From positions 62,001 through 126,000 of the forward strand of contig NZ_FOCV01000007.1 in assembly GCF_900110205.1 (NCBI RefSeq): DNA of 64,000 nt. Reading direction: 5' to 3'. The notes beneath the pieces are model-generated. The model was not told where the DNA came from, searched no databases, and worked only from the letters and a program-made list of their open reading frames with translations. Source of the stretch: Rhizobium tibeticum (lineage in GTDB: Bacteria > Pseudomonadota > Alphaproteobacteria > Rhizobiales > Rhizobiaceae). This document shows, piece after piece, positions 1 through 64,000 of the stretch. Made by a program: the position numbers and the translations under genes. The first letter of the stretch is position 1. Each line of letters opens with the position of its first letter.

Positions 1-784
1 GGACGTGGAAGACAAGCAGGCCAGCGCCGATGATCAACAACGACTGGATGAGGCCGATCAGCACATAGGGCGCGATCTTGCCCAGCATGATTTCCAGCGG
101 TTTGATCGGCATGGAGAGCAGGTTCTCCATCGTACCGCGTTCCACCTCGCGCGTGACCGAGAGAGCCGTGAAGATCAAGAGCGTCATCGTCAGGATCGTG
201 CCGAGCAGGCCGGGCACGATATTCAGGGTCGATGAACCGGCTGGATTATAGCGACGGTGCTGGACGATGGAGAAGGCGGGCTTGGTCGGTTCGGAAAATT
301 CGACCTGGCGGTCGTTGGCGAGAGCCGACGCCACGATGCCGGTAAGCGCACCGAGCGCCGAACTCGACGCGACCGGATCGGTGGCGTCGGCCGCGACCAG
401 CAGCGAGGGCGTATCGCCGCGGCGAAGCGAGCGTTCGAATCCCTCGGGAATTTCCACCACGAACAGTGCCCTGCCGGATTGCAGAATCGAATCCATGTCC
501 TCGGCGCGCGTCACGACCGAACGGATCTGGAAAAAATCTGTGTTTTGAAGGGCCGCCAAGATGGATCGGCCGACATCGGTATTCTCGCGCATCAGCACTG
601 CGGTCGGCAGGTTGTGCGGCGTCGTGTTGATCGCAAAGCCGAACAGGAACAGCTGCATGATCGGCAAGGCGACCATCGTCGCCAGCGTTATGCGGTCGCG
701 CGTCATCTGGATGAATTCCTTGACGGTCATCGCCCAGAAACGCCCGAAAGAGCCGCCATTGCCATTTGCCACTGTGGTCGTCAT
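1..784 (-). CDS. ABC-2 type transporter permease (partial, C-terminus outside window)
   Basis: Integral membrane half of an ABC-2 exporter. The reading frame opens with ATG at 784, which overlaps the stop of the ATPase gene as ATGA. The first residues include a membrane segment (roughly LATMVALPIMQLFLFGFAI). An extracytoplasmic domain follows, and near the left edge comes the signature region TREVERGTMENLLSMPIKPLE typical of YbhS/YhhJ-like permeases. The last membrane helices lie beyond base 1. It is the distal visible gene of a TetR-HlyD-ATPase-permease operon, so export of a drug-like or toxic compound is likely. The substrate cannot be told from sequence. Confidence 0.9.
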   Translation of the reverse strand, partial: MTTTVANGNGGSFGRFWAMTVKEFIQMTRDRITLATMVALPIMQLFLFGFAINTTPHNLPTAVLMRENTDVGRSILAALQNTDFFQIRSVVTRAEDMDSILQSGRALFVVEIPEGFERSLRRGDTPSLLVAADATDPVASSSALGALTGIVASALANDRQVEFSEPTKPAFSIVQHRRYNPAGSSTLNIVPGLLGTILTMTLLIFTALSVTREVERGTMENLLSMPIKPLEIMLGKIAPYVLIGLIQSLLIIGAGLLVFHV

Positions 785-1731
785 TGAAAATTGTCCTCCG
801 AGCGGCGCATCAGATCGATGAAAGCATCCTCCAGCGTTGCCTCGCCCCTTTGCCATTTGAGATCGGACCGTTCCTGGTAAGGCGCGATTGCCTTCTCAAG
901 CGCCTGGGGATCGCGGCCGGCAACATGCAGGCTCGTCCCGAACGGCGCGATCATGTCCACGCCCGGCTCGTTCTCGAGTTCGGATTGGAGGCGATGCACC
1001 TCCGCGCCGGAGACGGTCCACGTCACGAGGCCGGTGCCGGCGATGACTTCGTCCACCGTTCCCTGCGCCAACAGTTTGCCATAGGCGATATAGGCGATCT
1101 CATGGCAACGCTCTGCCTCGTCCATGTAATGGGTGGACACCAGCACCGAGAGACCGTCGGCGGCAAGCGCGTGAATCTCGTTCCAAAAATCCCGGCGGGC
1201 CTTGGGATCGACGCCGGCCGTCGGCTCGTCGAGGAGGAGCAGCGCCGGTTCAGGCAGGATGCAGGCACCGAGCGCAAGGCGCTGCTTCCAGCCGCCCGAT
1301 AGCTCCCCTGCCAACTGCTGTTCACGGCCTTTCAAGCCGAGGCGCTCAATGGCGGCGCTTGCTTTGCCGCGGGCATCAGGCAGGCCGTAGACGCGGGCGA
1401 CGAATTCCAGATTCTCCCGGATCGACAGGTCCTGATAGAGCGAGAATTTCTGCGTCATGTAGCCGACGCGGCGGCGGATGCGATCGCTCTCGGTCAGGAT
1501 GTCGAAGCCGAGGCAGGTGCCATCGCCGCTGTCGGGCGTCAGCAGGCCGCAAAGCATGCGGATCGTCGTGGTCTTGCCGGAACCGTTGGGGCCGAGAAAG
1601 CCGTGAATGCGGCCCTTCTTGACCGACATCGACAGGTCATCGACTACCTTTCTGCTGCCGAAACTCTTGGTGAGGTGATGGACGTCGATCACGGTCCCGG
1701 GCGCGTCGATGGCCATTGCCGTGTCGCTCAT
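781..1731 (-). CDS. ABC transporter ATP-binding protein (ABC-2 exporter ATPase)
   Basis: Cytoplasmic ATPase of the exporter, about 316 residues. It shows a Walker A motif GPNGSGKTT, signature LSGGWKQR, Walker B LLLLDEPTAGVD and a switch histidine in STHYMDE. The start is placed at ATG 1731 (MSDTAMAID), which overlaps the HlyD stop as ATGA; the frame stays open further upstream but that part is HlyD coding sequence read out of frame. Its own stop overlaps the permease start the same way, so the three transport genes are translationally coupled. YbhF-like family; single NBD rather than the duplicated form. Confidence 0.93.
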   Translation of the reverse strand: MSDTAMAIDAPGTVIDVHHLTKSFGSRKVVDDLSMSVKKGRIHGFLGPNGSGKTTTIRMLCGLLTPDSGDGTCLGFDILTESDRIRRRVGYMTQKFSLYQDLSIRENLEFVARVYGLPDARGKASAAIERLGLKGREQQLAGELSGGWKQRLALGACILPEPALLLLDEPTAGVDPKARRDFWNEIHALAADGLSVLVSTHYMDEAERCHEIAYIAYGKLLAQGTVDEVIAGTGLVTWTVSGAEVHRLQSELENEPGVDMIAPFGTSLHVAGRDPQALEKAIAPYQERSDLKWQRGEATLEDAFIDLMRRSEDNFQ

Positions 1732-2693
1732 GGACGGGCTCCTGCAGTGACATCCACCGGCTGGCCGGGGCGCAACACCTTTGGATCGGCGGGGATCGCC
1801 TCGACGCGGTAGACGAGTTTGGCACGCTCTTCGAGGCTGTAGATTACCGGTGGCGTATACTCGGCGTTCTTTGCGATGAAGCTGATCTTCGCATCGGTGG
1901 GCATGCACGCGTTACAGGCGACGCGGATCGACTGACCAAGCGAAAACAGCGCAATCTCGGTTTCAGGCACGAAGAAGCGGATGCGGATGTTCTCTGGCGG
2001 CAGGAGGGCCACGATCGGCCGGCCGGCGGGCACGACCTCACCCGTGCGGTAATAGACGGTCTCGATGCTGCCTGTTGCCGGAGCCGAGACGAAGCGGCGG
2101 GTGAGCGCTGCTTCTGCAGAGGCGAGATCGGCCTTTGCGGCTGAAACAGCCTCCCTCGATTGGCGCAGCGTCTCAATGCGGGCCGGCAGGTTGGCGAGCG
2201 TAATCTGGCTGCGGACATTGTCAAGGACGGCACGGTTAGCGGCTTCGGTGGCCGTCGCCGTGTCGAGGTTTGCCTTTGTTGCGGTGCCGCGCTCGACCAG
2301 GACGCGGGTGCGATCGAGATCCTGTGCGGCAAGCTCAAGTCGGGCGATCGCCTCCCGTTCGCTGGCGCGCAGCATGTCTATTTCTTCCGGCCGCTTTTGC
2401 TTGGCTTCGGCGAGCTCCAGTTCGGCCTGCAGGCGGGCGAGCGAAGCGCGTGCGGCGCCGACTGCGGCCTCCTCGCTCTGCGAGTCCAAACTGAAGAGCG
2501 GCGCACCGGGCGCAATTGCCTGGCCTTCAGCGACATCGAGCTTGACCAGGCGGCCGCCGTTTTCAGCGCCGATGAACAGCGTGTCAGCCTCGATCCAGCC
2601 TTGGTAGGCGCGCTGGGATTTGTCGGAAAACAGGAAAGGCAGGGCGGCAAGCGCCGCGCCGGCTACGATAACGACGATGAGGATTCGTTTCAT
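1728..2693 (-). CDS. HlyD-family periplasmic adaptor (membrane fusion protein)
   Basis: Membrane fusion protein of about 321 residues that links the inner-membrane ABC exporter to the outer membrane. An N-terminal signal anchor (RILIVVIVAGAALAALPFLF) is followed by a biotinyl-lipoyl-like half (GGRLVKLDVAEGQ), a long coiled-coil hairpin rich in Ala, Glu and Arg (residues about 75-180), and the second lipoyl half with APATGSIETVYYRTGE. The start at 2693 overlaps the TetR stop (ATGA). YbhG-like family. Confidence 0.92.
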   Translation of the reverse strand: MKRILIVVIVAGAALAALPFLFSDKSQRAYQGWIEADTLFIGAENGGRLVKLDVAEGQAIAPGAPLFSLDSQSEEAAVGAARASLARLQAELELAEAKQKRPEEIDMLRASEREAIARLELAAQDLDRTRVLVERGTATKANLDTATATEAANRAVLDNVRSQITLANLPARIETLRQSREAVSAAKADLASAEAALTRRFVSAPATGSIETVYYRTGEVVPAGRPIVALLPPENIRIRFFVPETEIALFSLGQSIRVACNACMPTDAKISFIAKNAEYTPPVIYSLEERAKLVYRVEAIPADPKVLRPGQPVDVTAGARP

Positions 2694-3310
2694 ATCGCGC
2701 CTCCTTCCGGCACGAAGAGCGTGTCGAGAAACGTGTCGAAGAGTTTCTGCGTGTCGAGATGCTCGTAGCCTTCGAACAGCGTCGTCCAAATGATCGACAT
2801 CAAGGCCGGCGCCATGACCAGTTGCGGGACGTCGACCACGGCGGGATTGCGTAGCTCGCCGCGCGCAGCGGCACGGGCAAGCAGGACACGCACGATCGCG
2901 ACGCCTTTGGTGATGATCTCGCGGTAATAGAATTCGGTCACAACGGGGAACATCGGACCCTCGGCGAGGATCAGCCGCAGCAAGTGCCGGCGCTCCGTCT
3001 CCAAAACCTCGCGCTTGAAGAGCGCATAGAACATCGACACGGCGGTACGTGCCGGGATCGTCTCCTTCTGCACCATGCCGCCCACTTCCCCGAGGATCGG
3101 GGAGGCAACACCGGACACGAGTTCGATGAACAACCGCTCCTTATCAGGGAAATGCAGGTAGACCGTGCCTTTGGCGATGCCCGCACGGGCTGCGACATCC
3201 TCCATCCGTGTCGCGGCGAAACCGCGCTCTGCAAAACAGGCAAAGGCCGCCGCCAGGATCTCGGCTCTCCGCTGCTCCGGATCTCGTCTTTCTCGCTTTT
3301 TTTCTGCCAT
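2690..3310 (-). CDS. TetR/AcrR-family transcriptional regulator
   Basis: Regulator of 206 residues, first gene of the efflux operon. The N-terminal helix-turn-helix is clear (RRAEILAAAFACFAERGFAATRMEDVAARAGIAKGTVYLHFPDKERLF). The C-terminal ligand domain is the TetR_C type seen in rhizobial regulators of HlyD/ABC-2 operons. Its stop overlaps the HlyD ATG. A perfect inverted repeat lies 18 bp upstream of the start codon, consistent with autorepression and ligand-induced release of the whole operon (inference). Confidence 0.92.
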   Translation of the reverse strand: MAEKKRERRDPEQRRAEILAAAFACFAERGFAATRMEDVAARAGIAKGTVYLHFPDKERLFIELVSGVASPILGEVGGMVQKETIPARTAVSMFYALFKREVLETERRHLLRLILAEGPMFPVVTEFYYREIITKGVAIVRVLLARAAARGELRNPAVVDVPQLVMAPALMSIIWTTLFEGYEHLDTQKLFDTFLDTLFVPEGGAI

Positions 3311-3327
3311 TGCCTTTGCACCAAGAT

Positions 3328-3347
3328 ATGACTGACTGGACAGTCAT
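3328..3347. promoter_or_regulatory. TetR-type operator, perfect inverted repeat
   Basis: ATGACTG - 6 bp - CAGTCAT is a perfect 7-bp inverted repeat centred 27 bp upstream of the TetR start. TGAC(T/C)G...(C/A)(G/A)GTCA is the usual form of AcrR/TetR operators, so this is the expected autoregulatory site. Confidence 0.7.
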
Positions 3348-3594
3348 TAACATAAAGTGCAGTTTTTTGCAAGGAAAAGAGACGAGCGTTGAAGCGGAGT
3401 CATGTGCAAATGGCAGCAGGCGCTGCCGTCCCACAAGCGTTCATCAGCCGAAAAATCGCCATTCGAGCAGGTCCGCGGAAAGGTGAGATGCAACTCCCGT
3501 ATCAATATCTTAGCTACGATCATCCCAACCAGCGCGGCATGTCAGGGACAAACATCGAACCCGCTTGATTACGCCGCTTTATAAGTTTGAAATC
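3348..3594. other. Intergenic region between efflux operon and toxin-antitoxin pair
   Basis: No convincing gene was found. It must hold the leftward efflux promoter and the rightward promoter of the antitoxin gene. Confidence 0.5.
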
Positions 3595-3608
3595 CTGCCA
3601 ATTGGCAG
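3595..3608. promoter_or_regulatory. Palindromic operator of the Xre-RES operon (candidate)
   Basis: CTGCCAATTGGCAG is a perfect 14-bp palindrome ending 15 bp before the antitoxin start codon. Xre/MbcA-type antitoxins usually bind palindromes at their own promoter, so this is the likely autoregulatory site. Confidence 0.6.
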
Positions 3609-3623
3609 TATATTGACTGTCAG

Positions 3624-4073
3624 ATGGAGATTGCCATGGTCGTAGCACAAGCAATTCGTGATAATGGGGTGCCACTGTCGCCCGTGAATCTAGGCGATGA
3701 AGGAGCCCGCGAACGGCTGACACCGGCAGCAGTGTCGGGTGTTGTTCGACTGGCCGAGATATGGCGCTTAACCAGCGCCGAGGTCTGCGCCCTCATGGGT
3801 GACGTGTCAGAGCGCACTTGGTTCAGAATGAAAAAGGGCGAATGGAGCGGGAGCCTGTCTCAAGATACGTTGACCAGGGTCAGCGCCTTGATAGGCATCT
3901 TCAAAGCCCTCCGACTGCTTTTCTCTGAACCACTCGCCGACGAATGGGTGAAACTTCCAAACAAGGGACCGCTTTTCGAAGGGCGCCGGCCAATTGACGT
4001 GATGATCGAGGGCGGTATCCCAAAGCTGCTTCTTGTGCGACGCCACGTTGACGCGTTGCGCGGTGGGCTGTGA
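3624..4073 (+). CDS. Xre/MbcA/ParS-type antitoxin (DUF2384)
   Basis: Antitoxin of 149 residues. It has an N-terminal Xre-like helix-turn-helix region (VVRLAEIWRLTSAEVCALMGDVSERTWFRMKKGEW) and a C-terminal toxin-binding domain (LIGIFKALRLLFSEPLADEWVKLPNKGPLFEGRRPIDVMIEGG) that is diagnostic of the family. Its stop overlaps the GTG start of the RES toxin. It should neutralise the toxin and repress the operon through the palindrome at 3595. Confidence 0.93.
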   Translation: MEIAMVVAQAIRDNGVPLSPVNLGDEGARERLTPAAVSGVVRLAEIWRLTSAEVCALMGDVSERTWFRMKKGEWSGSLSQDTLTRVSALIGIFKALRLLFSEPLADEWVKLPNKGPLFEGRRPIDVMIEGGIPKLLLVRRHVDALRGGL

Positions 4074-4759
4074 TCGAGCCGGCTCGCACGGATATTGTCC
4101 AGCGAGATACAGTCCGCCTTATATCGACCGCTAGGCTGAAGGAACCAGTATTGCTGGCTCTCGCGCCAAATCATGGCGCCATGGAGGACCTGGCCGAGTT
4201 GGAGGGTGCTACCAGCGGCCGCCTCCAAGCCCAGGAAGGTGGCCTGTTGGACCTCGATCCAAAAGAACTCGTCTTTGGCCGTCCCGGCCATACCTTCATC
4301 AATGCCGCGTTTACATATACACGCCCCGGCGGAAACCGGTTCAACGATGACGAGCGCGGTGCCTGGTACTGCGCATTTTTGGTGGAAACGGCTCTAGCCG
4401 AGGTCGCTTTTCATCTGACCAGAGAACTCGAGGCGATCAACCGCTTCGAGAACGTCACGGACTACGCAGAATTGATCTCTGACTTTGTTGGGCATTTTCA
4501 CGACCTTCGCGGCGATGGTTTTTCGAGTGACGATAGTTTGAGCGCCGACCCGGCCGTCGCATATCCCGCTGGACAGGCACTGGCCAGATGGCTTCGCAAA
4601 GAGAAGGACAGTCCGGGTCTGATCTATCCTTCCGTGAGATCATCGGGGGGCGTATGCCTCGTGGCGTTCCATCCCTCACTGGTCCAAAACCTGCGCCAAG
4701 GCGGGACATGGAGACTTGAATGGCAGGGTTCTCCAGAACCGGACATCTCAAGGCTTTAA
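4070..4759 (+). CDS. RES-domain toxin
   Basis: Toxin of 229 residues beginning at GTG 4070, coupled to the antitoxin by a GTGA overlap. The RES fold is supported by an early arginine region (TVRLISTARL), the NRFNDDERGAWYCAF motif (residues about 89-103) and the downstream glutamate in ETALAEVAFHL. Characterised RES toxins degrade or modify NAD+ and stop growth. Xre-RES pairs are usually plasmid or genomic-island maintenance genes. Length is within the family range, so it looks intact. Confidence 0.92.
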   Translation: MIEPARTDIVQRDTVRLISTARLKEPVLLALAPNHGAMEDLAELEGATSGRLQAQEGGLLDLDPKELVFGRPGHTFINAAFTYTRPGGNRFNDDERGAWYCAFLVETALAEVAFHLTRELEAINRFENVTDYAELISDFVGHFHDLRGDGFSSDDSLSADPAVAYPAGQALARWLRKEKDSPGLIYPSVRSSGGVCLVAFHPSLVQNLRQGGTWRLEWQGSPEPDISRL

Positions 4760-4770
4760 TGAGCTCCCAA

Positions 4771-5060
4771 ATGACGAACGCGATATATCTTGATGGCTTG
4801 CAACTCTCCCGCTTGCACCGGAAGCCCGAGAGGCGATGCTTGTGGCATGGACGAACCCTGGAAATGCAGGCTCGCCGAACCTCGCGGGTGAGCGCGCAGC
4901 CTGGACAATAGCAGCTGGTCGCCAATCCGTTGCCAATTTGATCGGCGCCTCACCGGCCGAGATCACTTTCACCTCAGGAACAACCGAAGCCAACAACCTT
5001 GCTATTGTCGGCGCAGCTCGTAGGGATGAGCCAAACCGAAACCGCATTATAGTTGCATGG
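4771..5060 (+). pseudogene. Cysteine desulfurase (NifS/IscS-like) N-terminal fragment, frameshifted
   Basis: The frame from ATG 4771 reads MTNAIYLDGL and then shifts. The next frame continues the same family as LAPEAREAMLVAW, NPGNAGSP, then IGASPAEITFTSGTTEANNLAIVGAAR. Restoring one G near 4800 would rejoin the two parts. Similarity ends near 5060, so about 70 percent of a desulfurase, including the PLP lysine and catalytic cysteine, is missing. It follows the RES toxin by 11 bp. Confidence 0.8.
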
Positions 5061-5200
5061 ATCCAACATTTAGCTCGAGAGCCAATTCCGATCCCGCTTT
5101 TCTTCGGGCACCGCCAAGAGTTGCCAACTGCAGGCGAATATTAGAAGTTTGTTTTTGAGCCGGGCAACAGCCGGCCTTTCTGCTGGAGGGATCGCGGATC

Positions 5201-5959
5201 ATGACAACGGCCTCCCATCCGATAGACCCGGTCAGTCACGGCGACGCCAGGATTTGCCGGGGGTGCTGGGATCAAATGCACGTGCCCATTCCGATCCGGG
5301 GCGCGCTTGCGCTTCCGTTCCGCATATTTGGCGTCACCCGCAGCAAGATGAACCCGAATATTTGCACGATTTGCGAGCGGTCGTTTCGCTACGTCAAGAA
5401 GAAGCGCCAGATCACTGCCAGCGCCACCATCCTGTTTGCTGACATCAGAGGGTTCACAGCCCTTTCGGAACAGATTGAACCAGTCAGATTGAGCGACATT
5501 GTCAGCCTGTTCCAGGACCGGTGTGCGCAGGCGATCTGGGCTCACGACGGCATCGTCAACAAGCAAATGGGCGACGGTCTGATGGCGATCTTCAATTTTC
5601 CGATCATGCGGAAGGATCACGCTGCCGCAGCGGTTATGGCGGCAATGGACATACAGCGACGCTGCGCGGCCGCGCTCGACAGCCTTGACGCCGATCACAG
5701 GTTGGGTGTCGGTGTCGGTATTCACAGCGGCGAGGTCGAGATCGGTGAGTTTTCGAGCTTCCGCAGCGATTTTACCGCGATCGGTGGGGCCGTTAACTTG
5801 GCCGCGCGGCTGGAATCTCAGGCCCGCGCTGACGAGATCATCATATCGCCGGAGACCGCCGCTCAGGCTGCGCATCTTACCGCGGGGGCCGAGGCCCGCC
5901 TGCTCTTGCTCAAGGGGATACAGCAACCGGTGCAGGCGCGGGTGCTCATGAAGAGCTGA
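5201..5959 (+). CDS. Class III adenylate/guanylate cyclase with N-terminal CxxC pairs
   Basis: Protein of 252 residues. The cyclase homology domain fills residues about 72-250: metal-binding aspartates in FADIRGF (D81) and QMGDG (D125), the purine-selecting lysine K121, and TAIGGAVNLAARLES with Thr at the second purine-selecting position plus the transition-state Asn and Arg. Lys/Thr is the class IIIb pattern, usually ATP-specific. The N-terminus has CRGC (19-22) and CTIC (55-58), a possible metal or Fe-S site. No membrane segment is seen, so it is probably cytosolic. Confidence 0.9.
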   Translation: MTTASHPIDPVSHGDARICRGCWDQMHVPIPIRGALALPFRIFGVTRSKMNPNICTICERSFRYVKKKRQITASATILFADIRGFTALSEQIEPVRLSDIVSLFQDRCAQAIWAHDGIVNKQMGDGLMAIFNFPIMRKDHAAAAVMAAMDIQRRCAAALDSLDADHRLGVGVGIHSGEVEIGEFSSFRSDFTAIGGAVNLAARLESQARADEIIISPETAAQAAHLTAGAEARLLLLKGIQQPVQARVLMKS

Positions 5960-6063
5960 TTTTCAGATGGTCTTTTGGCCGCTTATGAAGACACTATCGG
6001 TATCAGCCACCAAAACAGGCAGCATGATGTCAACTGCGACGGGGCAATAAGGAAACATCCGCT

Positions 6064-6786
6064 GTGATCGTTCAAGCCTGCATCAATGGCGCGCGGCCAA
6101 CCGATTACCATCCGCGATTGCCTCTGACGCCTGAGGCAATCGCAAGGGACGCTGCTGCTGTCGTCGCTGCCGGCGCCGCGGAACTCCATTTTCACCCGCG
6201 TGCTGCTGACGGAAAAGAAAGGCTTATAGCAGTCGATGAGACGATCGATGCGGTTCGGCGCACGTGCCCGGGCTCTCTCGTGGGCGTCTCAACCGGTGCC
6301 TGGATTGAAGGTGACGAGCTGCGAACCCTGGAGGCCATTCGTCAGTGGAGTGTCTTGCCCGATTACGCGTCAGTGAACCTTTCGGAAAGCAATGCCCCGG
6401 CCGTCATGACATTACTTCGCGAAAAGGGAATTGGGATCGAAGTTGGGCTGGCATCAGTCGCGGACGCGGAACGATACATTCGCCTTGAAGCACATGAGCG
6501 GGTGTTGCGCATACTCATTGAGCTCGACAACGAGCAGGAGCTGCAAGCCGCTCGCGATGTCGCCAAGGGGATCGTCGATACGCTTCAGCGTGCCAATGTG
6601 CAGCGGCCCATCCTGATGCATGGTTTCGACGCCACCGTTTGGCCCTTCTTGCAACTGGCCAAAGAGCAGCGTTATTCCACGCGCGTCGGCCTCGAAGATG
6701 GAAAGCTTCTTCCCGACGGGGCGATCGCAGCGAACAATGCCGAGCTTGTTGCCGCCGCGGTCGCGATCTTTCGCGCTCAAGGCTGA
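6064..6786 (+). CDS. DUF849 / beta-keto acid cleavage enzyme (BKACE) family protein
   Basis: TIM-barrel enzyme of 240 residues that in characterised members condenses a beta-keto acid with acetyl-CoA to give acetoacetate and a new CoA ester, with a divalent metal. The family features are LTPEAIARDAAAVVAAGAAELHFHPR (metal-binding HxH near residue 43), VGVSTGAW and SVNLSE. At 240 residues it is shorter than the typical 270-310. GTG or ATG alternatives upstream are not needed because translation from 6064 opens with the canonical strand. The substrate is unknown. Confidence 0.85.
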   Translation: MIVQACINGARPTDYHPRLPLTPEAIARDAAAVVAAGAAELHFHPRAADGKERLIAVDETIDAVRRTCPGSLVGVSTGAWIEGDELRTLEAIRQWSVLPDYASVNLSESNAPAVMTLLREKGIGIEVGLASVADAERYIRLEAHERVLRILIELDNEQELQAARDVAKGIVDTLQRANVQRPILMHGFDATVWPFLQLAKEQRYSTRVGLEDGKLLPDGAIAANNAELVAAAVAIFRAQG

Positions 6787-6849
6787 GCGCAATGCGGGAC
6801 GCCAGCACGCCAAGCATCAGCCTCGCGTTTGGCGCGCCGTAGAGTATGC

Positions 6850-7110
6850 TCAGCGCGGGCAGGCGGCGACATATCGCCGGCCGTAACGATCCCGGTAGTA
6901 GCACTGACCAGGCTGCCCTGCGACGTTGCCGATAACCGCGCCAGCGACGCCACCTATGGCGGCACCCACGGCGGCACCGCGCACATTGCCGGTCGCCACA
7001 CCGCCAATGACCGCGCCCGAGGCCGCACCAATTCCCGCGCCCTGCTCGGTCGGCGTGCATCCGGCAATCGTCACTCCTGCCAGAAGAAGCAAAATCGATA
7101 GGCGTTTCAT
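6850..7110 (-). CDS. Small glycine-zipper lipoprotein
   Basis: Protein of 86 residues with a lipoprotein signal peptide (KRLSILLLLAGVTIAGC, lipobox Cys about 18). Gly/Ala repeats at three- or four-residue spacing follow (GAASGAVIGGVATG... AAIGGVAGAVIG), a membrane-inserting glycine zipper, and the tail is YYRDRYGRRY. A good Shine-Dalgarno (GGAAGG) precedes ATG 7110. Such proteins sit in the envelope; the exact role is unknown. Confidence 0.85.
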   Translation of the reverse strand: MKRLSILLLLAGVTIAGCTPTEQGAGIGAASGAVIGGVATGNVRGAAVGAAIGGVAGAVIGNVAGQPGQCYYRDRYGRRYVAACPR

Positions 7111-7298
7111 CTCGCTTTCCTTCCTGCTTTAAGTCGTTCGCGCGGGGGTAGATAGAGGCATTTCGGAAAAGACAATCGCTGCTTTAGTTCGCCGCCGCGG
7201 CCGGCTTCTTTCGATCAATCGACGCCGGTGTCTCCATTGCCTATTGGACCGCTTGCGCCAATTAAGATCGGGTTGCAACGAAGAGTAGGATCCTTGAC

Positions 7299-7613
7299 AT
7301 GAAAGAGCATGAAGAGAAAATCCGCCGCCGCGCCTATGAGATCTGGGAGCAGGAGGGACGCCCCCACGGTCAGGATATGAAGCATTGGCTGGCAGCCTTC
7401 AAGGAATTCGGCGAGCGAGCCGATGGTTCACCTGGCCGTGCTTCGACAAAGTCGACGGCCAAGGCGAAATCGGCAAAGCCGCGAGCTGCGACGAAATCCG
7501 CAGCTGAAAAACAAGCCGGGAAGAAGACAAAAGTGGCTGCGATCGCGATAACCGCAGCTCCCGGAGACAAGCCCCGTCGCGCGCGTTCTGCGAAGTCCGT
7601 CACAACGCATTAG
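7299..7613 (+). CDS. DUF2934 domain protein
   Basis: Protein of 104 residues. The first 35 residues (EEKIRRRAYEIWEQEGRPHG) are the DUF2934 motif, common in rhizobia. The rest is a Lys/Ala-rich tail resembling histone H1-like tails (AKAKSAKPRAATKSAAEKQ), which could bind nucleic acid (inference). Function not known. Confidence 0.85.
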   Translation: MKEHEEKIRRRAYEIWEQEGRPHGQDMKHWLAAFKEFGERADGSPGRASTKSTAKAKSAKPRAATKSAAEKQAGKKTKVAAIAITAAPGDKPRRARSAKSVTTH

Positions 7614-7754
7614 ATCGTCGGGGCAGCTTTTGGGCCGACTGAAGTGGCTGAGCCCGTTACTGCAAGACGCGTAGGTTTGCTTGGGCGTGCGGACGGGACT
7701 TGCGTGTCGTTGGGCGAAGGCGGCCAAATCTAGCGGCCTTCGCCCCGACGCAAG

Positions 7755-8012
7755 TCATGCCAGGACCTCGGCCTCTACGGCAGCTGCGACGAAAGCGTCT
7801 CGTGCGGCTTCCAGGTGCGCGAGATAATTCATGGCTTCCACGCATCTGCGCTTGGCGGCTTCAAGGTGGATGCTGTTTTGGATCGGCCACCTGTGCTCCA
7901 GATAGTCAACTGCTTCGGCAGGACCGTGGATATGCTCACAGGGGCGTGCTCCAATCCGTATAGCCACGGGCGCAGCCCACCTTGGTTCGGTTGCATGGCT
8001 GATAGTGTTCAT
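7755..8012 (-). CDS. DUF982 domain protein
   Basis: Protein of 85 residues with the family pattern: VAIRIG...IHGPAEAVDYLEHRWP, then AKRRCVEAMNYLAHLEAARDAFVAAAVEA. A strong AGGAGG ribosome site lies just upstream of ATG 8012. DUF982 proteins are small, abundant in Rhizobiales and uncharacterised. Confidence 0.88.
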   Translation of the reverse strand: MNTISHATEPRWAAPVAIRIGARPCEHIHGPAEAVDYLEHRWPIQNSIHLEAAKRRCVEAMNYLAHLEAARDAFVAAAVEAEVLA

Positions 8013-8148
8013 GATGAACCTCCTCTTGCCAACAAACCATAAGCGGGATGTAGGTGTTCGTCGGAGCCGATCAACACCTGCGCCGGCATGAGACCGTGCC
8101 TCGCCATGTTGATCCCTGGGCGATTGTCGACCGGCCGGCGCGGGCCAA

Positions 8149-8343
8149 TCAGTGCACGCTTGGCAGTTTGGCCGTTACGGCGTAGTCCTCCGCCACGAGT
8201 TCGCTGATTGCGATCAGAACCTCTTCGGCGGTAAAGCCGGAGGCGATTGTCGTACGGATCAGATCCTGAAGATCCGGCTCGATCACGTCCCGGCAGTCCT
8301 CGAGACGTTCATCGGAAACAGTCAGGCTATGCAGTTCTTCCAT
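8149..8343 (-). CDS. Small hypothetical protein
   Basis: Acidic protein of 64 residues starting MEELHSLTVSDERLEDC. The start at 8343 is chosen over the upstream in-frame codon because a GAGAAAGG ribosome site precedes it at proper distance. It has no membrane segment and no recognised domain. It sits between DUF982 and rpsU on the same strand. Confidence 0.65.
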   Translation of the reverse strand: MEELHSLTVSDERLEDCRDVIEPDLQDLIRTTIASGFTAEEVLIAISELVAEDYAVTAKLPSVH

Positions 8344-8405
8344 AATTGACCTTTCTCGGGATGGAGCTCCCGACGAGGACACCCGGCGACAATAGTCGCG
8401 ACACG

Positions 8406-8642
8406 TTATCGGCTGGATGAGCGCCGCTTGGGGGAGGCCAAGAGGCCTTCGCGCTGCAACCTCTTGCGGGCCGCCTTGCGCTGCCTGGCGATTGCCTGTG
8501 CCCGTTCACGCACTCGTCTCTCGGACGGCTTCTCGTAGGCTCGGCGTTCCTTCATTTCGCGGAACAGACCCTCACGCTGCATCTTCTTCTTCAATGCACG
8601 CATGGCCTGTTCGACGTTGTTGTCTCTGACAATGACCTGCAT
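8406..8642 (-). CDS. rpsU: 30S ribosomal protein S21
   Basis: Protein of 78 residues with the S21 signature ([32 protein letters not shown], then YEKPSERR) and a basic C-terminus. A clear AAGGAG site precedes ATG 8642. Alphaproteobacteria often carry more than one rpsU copy, one beside a cold-shock gene. No csp gene is visible here, so this may be an accessory copy (inference). Confidence 0.93.
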
Positions 8643-8680
8643 CTTTTTCTCCTTGTTCCTGAGGTTCAGTGGTTTGCCTC

Positions 8681-8866
8681 TCAGCCAAGCTGCTGGGCGA
8701 TCAGTTCCTGCAGTTCACGACGCGTGAGAAGGCAGGGGTAAGGTTTCCAGTTCTTGTCCCGGCAGCGAGCGGCGTCATCGCGCTCGCGCGGGCTCGCCGC
8801 TGGTGCGGCGAAAGTATTGGGTTTGTTCAATTGAAGTCCTTTGCCGCATGGTGGCATTCTTGACAT
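8681..8866 (-). CDS. Small hypothetical protein upstream of rpsU
   Basis: Frame of 61 residues starting [10 protein letters not shown] and ending [27 protein letters not shown], which looks like a folded conserved tail. It lies 38 bp upstream of rpsU on the same strand and may be cotranscribed. The ribosome site is weak, and an earlier in-frame start at 8941 is possible. Confidence 0.5.
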
Positions 8867-8981
8867 GGCGGCCTCGGTTTCCATCACGCGGATCGGAGGA
8901 AACGCACCAAGATGCGACGCGCGGTGCGTCGACCATGTCATGTTCGAATTTTTCGGGTGACCGCCATAAGATGGGTACCCG

Positions 8982-9071
8982 GGCGATGCGTTGCAAGGCT
9001 TCGGCCTGTCACACGCCGTAGCGTCCGGTCAGATGCTCTATGTGGATGGCGGCATTGCGACCAGCCTTTGA
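8982..9071 (+). pseudogene. Remnant of a short-chain dehydrogenase C-terminus
   Basis: About 25 codons ending ASGQMLYVDGGIATSL-stop match the typical C-terminal strand of SDR enzymes (GQ.L.VDGG). No Rossmann domain or catalytic YxxxK is found upstream, so this is only a tail left by deletion. Confidence 0.5.
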
Positions 9072-9108
9072 AGGCATCTCTAGGTGTCGGTCGCTTGGAG
9101 ATTTTGGC

Positions 9109-9151
9109 GAGGTCACCGCAAAACAGACGATGTGAGTTTTGCAGTGACCTC
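9109..9151. repeat. Long near-perfect hairpin
   Basis: Arms 9109-9124 and 9136-9151 are 16 bp each with one mismatch (GAGGTCAC.GCAAAAC against its reverse complement) around an 11-base loop. It lies just after the SDR remnant. No T-run follows on the plus strand. It may be a terminator, a small repeat element or the end of a lost element. Confidence 0.6.
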
Positions 9152-9450
9152 TTGATGACTAGGAAATGTAATCATCCAAGCGCATGCTACCTGAAGCACT
9201 GAAACATGGAATTTATCACATACGGTAATCCACATGTACTTTGGGAGCGGCCGCCTATTGCGCGGATTCCAGCTATGAGCCTTTTGGGGAATGTCGGGCT
9301 TGAACCGCATACTGCTGTTTGCCTGCGACCCTCTTTCGTATGATGCGTCCTTCTACCGCTGTCTACAAACCACGAGGTCGCCATTCGCAGACCTCGGTTC
9401 TCACGATTCAGTCATGCGAAGCGTGATCCGGCCGCTCCCATCCTTGTTCA
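9152..9450. other. Non-coding stretch before DUF3095 promoter
   Basis: No supported gene. One short inverted repeat (GAGGTC...GACCTC near 9373) is present. Confidence 0.45.
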
Positions 9451-9530
9451 TAAATCGCATCCGATTAAATCGCAAAGATATTGACGTTGCGATGCGGTTC
9501 GCGTATTTAAGCGCATCCGAGTTATTCGGG
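9451..9530 (+). promoter_or_regulatory. OhrR-type operators and promoter of the DUF3095 gene
   Basis: A perfect CGATTAAATCG palindrome (9462-9472) is followed 9 bp later by TTGACG (-35, 9481) and, after a 17-bp spacer, TATTTA (-10, 9504). A second, degenerate site (CCGAGTTATTCGG, 9517-9529) lies 3' of the -10. The order, spacing and flanking bases copy the ohr promoter at 11557-11635. Confidence 0.75.
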
Positions 9531-9561
9531 CGCGAATTAAATTGGCGGAAAGGACGTCGCT

Positions 9562-10671
9562 ATGTCCGGCGAGACCAGGTTCAGGCAGTCGATGCAATCG
9601 GCGATTACCGCCATGCAGGCCGGTGGACGCTCGATGCGTAGCGATCATCCAAACACGCCCCGGGCCTATAGCGAGTTTTCGCGAGTGCTCGATCCCACTA
9701 TCTATGAGGCGTTACCCGATGATTGGCTGGTCGGAATAACGGATGTCGTCGGCTCCACGTCGGCGATCAAGTCGGGGCGCTACGAAGACGTCAACTACGC
9801 TGGTGCGTCGGTGATCGCTGCGGTCGGAAACGCGTGGGGCGACTTCGATTTTCCCTTCGTATTCCGCGGCGACGGAGCCGCATTCGCGCTGCCGCCCCAG
9901 GGGATCATGACCGCGACTTCCGCGCTGCGGCAGGTGAGCGCCTTTGCGAAGGCCAATCTCGATCTTGCTCTTCGGGCCGGCTTGCTGACGGTGGGCGAAA
10001 TACGTGCCAATGGACGCGACGTGCGCATTGCCCGCTACGCCGCCTCTGAAAACGCGACCTATGCGATGTTTGCCGGCGGTGGCCTGAAATGGGCCGAGCG
10101 GCAAATCAAGAACGGGCGATACCTGGTGAAGCCAGGCAGCTACACGACCAAGCCCGATCTGACCGGCCTGAGCTGCGATTGGGAGCCGTTTCTCAGCCAG
10201 CGGGGCGAGATCCTCTCGCTGCTGGTGGAGCCATACGAAGACAGGAGCCCGGAAGCCTTCGCGTCGCTGGCAAAGTGCGTGCTTTCCGTTCTCGACGCCG
10301 GAACGCGGCAGGCCCAACCCTTGTCGCGGAATACCGCCATCGCCAAGGACAGCGCCAGGACAGTCGATCTCGAAGCCTGGCCGGCGGTCGCCTCCAACTC
10401 GGACTTCCGCAAATATGACGATGGCCTGCGTCTCACGCTGGATTGCACGCGCGAACAGATCGAAACTGTCGAAGCCATCCTGGTTGCGGCAAAGGCGCGC
10501 GGCGAGGTGAACTTCGGACTGCACCGCCAGTCCCACGCGCTCATGACCTGCTTTGTGCCATCGGGAAAGCCGGATTCGCATCTGCACTTTCTCGACGGCA
10601 TGGGTGGCGGATACGCCAAGGCGGCCGAGATGATGGAGGCAAATGACCTTCCCTTGGCCTCATTGCGGTAG
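9562..10671 (+). CDS. DUF3095 family protein (cyclase-like)
   Basis: Protein of 369 residues. The N-terminal half has the family features LPDDWLVGITDVVGSTSAIKSGRYEDVNYAGASVIAAVGNA and FPFVFRGDGAAFALP, which resemble the metal-binding core of nucleotide cyclases (DVVGST and GDGA correspond to the two aspartate motifs). Its biochemical activity is not established to my knowledge. An AAAGGA site precedes ATG 9562. The promoter carries the same operator as the ohr gene 2 kb downstream, so expression on organic peroxide exposure is likely (inference). Confidence 0.85.
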   Translation: MSGETRFRQSMQSAITAMQAGGRSMRSDHPNTPRAYSEFSRVLDPTIYEALPDDWLVGITDVVGSTSAIKSGRYEDVNYAGASVIAAVGNAWGDFDFPFVFRGDGAAFALPPQGIMTATSALRQVSAFAKANLDLALRAGLLTVGEIRANGRDVRIARYAASENATYAMFAGGGLKWAERQIKNGRYLVKPGSYTTKPDLTGLSCDWEPFLSQRGEILSLLVEPYEDRSPEAFASLAKCVLSVLDAGTRQAQPLSRNTAIAKDSARTVDLEAWPAVASNSDFRKYDDGLRLTLDCTREQIETVEAILVAAKARGEVNFGLHRQSHALMTCFVPSGKPDSHLHFLDGMGGGYAKAAEMMEANDLPLASLR

Positions 10672-11006
10672 AAGGGATGCCGTCGGAATCGCGCGGGCGT
10701 CGGCCAGTTCGGGTGGCGTTCGATCGGTCATGTTATTTTTTACAACGCCTCGAGCAATTCCGGTGCTCGGCTTTCGATCAGCGAAGGCCTTGTCCAAGGC
10801 TACACCGCGGGGGCTCGCAAACAGCGGCGCTACGGGTTGCCGCCACGCCGAAATCTTGTGTTCGACGGTCCGTCGCGGATTGCTGGAAGCACAAGCTAAA
10901 AGCACGGCACTTTCTTTCCACTTTGCGAACAACGAAACTTGGACGGCTGCATCCAAGGGCCGAGGCGGGCGCCGAACGCATCGACGCTCACTGGCAGCGA
11001 CAATAA
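10672..11006. other. Intergenic region between DUF3095 and ohrR genes
   Basis: 335 bp with no convincing gene. An open frame on the minus strand over most of it has no family resemblance and no good ribosome site. Confidence 0.5.
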
Positions 11007-11513
11007 TCAATCCTTCGCCGGTCCGTCCTTTATCACCTTCAGGAGGTTGTTGCGCAGCCGCACCACGGATTTCTGCACGACCGGAAAGTCCTCACCCAGG
11101 CCGGTGGCTTCGACCAGCGGTGCTCCGGGCTCGGCCTCCACAAGATTGCGTCCGGCGGGGGTGAGCCTCACGCGGACTTGCCGTTCATCAGCAGGATCGC
11201 GTTTGCGCTGGATATAACCCAAGGATTCAAGCTTCTTGAGTATCGGTGTCAGCGTATTTGATTCCAGGAAGAGCTTTTCGCCGAGAGCTCCCACAGTCTG
11301 GTCGTCCTTCTCTGACAGGGCAACCATCGCGATGTACTGGGTGTAGGTCAGGTTCAGCTTATCCAGGATCGGCTTATAGGCGCGTCCGAAGGCGAGGTTT
11401 GCCGAGTAGACTGCGAAGCACAGAAAGTTTGAAAGCGTGTTGCCCTTGCTGTCGGTCTCGCCGGAGGAAGGCGTCTCAACCACCAGGCTCTTTGCGGTTT
11501 TAGATGCGGACAT
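11007..11513 (-). CDS. ohrR: MarR-family organic hydroperoxide regulator OhrR
   Basis: Repressor of 168 residues that senses organic hydroperoxides by oxidation of a conserved N-terminal cysteine. That residue is C32 in LSNFLCFAVYSANLAFGRAYKPIL, and the winged helix follows (QTVGALGEKLFLESNTLTPILKKLESLGYIQRKRDPADERQVRVRLT). The N-terminus is about ten residues longer than in classical OhrR. The start at 11513 is chosen for homology; upstream codons fall in operator DNA. It is divergent from ohr and shares its operator region. Confidence 0.93.
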   Translation of the reverse strand: MSASKTAKSLVVETPSSGETDSKGNTLSNFLCFAVYSANLAFGRAYKPILDKLNLTYTQYIAMVALSEKDDQTVGALGEKLFLESNTLTPILKKLESLGYIQRKRDPADERQVRVRLTPAGRNLVEAEPGAPLVEATGLGEDFPVVQKSVVRLRNNLLKVIKDGPAKD

Positions 11514-11556
11514 GGGAGATCCTATTCGGTTTCTCTTCGTTCCCTCTTCTATAAAT

Positions 11557-11635
11557 CGTATCCGATTAAATCGCAATGGTATTGACAGCGCCGTTTTGTC
11601 GACCTACTTAGATCGCATCCGATTAAATCGGATAC
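11557..11635. promoter_or_regulatory. ohrR-ohr intergenic operators and ohr promoter
   Basis: Two perfect CGATTAAATCG palindromes, 11563-11573 and 11620-11630, flank TTGACA (-35, 11582) and TACTTA (-10, 11605; 17-bp spacer). The second site extends to TATCCGATTAAATCGGATA-like symmetry (GCATCC/GGATAC arms). This fits OhrR repression by binding on both sides of the promoter. Confidence 0.8.
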
Positions 11636-11664
11636 GAGCAAGCGCAACCTGAAAGGATTTTACC

Positions 11665-12060
11665 ATGACCGAGAAGCTCCTCTTTACCGGCAAGACTCAC
11701 AACAAGGGCGGTCGCGACGGTTTCACACGCAGCAGCGACGGCGAGTTGGACCTCCGGCTGGCGCAGCCGCACCCGGCCGCTGAGCGGCTTTTTGGCGCCG
11801 CATGGTCGGCCTGCTTCATTGGCGCCATCGAGGTCGCCGCAGCGCAAAGAAAGATCAAGCTCCCCGTCGATCCTGAGATCGATACCGAAATCGATCTGAA
11901 CGCCGACGGAGGTTCCTACTTCCTGCGCGCGCGCCTCAATGTAAGCCTGCCGGGTATCGAGCGTGACATCGCCGAAGAACTCATCCATGCAGCGCATGAG
12001 ATCTGCCCGTACTCCAAAGCAACGCGCGGCAATATCGACGTGTCGACCAACCTTATCTGA
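11665..12060 (+). CDS. ohr: Organic hydroperoxide reductase Ohr (copy 1)
   Basis: Thiol peroxidase of 131 residues that reduces organic hydroperoxides to alcohols, recycled by lipoyl proteins. Both catalytic cysteines are present: C50 (AAWSACFIGA) and C114 (AAHEICPYSKATRGNI), with the catalytic Arg in GGRDG and Glu in ERLF. The segment before ERLF is about six residues shorter than in the second copy at 39470 and lacks the usual TNPEQ. It is divergent from ohrR. Confidence 0.95.
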   Translation: MTEKLLFTGKTHNKGGRDGFTRSSDGELDLRLAQPHPAAERLFGAAWSACFIGAIEVAAAQRKIKLPVDPEIDTEIDLNADGGSYFLRARLNVSLPGIERDIAEELIHAAHEICPYSKATRGNIDVSTNLI

Positions 12061-12188
12061 AGGGATGGAAAACGCTCTCGGCGAGAACCAATGCAGAGGT
12101 ATCGCCGACACATCGTACAATGGATAAGCCCGGCCTTCGGTGAAAATGTGCCAGGCATCCGAATGAACCGACCACATAGGAGGACGAT

Positions 12189-13478
12189 ATGTCAGCTCTA
12201 TCATCATCGGTCACACGGCGTAGCTTGCTTGCATCTGCAGCAGTTGCCGGCGCCGTTAGTCTCCTGCCGGGGTCATTCGCCGCAGCGGGTGACGACAGCA
12301 ATGCAGTCCGCCCCTTCGAGTTTAAGGCTTCCGATGCGCAACTTGCCGATCTGCGTCAGCGCATCAACACGACCCGATGGCCGGAAGAGGAAACGGTGAA
12401 CGACAGTTCGCAAGGCGTACAGTATGCGACGACCCAGAAACTCGCTCGCTACTGGGCAAACGAATATGATTGGCGCAAGGTCGAAGCGCAGCTGAATGCC
12501 CTGCCGCAGTTCATCACCACGATCGATGGGGTGGACATCCACTTCATTCACGTTCGTTCCAAGCATAAGGATGCACTGCCGCTCATCGTCACGCACGGAT
12601 GGCCGGGCTCAATCATCGAGCAGTTGAAGATCATCGAACCGTTGACGAACCCGACGGCGCATGGCGGGAAGGCGTCGGATGCCTTCCACCTGGTCATCCC
12701 GTCGATACCCGGCTATGGCTTTTCAGGCAAGCCAACCACGACCGGCTGGGACCCGATCCGCATCGCGCATGCCTGGATCGCGTTGATGAAGCGGCTCGGC
12801 TATGAGAAGTACGTGGCGCAGGGCGGCGATTGGGGGGATGCGGTCACCGAGCAGATGGCTCTGATTGCCCCTCCCGAACTGCTCGGCATCCACGTCAACA
12901 TGCCGGCGACCGTTCCGGCTGATATCGCCGCAGCGCTGCAGCCCGGTGGTATGCCGCCGAAGGGCCTCTCTCCCGACGAACAGCATGCCTACGATCAGCT
13001 GGACGATTTTTACAAGCACGGGCTGGGCTATGCGCTCGAAATGGCGAACCGTCCGCAGACGCTCTATGGGATCGCGGACTCGCCAGTCGGCCTCGCGGCA
13101 TGGATGATCGACCACGATATCCGCAGCTACGAGATGATCGCACGCGTCTTCGATGGAAAGAGCGAAGGCCTGACGCGGGACGATATCCTCGACAACATCA
13201 CACTCTACTGGTTGACGAACACTGCCGTCTCGTCGGCGCGCCTCTATTGGGAGAACAAGCTGGCCTTCTTTGCCGTCAAGAATGTCACCATCCCGGTCGC
13301 CGTGAGCGTCTTTCCGGATGAGATCTATGCGGCTCCGCGTAGCTGGACGCAGCGCGCCTATCCCAAGCTGATCCACTACAACAAGCTCGACAAGGGCGGG
13401 CACTTTGCTGCCTGGGAGCAGCCGAAAGCCTTCACCTCCGAACTCCGAGCTGCGTTCCATTCGCTGCGGTCGGCGTAG
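12189..13478 (+). CDS. Tat-exported epoxide hydrolase (EHN family)
   Basis: Alpha/beta hydrolase of 429 residues with an N-terminal epoxide-hydrolase lid domain (FEFKASDAQLADLRQRINTTRWPE). Catalytic features are HGWPGS (oxyanion hole), nucleophile Asp in QGGDWGDAV and the C-terminal His in KGGHFAAWEQP. A twin-arginine signal (TRRSLLASAAVAGAVSLLPGSFAAA) predicts periplasmic export. It follows ohr by 128 bp on the same strand and precedes msrB, which suggests detoxification of peroxide-derived epoxides (inference). Confidence 0.92.
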   Translation: MSALSSSVTRRSLLASAAVAGAVSLLPGSFAAAGDDSNAVRPFEFKASDAQLADLRQRINTTRWPEEETVNDSSQGVQYATTQKLARYWANEYDWRKVEAQLNALPQFITTIDGVDIHFIHVRSKHKDALPLIVTHGWPGSIIEQLKIIEPLTNPTAHGGKASDAFHLVIPSIPGYGFSGKPTTTGWDPIRIAHAWIALMKRLGYEKYVAQGGDWGDAVTEQMALIAPPELLGIHVNMPATVPADIAAALQPGGMPPKGLSPDEQHAYDQLDDFYKHGLGYALEMANRPQTLYGIADSPVGLAAWMIDHDIRSYEMIARVFDGKSEGLTRDDILDNITLYWLTNTAVSSARLYWENKLAFFAVKNVTIPVAVSVFPDEIYAAPRSWTQRAYPKLIHYNKLDKGGHFAAWEQPKAFTSELRAAFHSLRSA

Positions 13479-13486
13479 ACACAAAT

Positions 13487-13514
13487 CGGGACGGCGCCAG
13501 AGGGCGCCATCCCG
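13487..13514 (+). terminator. Hairpin downstream of epoxide hydrolase
   Basis: CGGGACGGCGCC and GGCGCCATCCCG form a 12-bp stem (one G-T wobble) with a 4-base loop, 9 bp after the stop codon. There is no clear T-run, so it may be an attenuating or processing hairpin. Confidence 0.5.
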
Positions 13515-13579
13515 TTGGTGACAGTAACCTATCGGAAAAAGGTTTCCGGGCATCCGCCGGGACCCAAGGAGAACCAGGA

Positions 13580-14062
13580 ATGCGTGATGACCTCGAATTG
13601 CAGTTCGATCTCACTCCTCCCACTTCAGAACAGATGCAGCATTTTGTGGCCGACCTCAACGAAGAGGACCGCCATTTGCTGCTTGAGCATGGTGAGGAGG
13701 CGCCGTTCTGTGGCGTGTTCCTCCACGAGCGACGCGAGGGCCTTTATACCTGCCGCCTGTGCGGTCTTCCCCTGTTCAGGGCTGTTGCGAAATTTGAAAG
13801 CGGCACGGGCTGGCCGAGCTTCACGGCTCCGGTCGCGAAGGGTCATGTGCGGCATATTCGCGATACCCGCTACGGCATGGTCCGAACGGAGATCGTTTGC
13901 GCGCGTTGCGGTGCGCACCAGGGCCACGTCTTTCCGGACGGCCCGCCTCCGACCGGTGAGCGCTTCTGCATAAATTCAGGGTCGCTCGAGTTCACGCCAA
14001 AGGGGCAGCCACTTCCTGACAAGCTCGGCCGCGGTGGCCCAGAAGGCGAGTCGGCGAGGTAG
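13580..14062 (+). CDS. msrB: Peptide methionine-(R)-S-oxide reductase MsrB
   Basis: Protein of 160 residues that reduces methionine-R-sulfoxide in proteins. Both zinc CxxC pairs are present (CRLCG, CARCG), as are GTGWPSF, HVFPDGPPPTGERFCINS with the catalytic cysteine, and the following SGSLEF. No signal peptide, so cytosolic, unlike the exported MsrA at 36324. It belongs to the ohr/epoxide hydrolase stress block. Confidence 0.94.
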   Translation: MRDDLELQFDLTPPTSEQMQHFVADLNEEDRHLLLEHGEEAPFCGVFLHERREGLYTCRLCGLPLFRAVAKFESGTGWPSFTAPVAKGHVRHIRDTRYGMVRTEIVCARCGAHQGHVFPDGPPPTGERFCINSGSLEFTPKGQPLPDKLGRGGPEGESAR

Positions 14063-14104
14063 TTGACCGTCGCAGGGGCACATTGGTCGCCAATGGCCGA
14101 CCAT

Positions 14105-14130
14105 GGCGGTAGCGGTAAGGTGCTACCGCC
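14105..14130. terminator. Terminator-like hairpin between convergent msrB and lysR
   Basis: GGCGGTAGC (14105-14113) and GCTACCGCC (14122-14130) form a perfect 9-bp stem with an 8-base loop between two convergent genes. It can serve both strands. If the LysR frameshift is repaired, that gene's stop codon lies inside it. Confidence 0.6.
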
Positions 14131-14147
14131 CCCAGACCACAGCTTCC

Positions 14148-15059
14148 TCATGCCTCTTGATCAGGTGACGCAGGCTTTCGAATCCGGAGCGTATATGTTG
14201 CGCGAACTGATCGACCGCAGGCGATCGCGCCGAGTCCGCCCGCGTGAGAATTGCCAGCGCTCGCTCCGGATGCGGGATCGTCAGTGGATTTTTCCTTGCG
14301 CAATGCGAAAACCACGCTGTGCGGCATGACGGTCAGGGCGTCGGCCGCCTTGAGATAGTTGATCACGCTCATCAGCGAGCCACCGGAATAGCGGATTTTG
14401 ATCTCGGTTGCGCCAAAGGAGAGAAGCAGGGCGCGAAGATCGGCGAGCAGCGGACTGCCAGGCGGCGGGGCGACCCAGGGATAATCGAGAAGCTGGCTTG
14501 GCTGCGGGCGGCGCTTCAGCAGCAGCGGATGCGTGACGCGGCAGGCAATCACGTTGCGCCCCGGCAAGATCTGCTGGAATTCCAAGCCGGAGCCTTCATC
14601 GAGAATGTCGATCGGGCAGATGGCAAGGTCGATCTGGTCGGCCTTCAGCGCAGCCCGGAGATCAGGAAAGTAGCCATAGCTTTGATCGATCCGAACATCG
14701 GGATGTGTAACCTGAAACTCGGCACACAACCCTGCGATCAGCGCATCCATGAAGAAGGGCGTGCCTCCGACGCGCACGACGCCGCTTTTGCCGACGCGGA
14801 AGCTTTCCACCAGATCCGACGCTTTCCGGGACGCGGCCAGCATCACCAGCCCTTGCTCAGCCAGTGACAGGCCAAGCGACGTCGGCTGCAACGGTCTGCG
14901 ACCTTTGATGAACAATGGCTCGCCGAGACGCATTTCAAGCATCGACAACGTGCGCGAGACGGCCGGCTGCGCGAGTCCGAGGAGGGCCGCTCCCTCGGTC
15001 ACACCGCCGGTCTTGACCACAGCGGCGAGCTGTATCAGGTGACGTTCGTCAATCTTCAT
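14148..15059 (-). CDS. LysR-family regulator of the hydroxyquinol operon (C-terminus frameshifted)
   Basis: The N-terminal winged helix (LIQLAAVVKTGGVTEGAALLGLAQPAVSRTLSMLEMRLGEPLF) and substrate domain are normal to about residue 253 (ALTVMPHSVVFALRKEK). After a T5 run at 14289-14293 (plus strand) the frame ends in unrelated sequence at 14148. Removing one base restores NPLTIPHPERALAILTRAD and a natural end at 14123. The last 55 residues or so are therefore lost, or the sequence has an error. It is divergent from the dioxygenase gene and its start codon overlaps an ATAAC-N5-GTTAT operator. Confidence 0.85.
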   Translation of the reverse strand: MKIDERHLIQLAAVVKTGGVTEGAALLGLAQPAVSRTLSMLEMRLGEPLFIKGRRPLQPTSLGLSLAEQGLVMLAASRKASDLVESFRVGKSGVVRVGGTPFFMDALIAGLCAEFQVTHPDVRIDQSYGYFPDLRAALKADQIDLAICPIDILDEGSGLEFQQILPGRNVIACRVTHPLLLKRRPQPSQLLDYPWVAPPPGSPLLADLRALLLSFGATEIKIRYSGGSLMSVINYLKAADALTVMPHSVVFALRKEKSTDDPASGASAGNSHAGGLGAIACGRSVRATYTLRIRKPASPDQEA

Positions 15060-15072
15060 AACGATCTGTTAT
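15058..15072. promoter_or_regulatory. LysR-type operator (T-N11-A)
   Basis: ATAACGATCTGTTAT is a perfect 5-5-5 inverted repeat that fits the LysR T-N11-A rule. It overlaps the lysR start codon and lies 85 bp upstream of the first dioxygenase gene, the usual place for autorepression and divergent activation. Confidence 0.6.
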
Positions 15073-15156
15073 ATTAAAGTTGAATCAAATCATCAATCAG
15101 CCAGTGCTGGCCTGCTAAGTTACTCTGACAACGATGCGAGTGCTTGGGAGGGACGC

Positions 15157-16032
15157 ATGCCGCCGGCAGCCGATGCGCTTATTTTCAGTGAAGCCACTTC
15201 CTCCGACGTGTTTGCTGAGCGCATGCCCTCCGGCAAGGGCGACCAGTTGCCCCGCCTCATGGCGGCAGTCGCCAAGCACACGCATGAACTGATCAAGGAA
15301 TTCCGGCCCACCCAGGATGATTGGCGCAGGGTGATCGCGTTTTTGACGGAAGTCGGCCATGCCTCCGATGAACGCCGTCAGGAGTGGGTGTTGCTCTCCG
15401 ACCTGATTGGTGCGTCGGCGCTCGTGGAAGAGATCAACTCGCGGCGGCCGAAAGGCGCAACCCCCAACACCATCCGCGGCCCATTCTTTCGCAGTGATGT
15501 GCCGGAGCGCCCGCTGGGCAGCTCGATTTCGCTTGATGGCGTGGGAGAGCCGCTTTGCGTCTCGGCCCGGATCATCGACCTCGACGGGCACCCGATCCCG
15601 TCGGCCGAGCTCATCACCTGGCAGGCCAATGCCCAGGGCCTCTATGAGAACCAGCAGCCGGATCTGCAGCCCGAGCACAACCTGCGTGGCCTTTTCCACG
15701 CCGATGCCGACGGAAGCGTCAACTACCGCACGGTCATGCCGAAAGGATACAGCGTCCCCGACGACGGCCCGGTCGGACATTTGCTGGCAGCCGCGGGCTA
15801 TCCCCTTCATCGGCCGGCGCATCTGCATTTTGTGGTCCGCGCTTTAGGTTTCGAGACGATCACCACGCATGTCTATGATCAAAACGATCCCCATCTCCAT
15901 GAGGACGCGTTGTTCGGCGTCAAACCTGAGCTGGTCTTGGACTTTTGCCCGGTTCTCGCAGACGTGTCGCAGATAAAGCAGGTCGATTTCACCTTCGTGA
16001 TGGTGCGGGCAAGACCGGAGAAAGCAAAATGA
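15157..16032 (+). CDS. Hydroxyquinol 1,2-dioxygenase (copy 1)
   Basis: Intradiol dioxygenase of 291 residues that opens hydroxyquinol (1,2,4-benzenetriol) to maleylacetate. It has the catechol-dioxygenase N-terminal linker domain (HELIKEFRPTQDDWRRVIAFLTEVG, QEWVLLSDLIG). Fe(III) ligands are visible as Tyr in GLYENQ, Tyr in GYSVPDDGP and the two His of RPAHLHF. Its stop overlaps the maleylacetate reductase start (ATGA). A second copy lies at 23612 at the far end of the operon. Confidence 0.92.
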   Translation: MPPAADALIFSEATSSDVFAERMPSGKGDQLPRLMAAVAKHTHELIKEFRPTQDDWRRVIAFLTEVGHASDERRQEWVLLSDLIGASALVEEINSRRPKGATPNTIRGPFFRSDVPERPLGSSISLDGVGEPLCVSARIIDLDGHPIPSAELITWQANAQGLYENQQPDLQPEHNLRGLFHADADGSVNYRTVMPKGYSVPDDGPVGHLLAAAGYPLHRPAHLHFVVRALGFETITTHVYDQNDPHLHEDALFGVKPELVLDFCPVLADVSQIKQVDFTFVMVRARPEKAK

Positions 16033-17090
16033 GCCTGTCCTTTCACTATGCCGGCAGCCCGGCCCATATCGTTTTCGGCGAAGGGGCTAGCCAAGAGGTG
16101 GCAAACTGGATCGCGAAGATCGGTTGCCGGAGAGCCTTGGTTCTGTCCACGCCACAGCAGAAGACTGACGCGCAGGCACTGGCTACGAAGATCGGGCCGC
16201 TGGCCGTCGGCGTGTTCAGCGGCGCCGTCATGCACACGCCTGTCGATGTCACCGAGACGGCAATGAAGCTGGTCGGGGAAAGCGGGGCCGATTGCGTCGT
16301 GTCGCTCGGCGGCGGCTCGACGACGGGGCTCGGCAAGGCCATCGCTTATCGGACGAACTTGCCGCAGATCGTCATTCCAACGACTTACGCAGGCTCAGAG
16401 GTCACGCCGATCCTTGGTCAAACCGAGGGTGGTCGCAAGACGACGGTCAAAGATGCCAAGATCCTGCCCGAAGTGGTGATCTACGATGCCACGCTGACAA
16501 CGGGCCTTCCGGTTGGTTTGTCTGTGACCTCGGGTCTAAACGCCATGGCCCATGCTGTCGAAGCGCTCTACGCGCAGGACCGCAACCCGATCTCGACCCT
16601 CATGGCTGTCGAGGGCTTGCGCGCCTTCCGGGCGGCACTTCCGGAAATCATCGCGACGCCGAGTGACCTCACGGCGCGGGCGGGCGGTCTTTACGGCGCC
16701 TGGCTTTGCGGCACAGTGCTCGGAGCGGTTGGCATGGCCCTGCATCACAAGATTTGCCACACGCTTGGCGGCACCTTCGACACACCGCATGCCGAGACGC
16801 ATGCGATCATGCTGCCGCACACGGCGGCCTTTAATGCCGTGGCGGTGCCGGAGCTTCTTCAGCCTGTGGCAGAGATTTTCGGAGAACCGGTCGGCGGGGG
16901 GCTTTGGGACTTTGCAAAGTCGATCGGCGCGCCGCGGGCGCTGCGTGATCTCGGCCTGACCGAAGTCGACCTCGACAAGGCAAGCCAGATCGCGGTCGAG
17001 AACCCCTATTGGAATCCTCGACCGATCGATCGGCAATCGATCCGCGCATTGCTGCAGCAGGCCTGGGAGGGCCGCCGGCCGGAGAATTAG
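16029..17090 (+). CDS. Maleylacetate reductase
   Basis: Iron-type alcohol dehydrogenase family enzyme of 353 residues that reduces maleylacetate to 3-oxoadipate with NAD(P)H, the step after hydroxyquinol cleavage. Features: HIVFGEGAS, nucleotide-binding VSLGGGSTTGLGKAIA, PTTYAGSEVTPI, and the metal-site region MALHHKICHTLGGTFDTPHAETHAIMLPH. The start at 16029 is set by the ATGA overlap with the dioxygenase; the longer frame upstream is dioxygenase DNA in another frame. Confidence 0.94.
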   Translation: MSLSFHYAGSPAHIVFGEGASQEVANWIAKIGCRRALVLSTPQQKTDAQALATKIGPLAVGVFSGAVMHTPVDVTETAMKLVGESGADCVVSLGGGSTTGLGKAIAYRTNLPQIVIPTTYAGSEVTPILGQTEGGRKTTVKDAKILPEVVIYDATLTTGLPVGLSVTSGLNAMAHAVEALYAQDRNPISTLMAVEGLRAFRAALPEIIATPSDLTARAGGLYGAWLCGTVLGAVGMALHHKICHTLGGTFDTPHAETHAIMLPHTAAFNAVAVPELLQPVAEIFGEPVGGGLWDFAKSIGAPRALRDLGLTEVDLDKASQIAVENPYWNPRPIDRQSIRALLQQAWEGRRPEN

Positions 17091-17123
17091 TCGCCGCACA
17101 AGGGGGAATGGGAGGAGAATGAG

Positions 17124-18407
17124 ATGACAACCAGACGCGAATTCCTGAAACAGACGGCAGCCACCGGCGTGCTTGCCGCCACATCCGGGCTGGCTTTGCC
17201 GGCGTTGGCACAGAAGAGCTCGATCAAGCTCGGCTATGTCAGTCCGCAAACCGGACCGCTTGCCGCCTTCGGCGAGGCCGACAAGTTCGTGATCGAGAAC
17301 TTTTTGGCGACGACCAAGAAGATGGGCCTCGATTATGAGGTTGTCGTCAAAGACAGCCAGTCCAATCCCAATCGTGCCGCCGAGGTGACCAAGGAACTGA
17401 TCGTCACCGACGAGGTAAACCTGGTCCTCGTTTCCTCGACGCCTGAAACCACCAACCCGGTGTCCACGACCTGCGAAGCCGAAGAAATGCCTTGCATTTC
17501 CACGGTGGCGCCGTGGCAGCCATGGTTCATCGGCCAGCAGGCAAATCCCGGCGCCCCGAATTCCTGGAAACCATTCAACTTCGCCTATCACTTCTTCTGG
17601 GGGCTCGAGGACATCATTGCCGTCTTTACCGGCATGTGGGGCCAGGTCGAGACCAACAAGAAGGTCGGCGGACTGTTTCCCAACGACGGCGATGGCAACG
17701 CGTGGGGAGATAAGGTCGTGGGCTTCCCGCCGGTGCTCGAGAAACTCGGCTATACGCTGACCGATCCAGGCCGCTTCCAGAATCTTTCGGATGATTTCTC
17801 CGCGCAGATCAACGCATTCAAGCAGGCGAACGCCGAGATCGTCACCGGTGTCGTTATCCCGCCGGATCTCACGACATTCTGGAATCAGGCGAAGCAGCAG
17901 GGCTTCAAGCCAAAGGTTGCCTCAGTGGGTAAGGCTCTGCTTTTCCCGCAAACGGTGGAATCGCTCGGCGATGCTGGCCACAATCTCTCGACCGAGGTCT
18001 GGTGGACGCCAAGCCACCCATTCAAATCATCACTGACGGGCGAGACGGCGGCGCAGGTCGCTGATGCCTTCACCAAGGCGACGGGCCGGCCCTGGACACA
18101 GCCGATCGGATTTGCGCACGCGCTGTTCGAACTCGCGGTCGATGTCATGAAGCGAGCCGAGGATCCGAGCGACGGCGAGACTGTGGCCAAGGTCATTGGT
18201 GAAACGAAGCTTGATACGCTTGTTGGGCCGATCGCCTGGGGCGACGAGAGCCTGCCGCCCTTTGCGCAAAAGAATGTCGCCAAGACGCCCCTTGTCGGAG
18301 GCCAGTGGCGGCTGAAGCAGGGTGGCAAGGGTTATGATCTCGTCATCGTCGAGAACGCCACGGCACCCAACATACCGACCGGGGGAAAAATGGAGCCGAT
18401 CGCCTGA
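17124..18407 (+). CDS. ABC transporter substrate-binding protein (Peripla_BP_6)
   Basis: Periplasmic binding protein of 427 residues with a Tat-like signal (TTRREFLKQTAATGVLAATSGLALPALAQ). The mature start KLGYVSPQTGPLAAFGEAD is typical of the branched-chain-amino-acid/aromatic-acid family. A strong GGAGGAG site precedes ATG 17124. As the importer lies inside the hydroxyquinol operon, the likely ligand is an aromatic acid or phenolic precursor, not an amino acid (inference). Confidence 0.92.
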   Translation: MTTRREFLKQTAATGVLAATSGLALPALAQKSSIKLGYVSPQTGPLAAFGEADKFVIENFLATTKKMGLDYEVVVKDSQSNPNRAAEVTKELIVTDEVNLVLVSSTPETTNPVSTTCEAEEMPCISTVAPWQPWFIGQQANPGAPNSWKPFNFAYHFFWGLEDIIAVFTGMWGQVETNKKVGGLFPNDGDGNAWGDKVVGFPPVLEKLGYTLTDPGRFQNLSDDFSAQINAFKQANAEIVTGVVIPPDLTTFWNQAKQQGFKPKVASVGKALLFPQTVESLGDAGHNLSTEVWWTPSHPFKSSLTGETAAQVADAFTKATGRPWTQPIGFAHALFELAVDVMKRAEDPSDGETVAKVIGETKLDTLVGPIAWGDESLPPFAQKNVAKTPLVGGQWRLKQGGKGYDLVIVENATAPNIPTGGKMEPIA

Positions 18408-18473
18408 GCGCGTCAGCGCTCATGAGGTGAGCGGGGAGCCGTGGAGGCGGCTTTCTTCGTGGGAGAGAGATGG

Positions 18474-19193
18474 ATGCCAATATTGGAACTGGAAGGTGTC
18501 TCGAAGACGTTCGGCGCGTTGACCGTCGCCGAACAGATTTCCTTTGCCGTGGAAGACGGCGAGGCACTCGGCATCATCGGCCCGAACGGCGCCGGCAAGT
18601 CGACGGTGTTCAATCTGATCAATGGCAACATCTCTGTAGACAGCGGCGCAATCCGTTTCAGAGGCTCCGACGTGACCAATACCACGCCGATGGCGCGGTG
18701 CTTTGCCGGAATGGGCCGCACCTTCCAGATTCCGCAGCCCTTTGATCAGCTTACGGTGTTCGAGAACCTGCTCGTGGCCGGATCGTTCGGCGCGCGAAAG
18801 CGGGAAGGGGAGGTTGCCGATCGCTGTGCAGAAATCCTCATCGACACCGGTCTGATCGACAAAGCCAATGCAATGGCCGGCAGCCTCACGCTGCTGCAGC
18901 GCAAGCGGTTGGAACTGGCGCGCGCGATGGCAACCGATCCGAAACTCCTGCTGCTCGACGAGATTGCCGGCGGGCTGACGGAAGGCGAGTGCCGGGCGCT
19001 GGTGGCGACCATCCGCGGCCTGCACAGCAAAGGCATTGCGGTGATCTGGATCGAGCACGTCCTGCATGCGCTGAACGCCGTGGTCGGTCGTCTGCTTGTC
19101 CTGCATTTCGGTCGCGTGATCGGCATTGGAAAGCCCGACGAGATCATGAACTCGAAGCAAGTTCGCGAAATCTACCTGGGGATCGATGTGTGA
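18474..19193 (+). CDS. ABC transporter ATP-binding protein, LivG-like
   Basis: ATPase of 239 residues. Walker A GPNGAGKST, the Q-loop region FAGMGRTFQIPQPF typical of LivG, and Walker B LLLLDEIAGGL are present; the signature motif is degenerate (GSLTLLQRKRLELARAM instead of LSGGQ). The start at 18474 is chosen for the GGGAGAGAG ribosome site; upstream in-frame codons do not match the family. Its stop overlaps the next ATPase start (TGATG). Confidence 0.9.
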   Translation: MPILELEGVSKTFGALTVAEQISFAVEDGEALGIIGPNGAGKSTVFNLINGNISVDSGAIRFRGSDVTNTTPMARCFAGMGRTFQIPQPFDQLTVFENLLVAGSFGARKREGEVADRCAEILIDTGLIDKANAMAGSLTLLQRKRLELARAMATDPKLLLLDEIAGGLTEGECRALVATIRGLHSKGIAVIWIEHVLHALNAVVGRLLVLHFGRVIGIGKPDEIMNSKQVREIYLGIDV

Positions 19194-19912
19194 TGCCACT
19201 TCTCGAAACCCACGCACTGACGGCTTCCTACGGTGACTTCCAGGCGCTGTTCGGCATCGATATCAGCCTGGAAGAGGGCGAGACGCTGGCGATCATCGGC
19301 GCGAATGGGGCCGGCAAGACGACGCTGATGCGGTCGCTGTCGGGCGTCCTAAAAAACGAGCCCGGTTCCATCAGCTATCGGGCAGAGGCGATCGGCGCGC
19401 TGGCCGCCCCCGATGTGATGTCGCGCGGGATTGCCATGGTGCCGGAGGGCCGGCGGCTGTTTCCATCGTTGAGCGTCGAGGAGAACCTGTTGATTGGTTC
19501 CTATGGCCGCAAGGCCACGGGCCCCTGGACGCTCGAGAGCATCTATGCGCTGTTTCCGATCCTCAAGCAGCGTCGGCGACACCCTGCCACGGCACTGTCC
19601 GGCGGCCAGCAGCAGATGGTAGCGATCGGCCGGGCGCTGATGTCGAACCCGGACGTGCTCCTTTGCGATGAAATCAGCCTTGGTCTGGCGCCGGTCGTGG
19701 TGCGCGACATCTATGCCGCCTTTCCACGAATCCGGGAAACCGGAGCGGCGATCATCATCGTTGAGCAGGACATCGCTCAGGCACTCAAGGTCGCCAATCG
19801 GGTCTATTGCATGATGGAGGGCCGCATCACGCTCTCCGGAAAGCCATGCGACCTCGACCGCGATGCCATTCATAAGGCTTATTTCGGAGCAGATGGTCAT
19901 GAACTGGCTTGA
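19193..19912 (+). CDS. ABC transporter ATP-binding protein, LivF-like
   Basis: ATPase of 239 residues: Walker A GANGAGKTT, MVPEGRRLFPSLSVEENL (LivF type), signature LSGGQQQMVAIGRALM and Walker B VLLCDEISLGLAP. ATG 19193 overlaps the LivG-like stop. Its own end overlaps the first permease by 14 bases. It is the second nucleotide-binding subunit of the aromatic importer. Confidence 0.92.
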   Translation: MPLLETHALTASYGDFQALFGIDISLEEGETLAIIGANGAGKTTLMRSLSGVLKNEPGSISYRAEAIGALAAPDVMSRGIAMVPEGRRLFPSLSVEENLLIGSYGRKATGPWTLESIYALFPILKQRRRHPATALSGGQQQMVAIGRALMSNPDVLLCDEISLGLAPVVVRDIYAAFPRIRETGAAIIIVEQDIAQALKVANRVYCMMEGRITLSGKPCDLDRDAIHKAYFGADGHELA

Positions 19913-20762
19913 TACGATAGCGCAAGGCATCTTGCTCGGCGGGCTTTATGCGCTTTTTGCCGCGGGACTAAGCCTGGTCTTCGGCATCATGCGGCTGGTC
20001 AACCTTGCGCATGGCGACCTGATCGTCTTCGCCGCCTTTCTGATCCTGTTGCTTGTTTCCCTGTTGGGGCTTCATCCTTTCTTGGCCGCGCTCATTGCGG
20101 CTCCTCTCATGTTCGCAGCCGGTTGGGTCCTTCAATACCACTTGCTCAACCGCACGCTCGGAAAGGATATCCTGCCGCCTCTGCTCGTCACGTTCGGTCT
20201 TTCGATCGTCATCCAGAATGGCTTGCTGGAAGGCTTTACGGCCGACAGCCGTCGGATATCAACCGGCGCGCTCGAGACGGCCTCCGTTTCGCTGGGGCCG
20301 ATCAATGTCGGTGTCATGCCGATGCTGACCTTTGGCTCAGCGATCCTCGCCATCATCGCGCTGAACCAGTTGATCTATCGCACCTCGATCGGCCGGGCGT
20401 TTCGTGCCACATCCGACGATGTCACCACGGCAGGCCTGATGGGCATCCGGCCGCAACGCATTTTTGCCATGGCGACAGGCCTTGCCATGGTCTTGGTGAC
20501 CATCGCGGCACTGTTCCTCGGAACGCGCGCCAATTTTGATCCGACGTCGGGACCGGCGCGGCTGATCTATGCCTTCGAAGCCGTTATCATTGGCGGGCTG
20601 GGCTCACTTTGGGGAACGCTGGCCGGCGGCATCATACTTGGTGTCGCGCAGACGATCGGGGCGGCCGTCAATCCGGAATGGCAGATCCTCGCCGGGCATC
20701 TCGCTTTCCTTCTCGTCCTCCTGTTCAAGCCGCGCGGCCTTTTCCCGCGCGCAGTGGATTGA
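19899..20762 (+). CDS. ABC transporter permease, LivH-like
   Basis: Permease of 287 residues with about eight hydrophobic segments and the LivH signature GLYALFAAGLSLVFGIMRLVNLAHGD near the N-terminus, plus EAVIIGGLGSLWGTLAGGIILG near the C-terminus. ATG 19899 is preferred to ATG 19893 because GGAG at 19886 gives normal spacing. The gene overlaps the end of the LivF-like gene. Confidence 0.9.
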   Translation: MNWLDTIAQGILLGGLYALFAAGLSLVFGIMRLVNLAHGDLIVFAAFLILLLVSLLGLHPFLAALIAAPLMFAAGWVLQYHLLNRTLGKDILPPLLVTFGLSIVIQNGLLEGFTADSRRISTGALETASVSLGPINVGVMPMLTFGSAILAIIALNQLIYRTSIGRAFRATSDDVTTAGLMGIRPQRIFAMATGLAMVLVTIAALFLGTRANFDPTSGPARLIYAFEAVIIGGLGSLWGTLAGGIILGVAQTIGAAVNPEWQILAGHLAFLLVLLFKPRGLFPRAVD

Positions 20763-20768
20763 GCCGTC

Positions 20769-21857
20769 ATGGAACAGTTGCTCGCACCAACCTTCAAAGT
20801 CGAGACCCGTACGGGCGCTTCCGCGCCAGTCGCCGTCATGGCTGCCATCGCGGTGGTCCTTGCGTTCCTGGCGCCGCTTCTGGTGTCGCGCGGTGCGGTC
20901 CAGGACCTGTTCTTCATCCTCACCATGCTGGTGCTGGCGCAATGCTGGAACCTGCTTGCCGGATATGCCGGCCTGATTTCGGTCGGCCAGCAACTCTTCG
21001 TCGGCTGCGGGGCTTACGCAATGTTTGCTCTCGTCAGCCTGTGGGGGCTCGATCCCGTAGCGGCGGTGTTCGTCGCCGGTGTCTTTGCGGTAATCGTCGC
21101 CGTACCGACGGCCTTTTTCACCTTCCGCCTTTACGGTCCCTATTTTGCCATTGGCACATGGGTCATCGCCGAGGTCGGTCGTCTCCTCTTCGCCCAATGG
21201 AAGGCGCTTGGGGGCGGAACCGGCACATCGTTGCCGCGTGACGCGACGCGCGACATGATCGGCGTCGACCTGTTGAAATCCCTTTTGCGCATGAAATCGG
21301 CAGAGGCCGGCGATGCGCTGACCTATTGGCTCGCGCTGGTACTCGCCTTGGCCACCATCGGAGCCATCTACTCTTTGCTGCGATCGCGGCACGGGCTGGG
21401 TCTTGCGGCTGTCCGGGACAATGAGCAGGCGGCACGCGCCGTCGGCGTCGATGCGCGGCGGATGAAGACCATGGTCTACCTAACCGCGGCATTTCTGACC
21501 GGCTGCTGTGGCGCGCTGGTCTATGTCCAGAAGCAACGCATCTCGCCGGATGCCGCGTTCTCGGTGATCGACTGGACGGCCTACGTGATCTTCATCGTCG
21601 TCATCGGCGGCATCGGTACGGTCGAGGGGCCGATTGTCGGCGTCATCGTTTTCTTTCTGTTGCAGAACCTGCTTGCTGGCTATGGCTCCTGGTATCTCTT
21701 GATCCTCGGCCTGGTCGCCATCGTCACGATGCTGTTTGCGCCGCGCGGGCTTTGGGGCCTGTTTTCCGACCGCACCGGCATCCAGCTTTTTCCGGTTCGC
21801 CGAATCCTCAAAGGCGGACCTCTCGGACACAAGAAGATAGGAGAGCCAAATGGCTGA
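20769..21857 (+). CDS. ABC transporter permease, LivM-like
   Basis: Permease of 362 residues with many hydrophobic helices. LivM features are CWNLLAGYAGLISVGQQLFVGCGAYAMF, the cytoplasmic-loop sequence GLGLAAVRDNEQAARAVGVD, and VVIGGIGTVEGPIVGVIVFF. It begins 6 bp after the LivH-like gene and overlaps the monooxygenase start by 8 bp. Confidence 0.92.
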   Translation: MEQLLAPTFKVETRTGASAPVAVMAAIAVVLAFLAPLLVSRGAVQDLFFILTMLVLAQCWNLLAGYAGLISVGQQLFVGCGAYAMFALVSLWGLDPVAAVFVAGVFAVIVAVPTAFFTFRLYGPYFAIGTWVIAEVGRLLFAQWKALGGGTGTSLPRDATRDMIGVDLLKSLLRMKSAEAGDALTYWLALVLALATIGAIYSLLRSRHGLGLAAVRDNEQAARAVGVDARRMKTMVYLTAAFLTGCCGALVYVQKQRISPDAAFSVIDWTAYVIFIVVIGGIGTVEGPIVGVIVFFLLQNLLAGYGSWYLLILGLVAIVTMLFAPRGLWGLFSDRTGIQLFPVRRILKGGPLGHKKIGEPNG

Positions 21858-23604
21858 TATCACAACGGACGTCCTCATCATCGGAACCGGCCCTGCCGGA
21901 TCTGCAACTGCGGCGCTGCTGTCGACTTACGGCGTCGAGAACATGGTGATTAATCGCTTCCGATGGCTCGCCAATACACCGCGCGCCCATATCACCAATC
22001 AGCGCACGATGGAGGTGCTGCGCGATCTCGGTCGCGATGTCGAAGACGAAGCCTATATGTTCGCCGCCGAGCAGGATCTGATGGGTGAGAACGTCTTCTG
22101 CACTTCGCTGACGGGTGAGGAAATCGGCCGCATGAAGAGCTGGGGCAAGCATCCGCAGTCTCGCGCCGAGCATCAACTCTCCTCACCCAGCCTGATGAAC
22201 GACCTGCCGCAGACCTTCATGGAGCCGCTGCTCTTCAAGGCCGCCTGCTCGCGTGGCACGCAGGCGCGCATGTCGACGGAGTACGTCAGCCATGAGCAGG
22301 ATGCCGACGGCGTCACCACCACCTGTCTCGACCGGCTGACGGGCAAGGAATTTACCGTCCGTTCCAAGTTCCTGGTTGGCGCCGATGGCGGCAATTCGAG
22401 GGTCGCCGAACACGCGGGCCTTTCCTTCGAAGGCAAGATGGGTGTCGGCGGCTCGATGAACATCCTGTTCGAGGCCGATCTGTCGCGGCATGTCGCGCAC
22501 CGCCCCTCCGTGCTTTACTGGGTGCTGCAGCCGGGCGCGGATGTCGGCGGCATCGGAATGGGCCTGGTGCGCATGGTCCGGCCCTGGCACGAATGGCTGA
22601 TCGTCTGGGGCTACGACATCAACCAGCCGGCGCCTGACGTGACCGAGGATTTCGCCATCAAGGTGGTTCGGGACCTCGTCGGTGACCAGGAGCTCCAGCC
22701 GAAGATCAAGTCGGTCTCGACCTGGACCGTCAACAACATGTACGCAGTGGCGATGTCCAAGGGCCGTGTCTTCTGCATGGGAGATGCCACCCACCGGCAT
22801 CCTCCGTCGAACGGACTTGGCTCCAACACGTCGATCCAGGACGCCTTCAATTTCGCATGGAAGCTGTCCATGGTGCTGAAGGGACAGGCCGGAATCGGTC
22901 TGCTTGATAGCTACAATGCCGAGCGTGCGCCGATCGCCAAGCAGATCGTGACGCGAGCCAACAAGTCGATCGAAGAGTTCGGCCCGATCTTCAAGGCCCT
23001 CGGCCTTCTGGACTCCGTCGATCCTGTCAAGATGCAGGAAAACATGGACGCGCGCTGCAAGGATACTCCAGAGGCGGAGAGGCAGCGCAAGGCGATCCGG
23101 GAAGCGATCGCCTACAAGGTTTACGAGTTCGACGCGCATGGCGTCGAGATGAACCAGCGCTACAGGTCAAGTGCCGTCGTTACCGACGGCCGGCCGGAGC
23201 CGGCTTTCGCGCAGGACCCGGAACTTCACTACCAGCCGACGACATGGCCCGGCGCACGGCTGCCGCATACTTGGCTGTTCAATCACGGTGGTGAGAAAGT
23301 CTCCACCCTCGACCTGACCGGCCACGGCGCCTTCACGGTTCTGACTGGTATCGGTGGTGATGGCTGGCTAGCGGCCGCCAGGGCACTCGCAAAGGAGTTC
23401 AATATCCCGATCGCCACGCACATGATCGGCCCTCGCCAGCAATGGCAGGACCTGGTTGGCGATTGGGCGAATGCGCGCGAGGTCCGCGATGCCGGCGCCA
23501 TTCTCGTGCGGCCCGATCACCACGTCGCCTGGCGTGCCGATGCAATGGTTTCCAATCCGGAAGCCGAACTGCGCCGCGTCCTGAAATCCATCCTTGATAA
23601 GTGA
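21850..23604 (+). CDS. FAD-dependent aromatic monooxygenase (TfdB/phenol hydroxylase-like)
   Basis: Group A flavoprotein hydroxylase of 584 residues. FAD/NADPH motifs are GTGPAG (residues about 12-17), GADGGNSRVAEHAG and GDATHRHPPSNGLGSNTSIQDAFNFAWKL, and the C-terminal thioredoxin-like extension is typical of phenol and 2,4-dichlorophenol hydroxylases. In this operon it most likely hydroxylates resorcinol, hydroquinone, dihydroxybenzoate or a related phenol to give hydroxyquinol (inference). ATG 21850 lies inside the end of the LivM-like gene. Confidence 0.9.
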   Translation: MADITTDVLIIGTGPAGSATAALLSTYGVENMVINRFRWLANTPRAHITNQRTMEVLRDLGRDVEDEAYMFAAEQDLMGENVFCTSLTGEEIGRMKSWGKHPQSRAEHQLSSPSLMNDLPQTFMEPLLFKAACSRGTQARMSTEYVSHEQDADGVTTTCLDRLTGKEFTVRSKFLVGADGGNSRVAEHAGLSFEGKMGVGGSMNILFEADLSRHVAHRPSVLYWVLQPGADVGGIGMGLVRMVRPWHEWLIVWGYDINQPAPDVTEDFAIKVVRDLVGDQELQPKIKSVSTWTVNNMYAVAMSKGRVFCMGDATHRHPPSNGLGSNTSIQDAFNFAWKLSMVLKGQAGIGLLDSYNAERAPIAKQIVTRANKSIEEFGPIFKALGLLDSVDPVKMQENMDARCKDTPEAERQRKAIREAIAYKVYEFDAHGVEMNQRYRSSAVVTDGRPEPAFAQDPELHYQPTTWPGARLPHTWLFNHGGEKVSTLDLTGHGAFTVLTGIGGDGWLAAARALAKEFNIPIATHMIGPRQQWQDLVGDWANAREVRDAGAILVRPDHHVAWRADAMVSNPEAELRRVLKSILDK

Positions 23605-23611
23605 GAGCGAC

Positions 23612-24511
23612 ATGGAAGCGCACGAGAAGGGCTTCTTCACGGAAGACGATTCGGTCGCCGTGGTGACCGGCCGCAACGAGAACGCCAAGGATCAACGCCT
23701 GAAGCAGGTGATGGACGTCGTCACCCGAAAGCTTCACGAAGCGGTAAAGGAAATTGAGCCGACGCAGGATGAGTGGATGAAGGCCATCTTCTTCCTGACG
23801 CAGACGGGGCAGATCTGCAACGAGTGGCGGCAGGAATTCATTCTCCTTTCCGATGTCCTCGGCGTTTCCATGCTGGTCGATGCGATCAACAATCGCAAAC
23901 CCTCGGGTGCCTCGGAGAGCACGGTGCTTGGTCCGTTTCACGTTGCCGACGCACCGGAACTGCCGATGGGCGCGAACATCTGCCTCGACCAGAAGGGCGA
24001 GGACATGGTCATCGAAGGCAGGATTCTCGATACCGACGGACAGCCGATCACTGATGCGCTGATCGACGTCTGGCAGGCCAATGACGAGGGTTTCTATGAT
24101 GTCCAGCAGAAGGGCATTCAGCCGGATTTCAACCTGCGGGGCGTCTTCCGCACCGGCCCGGATGGGCGCTACTGGTTCCGGGCGGTGAAGCCCAAATATT
24201 ATCCGATCCCGGATGACGGCCCGGTCGGGCAACTGCTGAAGGAACTGGGCCGCCATCCCTATCGGCCCGCGCATCTCCATTACATCATCAAGGCCGACCG
24301 CTTCGAAACACTGACCACCCATATATTCGATCCCGATGATCCCTACATCAATTCCGATGCAGTGTTCGGGGTAAAGGAGAGCCTGCTTGCCGAATTCCGG
24401 CGGACGCGCGATCCCGAACGGTCGAAACAGTATCAATTCGCCGGCGATTTCTGGGAGGTAAAACACGACTTTGTCCTTGCCCGCGCGAACGATGAGTGCC
24501 GCGGCGGGTGA
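23612..24511 (+). CDS. Hydroxyquinol 1,2-dioxygenase (copy 2)
   Basis: Intradiol dioxygenase of 299 residues, paralogue of the one at 15157. Linker domain (VKEIEPTQDEWMKAIFFLTQTGQICNEWRQEFILLSDVLGVS) and Fe ligands are intact: Tyr in GFYDVQ, Tyr in YYPIPDDGP, and His pair in RPAHLHY. It is closer than copy 1 to classical hydroxyquinol dioxygenases by eye (ILDTDGQPITDALIDVWQANDEG). ATG 23612 is preferred to the TTG at 23594. It is the last gene of the operon. Confidence 0.92.
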   Translation: MEAHEKGFFTEDDSVAVVTGRNENAKDQRLKQVMDVVTRKLHEAVKEIEPTQDEWMKAIFFLTQTGQICNEWRQEFILLSDVLGVSMLVDAINNRKPSGASESTVLGPFHVADAPELPMGANICLDQKGEDMVIEGRILDTDGQPITDALIDVWQANDEGFYDVQQKGIQPDFNLRGVFRTGPDGRYWFRAVKPKYYPIPDDGPVGQLLKELGRHPYRPAHLHYIIKADRFETLTTHIFDPDDPYINSDAVFGVKESLLAEFRRTRDPERSKQYQFAGDFWEVKHDFVLARANDECRGG

Positions 24512-24681
24512 TCACTCAGCCGATCGGCGGCAGCGTTAACCGATTATCAACGCTGCCGCACGACTCCGGCGACATTTGTTCGCAAATGACGCTGGGGTCC
24601 GCCCACAGATGATTGCGCTGCGCGCAGACCCGTCTATTTTGGCGCAGAGCGTTGACGCGCAGCGCAACCGGGGCAGGGATC

Positions 24682-24996
24682 ATGAAAGCCGCCTTCCACA
24701 CGACCTTGATGATCTTCGCAACCTTGCTGCCGGCCATGGCGGCTTGCGCATCGGACGGCTGGAATCCTGACGGCAGGGGTACGAGCACCTGGCAGGTGTC
24801 GCCATCGGAAGGCACCTGCAACGTCAGCCTAGCGACGAACAGGGCCCGGCGTGCCGGCATCTACCGGACCGACCTGGTCTATCGCGACGAGAATGTTCTG
24901 ACGTTGAGAGGATTGACCGGGTGGGGCGATCGCCGCGAAATCACCTTTGCCAACGTCCGAGGATGTCCCGAGATCGGCCTTCAGAATCTGCAATAA
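24682..24996 (+). CDS. Small secreted hypothetical protein
   Basis: Protein of 104 residues with a signal peptide (KAAFHTTLMIFATLLPAMAACAS). Two cysteines in the mature part (GTCNVS, RGCPEI) could pair. No domain was recognised. It lies 170 bp after the hydroxyquinol operon and probably has its own promoter. Confidence 0.6.
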   Translation: MKAAFHTTLMIFATLLPAMAACASDGWNPDGRGTSTWQVSPSEGTCNVSLATNRARRAGIYRTDLVYRDENVLTLRGLTGWGDRREITFANVRGCPEIGLQNLQ

Positions 24997-25300
24997 GGAC
25001 ATGCCCGCACAGTGGTGTGATCTGGTCGGTGGTTTGTAACACATGTTTCGCTTCCGATGACCGAGGGGATCCCGGGACCGCTCTTGCGTGACCTGCCATA
25101 GAGGTCCCCAGGCTGCGTCGAACGGCGTATGCTACCGTAAGATACGTTGGGCAGGTGGCCCGTAGCGCTTATGCTGCATGTGCTAAGAAGCGCGTGGCTG
25201 ACTGTGTGGCTATTCATTCACGAAGCAGACGCCGATCGAGAATATCATCCGAGCATGAATCTTTGATCTCTCGCTGAGAGGGTGAACGAGGAGATTTGGC
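24997..25300. other. Intergenic region without visible gene
   Basis: 304 bp. No gene, repeat or clear terminator was seen. It should hold the promoter of the DUF3141-pta-ackA-fabI genes. Confidence 0.45.
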
Positions 25301-27565
25301 ATGCGGTATCCTTCCTATCTTCCGACAGCTGATTTCGCTTCTCAACTTGGTCCTTTCGGCTTCTTCTTCGACTATGCCTTGGATGCCGCCCAGCGTAGCG
25401 TGCTGTTCTGGGATGTCATGCGCAAACGTGGCAACCAGTATCGGGCGCATGCCGAAGCAACCGCGCCGCATGTGCTGAGCTTCACGCCCGAGGTCGTGCT
25501 CGACGGACGTATGCTCGAGAGACCCGTCAACTACGCGCTAGTGCGGATCGTCCCGCCTGACGGAGTGGAGATTGACCAGACACGCCGACCCTTCGTTGTC
25601 GTCGATCCGAGGGCCGGGCACGGGCCGGGTATCGGCGGGTTCAAGGCGGATAGCGAAATAGGCGTCGCTCTGAGAACCGGGCATCCATGCTATTTCATTG
25701 GCTTCCTTCCGCACCCCGTTCCGGGCCAGACGATCGAAGACATTGCGCGTGCCGAAGCGATCTTTCTGGAGAAGGTCATTTCGCTGCATCCGCAGGCGGA
25801 CGCCAAGCCCTGCGTGATCGGAAATTGTCAGGCGGGCTGGGCCGTCATGATGCTCGCTGCCATGCGCCCGGAATTGTTCGGATCGATCATCATTGCCGGT
25901 GCGCCGCTTTCCTACTGGGCGGGTGAGCGCGGCAAGTATCCGATGCGCTACACAGGTGGACTCCTCGGTGGCAGCTGGCTCACCGCTCTCACAAGCGACC
26001 TTGGCCACGGAACCTTCGACGGCGCCTGGCTGGTGCAGAATTTCGAGAACCAGAACCCGGCCAATACGCTCTGGACCAAGCACTATAACCTCTACTCGAA
26101 GATCGATAACGAGGTGCCACGTTATCTGGGCTTCGAGGAATGGTGGGGCGGGCACGTCAGCCTGAACCGCGAAGAAATCCAGTTCATCGTCGACGAGCTC
26201 TTCGTCGGCAACAATCTTGCGGCCGGGCGGATCGAGACATCGAAGGGCGAGGCGATCGATCTGCGCAACATTCGCGCGCCGATCGTCGTCTTCTGCTCGA
26301 AGGGAGACAACATCACGCCTCCCGCGCAGGCGCTCGGTTGGATATTGGATCTGTATGATGACGTGAACGAGATCCGTTCGCACGGGCAGACCATCGTTTA
26401 CACCGTGCACGAAACGATCGGCCATCTCGGAATCTTCGTGTCCGCGAGCGTCGCCCGCAAGGAGCACGGGGAATTCTCCAGCAATATCGACCTGATCGAC
26501 GCGTTGCCGCCTGGTCTCTATGAGGCGACCTTCGAGGCAAGGACCGATGAGACGATCGGCGGGGATCTCGTCGAAGGTGATTGGATCATGCGCTGCGAGG
26601 TAAGAACGCTCGAAGACATCCGTGCGCTGGGCTGCAATGGCGCCGAGGACGACCGCCGGTTTGCAACTGTCGCCAGGGTCTCGGATATCAACCTGTCCCT
26701 TTACCAAACTTTCATCCAGCCATTCATGCGGGCGATGGTGCCGGAATGGGCGGCTAACCAGTTGCGTGAGAGCCATCCGCTCCGGATGCAGTATGAGCTG
26801 CTTTCGGACCGCAATCCCTTGATGGCGCCGATCGCGGATCTTGCCGTCGATGTGGCGGACGAACGGCGCCCCGTTGCTGCTGACAATCCCTTCCTGGCGT
26901 TGGAACAGGCATTTTCCAGGCAGATTGTTGCGGGACTGGATGCATGGCGTGAAGGAATGGAGGCCCTGAGCGAGGCGACCTTCCTCTCGGTCTACGGCTC
27001 TCCGTTCCTGCAGGCGGCAGTCGGCATTGATCCGTCGAACACAAAGCCGCAGAGGCGGGCAAGCAAGACGGCATTGCATGCGCAGGCCCTCAAGGCGAGG
27101 ATCGAGGAACTCAAGGCGCGAATGGGTAGTGGGGGACTTCGGGAGGGCCTGGCACGCAGCCTGCTCTACGTTGCCATGGCGAACGGTGCAGCCGACGAGC
27201 GTGGATTTGCTGCCATCCGCCGGATGCGGCGCACCGAGGATGGAATGCCGGCAATGACGCTGGCGGAGTTCAAGGCGTTAATCCGCGATCAGTTCCTCAT
27301 GCTGGTGAGCGATGAAGAGGGTGCCGTCACTGCAATCCCTTCCTTGTTGCCGGCAGATGAGGGCCTCCGTCGCCAAGCATTGTCCTCTCTCCAACAGGTT
27401 TTGAGCGCGCGTGGCCCGCTCTCTGAAGAAGCCGAACAGCGTTGGGAGAGGATCATCGGGCTCTTCGATCTTTCCGGAGAGCCGCTTGCCGGTCCCGTAT
27501 CGCCGCCGAGGAAGCCCGCGCCGTTCAAGGCTGTCGGGCGAGCAAACAAGCCGAAGGTTGCCTAA
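25301..27565 (+). CDS. DUF3141 protein, PHA-synthase-like alpha/beta hydrolase
   Basis: Large protein of 754 residues. The N-terminal half is an alpha/beta hydrolase resembling poly(3-hydroxyalkanoate) synthase: PFVVVDPRAGHGPGIGGFK, then CVIGNCQAGWAVMML, a GxCxG lipase-like box with Cys as nucleophile, then VFCSKGDNITPPAQALGW (Asp) and VHETIGHLGIFVS (His). The C-terminal half is the DUF3141 helical region. A GAGGAG site precedes ATG 25301. It leads a block with phosphotransacetylase, acetate kinase and FabI, suggesting acyl-CoA or acetate handling; substrate unknown. Confidence 0.88.
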   Translation: MRYPSYLPTADFASQLGPFGFFFDYALDAAQRSVLFWDVMRKRGNQYRAHAEATAPHVLSFTPEVVLDGRMLERPVNYALVRIVPPDGVEIDQTRRPFVVVDPRAGHGPGIGGFKADSEIGVALRTGHPCYFIGFLPHPVPGQTIEDIARAEAIFLEKVISLHPQADAKPCVIGNCQAGWAVMMLAAMRPELFGSIIIAGAPLSYWAGERGKYPMRYTGGLLGGSWLTALTSDLGHGTFDGAWLVQNFENQNPANTLWTKHYNLYSKIDNEVPRYLGFEEWWGGHVSLNREEIQFIVDELFVGNNLAAGRIETSKGEAIDLRNIRAPIVVFCSKGDNITPPAQALGWILDLYDDVNEIRSHGQTIVYTVHETIGHLGIFVSASVARKEHGEFSSNIDLIDALPPGLYEATFEARTDETIGGDLVEGDWIMRCEVRTLEDIRALGCNGAEDDRRFATVARVSDINLSLYQTFIQPFMRAMVPEWAANQLRESHPLRMQYELLSDRNPLMAPIADLAVDVADERRPVAADNPFLALEQAFSRQIVAGLDAWREGMEALSEATFLSVYGSPFLQAAVGIDPSNTKPQRRASKTALHAQALKARIEELKARMGSGGLREGLARSLLYVAMANGAADERGFAAIRRMRRTEDGMPAMTLAEFKALIRDQFLMLVSDEEGAVTAIPSLLPADEGLRRQALSSLQQVLSARGPLSEEAEQRWERIIGLFDLSGEPLAGPVSPPRKPAPFKAVGRANKPKVA

Positions 27566-27609
27566 ACGTCGAGGACTTGCACTCGTCTTTCAACACGGAG
27601 CACGCGCAG

Positions 27610-28578
27610 ATGCCGGATTTGGACAGGATTGAGAAAGAGCCCGGTCGCCATCGGAAATATGAGCGGCTGATCGCAGCGGCAAAACAAGTCCCGCCGATGC
27701 GAACGGTCGTCGCCCACCCTTGCGATGAGACATCCTTGCGCGGAGCTGTCGAGGCGGCCGAGGTTGGGCTGATGCGACCGATCCTTGTCGGGCCGGGAGA
27801 AAAGGTGCGTGCGGTCGCCAAATCGCACGACCTCGATATCTCGCCGTTCGAACTGGTCGACACGCCCCACAGCGATGCAGCGGCGGCCAAGGCCGTGGCG
27901 ATCATCCTCGAAGGCGGTGCAGACCTGCTGATGAAGGGAAGCTTGCACACGGATGAGCTCATGCGGGCCGTGACCTCGTCGACCACGGGGCTTCGCACGG
28001 CGCGCAGGATCAGCCACGTCTTTGTGATGGATGTGCCGAACTATTCGGAAACGCTTTTCATCACCGATGCCGCAATCAACATTGCGCCGGATCTCGATGC
28101 CAAGCGGGACATCGTTCAGAACGCAATCGATCTTTTCACACAGGTCGGCCTAGGTGTGCCGCGGGTGGCAATCCTTTCGGCTGTCGAGACCGTCACGTCG
28201 AAAATACCGTCGACTATCGACGCCGCAGCCCTTTGCAAGATGGCCGAGCGTGGTCAGATCACGGGCGGCATTCTCGAAGGCCCGCTTGCCTTCGACAACG
28301 CTATCGATCCGGAGGCGGCCCGGATAAAGGGGATCCAGTCGCCGGTTGCCGGCCGAGCCCAGATCCTCGTCGTTCCCAATCTCGAGGCTGGCAACATGCT
28401 GGCGAAGAACTTGACGTTTCTGGCGCGGGCGGATGCGGCTGGTATCGTCCTTGGAGCGCGCGTGCCGATCATCCTGACATCGCGGGCTGATTCAGTGCGG
28501 GCGCGCCTTGCCTCCTGCGCTGTCGCAGTCCTGCTCGCCGATGCGCGCCGTCGCACGGCGCCGATTGGGGGCGGTTGA
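27610..28578 (+). CDS. Phosphate acetyl/butyryltransferase
   Basis: Enzyme of 322 residues that exchanges acyl-CoA and acyl-phosphate. Family features: [58 protein letters not shown] and the C-terminal [42 protein letters not shown]. It corresponds to the stand-alone PTA/PTB domain also found fused to MaoC-like hydratases. The start at ATG 27610 has GGAG upstream. Acetate kinase follows after 4 bp, so both act in acetate/acetyl-CoA interconversion. Confidence 0.92.
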
Positions 28579-28582
28579 CGCC

Positions 28583-29755
28583 ATGGACACCATCCTCATT
28601 GTGAATGCCGGTTCGTCCAGCCTGAAGTTCGAAGTGTTTTCGGTGGCGAATTCACTGGCCCGGCTGGTCAAGGGACGGATGGAGGGGATCGGCACTGCGC
28701 CGCACCTAACCATCAAGAGCAGTGACGGAAAGCGACTGGCAAACGAAAACTACCCACCCGAAGCCGTTCCCGACCTGCCGGAGGCGATGCGTCTGGTCGG
28801 GGAATGGCTGCGGCAGCGGCAGCAGGGCCGGCTGATCGCCGTCGGCCACCGGGTCGTCCATGGTGGTCCCAACCATTCCCGCCCGGCGCGCGTCAATGCG
28901 GAGTTGCTTCGCGAACTGGAGCAGTACGCGCCGCTGGCGCCTTTGCATCAGCCCAACAATCTCGCGCCGATCCGCGTGCTGATGGAGCGCCAGCCGCAAC
29001 TTGTGCAGGTCGCCTGCTTCGACACCGCCTTTCATCGCGGCCATGACCCCATGACGGACCACTATGCCATTCCAGCACGTTATTTCGATGAGGGCGTCCG
29101 ACGCTATGGCTTTCACGGGCTGTCCTACGAATACGTGGCCGGAAAGCTGACCGAGATCGCACCCCGTCTCGACAGCGGACGGGTTATCGTTGCGCATCTT
29201 GGAAGCGGCGCATCGATGTGCGCGCTTTATCAAGGCCTGAGCGTCGAGAGCACGCTCGGATTTACGGCTCTCGATGGTCTTCCGATGGGCACGCGATGCG
29301 GACAGATCGATCCAGGTGTGCTTCTCTACCTCCTCCAGCAGCATGGCATGACGGCACCGCAACTGCAGGACCTTCTCTACAAGGAATCGGGCCTCAAGGG
29401 GCTTTCCGGCATCAGCAACGATGTGCGCGATCTGCTTGCCAGCGACGACGCCGGCGCAAGGCTCGCGCTCGACCATTTCGTGCATCGCATCAGCCTGAAT
29501 GCAGGCGCGCTTGCTGCCGCCCTCGGTGGACTGGACGCCTTCGTGTTCACGGCTGGCGTTGGCGAAAATTCGGCAGTCATGCGGGCCCGGATTGCCAAGA
29601 AGCTTGGTTGGCTTGGAGCGTCCCTCGACCCGGAGCGAAACGAGGCCGGCGACCTTCTCGTCTCGAGCGACGACAGCAAGGTCGCCATCTATGTCGTGCC
29701 GACCGACGAGGAACTGATGATCGCGCGTCATACGCTCGCGCTTATCACGGCGTAG
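28583..29755 (+). CDS. ackA: Acetate kinase
   Basis: Acetate/propionate kinase of 390 residues. Hallmarks are [16 protein letters not shown] at the N-terminus, [37 protein letters not shown], and [11 protein letters not shown]; the phosphate-binding and C-terminal parts are complete ([18 protein letters not shown]). ATG 28583 lies 4 bp after the phosphotransacetylase stop. Typical length, apparently intact. Confidence 0.95.
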
Positions 29756-29804
29756 CGAGATCACGCGCCACACTCCAGGTTTTAAGGCTGAAGAGAGGGT
29801 TGCT

Positions 29805-30587
29805 ATGATTCCCGAGGTAAAGGCCAAGCTTCTCGAAGGAAAACGCGGACTGGTGGTCGGCATTGCCAACGACCAGTCGATCGCATGGGGCTGCGCCAGG
29901 GCATTCCGCGCCTTGGGCGCGGAGCTGGCGGTGACTTATCTCAATGACAAGGCGAGACCCTACGTCGCGCCATTGGCTGAGGCGCTGGAAGCTCCCATCG
30001 TCATGCCGCTCGACGTCGCGGTGCCCGGAGAGTTGGAGGCCGTGTTCGAGCGCATCACCGAGCAATGGGGCGAGCTCGATTTCGTCGTGCATTCGATCGC
30101 CTTCTCGCCGAAGGATACGCTGCAGGGGCGTGTCGTCGATGTGCCCCGCGACGGGTTCCTGAAGACAATGGACATTTCCTGCTGGTCGTTCATTCGTATG
30201 GCACATCTCGCCGAACCGCTGATGAAACGCGGCGGTACACTGTTCACCATGACCTACTATGGCAGCCAGATGGTGGTGAAGAACTACAATGTCATGGGGG
30301 TGGCCAAGGCGGCGCTGGAAAGCGCGGTTCGCTACATCGCAGCCGAACTTGGACCGCGGGGCATTCGTGTGCATGCCATCTCGCCCGGCCCCCTCGCGAC
30401 ACGGGCAGCCTCTGGCATCCCCGAATTTGAGGAACTCCTGAGCAAGGCCGAGGAAACGGCCCCGACCCGCAGCCTCGTCTCGATCGACGACGTGGGCATG
30501 GCGACGGCCTTCTTGGCGCATGACGCGGCGCGATTGATCACCGGCGATACGATCTACATCGACGGTGGTTATCACATCATGGATTAA
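29805..30587 (+). CDS. fabI: Enoyl-[acyl-carrier-protein] reductase (NADH) FabI
   Basis: Enzyme of 260 residues catalysing the last reduction of fatty acid elongation. FabI type is shown by GLVVGIANDQSIAWGCARAF, HSIAFSPKDTLQGRVVD, TYYGSQMVVKNYNVMGVAKAAL with the Y-(X6)-K catalytic pair, and SPGPLATRAASGIPEF. It is located 49 bp after ackA. Rhizobia usually have a housekeeping fabI elsewhere, so this may be a second copy (inference). Confidence 0.94.
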   Translation: MIPEVKAKLLEGKRGLVVGIANDQSIAWGCARAFRALGAELAVTYLNDKARPYVAPLAEALEAPIVMPLDVAVPGELEAVFERITEQWGELDFVVHSIAFSPKDTLQGRVVDVPRDGFLKTMDISCWSFIRMAHLAEPLMKRGGTLFTMTYYGSQMVVKNYNVMGVAKAALESAVRYIAAELGPRGIRVHAISPGPLATRAASGIPEFEELLSKAEETAPTRSLVSIDDVGMATAFLAHDAARLITGDTIYIDGGYHIMD

Positions 30588-30689
30588 TGCGGCGCGGGCT
30601 GGTGCTGTGCGAAGCACTGTCGATGCACAGGCACCACGACCCGTCGCTTGCAATGTGAGCGGCGGGTCTGGCGTAGACCTTCGACAGGC

Positions 30690-30929
30690 TCAGGACCTTG
30701 CTGCCGCGGCGCGCTGTTTGCGGTATTGCACGGTCGGAAGGCCGCCCCAGCCCCAATTGTCAAGATCGACTTCCTCGATAACGACGTAGGTCGATTCGAG
30801 CGGTTTGTTGAGCACGTCGAGCAGCACCTGGCTGACGCCCTCGATGATCGCGGCTTTCTCTTCGGCGGTTACCGAATTGCGCTCGGGTGTGGTTCCTTCG
30901 CGGGTAACCTGTACGGTGACGATGGGCAT
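30690..30929 (-). CDS. 4-oxalocrotonate tautomerase family protein
   Basis: Protein of 79 residues. The catalytic amino-terminal proline follows the initiator Met (MPIVTVQVTREGTT), and the fold continues with EEKAAIIEGVSQVLLDVLNKPLESTYVVIEEV and DNWGWGG. The start at 30929 is fixed by the need for Pro at position 2. It is the last gene of an SDR-DsbA-tautomerase group on the minus strand. Confidence 0.93.
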   Translation of the reverse strand: MPIVTVQVTREGTTPERNSVTAEEKAAIIEGVSQVLLDVLNKPLESTYVVIEEVDLDNWGWGGLPTVQYRKQRAAAARS

Positions 30930-30964
30930 TGCAGTCTCCTTTCGCGGGTTTGATTGAAATGGCG

Positions 30965-31600
30965 CTATGCTGCGTGCAGAGCGTCGATCGCGTGTTCCAA
31001 TGTTTCGACATGGGCATATCCGTTGCCGACCCGGCGCAGGCTGCATTGCTGCGCAAGGAACAAGGTCGGGAAGCTCGTCACCCCCATCGATCGTGCCCTG
31101 ATGAAATCGGCGCAGGTGGCGTCGATCGTGCTCTTGCTCTGCCACACCGAAAGGAACTCGTCCGGGGTGACAAAATGGCCATCGGCACTCAAGGCCTCGG
31201 CACCGACCTTGGCGAGAAGCACGCCGTCGGTGGTATCGAGGGCAGCGACATAGAATGCATGCTGGAAGGCGCGGAAGACCTTTAGCAAGTCTGCTTCCGA
31301 GGCCAGGATACGCGCCGCCACGACCGCCCTGCAAACAGGTTCGGTGTCATACACAAAGCCCTCGCGGGCCATCAGTCCGTCCCGATTGAAGGGAAGACCG
31401 CTTGCCTGTTCGACCTTCGCCCAATGTTCCAGGCGAAAACGCTTGCCCGCCTCGTCAAGCACATCCGTCGCACCGGCGCGCAAGCCTGCGACGACGATCT
31501 CAAGCGACATCTCTGGATGACGCTCCTGCAGCGCTGTCATTTCCTTTCCGAAGCCGTGGCACCAGGAACACATTGGGTCGGCGACCAGCACCAGTTTCAT
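30965..31600 (-). CDS. DsbA-family thioredoxin-fold oxidoreductase
   Basis: Protein of 211 residues opening directly with the first strand and active site (LVLVADPMCSWCHGFGKEM), CxxC at about residues 11-14. The C-terminal cis-proline region is VTSFPTLFL. No signal peptide, so cytosolic, like FrnE and 2-hydroxychromene-isomerase relatives. ATG 31600 is chosen because GAGGTGG lies at proper distance. It is followed by the tautomerase gene after 35 bp. Confidence 0.88.
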   Translation of the reverse strand: MKLVLVADPMCSWCHGFGKEMTALQERHPEMSLEIVVAGLRAGATDVLDEAGKRFRLEHWAKVEQASGLPFNRDGLMAREGFVYDTEPVCRAVVAARILASEADLLKVFRAFQHAFYVAALDTTDGVLLAKVGAEALSADGHFVTPDEFLSVWQSKSTIDATCADFIRARSMGVTSFPTLFLAQQCSLRRVGNGYAHVETLEHAIDALHAA

Positions 31601-31704
31601 TTTCCACCTCATTTCAGCTCTGTCTTGTCGGCGACCGCGGCCATTCGGGCTCGCGGTCGCGGGGATGAAGTTGGTTAGGCCGGACCGAACCAACGTCGCA
31701 GTGC

Positions 31705-32418
31705 CTACCAGCGGCCTGCGTTCTGACCGCCATCGACGTGGAGGATCTCGCCGGTCACAAAGCTCGCGCTCTCAAGATAGAGGACGGCATCGACGATATC
31801 GCGAATTTCGCCCATCCGGCCGACCGGATGCAGGGTCGAAAGCGCCGCGTGCGTTTCCTGCGGATGCATCGGCGTTTTGATCACGCCCGGCGAGACCGCG
31901 TTGACGCGAACGCCGCTCTTTGCGTACTCGATGGCCAGTTCCTGGGTGACCGCGTTCAGACCACCCTTGGTCAGGGAAGCGAGAGCTGCGGGCACGCCGG
32001 CGATCGGCTGATTGACCAGGCTGGTCGTGATCGTGACGATGTGACCCGAGCCCTGCTTCAGCATTTCCGCGATTGCGCGCTGCGTGATGTGAAAGAAGCC
32101 AGCGACATTGACGCTCATGTTATGGTCGTAGTCCTGCGGGGTGAATTCGGTGAATGGCTTCGCCAGGAAGACACCGGCGTTGTTCACGAGCGTGTCGATG
32201 CGGCCGAAACGCTCACGCGCTTCGCGCACGACCCGCTCTGCAGTCTCGGGCTTGCTGATATCGCCGGGTACGGCGAGGATGCCCTTATCGGAGCTGGCCT
32301 CGATCGATCGGGAGGTGGCGACGACGCGATAGTTGCGGTCGCGGTAAGCCTGAACCAATGCTGCGCCGATGCCTTGCGATGCGCCGGTGATAATGGCGAC
32401 CTTCTGTTCCGTGCTCAT
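31705..32418 (-). CDS. SDR-family oxidoreductase lacking the usual catalytic tyrosine
   Basis: Short-chain dehydrogenase-like protein of 237 residues. The NAD(P) motif TGASQGIGAAL and NNAG are intact, but in the active-site segment (VPAALASLTKGGLNAVTQ) the Lys is present while the position four before it, normally Tyr, is Ala. C-terminal GEILHVDGGQNAG is normal. It heads the SDR-DsbA-tautomerase group and lies just downstream of a LysR gene on the same strand. Confidence 0.88.
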   Translation of the reverse strand: MSTEQKVAIITGASQGIGAALVQAYRDRNYRVVATSRSIEASSDKGILAVPGDISKPETAERVVREARERFGRIDTLVNNAGVFLAKPFTEFTPQDYDHNMSVNVAGFFHITQRAIAEMLKQGSGHIVTITTSLVNQPIAGVPAALASLTKGGLNAVTQELAIEYAKSGVRVNAVSPGVIKTPMHPQETHAALSTLHPVGRMGEIRDIVDAVLYLESASFVTGEILHVDGGQNAGRW

Positions 32419-32558
32419 GATGTGATCCTTTCAAGTGCAGCGGCCGTTAGAGTTGCAGCCGCCCTACGCCCTCGGCGTTGGTGCAATTGATTTAGATCCA
32501 TTCGACATTTGAGAGAATTGCCGTCGTTTGAGCGACAATCAACCGAATTTCGGCATAA

Positions 32559-33491
32559 TCAGGCGAGTACGCCTGCTGCCGTTGCCATGCGCGCGAATTC
32601 GGAACGCAGGCGGGGCGTTGCAAAGTCCACGAAGGCTCGAACCTTTGGCACCGACATCCGGCCCTGCGGTGCGAGCAGATGCACGGGCAGCGGCGGGTGT
32701 TCTGCGTCCGCGAGCACGATCTTCAACGGTCCGTCGCGCACATAAGAAGCGACATGGTAGGAATAGAGCCTCGTCAGGCCGCCGCCAGCAGCGGCTGACG
32801 CGGCGGCGGCGCGAACGCTGTTGACGATGCACCGCGGCGTGAAATGAACCGTCCGCGGGATCGTAGAGCCCTTCGCCGGTGTGAAGCTCCAGGAATCCAG
32901 GCCGAAGTTGCTGAATGCGATGATCTGGTGTTTCGCCAGGTCCCCGGGTTCGTCGATGCGCGGATGGTTTGCCAGATAACGAGGAGAGGCGACCACGACG
33001 CGTCGCACGTCGCCACCGAGACGGGTGGAGACATGGGAGGAATCCGACAAGTGGCCAATGCGCACGGCAAGGTCGACGCCTTCGTCGACCAGGTTGACGA
33101 ACCGATCCAGCATGAGAAACCGGACAGAGACCGTCGGGTGAAGGTCAAGGAAGTCGTCCAGTATGGGGCGCAGCACCTCTTCTCCAAGAATCGGCGGTGC
33201 CGAAATGGTCAGCGTTCCGCGCGGTGCGGAGCGCTCGCCCCCGGCGAGCATGTCGGCTTCTTCAAGATCGACGAGCACACGCCGGCAGGCTGCCGCATAG
33301 CGCTGACCTGCCTCGCTCAGCTTCAGCGTCCGGGTTGTCCGGTGCAGCAGTTCGACGCCGACATGCGCCTCGAGGAAGCTGAGCGCCCGGCTCACCGCCG
33401 TCGGCGATCGTTTCAAGTTGCGGGCTGCTCCGGCCAGACTGCCCTCGTCAATTGCCGTCACAAACACCTTCATGGCGTCGATGCGATCCAT
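32559..33491 (-). CDS. LysR-family regulator
   Basis: Regulator of 310 residues. The winged helix is MDRIDAMKVFVTAIDEGSLAGAARNLKRSPTAVSRALSFLEAHVGVELLHRTTRTLKLSEAG; the effector domain is the DmlR/AaeR-like type (GTLTISAPPILGEEVLRPILDDFL). The start at 33491 matches the family; an upstream ATG adds 15 unlikely residues. Possible targets are the SDR group downstream or the divergent DJ-1 gene. Confidence 0.92.
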   Translation of the reverse strand: MDRIDAMKVFVTAIDEGSLAGAARNLKRSPTAVSRALSFLEAHVGVELLHRTTRTLKLSEAGQRYAAACRRVLVDLEEADMLAGGERSAPRGTLTISAPPILGEEVLRPILDDFLDLHPTVSVRFLMLDRFVNLVDEGVDLAVRIGHLSDSSHVSTRLGGDVRRVVVASPRYLANHPRIDEPGDLAKHQIIAFSNFGLDSWSFTPAKGSTIPRTVHFTPRCIVNSVRAAAASAAAGGGLTRLYSYHVASYVRDGPLKIVLADAEHPPLPVHLLAPQGRMSVPKVRAFVDFATPRLRSEFARMATAAGVLA

Positions 33492-33732
33492 TGTGTCGCC
33501 CCGCGGAATAGTGATTGCCTGGCGGCGAGTATTCACCCGAAATCGGAAGGAAGTAAATATCGGGAGGTAAAAGCAAGACAGGCCGCGCCACCGCGCTATC
33601 TGTCGGGTAGGCCGCAGCGGATCCAGAATCTTTCAGGTTGGATGACGAGGCCCTGCGGCGAGCAATGCTCGCGACTGCGAGGGTAGCCGGCCAAACCGCG
33701 TCTTGCGTTCGCTCAACAAAGGGAGACTGACG

Positions 33733-34410
33733 ATGAAGATCCTGATGGTTTTGACTTCGCATGATCAGCTCGGAAACACCGGAAAGCTGACCGGCTTCTG
33801 GCTCGAGGAGTTTGCTGCGCCCTACTACGTGTTCAAGGATGCAGGTGCCGAGATCACCTTGGCCTCGCCCAAGGGCGGGCAGCCGCCGATCGATCCGAAG
33901 AGCGACGAGCCAGCCAACCAGACGGAGGCAATGGCCCGCTTCAAGGGCGATCCCGCGGCGCAAAAGGAGCTGGCAAACACCGTAATGCTTAGCGACGTCA
34001 AGGCGGACGGCTTCGACACGGTCTTCTATCCTGGTGGCCACGGTCCGATGTGGGACCTCGTCAACGACAGGAATTCGATCGCGCTGATCGAAAGCTTCTA
34101 CAATGCCGGCAAACCGGTCGCCGCTGTCTGTCATGCCCCCGGAGTTCTGAGAAAGGTGACCTATCAGGGACAGCCTCTTGTCAAGGGCAAGCGTGTCACG
34201 GGCTTTGCCAACAGCGAGGAGGAGGCCGTCCATCTCACGGAGGTCGTGCCTTTCCTCGTCGAGGACGAGCTGAAGCGGTTGGGCGGGCACTATGAAAAAG
34301 CCGGCGACTGGGCCGATTTCACCATCGTTGATGGGCGTTTGATCACGGGCCAGAACCCGGCTTCGTCGACCTCGGCCGCCAAGGAACTGTTGAAGCTTTT
34401 GAACGCATGA
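33733..34410 (+). CDS. DJ-1/PfpI-family protein (Hsp31-like)
   Basis: Protein of 225 residues of the type 1 glutamine amidotransferase fold. Key residues: Glu in TGFWLEEFAAPYYVF, the nucleophile elbow AAVCHAPGVL with the reactive Cys, and GGHGPMWD. Such proteins act as glyoxalase III, deglycase or chaperones in carbonyl stress. ATG 33733 is preferred to 33703 on homology and the GGGAGA site. It is divergent from the LysR gene. Confidence 0.9.
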   Translation: MKILMVLTSHDQLGNTGKLTGFWLEEFAAPYYVFKDAGAEITLASPKGGQPPIDPKSDEPANQTEAMARFKGDPAAQKELANTVMLSDVKADGFDTVFYPGGHGPMWDLVNDRNSIALIESFYNAGKPVAAVCHAPGVLRKVTYQGQPLVKGKRVTGFANSEEEAVHLTEVVPFLVEDELKRLGGHYEKAGDWADFTIVDGRLITGQNPASSTSAAKELLKLLNA

Positions 34411-34437
34411 GCCTACGGCTGGCGCTGCTTGCATTCT

Positions 34438-34474
34438 GATACAATTCTCAGGAAACGCGACACATCCGGGATAC
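34438..34474 (+). promoter_or_regulatory. Motif pair upstream of dipZ-like gene
   Basis: GATACA (34438) and ACACATCCGGGATAC (34460-34474). The second element matches ACACATTTGGGATAC at 37190-37204 at 13 of 15 positions with nearly the same spacing from GATACA. Possibly a binding site of the OmpR-type regulator encoded at 41343. Confidence 0.4.
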
Positions 34475-34544
34475 TTCGGGCTGATCCCATGCAGTCACCA
34501 TCAACGACCAGTGCGCGAGCATCGGTCAACTGCAGGGGATGACA

Positions 34545-36311
34545 ATGATCCTATTCCTGATCGCTTATCTTGCAGGGGCCCTGACCATCGTCAGCCCCTG
34601 CATCCTTCCGGTCCTGCCTTTCGTGCTGTCGCGAGCAGGTCAGCCGTTTAAAAGAAGCATCCTGCCGATGCTGATCGGCATGATCGTGACCTTCGCGGGC
34701 GTGGCAACGCTTGCCGCTGTCGGCGGAAGCTGGGCCGTGCATGCGAACGAAATTGGCCGATATGTTGCCATTGCGTTAATTGCCGGCTTCGGCGTGACGC
34801 TGCTTTCGCCCCGTATCGCGGCGGCGGTAACGCGGCCAGCCGTGGCATTGGGCAGCCGTCTGTCGCAGCAAGCGAGCGGCAAGAAGGCTAGCGTTGGTAC
34901 GTCCTTCCTTCTCGGCGTCGCGACGGGTCTTCTTTGGGCGCCCTGCGCCGGCCCGATCCTCGGACTGGTCCTCACCGGTGCCGCCCTGCAAGGGGCAAAC
35001 GTGCAGACCACCCTCCTGCTGACGGCCTACGCCGCAGGTGCCGCCACCTCGCTCGCAATGGCTGTTCTTGCCGGGGAGAAGGTGTTTGCCGCGATGAAGC
35101 GATCGCTCGGCGTCGGCGAGCGTCTGCGGCAGGGCCTTGGCGTTGCCGTACTGGCAGGCGTTACGGCGATCGCGCTCGGGCTCGATACTGGCCTGTTGTC
35201 GCGTCTCTCCTATGCCAGCAGCAAAGGCATCGAGCAGTCGCTGCTGGACAGGCTGCAAGGCGCTGGCAGTGCCGCTGGGAAGCCGGCAGGCAATGCGATG
35301 GCACTTGCTGCCAACGATGCGCGCAAGGAATACCAGAGCGACTTGCCGGTGCTAGGCCGCTTCCAGTCGCTCGACGGTGCGGTGGAATGGTTGAATTCGA
35401 AGCCGCTCACGGCCGAAGAATTGCGCGGCAAGGTGGTTCTCGTCGACTTTTGGACCTACTCCTGCATCAACTGCATTCGGACGATCCCCTACGTTCGGGC
35501 CTGGGCAGAAAAGTACCGGGACCAAGGATTGGTCGTGATCGGGGTCCATTCCCCCGAATTTGCCTTCGAGAAGCGGATCGACAATGTCCGTCAGGCGGTC
35601 GACAAGTTCCAGATCGGCTATCCCGTGGCGATCGACAACAACTTCAAGATCTGGCGGGCATTCGGCAACAACTACTGGCCGGCTCACTATTTCATCGATG
35701 CGAAGGGCCAGATCAGGCACACCCAGTTCGGTGAAGGAGACTACGAACAGTCCGAACGCGTCATCCAGGATCTGCTGGCGGAAGCCGCAGGCAGCAAGAA
35801 GGCTGACACGGTCACTGTCGCGCCCGATGCCAAGGGCGCCGAGGCGGCGCCCGACCTTGCGCGCCTGCAGTCGGGTGAATCCTACATCGGCTACCTGCGA
35901 GCTGCCAACTTCATCTCGCCGGAAGGGACCGGGGCAGACGCCGCCCGTGATTACACCGCGGGAAAGCCGCGCCTCAATGAATGGGGTCTGACGGGCAAGT
36001 GGACGGTAGGGGGCGAACAGGCCTCGCTTGAGCAGGCCGGTGGAGGCATCACCTACCGGTTCAGTGCACGAGATCTCCATCTCGTCCTTGGGCCTGGAGC
36101 GGGCGGCAAGAAGGTCCGCTTTCAGGTGACGGTGGACGGCGTAGCGCCGGGGGCAGACCATGGTTCGGATATTGATGCGCAAGGCAATGGCAGTGTTTCG
36201 GAAACGCGCCTCTACCAACTGGTGCGCCAGTCGAAAGACGTGCGGGAGCGGACGTTCGAGATCCGCTTCCTCGATCCGGGTGTCGAAGCTTTCGTATTCA
36301 CCTTTGGTTGA
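34545..36311 (+). CDS. dipZ: DipZ-like protein: CcdA membrane domain, thioredoxin domain, C-terminal beta domain
   Basis: Protein of about 588 residues that passes reducing power from the cytoplasm to periplasmic partners. The membrane part (to about 220) has paired cysteines in VSPCILPVLP and WAPCAGPILG, as in CcdA/DsbD. A periplasmic thioredoxin-like domain has FWTYSCINCIRT (CxxC near 307-310). The last 150 residues form the carbohydrate-binding-like domain of DipZ proteins. ATG 34545 is chosen over 34539 because AGGGG abuts the latter. The exported MsrA gene follows after 12 bp, a likely electron acceptor. Confidence 0.9.
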   Translation: MILFLIAYLAGALTIVSPCILPVLPFVLSRAGQPFKRSILPMLIGMIVTFAGVATLAAVGGSWAVHANEIGRYVAIALIAGFGVTLLSPRIAAAVTRPAVALGSRLSQQASGKKASVGTSFLLGVATGLLWAPCAGPILGLVLTGAALQGANVQTTLLLTAYAAGAATSLAMAVLAGEKVFAAMKRSLGVGERLRQGLGVAVLAGVTAIALGLDTGLLSRLSYASSKGIEQSLLDRLQGAGSAAGKPAGNAMALAANDARKEYQSDLPVLGRFQSLDGAVEWLNSKPLTAEELRGKVVLVDFWTYSCINCIRTIPYVRAWAEKYRDQGLVVIGVHSPEFAFEKRIDNVRQAVDKFQIGYPVAIDNNFKIWRAFGNNYWPAHYFIDAKGQIRHTQFGEGDYEQSERVIQDLLAEAAGSKKADTVTVAPDAKGAEAAPDLARLQSGESYIGYLRAANFISPEGTGADAARDYTAGKPRLNEWGLTGKWTVGGEQASLEQAGGGITYRFSARDLHLVLGPGAGGKKVRFQVTVDGVAPGADHGSDIDAQGNGSVSETRLYQLVRQSKDVRERTFEIRFLDPGVEAFVFTFG

Positions 36312-36323
36312 GAGGATAGGGCC

Positions 36324-37064
36324 ATGAAAGATCGAGAGAAAACCCTTTTGGCCTCAATCGGCACCATCGCACGCCTCGGCCTTGTGGCCCTGGCGGTGAT
36401 CGGTGGCGGCGGCCTCGCACTGAAATTGAATGGCGGATCGCCGTCCGAAGAGACCAAGCGCATTCCTCCGGCCCTCCATGATGTGGCCGCGACATCTGGA
36501 ACGCAAGCGCTGGTGCTTGCCGGCGGCTGCTTCTGGGGCGTGCAAGGGGCGTTCCAGCATGTTGCCGGCGTTGTGAGCGCCACGGCAGGGTATGCCGGCG
36601 GGAGTGCCGCGACTGCGACCTACGAAATGACGGAGACCGGGCAAACCGCTCATGCCGAAGCGGTGGAGATCGTCTTCGATCCGACGCAGATCACCTACGG
36701 CCAGTTGCTGCAGATCTTCTTCTCCGTGGTTCACGATCCGACGCAGGTCGACCAACAAGGGCCCGACGTCGGGAAGCAATACCGGTCGGCGATCTTTCCG
36801 CTGAACGACGAGCAGGCGAAGGTCGCTTCCGACTACATCGCCCAACTCGGTCAAGAAGGCGCTTTCAGTCGCCCGATTGCGACTTCGACCGAAGTCGGAA
36901 AAACGTTCTATCGCGCTGAGGCCTATCATCAGGACTACGTCTACAACAATCCGAGCCAGCCCTATGTGTATGCCTACGAGCAACCGAAGATCGAAGCTCT
37001 GAAGCGGCTTTTCCCGGCGCAGTATCGGGAGCGTCCAGCGCTCGTCGCAGAGCAGGCAGGCTGA
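36324..37064 (+). CDS. msrA: Peptide methionine (S)-S-oxide reductase MsrA, exported or membrane-anchored
   Basis: Protein of 246 residues. An N-terminal hydrophobic segment (RLGLVALAVIGGGGLALKL) predicts export or anchoring. The MsrA core follows: GGCFWG with catalytic Cys69, TAGYAGG, HAEAVEIVFDPTQITYGQLLQIFFSVVHDPT, and GKQYRSAIF. It lies 12 bp after the dipZ-like gene, which probably supplies its electrons across the membrane (inference). Confidence 0.94.
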   Translation: MKDREKTLLASIGTIARLGLVALAVIGGGGLALKLNGGSPSEETKRIPPALHDVAATSGTQALVLAGGCFWGVQGAFQHVAGVVSATAGYAGGSAATATYEMTETGQTAHAEAVEIVFDPTQITYGQLLQIFFSVVHDPTQVDQQGPDVGKQYRSAIFPLNDEQAKVASDYIAQLGQEGAFSRPIATSTEVGKTFYRAEAYHQDYVYNNPSQPYVYAYEQPKIEALKRLFPAQYRERPALVAEQAG

Positions 37065-37166
37065 CCTTGGCCAGGGCTATGCGGCGGTGGCGTCGCTCGG
37101 CGGCATCGAGGTGACTATAATCCAAACTTCGGTCAGTCGAACGAGTCTGATCCCCGCCTACATCGC

Positions 37167-37204
37167 GATACAGTCCTCGGGGCATTCGAACACATTTGGG
37201 ATAC
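37167..37204 (+). promoter_or_regulatory. Motif pair upstream of small secreted gene
   Basis: GATACA (37167) and ACACATTTGGGATAC (37190-37204), about 90 bp before the 37297 start. The arrangement repeats that at 34438-34474. Confidence 0.4.
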
Positions 37205-37296
37205 GCGCGGTCGTCACGCTCGAATTCTACCCGCTCCGGAAAGATCAGAATTTTCTGGGATTGGCCCAAACGGGTCAAGCAATTGAGGAGAAAGCA

Positions 37297-37509
37297 ATGC
37301 GCATTCTAGTCACCACCTTTACCGTGCTTGCGCTGTCAGCCGTGCCATGCGCCTGGGATACCGCTCCGGGGGAGCCGCCAGCGATCGCCGCACTCTTCTC
37401 CTGGTTATCGCCTCCAACTGATGCAGGGTCGAAGCAAACCGCGCAGACCGCGAATGCCTTCGTGGCGACATCGGCCGATGAGGCACTGCCCCAACGCGCG
37501 AATTACTAA
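37297..37509 (+). CDS. Small secreted hypothetical protein
   Basis: Protein of 70 residues with a signal-like N-terminus (RILVTTFTVLALSAVPCAW) and a Thr/Ala-rich remainder. An excellent GAGGAGA site precedes ATG 37297. No family was recognised. Its promoter region has the same motif pair as the dipZ-like gene, so it probably belongs to the same stress group. Confidence 0.6.
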   Translation: MRILVTTFTVLALSAVPCAWDTAPGEPPAIAALFSWLSPPTDAGSKQTAQTANAFVATSADEALPQRANY

Positions 37510-37520
37510 GGAGATCCGCG

Positions 37521-37870
37521 ATGAAACTCTTCGAAGACAAGATCTCGTCGGCCGCATCCCGTGTCCCCCGCGGGTGACGGCTCGCCTTGGCACCTTTCCA
37601 GGAGCCGGGCCACAGGAAATTGCGGACTGGAGCCGTCATTGGATCCGCGTTGGATTGACTGCAGTGGAGGAATTACTCGCGCGGCGGCAGACAGATCGAT
37701 ATGCGGCCGGCGATGCGCCGTCGATGGCCGACATTTGCCTCTTCCCGCAGGCGGTCAATGCCGAACGGGCTGGTCTCTCGCTCGACCAGTGGCCTCGCAT
37801 CACAGCGGTTGTCGCGAGGCTTCGCGCGATTCCCGCCTTTGCCGAAAACGGTCCGGCTCCCCGAACTTGA
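37521..37870 (+). pseudogene. Glutathione S-transferase / maleylacetoacetate isomerase-like, internal deletion
   Basis: The frame from ATG 37521 reads KLFEDKISSAASRV, the first strand and helix of a GST, then hits a stop. Another frame continues as the C-terminal GST domain (FPGAGPQEIADWSRHWIRVGLTAVEELLARRQ, then APSMADICLFPQ and LRAIPAFAENGPAPRT-stop at 37870). Roughly 90 middle codons are missing. A normal GAGATCC start region remains 11 bp after the preceding gene. Confidence 0.8.
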
Positions 37871-37973
37871 GTGGCCTTGAGCTGCACCTCAGGTCGCTCA
37901 GTTGCAGGCGAATGTATACCAATGTATCTCTCGACCTGATCCCTACACCAGCATTCAATTCCCGCCATCGGGC

Positions 37974-37988
37974 ACACATTGGATATAC
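37974..37988 (+). promoter_or_regulatory. ACACAT...ATAC motif upstream of the second hydrolase
   Basis: ACACATTGGATATAC, 50 bp before the start at 38038, resembles the ACACATNNGGGATAC elements at 34460 and 37190. TGTATAC and TGTATC occur just upstream (37913-37928). Confidence 0.3.
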
Positions 37989-38037
37989 ACGCGTACCGGC
38001 TTCTAGGAATGTCTTTAACGCAATCTGGAGAACATCG

Positions 38038-39090
38038 ATGGCAGAGGAAATCAATCAACAGAGGCGGCGGTTCATGGGCGTCGCGGCCCTGACTGTCGCT
38101 GCTGCGCAACTGGGCGTCATCGGGACGAATGTTGCGCAAGCGGCGACGCCAACTGCTGCGCGCATTCCCACCATCGCGCCAGGGACCAACACCTCGTTCG
38201 GCACAATCAAGCAGATCGATGCAGGTCTGCTCAACGTCGGTTATGCCGAACTTGGTGCGAGCGACGCGCCTCCGGTCATTCTCCTGCACGGCTGGCCCTA
38301 TGACATCCACACCTACGTCGACGTCGCACCGCTGCTTGCCGCGGCTGGCTACCGCGTCATCGTGCCCTATCTGCGTGGTTACGGCACGACGCGGTTCCTT
38401 TCCGACAAGACGATGTGCAACGGTCAGCAGGCCGCAATCGCCGCAGATATTATCGCGCTCATGGATGCACTGAAGATCGACAAGGCGCTGATTGGCGGTT
38501 GTGATTGGGGAGCCCGCACGGCCTGCATTATCGCCGCCCTCTGGCCCGAGCGCTGCAAGGCGCTGGTTTCCGTCAGCGGCTATCTCATCGGCAGCCAGGA
38601 AGCCAACAAGGCGCCATTGCCGCCGAAGGCCGAACTTGCCTGGTGGTATCAGTTCTACTTCGCCACCGAACGTGGCCGCGCAGGCTATGCGCAATACCGG
38701 AGCGAGTTTGCAAAACTCATCTGGCAGCTTGCATCACCGAAGTGGAATTTCGATGACGCGACCTTCAATCGCAGCGCGGCCGCCTTCGAAAATCCGGATC
38801 ACGTCGACATCACCATCCACAACTACCGCTGGCGCATCAGCGCCGCCGAGGGTGAGCGGAAGTATGACGAACTCGAAGCGCGGCTTGCCAAGTTCCCAGT
38901 CATCGGCGTGCCTGCCATCACGCTGGAAGGCGATGCCAATGGTGCGCCTCATCCGCAGCCGGAGGCCTACGCCAAGAAGTTCTCGGGCAAGTACGAACAT
39001 CGACTGATCACCGGCGGCATCGGTCACAATCTACCACAGGAGGCGCCGCAAGCCTTTGCGCAAGCCGTGGTCGACGTCGATCGATTCTGA
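38038..39090 (+). CDS. Tat-exported alpha/beta hydrolase (epoxide hydrolase-like)
   Basis: Protein of 350 residues with a twin-arginine signal (QQRRRFMGVAALTVAAAQLGVIGTNVAQAA). Alpha/beta-hydrolase features: VILLHGWPYDIHTY (oxyanion hole), nucleophile Asp in IGGCDWGARTA, and C-terminal His in GGIGHNLPQEAP. Asp as nucleophile fits epoxide hydrolases or dehalogenases rather than esterases. GGAG lies upstream of ATG 38038. It precedes the second ohr gene, mirroring the ohr/epoxide hydrolase pair at 11.7-13.5 kb. Confidence 0.9.
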   Translation: MAEEINQQRRRFMGVAALTVAAAQLGVIGTNVAQAATPTAARIPTIAPGTNTSFGTIKQIDAGLLNVGYAELGASDAPPVILLHGWPYDIHTYVDVAPLLAAAGYRVIVPYLRGYGTTRFLSDKTMCNGQQAAIAADIIALMDALKIDKALIGGCDWGARTACIIAALWPERCKALVSVSGYLIGSQEANKAPLPPKAELAWWYQFYFATERGRAGYAQYRSEFAKLIWQLASPKWNFDDATFNRSAAAFENPDHVDITIHNYRWRISAAEGERKYDELEARLAKFPVIGVPAITLEGDANGAPHPQPEAYAKKFSGKYEHRLITGGIGHNLPQEAPQAFAQAVVDVDRF

Positions 39091-39162
39091 TCGTTCATCG
39101 GGCGTGGTCGCGGCGGCCAGCCGCGGCTTTCCGGTTTCGCCTTCATTCCGGACTCTGGACCT

Positions 39163-39199
39163 GGCGTTAGAGCGTTTAGGCGCTCACGCCGGGTTTTTT
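39163..39199 (+). terminator. Rho-independent terminator after the Tat hydrolase
   Basis: GGCGT..GAGCG - loop TTTAGG - CGCTC ACGCC followed by GGG and six T. It closes the hydrolase transcript 73 bp after the stop, so ohr copy 2 must have its own promoter within 39200-39469. That remaining stretch shows TATTGTATCC at 39318 and no other gene. Confidence 0.8.
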
Positions 39200-39469
39200 A
39201 TCATGCACGCGTCATGAAGGTGAGGTCCTGCCCACGCAGCCCTTCGCACTTCCTCCGGCGCGGTCTGCGTCCCGCACCTTGGCTGAGCGGTCAGCCGCTG
39301 ACGGGCGGTTCGTATCGTATTGTATCCGCACCGCGTTTGCGTGGGAGTTGGCTACATTTCAGCACCGCGACGAAACATCTCAGACACGTACGGAGCGTCA
39401 TCTGCGGTTCGACAGCGAGCCAGGCAATCAGGCTTCGGCGGCATCCATTCTGTCGAAAGGAAGAACATC

Positions 39470-39886
39470 ATGAGCGAGAACCAGAAAGTAATCTACACCG
39501 GCAAGACGCACACGACCGGCGGTCGCGACAGCGCATCGCGCAGCTCCGACGGTCGCCTCGATACCAAACTGTCCTCGCCGGGCAGCGCGGGGCAGGGAAC
39601 GAACCCTGAGCAGCTCTTTGCCGCTGGCTGGTCGGCCTGCTTCATCGGCGCGATGGGCTTTGCCGCCAGCGGCCTGAAGGTCGCACTTCCGGCCGACCTC
39701 GCCGTCAACACCGAAGTGGACCTCTGCAGCAGCACGGGCGGCTACTCCCTTCAGGCACGCCTCAACGTCAGCCTGCCGGACATCGACCACGAAACTGCTC
39801 GGGCTATTGTCGATGCAGCGCATCAAATATGCCCATATTCCAAGGCAACGCGCGGCAATATCAACGTCACCATAAACCTCGTCTGA
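39470..39886 (+). CDS. Organic hydroperoxide reductase Ohr (copy 2)
   Basis: Ohr/OsmC family protein of 138 residues with both cysteines (GWSACFIGAM and AHQICPYSKATRGNI), the Arg of GGRDS and Glu of TNPEQLF. It is the classical full-length form, compared with the shorter copy at 11665. GAAAGGA precedes ATG 39470; upstream in-frame codons do not match the family. No OhrR-type palindrome is seen upstream, so its control differs from copy 1. Confidence 0.94.
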   Translation: MSENQKVIYTGKTHTTGGRDSASRSSDGRLDTKLSSPGSAGQGTNPEQLFAAGWSACFIGAMGFAASGLKVALPADLAVNTEVDLCSSTGGYSLQARLNVSLPDIDHETARAIVDAAHQICPYSKATRGNINVTINLV

Positions 39887-39932
39887 CGAGATAAGAAAAA
39901 CGGTTCCCCCGCCAGATGGGTGTGATGTTGAG

Positions 39933-39964
39933 GAGCGGCAGCTGTCAAAGGCTGCCGCTCTTTT
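39933..39964 (+). terminator. Rho-independent terminator of ohr copy 2
   Basis: GAGCGGCAGC and GCTGCCGCTC form a perfect 10-bp stem with an 8-base loop, followed by TTTT. It lies between convergent ohr and the histidine kinase gene. Confidence 0.85.
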
Positions 39965-40008
39965 GCCGATAGTCAGGCGAATGTTTCCAGTGGCAACCGC
40001 AAGGCGGC

Positions 40009-41343
40009 TCAAGCTGTTGTTCGATTGATGGCTATTTCGGCCACAAGCCCGCCGCCGTCCCGATTGCGCAGCGCCAGCGATGCACCGATCGCCGTAGCAA
40101 GCTGTACGGCAATGGCGAGGCCGAGCCCGGTTCCGCCGGTATCGCGATTGCGCGATTGCTCCAGGCGAAAGAAGGGCTTGAGGACAGCTTCCAGCTGGTC
40201 ATTGGGAATCCCGGGACCGCGATCAAGCACTCTGACGACTATGCTCTCGTCGGCGCGGCGTTGCACTTCGATCTCGGCGCTGCCGCCGAACTTCAGCGCG
40301 TTGTCGATGAGATTGGTGAGAACGCGCCTCAGGGCGTGCGGCCGTGTCATGATCGCACCGCCGCTCATCTCAATTATCGCAACGTCCTTGCCGGTATCCT
40401 GGTAGTCATAAACAAGGCTTTCGATGAACGAGGAGAGATCGATGCGCGAGGCTTTCTCGACATTGCCATGGGCGCTGCGAGCATAGGCGACACCTTCCTT
40501 GACAAGACGTTCGATCTCGCCGAGATCCTGCATCAGCTTATCCCTATCGCCGAAATCCTCCGCCATCTCCGCCCTGAGCTTCATGCGGGTGATCGGCGTT
40601 TGCAGATCGTGCGATATGGCTGCGAGTATTTGTACGCGCTCCTCAAGATATTGCGCGATGCGTTCGCGCATTGCGTTGAAGGCGGTTGCGGCATAAGCGA
40701 CTTCGCTCGGTCCCGTCTCGCTCAGGCGAGGGGTCTTCACGTTCGGGTCGAGCGTGTCGGCGGCTCGTGCGAGATTGACGAGAGGGCGGATTGCCTGACG
40801 CACGGCAAACCAACTGCACAGCACCAGCAACGCCAACTGCGCGGCGAGCACATAAGGCAGCCAATCGGCCAGCGGCATGACGCCATGCGGGTTGATGTCT
40901 ATCGTCAATGGCGCACCATCGCTCAGTGACAGATGTGCCTGGAGTCGAAGGTCGGCGCCGGGAATGGTCTCCATCTCGATCGGATACTTTGCACCGATCG
41001 CGGCGCGAACCTTGGAAGCGATTTCAGCGCTGCGCGCCTCGAGGGTCGGAGTGCCGGGCAAGCCGGGTCCCAGCACGAAACGATAACTCCCCCGATCAAG
41101 ACGATCGAGCCAATCGGCGCGTTCGTCGGCCGGTAGGCGATCGAGAATGGCGATCGAGGTCGCGACGTCGTTTTCGAGGGTGTTGAACATGACCGACTTG
41201 GCGGCCGTGTAGCGCTCGAAAAATAGCACCGTGAACGACATGGCATGCGCGATCGCCAGACCAGCAAGCAGAATAAGAAACAGCCGCGCCCCGAGGGTGC
41301 GCGGCCACAGAGGAAATCCATTCAGGAAGGCGTGCGTCGCCAT
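40009..41343 (-). CDS. Sensor histidine kinase
   Basis: Membrane kinase of 444 residues: first helix about residues 19-40, periplasmic loop of roughly 110 residues, second helix (VLAAQLALLVLCSWFAV), HAMP region, HisKA with ISHDLQTPITRMKLRAEM (phospho-His), then N-box NLIDNALKFGG, DRGPGIP and GGTGLGLAIAVQLA. ATG 41343 shares a base with the response-regulator stop (TGATG). EnvZ-like architecture. It is next to ohr copy 2, suggesting envelope redox or organic stress as signal (inference). Confidence 0.92.
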   Translation of the reverse strand: MATHAFLNGFPLWPRTLGARLFLILLAGLAIAHAMSFTVLFFERYTAAKSVMFNTLENDVATSIAILDRLPADERADWLDRLDRGSYRFVLGPGLPGTPTLEARSAEIASKVRAAIGAKYPIEMETIPGADLRLQAHLSLSDGAPLTIDINPHGVMPLADWLPYVLAAQLALLVLCSWFAVRQAIRPLVNLARAADTLDPNVKTPRLSETGPSEVAYAATAFNAMRERIAQYLEERVQILAAISHDLQTPITRMKLRAEMAEDFGDRDKLMQDLGEIERLVKEGVAYARSAHGNVEKASRIDLSSFIESLVYDYQDTGKDVAIIEMSGGAIMTRPHALRRVLTNLIDNALKFGGSAEIEVQRRADESIVVRVLDRGPGIPNDQLEAVLKPFFRLEQSRNRDTGGTGLGLAIAVQLATAIGASLALRNRDGGGLVAEIAINRTTA

Positions 41344-42080
41344 CAGCGTGCCTCGGTGATCTCGATCGGCATGGAGAAGACGTAGCCCTCGCTGCGGACG
41401 GTCTTGATGTAAGTCGGCTCTCGGGCGTCGTCGCCAAGGCGCTGGCGCACGCGGCTGACGAGAAGGTCGATCGAGCGGTCGAAAAGCTCGGCGTCGCGGC
41501 CCTGTGTCAGGTTGAGAAGCTGGTCGCGGTTCAGCACGCGCTGGGGATGATCGATAAAGACGCGCAGCAGCCGATATTCGGCACCGCTGAGTGCGATCAC
41601 TGTCCCGTCGGAATCGACGAGATGGCGCGCCGTCGTATCGAGCTTCCATTTGCCGAAGCTCAGCAATTGGCCGGCTTCCGACACCTGCAGATTCGGTGGC
41701 AGCATGCGCGTGCGCCGAAGGACGGCCTTGATGCGGGCCAGCAATTCACGCGCCGAAAACGGTTTGGCGAGGTAATCATCCGCACCCATCTCGAGACCGA
41801 TGATGCGATCCATTTCATCCGTACGCGCCGTCAGCATAACGATGGGAACGGCCTTGCGGCGTCCGGCACGCAACTCGCGGCTGAGAACGAGGCCGTCGTC
41901 GCCTGGCATCATGACGTCGAGGATGATCAGATCGACGGAATTCGCTTCGAGGAAGGAGCGCATATGCCGGCCGTCGGCAACTGCGGTCACGCGAAGGCCA
42001 TTCTTCTTCAGGTAGCTCGACACGAGCTCCCGGATTTCGCGATCGTCATCGACGATCAGGACGTGGTCGATGTGCTCCAT
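41343..42080 (-). CDS. OmpR-family response regulator
   Basis: Regulator of 245 residues. Receiver: VLIVDDDREIRELV (acidic pair), phospho-Asp in LIILDVMMPGDDG, Thr in VMLTART and Lys in YLAKPFSARELLARI. C-terminal OmpR winged helix: LSGAEYRLLRVFIDHPQRVLNRDQLLNLTQGRDAELFDRSIDLLVSRVRQRLGD. It is the first gene of the two-component operon, and its upstream region carries several GGATAC/GATACA copies. Confidence 0.94.
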   Translation of the reverse strand: MEHIDHVLIVDDDREIRELVSSYLKKNGLRVTAVADGRHMRSFLEANSVDLIILDVMMPGDDGLVLSRELRAGRRKAVPIVMLTARTDEMDRIIGLEMGADDYLAKPFSARELLARIKAVLRRTRMLPPNLQVSEAGQLLSFGKWKLDTTARHLVDSDGTVIALSGAEYRLLRVFIDHPQRVLNRDQLLNLTQGRDAELFDRSIDLLVSRVRQRLGDDAREPTYIKTVRSEGYVFSMPIEITEAR

Positions 42081-42120
42081 CGCGCGATCTCCATTATTCT
42101 ACTGCTAATGACGCCCTTGA

Positions 42121-42197
42121 TGTATCCGCCGTATGTTGACGGCGTCTGGGCGTGCATGTTGCTGTATCCCGCGGCTCTTTGAATACAGTGTGATACA
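42121..42197 (-). promoter_or_regulatory. Cluster of GGATACA motifs upstream of the response regulator
   Basis: On the minus strand GGATACA occurs at 42127-42121 and 42169-42163, and on the plus strand GATACA at 42192-42197 next to AATACA at 42182. These are tandem copies of the hexamer seen before the dipZ-like and 37297 genes, so autoregulation is possible. Confidence 0.4.
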
Positions 42198-42270
42198 ATG
42201 TCAGCGCTTTCATTTCCTCCGATAAATCATGAAAAATCGCTCGAACCGCTCGGTCGTCGTTTGGCGGGAG

Positions 42271-43320
42271 CTATCCGGCAAACAGGCTGCGGATCAGGTC
42301 GGAGGTCGACCCCTGCCAAAGCTCGCCTTCTCCCGTTCCTGCCCATAACGACAGAAGGTCGGGCGAACCTTTTGCGGCGGACGCGCCTCGCAAGTCACGG
42401 GTAAACTTGTTCTGCGCGGGAAACGGCATGACGGCATCCATGTTCGGCGTCATCTCCTCCATGAAGCGGTTCTCGATACCTCGGGCAAACCGGCCTGAAA
42501 AGACGCGTGTCGTTCGGGTCTTTCGCATCGGAGCATCGAGTTCGGACCGGTAAGGAGCCGACGTGCCGGCCTCACTGGTGGCCAGGAAAGCCGTGCCCAG
42601 CTGCACCGCTTGCGCGCCCGCGGCGAGGGTGGCGCGAATGTCCGAGGCGGTCATGATGCCGCCCGCCGCGATCAACGGCACGCGCACTTTCCCCGTGCAT
42701 TGAGCGAGAAGGTCGCGAAGCGCGATCTCCGGATCGGCGGCGTCGGGTTCGAAGATACCGCGATGGCCGCCGGCCTCGAAGCCTTGGAGGGTGATCGCAT
42801 CAACGCCACTGTCTTCGAGTGCCTGTGCTTCCTCCGGTGCGGTCGCCGTCCCGATGAGCATAATGCCGGCATCTCGTGCCGCTTTCGTATGATCTGCCGA
42901 CAACAGGCCGAAGACAAAACTGAACACGGCCGGCCTAATCCTCAGAATGGTCTCGAATTGGGAGTCGAAGTCCTCTTCGAAAGGTGCTGAGAATTGCGGG
43001 GTCGGCAGATCAAGCTCGGCGCGATATACGGCCGTGGCTGCTATCGCCCGCTCCACCGCGGCCGGATCAACGGTTGGGGCGGCATGAGGAATGAAAAGGT
43101 TGATCGCGAAGGGCTTGTCCGTGCGCTGGCGTACCTTGTCAGCGAATTCAACGATGGCTGCGGGATTGGAATAGGCGGCCCCGGCCGAACCCAGCGCGCC
43201 AGCAGCCGAAGCTGCGATCACCAGTTCGGGCGTTGAGGGGCCACCGGCCATCGGCGCGACGACAAGGGGGTAGTTCAATCCAAGCTTGCGAAGAGGTTCG
43301 CCGTCGATCTCGGTTGGCAC
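42271..43320 (-). CDS. Nitronate monooxygenase / 2-nitropropane dioxygenase family
   Basis: FMN enzyme of about 349 residues oxidising alkyl nitronates. The FMN barrel is shown by NYPLVVAPMAGGPSTPELVIAASAAGALG, ALEDSGVDAITLQGFEAGGHRG, PLIAAGGIMTASDIRATLAAGAQAVQLGTAFLA. The GTG at 43320 is chosen because AAGGAG lies 7 bp away; the TTG at 43326 would be only 1 bp from it. It belongs to the class I type. Confidence 0.9.
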   Translation of the reverse strand: MPTEIDGEPLRKLGLNYPLVVAPMAGGPSTPELVIAASAAGALGSAGAAYSNPAAIVEFADKVRQRTDKPFAINLFIPHAAPTVDPAAVERAIAATAVYRAELDLPTPQFSAPFEEDFDSQFETILRIRPAVFSFVFGLLSADHTKAARDAGIMLIGTATAPEEAQALEDSGVDAITLQGFEAGGHRGIFEPDAADPEIALRDLLAQCTGKVRVPLIAAGGIMTASDIRATLAAGAQAVQLGTAFLATSEAGTSAPYRSELDAPMRKTRTTRVFSGRFARGIENRFMEEMTPNMDAVMPFPAQNKFTRDLRGASAAKGSPDLLSLWAGTGEGELWQGSTSDLIRSLFAG

Positions 43321-43633
43321 GTCCAATCTCCTTTTCCTGCAGGGGCGTCGTTTCCTTCATTTCGCGGAACAGGCTGTATTGCGCTGGACAACGCTCGATG
43401 AGCCCTATCTTGCACGTAGCAGGTGTCGCGACTATTGCGCCCAATCGCTTGCTTCGACAAGCTGCTCGCAGCAGGTCTGTGCACGGAATGTGGCGGTCGT
43501 GCCAGAGCCGACGCTCGACAGCAACGCGTCCTTTGAGCTGATTGAACTGACCGCTAGGATTATGTCGAGCACAAACTGTCGGGTTCCCGTTTAGCCAACC
43601 GTCTTCAAGACAGACAAGCTCTGGAGGGCAGCG
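43321..43633. other. Intergenic region between divergent genes
   Basis: About 310 bp with no supported gene. It should contain the two divergent promoters for the nitronate monooxygenase and the GST. Confidence 0.45.
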
Positions 43634-44287
43634 ATGACTATTACAATTACCGCCTTTGAACGGTCGCCTGATGGCGGCAAGGGTCTGGCGCGTGACATGC
43701 GCGTTCGCTGGGCGCTCGAAGAAGTTGGCCAGCCTTACGACGTCCGCCTTCTTTCGTTTAAAGCGATGAAGGAGCCCGCGCATCTCGCGCTTCAGCCTTT
43801 CGGGCAAATTCCGACCTATGAAGAAGACGATCTGGCCTTGTTCGAGTCGGGGGCAATCGTGTTCCATATCGCGGAGCGCCATGCCGGCCTGCTGCCAGAC
43901 GATGCGAATGCCAGGGCGCGCGCGATCACATGGATGTTTGCCGCGGTCAGCACGATGGAGCCGCCGATCGTCGATCGCGAAATCGCCCGATACCTAGAGG
44001 GCGACAAGACCTGGTACGAAGAGCGCCGGTCTCTCGTCGAGGAACGCATCCGAAAGCGGCTGAGCGAACTTTCCGATCGACTTGGCGATGCCGACTGGCT
44101 CGACGGCGAGTTCAGCGCCGGTGACCTTCAGATGGTGTCGGTGCTGCTCAGGGTGAAAGGATCGGGCATACTGGCCGAATACCCGAACCTGTCGGCCTAT
44201 GTCGCTCGCGGTCAAGCGCGGCCCGCATACAAGCGTGCATTCGACGCTCAGTTGGCGGTTTTCACCGCCGCATCGTCCGGCTCCTAA
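43634..44287 (+). CDS. Glutathione S-transferase family protein
   Basis: Protein of 217 residues: thioredoxin-like N-domain (RVRWALEEVGQPYDVRLLSFKAMKEPAHLALQPFGQIPTYEEDDLALFESGAIVFHIAE) with the conserved cis-Pro and Glu-Ser glutathione contacts, then an all-helical C-domain. No Cys or Tyr is obvious at the usual catalytic position; Ser11 is a candidate. It probably acts in detoxification; the substrate is unknown. Confidence 0.9.
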   Translation: MTITITAFERSPDGGKGLARDMRVRWALEEVGQPYDVRLLSFKAMKEPAHLALQPFGQIPTYEEDDLALFESGAIVFHIAERHAGLLPDDANARARAITWMFAAVSTMEPPIVDREIARYLEGDKTWYEERRSLVEERIRKRLSELSDRLGDADWLDGEFSAGDLQMVSVLLRVKGSGILAEYPNLSAYVARGQARPAYKRAFDAQLAVFTAASSGS

Positions 44288-44307
44288 AGGTGCGCTTGGC
44301 GGCTCTG

Positions 44308-45213
44308 TCAATGGCTCATTAGCAGGGGAACAGTGGCATGGGACAGCAGGCGATAGGTGACGCGGCCGAGAAGCAGTTCGAGCAGATAGCCGTGCTTGAA
44401 CGCGCCGATCAGAATGCAGCTGGCGTTGACCGATGTACCAAAGTCGAGAATGGTGTTGCCGACCGAGCGGCCCGTTGACGAGGTCACGACGACCTCGGCA
44501 TCGAGTCCCAGCTGCCGGCACATTTCCGTCGCGGTGGTCTCGTAGTGCCTGTTCGGCTTGTCATCGACGCAGAGCACGGTAATGCGGTTGGCGGCGTCCA
44601 GCCAGCGCCGTGCGGCGACCATCGTGCGCCGCGCGTGGTCATGCGGCTTCCAGCCGATCAGGACGTGGTCCAGCAGACGTCCGCGATAGCCATTGGCCGG
44701 CGGGACGAGCACGAGCTTGCCTTCGTGAAAGAGGACGTCATGGAAGGCGTCACGAGCGTCGAGATTGCCTCGATAGGGCGTGACGACAAGCGACGCGTTC
44801 CGGCAGACGTTGCCGACGCAACGGCGCAGGTCACCCTGGCAATCGCCGAGCACCAGGCTTTGCCGGTGAGGCGCGCTCAGTCTCCACTCGTCGAACAGCC
44901 GCTTGATGCGTTCGAACCGTTCGTGGGTCGAACCTTCCTCGAGGTCTCGGAGCATCTGCAATTCGATTTCCTCGGCCGATACGAGCATTGCCAGCGGATC
45001 GGCCCCGATATGTACGGCGGCGATGCTGTCCTTTACGGCGTCGGCCGCGTCGTCAGCCAGGTCGAGACAGGACTGTGCCGAGGCCGGATCGGGCAAAAGG
45101 ACGACAATATCGGCATGCTCGGTGAGATCGCGAACGTTACGCGGAGCTTGCCCTGAGTCAGGCGCGCCGAAGCCTGGTGACCAGTTGCGGTGATCGGTGG
45201 TTGTGGTGATCAA
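44308..45213 (-). CDS. Universal stress protein family (double UspA)
   Basis: Protein of about 301 residues. The second half is a clear UspA domain (HVLIGWKPHDHARRTMVAARRWLDAANRITVLCVDDK, then NTILDFGTSVNASCILIGAFKHGYLLELLLGRVTYRLLSHATVPLLMSH); the first half is a diverged copy. A TTG at 45213 is chosen as start because a perfect AAGGAG lies 7 bp upstream; another TTG at 45246 lacks one. No ATG fits the family. Confidence 0.85.
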   Translation of the reverse strand: MITTTTDHRNWSPGFGAPDSGQAPRNVRDLTEHADIVVLLPDPASAQSCLDLADDAADAVKDSIAAVHIGADPLAMLVSAEEIELQMLRDLEEGSTHERFERIKRLFDEWRLSAPHRQSLVLGDCQGDLRRCVGNVCRNASLVVTPYRGNLDARDAFHDVLFHEGKLVLVPPANGYRGRLLDHVLIGWKPHDHARRTMVAARRWLDAANRITVLCVDDKPNRHYETTATEMCRQLGLDAEVVVTSSTGRSVGNTILDFGTSVNASCILIGAFKHGYLLELLLGRVTYRLLSHATVPLLMSH

Positions 45214-45456
45214 GCTGGCCCTCCTTCCTGGATCGGCCTCGCACAATTACACTGCAATAATACGCCAATCTGATCGGTGTTGAAATCGTCTTGGCGGACG
45301 AAGGCGAGCTATTTTGAACGCCAAGCCCGCGGCTGCCGGATACCAATGCTCATTCTGGCGGTCTTGCGCCTTGATCGCGACCTGCTAGAATCTGCCGTGC
45401 CAAGCTTTTGTGTTGGCTGCATTTTTAGGTTCCTCTGGCTATTTGCGGGGCGCGCG

Positions 45457-46485
45457 ATGGAGACGCCAGTTACCTCTAAAGTGAGCTACGGCGCGGAGCC
45501 CGGATTGCGCTTCGCCCTGCTCTTGGACGGGTGTGGTGGCTGCACACAGCTGGACATTGCTCGGGCGCGACGATGGAAGCCGGAAGATGGGATCATCTGG
45601 CTGCATTTCGAGCGCGACCATGTGGCGGCTGCCGATTGGATCAACAGGGAAAGCGGCCTCGATAGCTTCGTGACGGAAGCCCTTCTCGAAGAGGAAACAC
45701 GGCCGCGCGTCGAGCCTGTCGCCGACGGTCTGCTGATCATCCTTCGGGGCGTGTGTGCGACGGCGCCGGACGAAGAGCCGGAGCAGCAGACCGACATCGA
45801 TCTCGTGCCGCTACATATGTGGATCGACGTCAACAAGGTCATTTCCCTGCGTGACAGCGGCCACTACATCACCGCACTTCGCGACATTCGCCAGGCGCTC
45901 GAGAAAGGCAAGGGCCCGCATCGCACCGGAGACCTGCTGGCGCTGATCGGCGACAAGCTTGTGCGCGACCTGGAGCCCGTTCTCGACGCCATGGACGAGG
46001 AGGTGGACGAGCTTGACGAGATGATCTTTCACGGCGAAGCAAGCGAGGTGCGCCAGCGCCTCAAGCTGTTGCGCCGGCGTTCTGTACAGCTTCGCCGCTA
46101 TCTGGCGCCGCAGCGCGATGCATTGAACCGCATCGAACATGATGACGCGCCATGGCTCCTGGAGCGCGACAAACTGCGCATGCGCGAGGTCATCGACAAG
46201 CTGATGCGATTCATCGAGTACCTCGATGCCATCCGCGACCGCACCGGTATCCTGCACGATGACCTATCGACGGTGATCAGCGAACGCATCGCACGCAATT
46301 CCAATCGGTTGGCGGCGCTGGCGGCCCTGCTGCTGCCGCCGAGCGTCGTGGCCGGGCTGTTCGGAATGAATGTCGGAGGCATTCCGGGGGTCAACGACGC
46401 CTGGGCATTCGTCATCATCGTGATGTTCGTGACGATCACATCCGTTGCGACGCTTTGGTTGCTTCGGCGGATCGGCTGGCTTTAG
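45457..46485 (+). CDS. CorA-family transporter, ZntB-like
   Basis: Divalent-cation channel or transporter of 342 residues. A long acidic, coiled cytoplasmic domain is followed by two C-terminal helices with GMNVGGIPG between them, the GMN motif of CorA with the ZntB-like continuation. The last residues LWLLRRIGWL are cytoplasmic. ATG 45457 fits the family start; 60 upstream in-frame residues are unlikely. ZntB relatives carry Zn2+ or other metals. Confidence 0.92.
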   Translation: METPVTSKVSYGAEPGLRFALLLDGCGGCTQLDIARARRWKPEDGIIWLHFERDHVAAADWINRESGLDSFVTEALLEEETRPRVEPVADGLLIILRGVCATAPDEEPEQQTDIDLVPLHMWIDVNKVISLRDSGHYITALRDIRQALEKGKGPHRTGDLLALIGDKLVRDLEPVLDAMDEEVDELDEMIFHGEASEVRQRLKLLRRRSVQLRRYLAPQRDALNRIEHDDAPWLLERDKLRMREVIDKLMRFIEYLDAIRDRTGILHDDLSTVISERIARNSNRLAALAALLLPPSVVAGLFGMNVGGIPGVNDAWAFVIIVMFVTITSVATLWLLRRIGWL

Positions 46486-46592
46486 ACAGCGACCGTGTTC
46501 TGTGCGCAGGGCATCCGTGCCTGCGCCTCGGCTCGTGACGGAATACGGTGGCGTGGCGGCGGTGAATGCACCGTCCGGCAATGCCTTGCCGA

Positions 46593-47219
46593 TCAGTTCG
46601 CTGCGAAGCAGTAGAACAGACCGTCGCCTCCGGTCGTCTTGAAGGCTTCCACGGTGCAGCCGCCACGTGTCGGATGCGAGGCGTTCCACGACTTGGCTTC
46701 CGCTGAATCATTTGGTCCCGTCCGGTCGCTGTGGCCGACGATCGCGACACCTTCTGCGCCGCCCATCGTCCAGTTGCCGCATGTTTGAGGCGCCGCGGTG
46801 CCATCGGCTTGCGAGCCGGTCAGGATGTCGTGGCGGTTCGGTGTGTCGCCGCGGCCGTTGATGACTTCGCCCTTCTCGTTGAGCGCGGTCTGCTTGGTCA
46901 GGTTGTTCTTGTCGCTGTGTAGGGAGGCCACGTCGTCGGCGATTTTTTCACCCTTGGCATTATGCCATGGCCCGGATCCGATGCGATCCTTTGCGTTCTC
47001 GGCGTCGGTGGAAAGATAGGCCTTCCAGGTCTTGCCAGTGGCGCCCGCGGCTGTGGCAAGTGTGTTGCAATAGGCGTCGGCACCGGCGAGGCCGCCGAGA
47101 TCGCCGCCCTTGCCGGGATTTGCACTGGTCACGAAGAAACTCATCGCGGTGTCCTGAGCATGGACCCCAACCGCTGAAAAGGCGAAAGCGGCTGCGATAT
47201 AGGCAAACCTGCGTCTCAT
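46593..47219 (-). CDS. Secreted lectin-like (DUF1554-type) protein
   Basis: Protein of 208 residues with signal peptide (FAYIAAAFAFSAVGVHAQ). The mature part MSFFVTSANPGKGGDLGGLAGADAYCNTLATAAG and four or more cysteines (CNTL, QTCGNW, GGCTVE, FYCFAAN) match a small secreted family resembling C-type-lectin or collagen-XV-like folds. Role unknown. Convergent with the ZntB-like gene. Confidence 0.8.
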   Translation of the reverse strand: MRRRFAYIAAAFAFSAVGVHAQDTAMSFFVTSANPGKGGDLGGLAGADAYCNTLATAAGATGKTWKAYLSTDAENAKDRIGSGPWHNAKGEKIADDVASLHSDKNNLTKQTALNEKGEVINGRGDTPNRHDILTGSQADGTAAPQTCGNWTMGGAEGVAIVGHSDRTGPNDSAEAKSWNASHPTRGGCTVEAFKTTGGDGLFYCFAAN

Positions 47220-47503
47220 GGCGTCTCTCCCTGGTTGAAATTTCTAAGGAGCGAAGCGTATTGCAGGTAAGCCTTCGCGTAAAATCGAAATCGCGTGATG
47301 GAGCCTTGCAACTTGGTGTGCCCTCATGCCGAAAGGCTACGGCTTTCAGGTTTATTTCGCGGCGCACTCCGTGTCGCTGCCGTATCCGCCCTATCCGAGG
47401 TTTCAGTCAAGTCGCCGTGATTTCAACCACGCGTTCTTGACAATGGATTCGCGTGGTAAATATCTGTCACGAACCGGCTTCAGACGTAAGGCCTCAGGAC
47501 AGC

Positions 47504-47998
47504 ATGATCGACACGCGTTTTTCGACCGCTCTACAGATTGTCATCAGTGTCGCCGTCAACGAAGAGGCAAATCTGCGCACCACGAGCCAATCACTTGCAC
47601 AAGGGCTGGACACCAGCGCCAGCTTTGTCCGCAAGCTGCTGCTGCCGCTCAACGAGAACGGTATTCTCGCTACTGCCCAGGGCGGCAAGGGCGGCATCCG
47701 TTTGGCGCGTCCGCGGGACCAGATATTGCTCAGCCAGATCTATGCTGCTGTCACCGGCGACAAGAAGATCTGGGCGACCAGGCATGACATTCCGCATGAG
47801 GGGCTTGTGGGCGAGAATATCGGAGACCTCTCGGAGTTTCTTTGCGATCGCGCCGAGCAGGCCGTCGTCGACATGCTTGGTTCGGTGACCATTCACGACA
47901 GCGTAGCGGAGCTACGCCGCCTCGAGGCGCTAAAATCTGCCGGCCATCAGCCGCCGACGGATGGAAGTCTCGTGCGCGATCGCCACGCCGCCGAATAA
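47504..47998 (+). CDS. Rrf2-family regulator without Fe-S cysteines
   Basis: Protein of 164 residues. Winged helix of the Rrf2 family: RFSTALQIVISVAVNEEANLRTTSQSLAQGLDTSASFVRKLLLPLNENGILATAQGGKGGIRLARP. The effector part has a single Cys (FLCDRAEQ) instead of the usual three, so it probably does not bind a cluster; a NsrR/YwnA-like redox or other signal is possible. ATG 47504 matches the family start. Confidence 0.88.
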   Translation: MIDTRFSTALQIVISVAVNEEANLRTTSQSLAQGLDTSASFVRKLLLPLNENGILATAQGGKGGIRLARPRDQILLSQIYAAVTGDKKIWATRHDIPHEGLVGENIGDLSEFLCDRAEQAVVDMLGSVTIHDSVAELRRLEALKSAGHQPPTDGSLVRDRHAAE

Positions 47999-48018
47999 TT
48001 TCGTCCGCAAGACGAAAA

Positions 48019-48050
48019 GGGGTGGCCGGGCAGGGAACCCGGGCCACCCC
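48019..48050 (-). terminator. Terminator of the porin gene
   Basis: GGGGTGGCC and GGCCACCCC form a 9-bp stem between convergent genes. On the minus strand the stem is followed by TTTT, so it best serves the porin transcript. Confidence 0.75.
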
Positions 48051-48158
48051 TCCTAACTGATCGGAGGTCAATCTGATCAGAAACGTTAAAGAGGCGCCGC
48101 ATCGCCTTCTCCGTGACCTTAGTCGCGAAGCAAGGTGAAAACGCGGCGCCGTTTTCGA

Positions 48159-49190
48159 TTAGAATGCGCGCTGGAGGCGGAAGAAGCCCGACGTTACATC
48201 GTTGCCGATGTCCGGATCGAGGTAGTTGACGGTCGCCTTGGCGTAGAAGTTGTCGACGATCTGATAGTCAACCGTCAGACCAACCTTCCAGGCGTCGTTG
48301 TTGTCGTTGAAGTCGCCAGCGACGATGCCGTAGTTGCCATAGTACTGGGCGGCCGGGGTGATCTTCAGCTTGTCGGTCGCCTTGATGGCGTACTCGGCGG
48401 CGATAGCCCACTCAGCGGCCTGATAGTAGGAGTTCGGGCCGCTGGAGTAGACCGCTGCGAGGCCGAGAGTGCCCGGACCGATAGCGACGGTACCCATGGC
48501 GCGGACGGCGCCTTCTTCGTTGTCGGTGTCGTAGCCGGCTGTGACCTGGTATCCGAATACGCCAGCCTTGCCGCCGATGCCGATCGCTACGCCGACGTTG
48601 TTCGGCTGTTCGCCGGCACTGTAGTAGCCGTCTTCCAGCTCATCAACGCTGATACCAGCGTAGAAGTTGTCGGCTTCGTACTGATAGCGGATCGAGTTGT
48701 GCAGCGTAATCTTGCTGCCGATGTCGTCCGTTTCGCCCGACAGGCCATCGTCCCACCAGCTGTAGAACAGACCGGCGCGGATGCCGGCGATGTCGATGTA
48801 GGCCGAGTCGAGCTTTGCGATCTGTCCGGACGCATTGTCGGCATTCGTCTGCAAAACGATGACGCCCGTCAGCGGACCGTATTCGGTGTCGCTCTTGGCA
48901 GTGAACTGGAGCTGGCCGCGGGTAACGGCATCCCAGTCAGAGGTGCCGGTGGTGGACGCGCCGCCCGTGACAGCGTTCGGGGAAGCGTTGACCTGGAAAC
49001 GGATGTAACCGCTGATCTTCAGGCAGGTTTCCGTGCCCGGGATGTAGAAGTAGCCGCTGCCGTAAGCGTCGCAGACGCGGACATATTCAACCGGTTCCGG
49101 CTCAGCAGCAACGATGGCGTCAGCGGCCTGCGCGCTCGAGATGGCAGCCAAGGCCGCCGCCGAGCTCATGAGAATCATCTTAATGTTCAT
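48159..49190 (-). CDS. Outer-membrane porin (Omp2/RopA type)
   Basis: Porin of 343 residues with a signal peptide (NIKMILMSSAAALAAISSAQAADA). The start of the mature part (VEYVRVCDAYGSGYFYIPGTETCLKISGYIRFQV) with its two cysteines is the hallmark of rhizobial/Brucella Omp2-RopA porins. Amphipathic beta strands follow and the C-terminus ends in Phe (FFRLQRAF). ATG 49190 gives the signal peptide; an ATG 10 codons upstream does not. Probably highly expressed, judging by the family. Confidence 0.93.
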   Translation of the reverse strand: MNIKMILMSSAAALAAISSAQAADAIVAAEPEPVEYVRVCDAYGSGYFYIPGTETCLKISGYIRFQVNASPNAVTGGASTTGTSDWDAVTRGQLQFTAKSDTEYGPLTGVIVLQTNADNASGQIAKLDSAYIDIAGIRAGLFYSWWDDGLSGETDDIGSKITLHNSIRYQYEADNFYAGISVDELEDGYYSAGEQPNNVGVAIGIGGKAGVFGYQVTAGYDTDNEEGAVRAMGTVAIGPGTLGLAAVYSSGPNSYYQAAEWAIAAEYAIKATDKLKITPAAQYYGNYGIVAGDFNDNNDAWKVGLTVDYQIVDNFYAKATVNYLDPDIGNDVTSGFFRLQRAF

Positions 49191-49553
49191 AATCAGTCCA
49201 ATCTTCTGTCGATTGGGCACAGGTCGTCACTGCCGAAAGCCGGCTCTACCTACCCCAAATTGTTTCGTACAAGCCCTTGCGGGAAACGCGGTACGTCCGC
49301 GGCGCCAAATTACATTTCCGAATAAATGTATCAATAATAGATACAATCAAAATTGAGTTTTGCTGCAAAGCGGAATTCGGGTGTTGCACAAAGGCAACTG
49401 TCGGTTTTTGCGCAAGGAAACGTTTACCGACGCTGGTTATAACCGTTTGTTACTCAACGCGTTTTTGAAACGGATGGTTTCAAAACAATAATGTTGCGCT
49501 GCAGCATCGATGGCGCCGCAGCAGCCCGTCCTCTCTTCAAGCGGGCGCTGCGA
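49191..49553. other. AT-rich upstream region of porin, with TGTATC/GATACA inverted repeat
   Basis: 363 bp without a gene. TGTATC (49327-49332), AATAATA, GATACA (49340-49345) is a perfect inverted repeat about 140 bp upstream of the porin start, using the same hexamer as the sites near the two-component system. The rest is unusually AT-rich for this window, as expected for a strong, regulated porin promoter. Confidence 0.5.
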
Positions 49554-50615
49554 TCATGGTGAAACGCGCCTCAATGTCGTTTCTTCATTCATAAGCGCGG
49601 CCGTCATGGAATCGCGCGGATCGAGCCTCAGAGAACAATCCGCGTCGATCAAATGTTCCAGCAGATTTCTCAGCCCGTCACTGAAGTGCCGGCTCGCCTC
49701 GGCGGCTTCGTGGCTCGCAAGTGTCGCGGAGCCGATGATTCGAACGCCGAAAACGTTGATTGTTTCGTCGACACGCATCAGCGCGCAATTGCCACCACTT
49801 TCGGCCGCAAGATCGACAATCACCGTTCCGGGGCTCAACCGCGAAAGCATGGTCTCGTCAAGCAGCATCGGAGCGGTTTGACCGGGTATCACGACATTGG
49901 TCGTGATCAACTGCATCTTGGACAGAGGATCGCAAAGCTCTTGGCGAAGCCGTGCCAAGTCTGCGGACATGCCGAGGAATTTGGCACCGAGTCGTTCGAT
50001 CTTTGCTTGTGTATCCCTCTCCAGGCCAAAGCCGTGGGTCAGCGCGCCGAGACGGCGCGCGGTCGCCAGTGCCTGCAGGCTTGCTGCGTCGCTGCCCAAT
50101 GCGGCCATTCTGACCGGCCGGACAAAGCTTCCGTCCACCATCAGCATCGGATGCGAAATGCCGAACTGCCTGGCCGCTTCCAGTATGGCGGCGTGGCCGG
50201 TAATGGCTGCCTGTCTCGATGAAATGTCCGCACCCTTGACGCCCTGCATCCCGGAAAGCCTGGCGATGTCGAGATGGAGCGGCCGTTGTCCAGCTGGTAG
50301 ACCGGTCACCGGTGCTGCGTTCGAACCAAGGAAAATCAGAACCGCTGTCGCTGGAAAGATCCGCGTGGCTGCCGGCCGCCGCACACTGACGAATACATCC
50401 GAAGAGGATGCCATCTGAGCAAACTCGGCGGGCTCGGCGCCTGCAGCGATATAGGCGTCGTCTGCGTGCCCGGCGCCGATGCCGCAGCTGCGCTCGAAAC
50501 GAATCGACATACGCGCGCAAAGCCGCCGCACGTCGTCCGGCGTCAACGCGACGCGACGCTCACCGGGATGTGTTTCCCGAAGCAGCCCGGCACGGACGCG
50601 GATAACATTGGACAT
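49554..50615 (-). CDS. PntA/alanine-dehydrogenase-like protein with altered nucleotide-binding motif
   Basis: Protein of 353 residues resembling the NAD(P) transhydrogenase alpha subunit (VRAGLLRETHPGERRVALTPDDVRRL, then DIARLSGMQGVKGADISSRQAAITGHAAILEAA, PPAMLLDETMLSRLSPGTVIVDLAAESGGNCALM-like end). Where PntA has VIGAGVAGLQAI, this protein has ALGSDAASLQAL, so the GxGxxG dinucleotide motif is lost. No pntB or membrane-domain gene follows. It is divergent from nadE, so a role tied to NAD is conceivable but unproven. Confidence 0.8.
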   Translation of the reverse strand: MSNVIRVRAGLLRETHPGERRVALTPDDVRRLCARMSIRFERSCGIGAGHADDAYIAAGAEPAEFAQMASSSDVFVSVRRPAATRIFPATAVLIFLGSNAAPVTGLPAGQRPLHLDIARLSGMQGVKGADISSRQAAITGHAAILEAARQFGISHPMLMVDGSFVRPVRMAALGSDAASLQALATARRLGALTHGFGLERDTQAKIERLGAKFLGMSADLARLRQELCDPLSKMQLITTNVVIPGQTAPMLLDETMLSRLSPGTVIVDLAAESGGNCALMRVDETINVFGVRIIGSATLASHEAAEASRHFSDGLRNLLEHLIDADCSLRLDPRDSMTAALMNEETTLRRVSP

Positions 50616-50891
50616 TCATTGCTCTGGAAGAGAGGTAAATCGAACTGTGGCGCGCGAGCGATATAGGCTGACTCTTCCATAGTTTTATGACAGTTTCGTA
50701 ATTTTATTTTGGGCAGTTTCGCGGGTTTTCCCTTTTCGCAACTGCTGATAAGTCCTTCATTTTGCAGGATACTGTTTGCAGCTTGCATGAGCGATGTCGA
50801 ATAAGGCTGTTCGCCGTGCGAGATCAGGTTTTGCCCGGAGGCATTTGGATGTAATGGTCAGTCATCAGGCGCTTGGCTGCTGGAGGCATTG

Positions 50892-52943
50892 GTGAATTTC
50901 TATTCGGTTTATGATCAAGGTTTTGTCCGCGTGGCGGCCTGCACGCCGAATTGCGAGATCGGCGATCCCGATTTCAACGCGCAGGCAACATTGGAACTGG
51001 CGCGGCAGGGACATGCCGAGGGCGCTGGCCTGATGGTATTTCCCGAACTCGGAATCTCCAGCTACTCCATCGACGACCTCCTCGGGCAGGACGCGCTTCT
51101 CAAGGGCGTCGATGCTGCGATTGCGGAGATTGTCCGGGCAAGCCGCGATCTCACGCCGGTTCTTCTTGTCGGCGCGCCGCTGCAGAACGGCGGGCGGCTC
51201 TACAATTGCGCGGTCGCCATTCATGCCGGTCGCATCCTCGGCGTCGTTCCGAAGATGCATCTCCCGAACTATCGCGAGTTCTACGAGAAACGCTGGTTCG
51301 CGTCTGGGCGAGGCGTGCGCGGCGACAGCATTCGTGTGGCCGGCGAGACGGTGCCGTTCGGAACAGACCTCATCTTCGCAGCCGAAGATATGGAAGATTT
51401 CGTTTTTCACATCGAGATCTGCGAAGATCTCTGGGCGCCGGCGGCCCCGAGTGATTTCGGCGCGCTGGCGGGTGCACTGATCCTCGCCAACCTTTCGGCC
51501 AGCAACATAACGGTCGGAAAGGCCGATACCCGTAAGCTTCTGTGCTCGGCACAGTCGGCGCGTAGCCTGTCGGCTTATGTCTATTCGGCCGCCGGCCCTG
51601 GCGAATCGACGACGGATCTGGCGTGGGACGGTCAGGCTTGCATCTACGAGCTCGGCAGTCTGCTTGCCGAAACCGATCGGTTCCCGACGTCGTCGCAGAT
51701 ATGCGTGGCTGATATCGATGTCGAGAGGCTGCGGCTCGAGCGGTTGCGAACAGGCACGTTCAATGATGCGGCCACGCTCAACCTCACGGCCGGGCACGAA
51801 TTCCGGCGCGTAGCATTCCAGTTCAAGAAACCGAAAGGCGACATAGGCCTGAAGCGCGATGTTGCGCGCTTCCCCTTCGTGCCCGCTGATGAAAGCCGCC
51901 TCGATCAGGATTGCTACGAAACGTTCAACATCCAGGTGCAGGGGCTGATGAAGCGGCTACGCTCGACCGGCATCAAGCGGCTTTGCATCGGCATTTCGGG
52001 CGGTCTCGATTCCACCCATGCCTTGCTCGTCGCGGCGCGCGCCTTCGACCAGCTCGGCTGGCCGCGTTCGGACATCCTCTGCTTCACCATGCCGGGATTC
52101 GCGACGGGCGACGCCACCAAGTCGAACGCTTGGGCGCTGATGCAAAGCATGGGCGTCACGGCGGAGGAAGTGGATATCAGGCCACTGGCCCTGCAGTTGC
52201 TCAAGGATCTGAAGCATCCCTTCGGCAGCGGCAAGCCGGTCTACGATACGACCTTCGAAAACGTCCAGGCTGGTCTGCGCACGGACTTCCTGTTCCGAGC
52301 CGCAAACCAGCGCAGTGCGCTGGTGCTGGGTACCGGAGACCTGTCGGAAATTGGTCTCGGTTGGTCGACCTACGGGGTCGGCGACCAGATGAGCCACTAC
52401 AACGTCAACGCATCGGTGCCGAAGACCCTGATCCAGCATCTGATCCGCTGGGTGATCCGTTCCGGTGATTTCGATGCGCAAGCGAATGCGACCTTGGAGA
52501 GCATTCTCGGCACGCTGATTTCGCCCGAACTGGTTCCCGCCGATGAGAACGGCGTCATGCAGAGCACGGAGGACAAGATCGGGCCATACGATCTGCACGA
52601 CTTCGCCCTCTACTACACGACGCGTTTTGGCCTTCGCCCTTCGAAAATCGCCTTCCTTGCCTACAATGCCTGGCGCGATGCCGGGGCGGGCGTCTGGCCG
52701 CCGCATTTCCCCGCCGACAAGCGCCGCAGTTTCGATCTGCCCGTCATCAAGCACTGGATGGAGGTTTTCCTGTTCCGTTTCTTTACCATCAGCCAGTTCA
52801 AGCGGTCGGCATCGCCGAATGGCCCGAAAGTGACGTCGGGCGGATCGCTGTCTCCGCGTGGCGATTGGCGTGCGCCATCCGACGGCAATGGACGGATATG
52901 GCTGAAGGAGTTGAAGACAAATGTCCCTGATGCAAAAGCCTAG
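50892..52943 (+). CDS. nadE: Glutamine-dependent NAD+ synthetase
   Basis: Two-domain enzyme of about 683 residues. The N-terminal nitrilase-type glutaminase has catalytic Glu (FPELGISSYS), Lys (VPKMHLPNYREFYEKRWF) and Cys (FHIEICEDLWAP). The C-terminal synthetase has the P-loop CIGISGGLDSTHALLVA, GTGDLSEIGLGWSTYGVGDQMSHYNVNASVPK and a Tyr-rich tail. GTG 50892 is chosen because TGGAGG lies 5 bp upstream; a TTG at 50889 is closer than normal. Length fits the long actinobacterial/alphaproteobacterial form. Confidence 0.94.
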   Translation: MNFYSVYDQGFVRVAACTPNCEIGDPDFNAQATLELARQGHAEGAGLMVFPELGISSYSIDDLLGQDALLKGVDAAIAEIVRASRDLTPVLLVGAPLQNGGRLYNCAVAIHAGRILGVVPKMHLPNYREFYEKRWFASGRGVRGDSIRVAGETVPFGTDLIFAAEDMEDFVFHIEICEDLWAPAAPSDFGALAGALILANLSASNITVGKADTRKLLCSAQSARSLSAYVYSAAGPGESTTDLAWDGQACIYELGSLLAETDRFPTSSQICVADIDVERLRLERLRTGTFNDAATLNLTAGHEFRRVAFQFKKPKGDIGLKRDVARFPFVPADESRLDQDCYETFNIQVQGLMKRLRSTGIKRLCIGISGGLDSTHALLVAARAFDQLGWPRSDILCFTMPGFATGDATKSNAWALMQSMGVTAEEVDIRPLALQLLKDLKHPFGSGKPVYDTTFENVQAGLRTDFLFRAANQRSALVLGTGDLSEIGLGWSTYGVGDQMSHYNVNASVPKTLIQHLIRWVIRSGDFDAQANATLESILGTLISPELVPADENGVMQSTEDKIGPYDLHDFALYYTTRFGLRPSKIAFLAYNAWRDAGAGVWPPHFPADKRRSFDLPVIKHWMEVFLFRFFTISQFKRSASPNGPKVTSGGSLSPRGDWRAPSDGNGRIWLKELKTNVPDAKA

Positions 52944-53018
52944 GCCTGTCGATAGCGGCTTGCAAAAGCTGTTGGCCGCCGCAGATACCGTTATGTGAAT
53001 GACAGTTAGCGGTACCAC

Positions 53019-53228
53019 ATGGAAGATGAACCTTGTCCATTCGAAGATCTCCCCCGCTACGAGATCCGTCAGGAGCCGCGTGGAGGGTGGACGATCGTTG
53101 ACACCTTGACGTCCCTGCCTGCGGCAACGGACGGCAGGGATTTCGTCGGTCTCACCAAGAGAGATGCAGAGGACATTGCCCGCGAGCTAAACCTCAGTGC
53201 CGCCCAGGGTCGCGATCCGCTGCTCTGA
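53019..53228 (+). CDS. Small hypothetical protein
   Basis: Protein of 69 residues (EDEPCPFEDLPRYEIRQEPRGGWTIVDTLTSLPA...VGLTKRDAEDIARELN). It looks like a folded alpha/beta mini-domain, with codon use like its neighbours. No membrane segment or known family was recognised. It follows nadE by 75 bp. Confidence 0.65.
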   Translation: MEDEPCPFEDLPRYEIRQEPRGGWTIVDTLTSLPAATDGRDFVGLTKRDAEDIARELNLSAAQGRDPLL

Positions 53229-53279
53229 TCTCCCGGAACTTGCCGACAGCGGTCGCGTTTCGTTGCCAGAGGTGCAACG

Positions 53280-53537
53280 ATGACAGCCAAGGACAACAGG
53301 CCGGACGATCATCCTGCTGATCGGCACACGGCCTACGAAGCGCAGGAAAAAGCGCTGTCAAGGGAAGGGCGAAGCCTTTCGGCCTGGGCATTGTTTGGTG
53401 CCGTCGTCTTCGTGGTTGCGATGGTCGTGTTGGCATTCAGCGTCTGGACAGGCGGCGGAACCAGTCCCGCGCCAAAGGCGCCGGCAGGAGCCACGAGCCC
53501 CAATACCGTGCCGCCGCCAACGCAAAACACGAACTGA
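53280..53537 (+). CDS. Small single-pass membrane protein
   Basis: Protein of 85 residues: a charged N-terminus, one helix (LSAWALFGAVVFVVAMVVLAFSVW) and a Pro/Thr/Ala-rich outer tail. An AGGTGC region precedes ATG 53280. Function unknown. It ends one base before the convergent LysR stop. Confidence 0.65.
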   Translation: MTAKDNRPDDHPADRHTAYEAQEKALSREGRSLSAWALFGAVVFVVAMVVLAFSVWTGGGTSPAPKAPAGATSPNTVPPPTQNTN

Positions 53538-54440
53538 CTACGTCATCCATTTCCGGTGCTCCGCAAAGCGCTCTGCGAGCAGGTCGATGAACAGGCGAAC
53601 TTTCGTCGGTAAGTGACTGCGGTTCGGATAGACGGCGTTGATGCTGAACTCGACGGCGCGATAGTCGGGCATCATCCGGACGAGTCGTCCCGACGCGATG
53701 TCGTCGAACACAACGAAACTCGGCGCCAGGAAGATGCCCTGGCCCGTCGTCGTGAGGTGCCGTAGCGTCTCGGCGCTGTTCGATACGACGTTGCCACCGA
53801 TCTTCACGCTCGCCTGGGTGCCATCGGCGCCTTCAAAGCGCCATTCGTCTCCGTAGGGGTAATAGGTGTACTGAAGGCAGTTGTGGTTGGCCAAATCCGC
53901 CGGTACCTGCGGTATCGGATGGCTCTCAAGATAGCTTGGCGAACACACAAGGATGTGCCGCCAAGGCGTCAGCTTCCGGACAACGAGGCTCGAGTCCGGC
54001 GGCGGTATGGTGCGGATCACCAGATCATAACCTTCCTCGACCATATCGATCATCCGTTCCCCAATATTCATATCGAGGGCGATCGACGGATAGAGCTCGA
54101 GATACTCGCTGACCACCGGCAGAAGGAAGCGGACGATGGCCGTGCTGGTATAGACCTTGAGGGTACCACGCGGCGTAGAGCTCATCGCTCCTGCGGTACT
54201 GTCGGCTTCCTCGAGATCGGCCAGGATCTGGGCCGAGCGTTCGTAGTAATACTTGCCGGTTTCCGTGAGGCTGACCTTGCGCGTCGTGCGGTTGAGTAGC
54301 CTGACACCCAGCCTGTCCTCGAGGGACTGTACGTGGTTGCCGACCATCGTCACCGACATGTTGAGACGGCGTGCGGCCGCAGAGAAGCCGCCGCACTCCA
54401 CCACGCGACCAAAGACTGTGAGGCTTGTCAGCCGGTCCAT
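53538..54440 (-). CDS. LysR-family regulator
   Basis: Regulator of 300 residues: winged helix MDRLTSLTVFGRVVECGGFSAAARRLNMSVTMVGNHVQSLEDRLGVRLLNRTTRKVSLTETG, then effector domain GTLKVYTSTAIVRFLLPVVSEYLELYPSIALDMNIGERMIDMVEEGYDLVIR. Intact, of DmlR/AaeR-like type. No obvious target lies upstream, where only gene remnants remain. Confidence 0.92.
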   Translation of the reverse strand: MDRLTSLTVFGRVVECGGFSAAARRLNMSVTMVGNHVQSLEDRLGVRLLNRTTRKVSLTETGKYYYERSAQILADLEEADSTAGAMSSTPRGTLKVYTSTAIVRFLLPVVSEYLELYPSIALDMNIGERMIDMVEEGYDLVIRTIPPPDSSLVVRKLTPWRHILVCSPSYLESHPIPQVPADLANHNCLQYTYYPYGDEWRFEGADGTQASVKIGGNVVSNSAETLRHLTTTGQGIFLAPSFVVFDDIASGRLVRMMPDYRAVEFSINAVYPNRSHLPTKVRLFIDLLAERFAEHRKWMT

Positions 54441-54637
54441 TGGGTTCTCCGATTATCCGCTCTGGGTTGATGATCCTTCCCGATCTGAGCAGATTATCAG
54501 AACGCACGTGACGGCGCATTGTCCATCTCATCGAGTTTGACCTCGCGTGGCGAGGCAAGTCACAGGAGAACAATGGTCGAATTTCCCCGCAAGGAAGCAT
54601 TCGAGGTCGCCGGGGAAGCCGACCAACGCGACCACCC

Positions 54638-54973
54638 CAGCAGCACGTCGGCATTGATCGCCGAAAGGACATTCTGCGAGAGATCGATCGGTTCCAGTTC
54701 GGCGAGATTGCTGTCAGCGTCTGTATTGCCTTGCACCATGGCGAGGTCAGCTACGGCAATATCGGTTCCAGCCGACGCCTCGATTTCACGCTGATCGGCC
54801 CCGACGTCAATCGCGTCAGCCGCATCCATACAGCGTGCGGAGATCTTCGCGTTCCGCTCCTGATGTCCGATGCGTTCCGGAAAGAGGCGCAGGCCGAAGC
54901 CGTCTCGGCCGGCTGGCAGACACTCACGGGGTTCCCGCAGAAGGTGGAGCTTTTTCGATTGCCAGAGGCATGA
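54638..54973 (+). pseudogene. C-terminal fragment of a class III adenylate cyclase
   Basis: Open frame reading ILREIDRFQFGEIAVSV, ALHHGEVSYGNIGSSRRLDFTLIGPDVNRVSRI and ending FPQKVELFRLPEA-stop. This is the last third of a cyclase domain, with the Asn/Arg transition-state pair (PDVNRVSR). Both metal-binding aspartate motifs and the N-terminal part are gone, so it is a remnant and not functional. Confidence 0.75.
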
Positions 54974-54975
54974 AG

Positions 54976-55647
54976 CTAGCCAAGGCTCCCAGCAAAACGC
55001 TCGGCCAAACGGTCCTTCTGGAAGCGAGAGGATGAAGTCGATGAAGGCGCGGGTCTTTGCCGGCAGCAATGTTCGATTTGCGTAGTCGAGCGAAATTGGC
55101 CCGGCATCGGCATACGGGGGAACGTGACCCTTCATGTATGAAGGGGAGGCGACAGCAACGAGATGAGCGGGGGCAAGCGTTCGGGCGATGACACCGGGCG
55201 TTCGTTCGAAGCCGCCCGCCGATCGCGGCATCATAGTCTTCGGAAATGACATCGACCTGGCGGTTCTCGAACATCCATTCCGGCTTCACAAGCGGATAGC
55301 GTGTCAGGAAATCCGGCAGCAACGGCAGGACATAGCCGGTGCCAAAGGCCGGGCTCATGCTGACCTTGAGGACGCCGGACGGTTCGCCTTGATCGGTCGC
55401 CACGGCGGCAATGGCACTCTGCAGGTTTGCCAGATCATCGCGGATGGCGGCGAAGAAGCGTTCGCCCGCCTCGGTCAACGTGAGCTTGCGCGTACTGCGC
55501 TGAAAGAGGCGAACACCGAGATTGGCCTCGAGGATCGCGACATTGCGACTGACGGCCGCGGGCGTGACGGAAAGCCGGCGCTGCAGCGGAAAATCCGCCG
55601 AGTTCGGCGCTGCGGACAAAGGACTCCGGATTTGCCAGCGGTTCCAT
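54976..55647 (-). pseudogene. LysR-family regulator, frameshifted and internally deleted
   Basis: The pieces lie in three frames. MEPLANPESFVRSAELGGFSAAA starts at 55647; then LSVTPAAVSRNVAILEANLGVRLFQRSTRKLTLTEAGERFF and VLKVSMSPAFGTGYVLPLLPDFL; then FERTPGVIARTLAPAHLVAVASPSYM fused to YADAGPISLDYANRTLLPAKTRAFIDFIL, and AERFAGSLG-stop at 54976. At least three frameshifts are needed, and about 60-70 residues of the effector domain are missing at the fusion. Confidence 0.8.
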
Positions 55648-55758
55648 CGGATTTTCAACGGTTGCTTGAAACCAAGAAAGGCTATTGTGCGGTGAAGTCG
55701 GGTGCAAGCACCGAGGTGTCTATCGGCAAAGCCGAAGTCGAATATAAACTATATAAAT

Positions 55759-55768
55759 AATAGCTATT
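55759..55768. promoter_or_regulatory. AT-rich palindrome upstream of Rrf2 gene
   Basis: AATAGCTATT is a perfect 10-bp palindrome in a very AT-rich stretch 75 bp before the regulator start. It could be part of the autoregulatory Rrf2 operator; the evidence is short. Confidence 0.35.
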
Positions 55769-55843
55769 TCTTGTGTGTTCACGGTTTTGGCGTTATTTGC
55801 TGAATAATGGGGACGGAGTACCGGGGGCGTAAGGCAACAGGAA

Positions 55844-56308
55844 ATGCTGACGAAAAAGGGAAAGTATGGGTTGAAGGCGCTGGTTGACTTGGCGCGGCTC
55901 GCGCCCGGTGAAACGGCCTTCATCAACGACGTTGCCGCGCGCAACAATATTCCGAAGAAATTCCTCGATACGATTCTTCTGGAATTGCGAAATGTCGGCA
56001 TTCTTCGATCGAAGAAAGGCCCGGGCGGCGGCTATTCGCTGTCGCGTCCGGCCTCCGAAATCCGCATCGGTCATGTCATCCGCACACTCGACGGCCCCTT
56101 GGCACCTATTCGATGTGCCAGCCGCACGGCTTTCGAAGCCTGCGACGACTGTTCCGATCCCGAAAACTGTCAGGTGCGGCGCTCCATGACCGAGGTCCGG
56201 GACGCGATCGCCGATATTCTCGACAACATGACGCTCGAGCAATTCGTCGCATCCGGTAACAAGCTGGACGATGCCGACGAGGAAGTCGCCATTTCGGTCG
56301 CCAATTGA
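55844..56308 (+). CDS. Rrf2-family regulator with Cys cluster
   Basis: Protein of 154 residues. Winged helix MLTKKGKYGLKALVDLARLAPGETAFINDVAARNNIPKKFLDTILLELRNVGILRSKKGPGGGYSLSRP is typical Rrf2/CymR/IscR. The effector part holds four cysteines (PIRCAS, EACDDCSDPENCQVR) that could ligate an Fe-S cluster. CymR-like sulfur control or redox control is plausible; the convergent neighbour encodes an SfnB/DszC-like desulfurisation-type flavoprotein. Confidence 0.92.
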   Translation: MLTKKGKYGLKALVDLARLAPGETAFINDVAARNNIPKKFLDTILLELRNVGILRSKKGPGGGYSLSRPASEIRIGHVIRTLDGPLAPIRCASRTAFEACDDCSDPENCQVRRSMTEVRDAIADILDNMTLEQFVASGNKLDDADEEVAISVAN

Positions 56309-56312
56309 GGCA

Positions 56313-57416
56313 TCAGCCGTCGCGGAAATAATGCGCCGCAGCCGCTCGGTAGAGATCGTCGGCGGCTGCATCATTTGCGCGGATTCGTGCGTTTCTCCAA
56401 TGCCGATCGAGATTCCGGCCAATGCTTGTCGCACCGTTGCCGGACAGTTCGAACAGTGCGTTGGCGACCTCGAGCGCCGTCCTGCTTGCGGTGATGCTGG
56501 CGGCTGACGCGGAGAAGAAGGCTGCTTCGGTCCCGCCTGTCGAGGGGCTCACCTGCGCGAAGTCCAATTTGCCGCCGGCGCTTTCCAGGAGCGCAGCCGT
56601 CGCCTTTACGGAAAGTGCAAGTTTTCCAACCCCGGCCGAACGCGGCACTTCCCGAAGACTGGCGAGGGCGGCTCGCGCGATGCCGAGGTCCGTCCCAGCA
56701 TGGAGGAGGGCGGCCAGGGCCGAACTGGTCGTGTGAGGCTGCTGGCGATTATCCGCCGCTGCTTCGCCGTTTCCAATGACGCCATTGGCAACTGCGGATC
56801 CGGCGCCGTTCGTCCTTTGCCCGAAACCATCCCAGTCATCGATGATCTGCAGCCCCGCGGTGTCGCAAGGCAGGTGGAAGCGGACCGCTTGCCCCTGCGT
56901 GTCGATCGCGTCGGCGGCGATCCAATCGGCAAACAGGATGCCGGGCACGCGCAAGCTTCGGCCGCTCAGTTGATAGCGGTCGCCAGAGGGGACCGCCGCG
57001 CCCGCTTCAGCAAAAGTTGCTGCCACGAAATGATCGCCGGCAAGGGCGCGAACGAAGAGGAGGGCCCTTCGCTCCTCGTTCGTTTCATTCCTGAGCTCTT
57101 CCAGCACGGTGAAGTGATGCTCGAGGCATTCCCCGATCGAAGAATCGCCTTCCGCGATGATGGCGACAATCTCGCCGAGGAGCGCATTGGCGACATCCAG
57201 CCCCTCATTCTCTGGTGGAACCGTCACGGCTGTCAGTCCTGACTGGAAAAGGGCGTCGAGCTCCGCGCGAGGAAAGATGCGGTTGATGTCACGCTCGCTC
57301 GCCTGCAGCGCGAAGTCCGCAGCAAGCCGGCGCGCAGTGGCGATCGCCTCTTCCTCGCTTTCGATACGGTGCGCGGCTGGTCTTGCCCGGTCGGAAAACC
57401 GCGATACGGTTCCCAT
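56313..57416 (-). CDS. Acyl-CoA dehydrogenase-like flavoprotein (SfnB/DszC type)
   Basis: Protein of 367 residues of the acyl-CoA dehydrogenase fold: N-terminal helical domain (AIATARRLAADFALQASERDINRIFPRAELDALFQSGLTAVTVPPENEGLD), central beta region and C-terminal helices (ITASRTALEVANALFELSGNGATSIGRNLDRHWRNAR). The SG..A/HWR..R end resembles the monooxygenases SfnB, DszC and related sulfur-acquisition enzymes. Convergent with the Rrf2 gene, only 4 bp apart. Confidence 0.85.
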   Translation of the reverse strand: MGTVSRFSDRARPAAHRIESEEEAIATARRLAADFALQASERDINRIFPRAELDALFQSGLTAVTVPPENEGLDVANALLGEIVAIIAEGDSSIGECLEHHFTVLEELRNETNEERRALLFVRALAGDHFVAATFAEAGAAVPSGDRYQLSGRSLRVPGILFADWIAADAIDTQGQAVRFHLPCDTAGLQIIDDWDGFGQRTNGAGSAVANGVIGNGEAAADNRQQPHTTSSALAALLHAGTDLGIARAALASLREVPRSAGVGKLALSVKATAALLESAGGKLDFAQVSPSTGGTEAAFFSASAASITASRTALEVANALFELSGNGATSIGRNLDRHWRNARIRANDAAADDLYRAAAAHYFRDG

Positions 57417-57575
57417 TGCTCCTCCAATCAGTTGAGCCTCTAGGATTGATGGATCGCGGGTGCAATGATAAGGCGCGTTTTTCTACGAATGCACGAGCGA
57501 TTGGATTTTATTGTCGCTTGATGGCACCAATGCGAAGCGTAGCGACGCTTCGATGCTCGCAATGAAAGGTTCAAC

Positions 57576-58313
57576 ATGCCTTCGACGGTCCGTGAGCGGC
57601 TGAAACTGGATCCCGGCGACATTCCGATCTACGCCATCGGTGACATTCATGGCAGGCATGACTTGCTGCAGAAGGCAGAGCAGGCAATCGTCGAGGATGC
57701 CGCCGCCATTCCAGGGCGCAAGCTGATCATCACGCTCGGCGATTACATCGATCGCGGGCCGTCATCAGCACAAGTCATCTCCCACCTGATGGGGCCTCCT
57801 CCGAAGAATTTCGACCGTATCTGCCTGACCGGGAACCACGAGATTACGATGCTCGACTATCTCGACGGTCTGGTCTCCTTTTCCGATTGGATGCGAATGG
57901 GGTCGGATGCGCTGCTGCGCTCCTATGGCCTCGACGCAGAGCAGTTGCCGCTGGTTTTCTCGACCGCAGCAAAGCTTGATGGCTTCATCAGGCAATCAAT
58001 ACCGAAGCCGCATGTGGATTTCCTGCGCTCCCTGCCGATTTTCGTCGATACGCCTAGCGTGCTCTTCGTGCACGCCGGTATTGATCCGATGCTGCCGATC
58101 GAGGCGCAAAGCGACGATGATCTCGTCTTCATCCGTCATCGATTTTTCGAGAGCCGTCGGCCGCTGCCGAAGGTCATCGTCCACGGCCATACGCCGAACG
58201 ACGAGCCTGAGGTCCTGCCGAAGAGGCTGAACCTCGACACTGGCGCCTTCCACAGCGGCAAACTCACGGTTGCCAGGCTGTGGAAGGGGCGTGTGCATCT
58301 TTTCCAGACGTGA
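57576..58313 (+). CDS. Serine/threonine protein phosphatase (PPP-type metallophosphoesterase)
   Basis: Protein of 245 residues with metal-binding motifs GDIHGRHD, GDYIDRGPSSAQVI, GNHEITML, a His in LFVHAGIDP and VHGHTPN. It is the bacterial PrpA/ApaH-like family. No membrane segment. It ends one base before the exoP stop, convergent. In some rhizobia similar phosphatases lie by polysaccharide genes and could act on the tyrosine kinase ExoP (speculative). Confidence 0.9.
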   Translation: MPSTVRERLKLDPGDIPIYAIGDIHGRHDLLQKAEQAIVEDAAAIPGRKLIITLGDYIDRGPSSAQVISHLMGPPPKNFDRICLTGNHEITMLDYLDGLVSFSDWMRMGSDALLRSYGLDAEQLPLVFSTAAKLDGFIRQSIPKPHVDFLRSLPIFVDTPSVLFVHAGIDPMLPIEAQSDDDLVFIRHRFFESRRPLPKVIVHGHTPNDEPEVLPKRLNLDTGAFHSGKLTVARLWKGRVHLFQT

Positions 58314-60671
58314 TCAGGCGCCGGCTTTTGCTGGCTCCCGCTTCTTTGGCGTCTCTTCCGTGTAGTAGCTCACATATTTATGGCGGTAGCGTTCCGTGCC
58401 GCCGAAGTTGGTGAACTTGCCGAGCTCGGTCATGTCGGTCTTGTTGAGGATCACGCCGAGAATCTTGGACTTGATCTGCGGCTCGGCATTGAGAAGGTCA
58501 CGCACGACGGATGTCGGCGTCGAGCCCCATTCGGTCACGAACAGGAAGCCATCGACCTGCGGGGCAAATGCCTTGGCGTCGATGACGGGACCGAGCGGCG
58601 CAAGGTCGACGACGATGTAGTCGAACATCTTGCGTGCATTTTCCATGAGGTTGAACATGCCCTGCGAAGCAAGCAACTCGCTGGTGTGCATGAGGTGATC
58701 GTTCGGCAGAACCGGGAGGATTGCCAGCTTTGTCACAGGATCGACCTTGACGGCACTTGCCCACGGAACCTCACCAAGAACCGCCTCGACGAGCCCCTGC
58801 TTTGGCGGTGTCTTCAGCATGCGCGTCAGGCCGGGGTTGCGAAGATCGGCGTCGATGAGCAGCGTGCGCTTGCCGCTGGAGGCGAGAAGCGCCGCGAAGT
58901 TGGCCGCCGTCGTCGACTTGCCTTCTCCCGGCATCGCCGAGACGACGCCGATAACGCGGTCCGATTTGCCCTGGAACATGACGTCGCTCGCAAGCTTCGC
59001 ATTGCGCAGGGTTTCGGCGAAGATCGAGCGCGGTGCTTCGAGGACAACACGCATGATGCGTTCGAAGGTCGCGCCGGAATCGGCCGTCGCTTCGGCCGGG
59101 TCTAGCGCAGGATTGGCACGGGGCCGGAAGAGTTTGCCCTCCCGCGGCGGCTTGCCGATCAGCGGCAGATAGCCGAGGAATTTGAGGCCAAGGATCGTCC
59201 TGACGTCGCCCTCGACGCGGAAGAAACGTTCGCGGAATTCCTGGAATGCCGTGAGCGCGCCGCCGGCCATCAGGCCGAGAACGATGGCAAGGCCAAGCGT
59301 CATGGTCTTTTTCGGGCTGGACGGCGAGACCGGCACGCCTGCCTCGGAGATCACGCGAGCCTTGGCAATGGGGAAGGACTGTTGTTGCGAGGCCTCCTCA
59401 TACTTGCCGAGGTAGGATTCGTAGAGTGTCTTCAAGGCAGTTGCCCGTTGCTCGAGATCGTTGAGCTGGACGATCGACCTGTCGGCTTCCGAATTCTTGC
59501 CTGTCAGGTGTTCGATGTTCTGGCGGAGCGAGGCTTCCCGTGAGCGGGCGACCTCGAACTCGTTGCGGTAACTGGACGTCAACTGCTGGAGTTCCTGATA
59601 GATCTGGCGGGTCAGGTCCTGTTTTTCGGCACGCAGAGCGACGGCTTGCGGGTGGTCTTCGCCGAAGTTTGTCGTGACTTCCTGTTCGCGCTTGTTCACC
59701 GAGATGTAACGGGTGCGCAGATCCTGGATCACCGTATTGTCCGTCTGGCCGGACGAGATTGCCGCGTTGTTGACGGCACTGTCAGGGCCAAGATCGACGA
59801 TCGACTTGAACTGGTTGTAGCGGGCCGAAGCGCTGGCACTGTCTGCCTGGGCGACGATCAACTGCTTGTTGAGGTCGGCAAGCTGCTGTTCGGACATCAG
59901 CTCACCATTGGCCGATGTCAGCCCGTTCTCGGACTTGAACTTCGCCACATCGAGGGCTGCCTGCTGCGACCGCTCGCGAAGATCGGCGAGACGCTGCTGC
60001 AGCCAGACCGAGGCGCTTTCCGTCGCGTCGAAGTTGGCATTCAACTGATCGTTCAGATAAGCGTTCGCGTAAGCCTTCGTGATCCGCGCGGCGAGGAGCT
60101 TGTCGGTCGAACGGAAGGAAACCGCCAGAACAGAGCTGCGGTTGACGCGGGATACGGCCACCGCGTCCTGCAGCAGAGCGGCCGCCTTCTGGCGGCGGGC
60201 GTTGCGAGCATCGTCTTCCGTCGCCGGCGGCCCGCCAGGTGCCAATGCGCTCACGAGCAGCTTCATCCCGGACTTGATCAGCGCGGCGGGCGACTGCGCA
60301 GGATCGAGGATTGTTTCGTTATCCTGAAGCTTCTCGGCATCGACCACGCGAAGCGCGAGCTCGTTCGACTTCAGGATTTCGACGGCGCTGGCGATCTGCA
60401 TGTCGACCTGCTGTGCGCTGGCCACCGGCGTCGGATCCTGCGCGTATTTCGCAATATCGTCGTCGAGCAGGATCTGCGTCATCGACGTGTACTGCGCTGT
60501 GGCAAAGAGCAGATAGACAACGGCGAGCGTCACTGTCGCAGCAACGCAGAGCGCCACCGACCCGGCACGGCGAATGACAATGGCGATCAGGCGATCGATG
60601 TCGATGAATGAATCGGAATCGTCGGCCGCTTTGGGCAGAGAACTGTGCAAGGTCAGGTTCCGTTGGTTCAT
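58314..60671 (-). CDS. exoP: ExoP: polysaccharide co-polymerase and BY-kinase (Wzc-like)
   Basis: Inner-membrane protein of 785 residues that controls succinoglycan chain length. Wzz domain from about residue 22 with first helix 37-57, long coiled-coil periplasmic region (205-420), Pro-rich motif VPVSPSSPKK (447-456), second helix about 456-476, then a cytoplasmic kinase with Walker A MPGEGKST (580-587) and LLIDAD (604-609). The tail has clustered Tyr (TERYRHKYVSYYTEE). The gene starts 4 bp after exoO. Confidence 0.93.
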   Translation of the reverse strand: MNQRNLTLHSSLPKAADDSDSFIDIDRLIAIVIRRAGSVALCVAATVTLAVVYLLFATAQYTSMTQILLDDDIAKYAQDPTPVASAQQVDMQIASAVEILKSNELALRVVDAEKLQDNETILDPAQSPAALIKSGMKLLVSALAPGGPPATEDDARNARRQKAAALLQDAVAVSRVNRSSVLAVSFRSTDKLLAARITKAYANAYLNDQLNANFDATESASVWLQQRLADLRERSQQAALDVAKFKSENGLTSANGELMSEQQLADLNKQLIVAQADSASASARYNQFKSIVDLGPDSAVNNAAISSGQTDNTVIQDLRTRYISVNKREQEVTTNFGEDHPQAVALRAEKQDLTRQIYQELQQLTSSYRNEFEVARSREASLRQNIEHLTGKNSEADRSIVQLNDLEQRATALKTLYESYLGKYEEASQQQSFPIAKARVISEAGVPVSPSSPKKTMTLGLAIVLGLMAGGALTAFQEFRERFFRVEGDVRTILGLKFLGYLPLIGKPPREGKLFRPRANPALDPAEATADSGATFERIMRVVLEAPRSIFAETLRNAKLASDVMFQGKSDRVIGVVSAMPGEGKSTTAANFAALLASSGKRTLLIDADLRNPGLTRMLKTPPKQGLVEAVLGEVPWASAVKVDPVTKLAILPVLPNDHLMHTSELLASQGMFNLMENARKMFDYIVVDLAPLGPVIDAKAFAPQVDGFLFVTEWGSTPTSVVRDLLNAEPQIKSKILGVILNKTDMTELGKFTNFGGTERYRHKYVSYYTEETPKKREPAKAGA

Positions 60672-60675
60672 GGCT

Positions 60676-61683
60676 CTATCCTTTGCGGGAGCGGGTCACG
60701 CCATCGATGGCTGTGAGGTCGGTCCGCGGGCTGATCAGTTGGCGAAGCGGCGCGAGCGCGCGATGGATCCGAATGGCGATCGGCATCCTGAGATGCGCCA
60801 CCGCCGACGGATTGCTCCATGCCGTCTTGATCGCTCCGCAGATCGACCGGTCTTTGATGTTCTGTACGAGGATGAGGAAGGCGCGACCTCGGCGGAGGCT
60901 TCGCTCGCGAAACTCCTGTGCGGCTGCCGCCTCCGCATCCAGCGTGTAATCTCGAAGGAAGGTCTTATCGCCCTCGATCATGGCGTCGATGTGATGAAGG
61001 GAAAGAACGCGTGAAATCGATCCCTCACGGATCTGATAATCGTAGCCAGGGATTGGCTCGATCACGCAGCGCCCACCAAGCGCCATGGCCGAGGCGAGAA
61101 ACAGATAATCCTCGCCGACTTTCAGTGCTTCGTTGAAACGAAGCCCATGTCGTTCGATGAAAGCGTGCTGAAAGATTGGCTTGAGATAACCAAAGTTATG
61201 CGTTGTCTGAAACAGGGCATTCGATCGTATGAATACGGGAAGCGTCAACGTGGGCGTTTCCGCCAGCGATTGTTCGGTAAACATGGTCTCCGGCGGCGTG
61301 CCGTCGGCGCGAATGACGCGGAGATTGTCGACGGCGATCTGAGCATCAGCCTTCTCGGCGCGCCCGATCATGCGCCGTAGTCGGTCCGGTTCGACGGTGT
61401 CGTCGGAATCGAGCACGGCAAGCCAGCGGCCGGTCGCGGCCGACAGGGCCGCGTTGCGCGCTGCCGCAGGCCCGCCGTTGCAGGCAAGCGCCAGCAGCTT
61501 CACGTTTCTGTCGGCGTAGCTCTCGGCAATCGCTCTCGTCTCGTCCGTTGAGCAGTCATCGGCGACGATCACCTCGACCGAAACGCCCCTTTGTGCAAGC
61601 GCGCTATCGATCGCCTTGGCGAGCGTCCCCGCTGCATTGTACGCGGCGACGATGAAGCTGACGTCGGGCTGGGTTTGCGTCAT
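60676..61683 (-). CDS. exoO: Glycosyltransferase family 2, ExoO-like
   Basis: Protein of 335 residues: GT2 core VSFIVAAYNAAGTLAKAIDSAL, VIVADDCSTDET, and the metal-binding VLDSDDTVEPDRL, with VGEDYLFLA later. In S. meliloti ExoO adds a glucose to the succinoglycan octasaccharide. Identification rests on family and position beside exoM and exoP. Its ATG overlaps the exoM stop (ATGA). Confidence 0.88.
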   Translation of the reverse strand: MTQTQPDVSFIVAAYNAAGTLAKAIDSALAQRGVSVEVIVADDCSTDETRAIAESYADRNVKLLALACNGGPAAARNAALSAATGRWLAVLDSDDTVEPDRLRRMIGRAEKADAQIAVDNLRVIRADGTPPETMFTEQSLAETPTLTLPVFIRSNALFQTTHNFGYLKPIFQHAFIERHGLRFNEALKVGEDYLFLASAMALGGRCVIEPIPGYDYQIREGSISRVLSLHHIDAMIEGDKTFLRDYTLDAEAAAAQEFRERSLRRGRAFLILVQNIKDRSICGAIKTAWSNPSAVAHLRMPIAIRIHRALAPLRQLISPRTDLTAIDGVTRSRKG

Positions 61684-62606
61684 GCGGCCTCCGCCGTTCC
61701 ATACTGACGGATTTCACGAACGCCCAACAGACCGCTGACGACCCCGGTATGCATGAGGCCGCGAAGGGCGTAGCGATACCGAGGAATCGGGGAAAAGATG
61801 CAAGCAAGCGCCGCGGCATAGCAGAAGACTGCCTTGGCGACAGCAAGGCCGATCTGCTTTAGCCGCTGCAAGCCGGTGTTCTTCTCCTGGAGCAGCCGCC
61901 CATGTGTCTGACCGAAGCGGAAGCGGCGCTTGGCAAGCCAGGACAAGCCGGCGCGGCTTTCGGGCACCGGTTCATAGACATAAGCCTCGGGCGCAAAGGC
62001 GATCCCGCCGCCTTCGGCATGCATGTGGCTGAAAAATTCGGTGTCCTCGCCGCCGGTGCGTCCAAGCGCCAGGTTGAAGCGACGCCCGGCCACATGGGGC
62101 GAATCGAGGCGAAGGAGGACGTTGCAGGTGTAACCGGTGCGGATTTCGCCGCCGACCCAGACGGGGAGGGTCGAGTGGAAGTCACCCTCGCGCATCCAAT
62201 TCGGCGCCGTGGAGGAATAGACGCTGCGCACAGGGCCAAGCACGGCATCCGCCTTGGTCTTCCTGGCCGCGGCAAGCAATTCCACCAGCCACTCCTCGCT
62301 GGCGTCCTCATCGTCGTCGATGAAGGCCAGGAAGTCGCCGGTCGCATTGTCCAGGCATGCGTTGCGGGCAATAGAGATGTTCGATGCCGGGCAGTGCACA
62401 TAGGCAATCTCATGCGGAATGGTCGGGCGAAGGGCATCGATCCGTTCCCTCGCACTCGGAACCTTGTCGTTGTCGGCCACGATGATGCGCAGCTTTGCCC
62501 CGTCCGGGACGGCCAGGACCGCAAGCGAAAGCAGCGCTTCGTCAAGCGAAGCGCGGCGGTAGGTGCAAACGCCGATATCGATCTGCATGGGTTTGACATC
62601 GTTCAT
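61680..62606 (-). CDS. exoM: Glycosyltransferase family 2, ExoM-like
   Basis: Protein of 308 residues: IDIGVCTYRRASLDEALLSL, IIVADND, ASNISIARNACLDNATGDFLAFIDDDEDASEEWL (metal site), later GGEDTEFFSHMHAEGG. C-terminal hydrophobic part may associate with the membrane. In S. meliloti ExoM is a beta-glucosyltransferase of succinoglycan synthesis. The start at 62606 overlaps the exoA stop (ATGA). Confidence 0.9.
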   Translation of the reverse strand: MNDVKPMQIDIGVCTYRRASLDEALLSLAVLAVPDGAKLRIIVADNDKVPSARERIDALRPTIPHEIAYVHCPASNISIARNACLDNATGDFLAFIDDDEDASEEWLVELLAAARKTKADAVLGPVRSVYSSTAPNWMREGDFHSTLPVWVGGEIRTGYTCNVLLRLDSPHVAGRRFNLALGRTGGEDTEFFSHMHAEGGGIAFAPEAYVYEPVPESRAGLSWLAKRRFRFGQTHGRLLQEKNTGLQRLKQIGLAVAKAVFCYAAALACIFSPIPRYRYALRGLMHTGVVSGLLGVREIRQYGTAEAA

Positions 62607-63601
62607 GAGGAGACCTTTTTGCCGCGGAAGCTCAAAAGCTCCATCCAGAAACCGGCTGACCAGGCGAAATGCATCACCATTGCCGAAACAGCAGCAAGCG
62701 GGCCGTACGGGTTCCTGTGGCCGATGGCCATCCAGAAGCCGTAACCGACGCACGCGACAGCCCAGAGGCTGAACGGGATGACAGCCGCCCAGTTCAGAAC
62801 GGCGAGAAACGCGCCGATGAAGACAGGCACGACGAGCAGCGGAAGCATCTGCCGAAGATTGGGCATGCTGCCGTGCTTGAGAATGTTCTTTGCCCGACCC
62901 CGACCATAACCGAGGTATTGGCGAAACAGCGTCGAGATGGTCGAGCGCGGATAGTAGGTCATCCGGGTCTTGTCGGTCATCCAGATACCGAAGCCGCCCT
63001 GCTTCAGGCGGTAGTCGAGTTCCGCATCCTCGTTATGGCTGAAGGTCTCGTCATAGCCGCCCACGGCATCGAAGGCTTCGATGCGCATCAGTGCGTGGTG
63101 GCCGTGATTGGTCCAATGACCCTTTGCGCCTTCGCGATGCTTGGAGCCGCCGTTCCCGAGCTTGGAGTTCTGAGCAAAGGCCGTTGCCTTCTGGAAGACG
63201 CCGAAGCCAACGGTTTCCATTGCGACCACGACGGAGTCCGCCTGGGTCAGCACGGCCTCCTGCACAAGGCGACGGCAGTAGTCGGCTGGGTAGTCGCCGT
63301 GGGCGTCGATGCGGATCAGGTAGTCGTAGTCACGGCCAAAGGTCTGGACAGCGAGGTTGATCGCCGCGCTCTGGATGCGCCGCGGATTGTGCAGCAGCAC
63401 GACGCGCGGATCGGCGGTGCTGATGCGAGCGACGATTTCGCGTGTCGCGTCCGTACTGCCGCCGTCGGCGACAACGATCCGGGCATTCATGTGATCGAGC
63501 TCGAGGCTCAATTTGGCAAGGAGAGCCTCGATGTGCTTCTCTTCGTTCAGGCAGGGAATGATGATGAGACTGGAGACGCTGGCACCGGCATCAGGCTTCA
63601 T
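62603..63601 (-). CDS. exoA: Glycosyltransferase family 2, ExoA-like
   Basis: Protein of 332 residues: SLIIIPCLNEEKHIEALLAKL, IVVADGGSTDATREIV, YLIRIDAHGDYPADY, GHWTNHGHHALMRIEAFDAVGGYDETFSHNEDAELDYRL, and C-terminal membrane helices. In S. meliloti ExoA is a succinoglycan glucosyltransferase. ATG 63601 is chosen by family start (MKPDAGASVSS). No stop separates this frame from the exoL frame upstream, so a fused product is possible. Confidence 0.9.
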   Translation of the reverse strand: MKPDAGASVSSLIIIPCLNEEKHIEALLAKLSLELDHMNARIVVADGGSTDATREIVARISTADPRVVLLHNPRRIQSAAINLAVQTFGRDYDYLIRIDAHGDYPADYCRRLVQEAVLTQADSVVVAMETVGFGVFQKATAFAQNSKLGNGGSKHREGAKGHWTNHGHHALMRIEAFDAVGGYDETFSHNEDAELDYRLKQGGFGIWMTDKTRMTYYPRSTISTLFRQYLGYGRGRAKNILKHGSMPNLRQMLPLLVVPVFIGAFLAVLNWAAVIPFSLWAVACVGYGFWMAIGHRNPYGPLAAVSAMVMHFAWSAGFWMELLSFRGKKVSS

Positions 63602-64000
63602 GGGTGTCCACCCTTCTGGAGATAGGCTTGTGGGAATAGTTGCCCCGGCGCCGCCCCTCTCTGCGGCTGCCGGAACAAGGCGGGAAAGGTTTGCGACGAG
63701 CGCAGCGCAATCGCTGCGGTCGGCAAGCCAGGTCTTGCGATCCTTGGCGGCGACGACCTCGCTCAACGCGCGGTAACGATCGCCGGTCATGCTTTGGAAC
63801 AGGTGCTCGAGCTGCGAAAGGCTCGCTTCCGGAAGCGCAAGGCCGATGTCGCGGGTCTCAAGGAAGCGTGCCGTCTCCGTGCCTTGCAGCGCGATCGGAA
63901 CAGCGCCGTAGAGGCAGCCCTCATAGAGCCGGTTTGGCAGGAGCCAGCTCGAATTGAGGCCCTCCTCGAAGAAATCGATGGCCCAGGAGAAATGGACGTC
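63602..64000 (-). CDS. exoL: ExoL-like glycosyltransferase, C-terminal part (partial, no stop before exoA)
   Basis: The minus-strand frame entering at the right edge reads VHFSWAIDFFEEGLNSSWLLPNRLYEGCLYGAVPIALQGTETARFL, the nucleotide-sugar end of a GT-B glycosyltransferase as in ExoL, then a helical tail (LSEVVAAKDRKTWLADRSDCAALVANLSRLVPAAAERG). It then continues in the same frame into exoA ATG 63601. A +1 shift within the last 70 bases would give a TGA overlapping the exoA ATG, the arrangement used by the other exo genes here. Confidence 0.8.

Follow-up and report, generated by a model that had tools for sequence, protein, structure and literature searches.

In Rhizobium tibeticum the gene ohr and a gene coding for a protein of the DUF3095 family have promoters with one layout. 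It is very probable that both promoters are shut by a predicted OhrR repressor with a single cysteine until an organic peroxide oxidises this residue, and that the two genes are induced together. They are found in a stretch of 64,000 nucleotides, which we will call the window. The paired 17-bp sites, their common layout and its conservation are real: the observation made in a first-pass annotation of the window is confirmed, and the regulation proposed there is well supported by a comparison of genomes. The OhrR-ohr switch is a well-studied case of redox regulation, and its main target is usually given as ohr.

The gene order in the window is DUF3095 (+), ohrR (−), ohr (+), epoxide hydrolase (+) and msrB (+); the nearest named protein and contig matches come from R. 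tibeticum, R. altiplani, R. mesoamericanum and R. grahamii. The DUF3095 gene (9562..10671, plus strand, ATG at 9562) codes for 369 aa of the short subfamily, with a predicted tandem class III cyclase fold. The gene ohrR (11007..11513, minus strand) codes for a repressor of the OhrR/MarR family with one cysteine, C32; we have taken the ATG at 11513 as its start, and the listed open reading frame begins with a TTG at 11576. The peroxiredoxin Ohr (11665..12060, plus strand, 131 aa) scores 125 bits with TIGR03561, for a cut-off of 88.85, and has Ohr relatives in the PDB. An arginine, a glutamate and two cysteines are the catalytic residues of Ohr; here E40, C50 and C114 are present in 83 of 83 matches and R17 in 80 of them. 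An epoxide hydrolase (12189..13478, plus strand, PF06441) comes next after ohr and is followed by methionine sulfoxide reductase B (13580..14062, plus strand, PF01641), both of them possible partners of ohr, the former perhaps co-transcribed with it.

Both promoters consist of a 17-bp site, 5 nt, TTGACG or TTGACA, 17 nt, TATTTA or TACTTA, another 5–6 nt and a second 17-bp site, which begins 47–48 nt ahead of the ATG of each gene. Before DUF3095 we find operator 1, ATCCGATTAAATCGCAA, at 9459..9475, a predicted −35 box TTGACG at 9481..9486 (plus strand), a predicted −10 box TATTTA at 9504..9509 (plus strand) after a 17-nt spacer, and operator 2, ATCCGAGTTATTCGGGC, at 9515..9531, which is degenerate. 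Between ohrR and ohr the same 17-mer as in operator 1 lies at 11560..11576, which is also 63 nt ahead of the ATG of ohrR; it is followed by a predicted −35 box TTGACA (11582..11587, plus strand), a predicted −10 box TACTTA (11605..11610, plus strand) after 17 nt, and the perfect palindrome ATCCGATTAAATCGGAT at 11617..11633, identified from the sequence and from the count of sites in the whole genome. Site 1 is thus identical in both promoters, and site 2 is perfect at ohr and has 4 mismatches at DUF3095, so that DUF3095 may be under less tight control. A reading of the sequence and a script have borne out the palindrome before both genes, the 17-bp spacer, the hexamers TTGAC(G/A) and TA(T/C)TTA and the perfect or degenerate second operator, as the first-pass annotation had described them. 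Two of its details had to be corrected: the gap from CGATTAAATCG to TTGAC, given as 9 bp, is 8 nt in both promoters, and the conserved unit has 17 bp, not 11. The likeness that it had noticed in the stretches ahead of the genes extends over the 116-bp upstream regions, which align with 75 identities in 118 positions; the z value is 9.1 when 1000 dinucleotide shuffles serve as reference and 10.4 with random segments of the window.

The seven loci of the window type mostly conserve site 1, the −35 and −10 boxes and site 2 in its first half, with a variable spacer. TTGAC is constant in the seven aligned promoters, and operator 2 has 3–5 mismatches in six of them and is more decayed in L118. A strict scan for the sigma-70 consensus between 9300 and 14200 found no promoter, so that the assignment of the −35 and −10 boxes rests on conservation; a terminator scan gave nothing useful.

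The sites are concentrated in this locus. With up to one mismatch CGATTAAATCG has 7 matches in the window, for 1.32 expected, and none of 100 shuffles reaches this number; the 7 matches correspond to three palindromes counted on both strands and one other place. In the genome of the same strain (7.06 Mb) there are 5 places with up to 2 mismatches from the 17-mer, three of them in this locus, and 11 places with up to 3 mismatches, versus none for the reversed pattern used as control. We have also counted the 17-mer, with up to 2 mismatches, in 14 genomes hand-picked from 148, seven of each arrangement described below: 35 of the 50 places in our table belong to this locus. Six of the other 15 are a single recurring place, which we considered as a candidate for a wider regulon and dropped: it lies inside an open reading frame of 312 aa (viewed in 4 of the 6 cases), which by eye we take to be fliM. 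The site in G000:C128 is inside an open reading frame which by eye resembles a transporter; the one in G000:C149, in the genome of the window, has no long open reading frame across it and no known target.

The repressor of the window belongs to the MarR winged-helix family, and the solved proteins nearest to it are OhrR proteins. They are the entries 2pfb and 2pex, presumably from Xanthomonas, and in third place 1z91, which we take to be from B. subtilis. It scores 114.7 bits, below the cut-off of 200 of the NCBIfam equivalog for Vibrio OhrR. The reactive N-terminal cysteine and two tyrosines of OhrR have functional roles; C32, Y46 and Y57 are kept in all 65 distinct loci with a match, and in 64 of them the cysteine is the only one in the matched part. 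The one-cysteine OhrR 1z91 is alike in having a single cysteine and two tyrosines at matching places, while the operator and the targets of this B. subtilis protein are other than here. In the window ohrR adjoins ohr, with the palindromic sites in between.

A similar disposition is found in the divergent OhrR-ohr pair of Sinorhizobium meliloti (SMc00098/SMc00040), which in the excerpt of PMC3107159 also has a MarR-family repressor beside ohr and two adjacent palindromic sites between them. There both ohr and ohrR are inducible by organic peroxides, and only reduced OhrR binds, with release reported upon oxidation. The differences are in the repressor, with two cysteines in S. meliloti and one here; in the sites, which are GCAAATTAATTTTG and GCAAATTGCTTTGC in that excerpt and ATCCGATTAAATCGGAT here; and in the additional target DUF3095. 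Our site and the OhrR type GCAATT-AATTCG of the same excerpt have only the central ATT/AAT in common. Since it is unlike the published one, we infer, rather than observe, that OhrR binds the 17-bp sites, and we file the protein as a paralogue of OhrR whose site has changed, probably distinct from the canonical regulator. The release by oxidation described in the first-pass annotation fits a one-cysteine OhrR, but the difference in site applies here too; oxidation of C32 would free OhrR and induce DUF3095. Another redox repressor of the MarR family in S. meliloti, SydR, likewise has a divergent target preceded by two inverted repeats; in the excerpt of PMC11633110 it differs by its site TATCGCGATA, by a response that is strongest to NaOCl and by its target. 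The genome of the window contains a second OhrR-Ohr pair (G000:C91), whose OhrR has two cysteines and whose intergenic region has sequences of the GCAATT and GCAAATT types. Judging from these sequences, the strain appears to have two OhrR circuits, each with an operator code of its own, and DUF3095 would be part of the one with the one-cysteine OhrR.

A relative of DUF3095 is present in 146 of the 148 genomes of the genus. We have fetched 72 loci of the subfamily of the window protein (subfamily B) and divided them by identity to it: 55 have at least 65% and 17 less. Most of the close loci (47/55, type I) have ohr directly ahead of DUF3095 on the same strand, with 54–160 nt between the aligned ends, and all 47 ohr promoters have two sites with up to 3 mismatches, 55–57 bp apart. 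In the seven loci of type II (L113–L118 and L146, which is the window) DUF3095 is separate from ohr, and a site with up to 3 mismatches precedes it in every case. The remaining close locus, L087, has neither ohr nor a site upstream of DUF3095, and the sequence in that position is unrelated. OhrR is encoded at 54 of the 55 close loci (L144 ends ahead of the position of ohrR), and ohrR has its own site in 54 of 54, even when the start of DUF3095 is as far away as about 3.6 kb. The 17 more distant loci have neither an OhrR of the window type nor a site; in ten of them ohr still precedes DUF3095 and seven have no ohr alongside. Altogether ohr is found directly ahead of DUF3095 in 57 of the 72 loci, including a sister clade without this OhrR or its site. 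The ten distant loci indicate that the partnership with ohr does not always go through this repressor. An annotated plasmid of Phyllobacterium has the order MarR, Ohr, DUF3095, with 139 nt between the last two.

The first-pass annotation regarded an absence of the palindrome before orthologues of DUF3095 as a refutation. Taken to the letter, this absence is observed in most species, because DUF3095 lies behind ohr and it is the ohr promoter which has the sites; at L087 and at the 17 distant loci there is no site whatever. Within the fetched flanks, relatives of the epoxide hydrolase are found at 36 of the 72 subfamily-B loci (21/47, 4/7, 10/10, 1/7 and 0/1 by group) and relatives of MsrB at 7 of the 72, namely at 6/7 loci of type II and 1/47 of type I. 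Their position after ohr fits a repair of peroxide damage, with co-transcription as a putative feature.

Other named genomes have a similar organization. Among 33 loci with at least 68% identity, ohr is present in all and a site with up to 2 mismatches in 32 (L178 has 3); 18 of them repeat loci of the genus set and 15 are new, from Ensifer/Sinorhizobium, Microvirga and Phyllobacterium. Neither ohr nor a site with up to 2 mismatches is found at the 46 distant named loci (L192–L237, 39–42% identity) or at L187, a repeat of L110. Among the subfamily-A loci near the genus (L009–L038, with flanks of up to 1.5 kb, and L131) ohr or a site is present in 0 of 31 cases, and among the control loci combined in 0 of 77. 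The S. meliloti copy L254 (53% identity) also has neither of them; an epoxide hydrolase is present. OhrR of the window type (E value of 1e-45 or better) occurs in 56 of the 148 genomes: in 55 of 55 with a close DUF3095 and in one of the other 93 (G063, which has no close DUF3095). The Fisher p value of this association is 3e-40 when kinship is ignored. Three results support the membership of DUF3095 in the ohr/ohrR circuit: its adjacency to ohr in 47 of 55 loci, the sites at 7 + 3 separated copies and the presence of OhrR in the same genomes.

The three additional separated copies come from Ensifer. We have built a protein tree in quick mode with 89 of 109 rows, after dropping 20 which were identical or short. 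The separated state appears in two clades, the seven rows of the window type and three Ensifer rows (L182–L184), each with an SH-aLRT value of 100. Both clades sit among rows in which ohr precedes DUF3095, and by counting at least two changes to the separated state are required; several deep branches of the tree are weak. The separated Ensifer promoters have TTGACA, 16–17 nt and TATTTA, and their site 1 before DUF3095 has 2 mismatches for L182 and 3 each for L183 and L184. Their nearest kin (L179–L181 and L185) have ohr ahead of DUF3095 and also a separate ohrR-ohr pair. As these relatives carry two ohr genes, the separated state plausibly arose from a duplication of ohr with its promoter, after which the ohr copy that stood between promoter and DUF3095 was lost.

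The DUF3095 protein of the window scores 360.6 bits with PF11294, whose gathering score is 22.2. Subfamily A, found in Bradyrhizobium and in second copies of Rhizobium, matches the Pfam model end to end. It shares with subfamily B the Pfam family and common invariant residues; it differs by an additional, partly hydrophobic stretch of 35–37 residues and by the absence of ohr and of the site. Our alignment A1 contains 36 of the 120 listed proteins, 26 of the 46 distant loci and L187; the stretch is present in 26/26 rows of A and missing in 37/37 rows of B, save 2 residues in one. The predicted structure of the protein is that of two fused class III cyclase folds. Its best fold match, with 8% identity, is an entry from P. 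aeruginosa titled class III adenylyl cyclase-like ATP-binding protein (6yii); the human soluble adenylyl cyclase (e.g. 4clt) is a fold relative with 11–13% identity. The putative metal-binding D61 and D104, which by eye correspond to the FADI and GDG motifs of a class III cyclase of the window itself, are found in 63/63 rows, and position 284 is K in 58/63 and R in 5/63. In an alignment by eye, the positions that face the catalytic Asn/Arg of cyclases (176/180 and 353/357) vary in both halves, a difference from the human enzyme. A Pfam search up to an E value of 1 reported only DUF3095 and no Guanylate_cyc match, so we call the protein cyclase-like and do not file it as a class III cyclase. 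A search of PDB sequences up to the same E value found no match, and a profile comparison with the class III cyclase of the window, based on only 4 rows, found nothing.

Could the likeness of the two promoters be due to chance, two AT-rich regions happening to share a short palindrome? The shortness of the core and the empty strict scan for promoters would allow it, but the shuffles, the genome counts, the alignment of the upstream regions and the conservation over species rule it out, and we give it practically no credit. It is also very improbable that the sites belong to another regulator, with the adjacent OhrR as a bystander. One could invoke for it the unlikeness to the site in the PMC3107159 excerpt and the two-cysteine OhrR with canonical-looking sites in the same genome. 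Nevertheless the site precedes ohrR itself at 54/54 close loci, even where DUF3095 is about 3.6 kb away, all 55 genomes with this DUF3095 also have the OhrR, and the 17 subfamily-B loci which have no OhrR have no site either. Somewhat less remote, though improbable as well, is that DUF3095 rides along, sharing the ohr promoter for historical reasons and taking no part in peroxide stress. Distant members of the family are common without ohr (0/77 control loci), which indicates that the basic task of the family is probably not peroxide stress, and seven distant subfamily-B loci have no ohr alongside. This reading is opposed by the separated copies, which keep an ohr-type promoter and a site in both clades, and by the 57/72 subfamily-B loci with ohr directly before DUF3095, also where this OhrR is missing.

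The activity of the protein is a different matter. It is possible, although we consider it doubtful, that DUF3095 is an active nucleotide cyclase, induced by peroxide, whose product (cAMP, cGMP or some other cyclic nucleotide) serves as an alarm. The predicted tandem fold, the invariant aspartates and the K or R at position 284 would suit such an enzyme, and several database copies are named adenylate cyclase. The variation at positions 176, 180, 353 and 357, as aligned by eye, makes this activity uncertain, and the title of 6yii, the absence of a Pfam cyclase match and the empty profile comparison with its 4 rows do not favour it. Of the first-pass description as cyclase-like, the predicted fold and the two aspartates agree with it, while its support for catalysis is weaker.

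On the reading that we prefer, control of both genes by OhrR, ohr and DUF3095 are likely to be switched on together when the predicted peroxide-sensing repressor is released. Reduced OhrR, on sites upstream of the −35 box and just past the −10 box, would block both promoters as well as its own. An organic hydroperoxide would oxidise C32, OhrR would leave the DNA, and Ohr and DUF3095 would be made at the same time; Ohr would then reduce the peroxide. Transcription of DUF3095 would start at the ohr promoter in most close relatives, and at an ohr-like promoter of its own in the clade of the window. The protein is likely to bind a nucleoside triphosphate and a metal between its predicted cyclase-like halves, and under peroxide stress to act as a signal or sensor that depends on nucleotides; it would thus signal or tune recovery. 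A stronger version, which we put forward only tentatively, is that the OhrR paralogue with one cysteine and a separate operator code drives a switch from peroxide to nucleotide, in which DUF3095 turns ATP or GTP into a signal accompanying the detoxification by Ohr.

A literature search, most subscription papers and preprints being outside its scope, gave no paper with the word DUF3095 and, among the matches listed, no title or beginning of an abstract tying OhrR or ohr to a cyclase-like gene; within those matches, the statement that no link between OhrR and DUF3095 has been described stands. The second Ohr of S. meliloti, SMa2389, is found in one paper without a link to a cyclase. In the excerpt of PMC3420878 the relevant words appear only as a two-hybrid tool, and it was set aside.

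The comparison of genomes indicates that in Rhizobium, Ensifer/Sinorhizobium, Phyllobacterium and Microvirga DUF3095 is a lasting second partner of an OhrR paralogue whose site is different. The two separated clades, in both of which DUF3095 has an ohr-type promoter, offer a natural experiment on what is held together by selection. For the uncharacterised DUF3095 family this means a likely inducer, a partner and a way to assay it, and a link of organic-peroxide stress to nucleotide signalling becomes directly testable. If it is true, the response to organic peroxides would be coupled to nucleotide signalling and DUF3095 would have its first role, neither of which we have found in print.

A sister clade of DUF3095 proteins (L097–L102 and L104–L107), with 57–62% identity, retains the gene directly downstream of ohr, and neither an OhrR of the window type nor its site is found at these loci. 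They also have an epoxide hydrolase, together with a further Ohr-like gene (40–43%) upstream on the opposite strand. In pSymA of S. meliloti (L254, 4001–6820) there is a DUF3095 relative (53%) without ohr, followed by an epoxide hydrolase (65%).

The 26 subfamily A rows of the protein alignment have a partly hydrophobic stretch (columns 301–338), a possible membrane or docking helix, which is missing in subfamily B. The copy in R. leguminosarum strain Norway (L130, G026) is broken into two frames. A class III cyclase (PF00211; motifs FADI, GDG and GGAVNLAARL) is found at 5201–5959 of the window, 3.6 kb ahead of DUF3095, and is also upstream in part of the relatives (L118, L159–L161).

Elsewhere in the R. 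tibeticum genome (G000) the palindrome ATTCGATTAAATCGAAT, with 2 mismatches to the operator, appears at C149:87407–87423 (L132, L152): no long ORF spans it and the locus has no clear target gene. The window contains a second Ohr (39482–39883, TIGR03561, 158.5 bits, 57% identical); no operator-type site with up to 4 mismatches is present in its scanned surroundings, 38901–40516. A second OhrR-Ohr pair is found in contig C91, at about 35165–36100 (L071). Its OhrR has two Cys, and the pair has canonical-looking GCAATT/GCAAATT sequences. This single genome apparently has two OhrR circuits.
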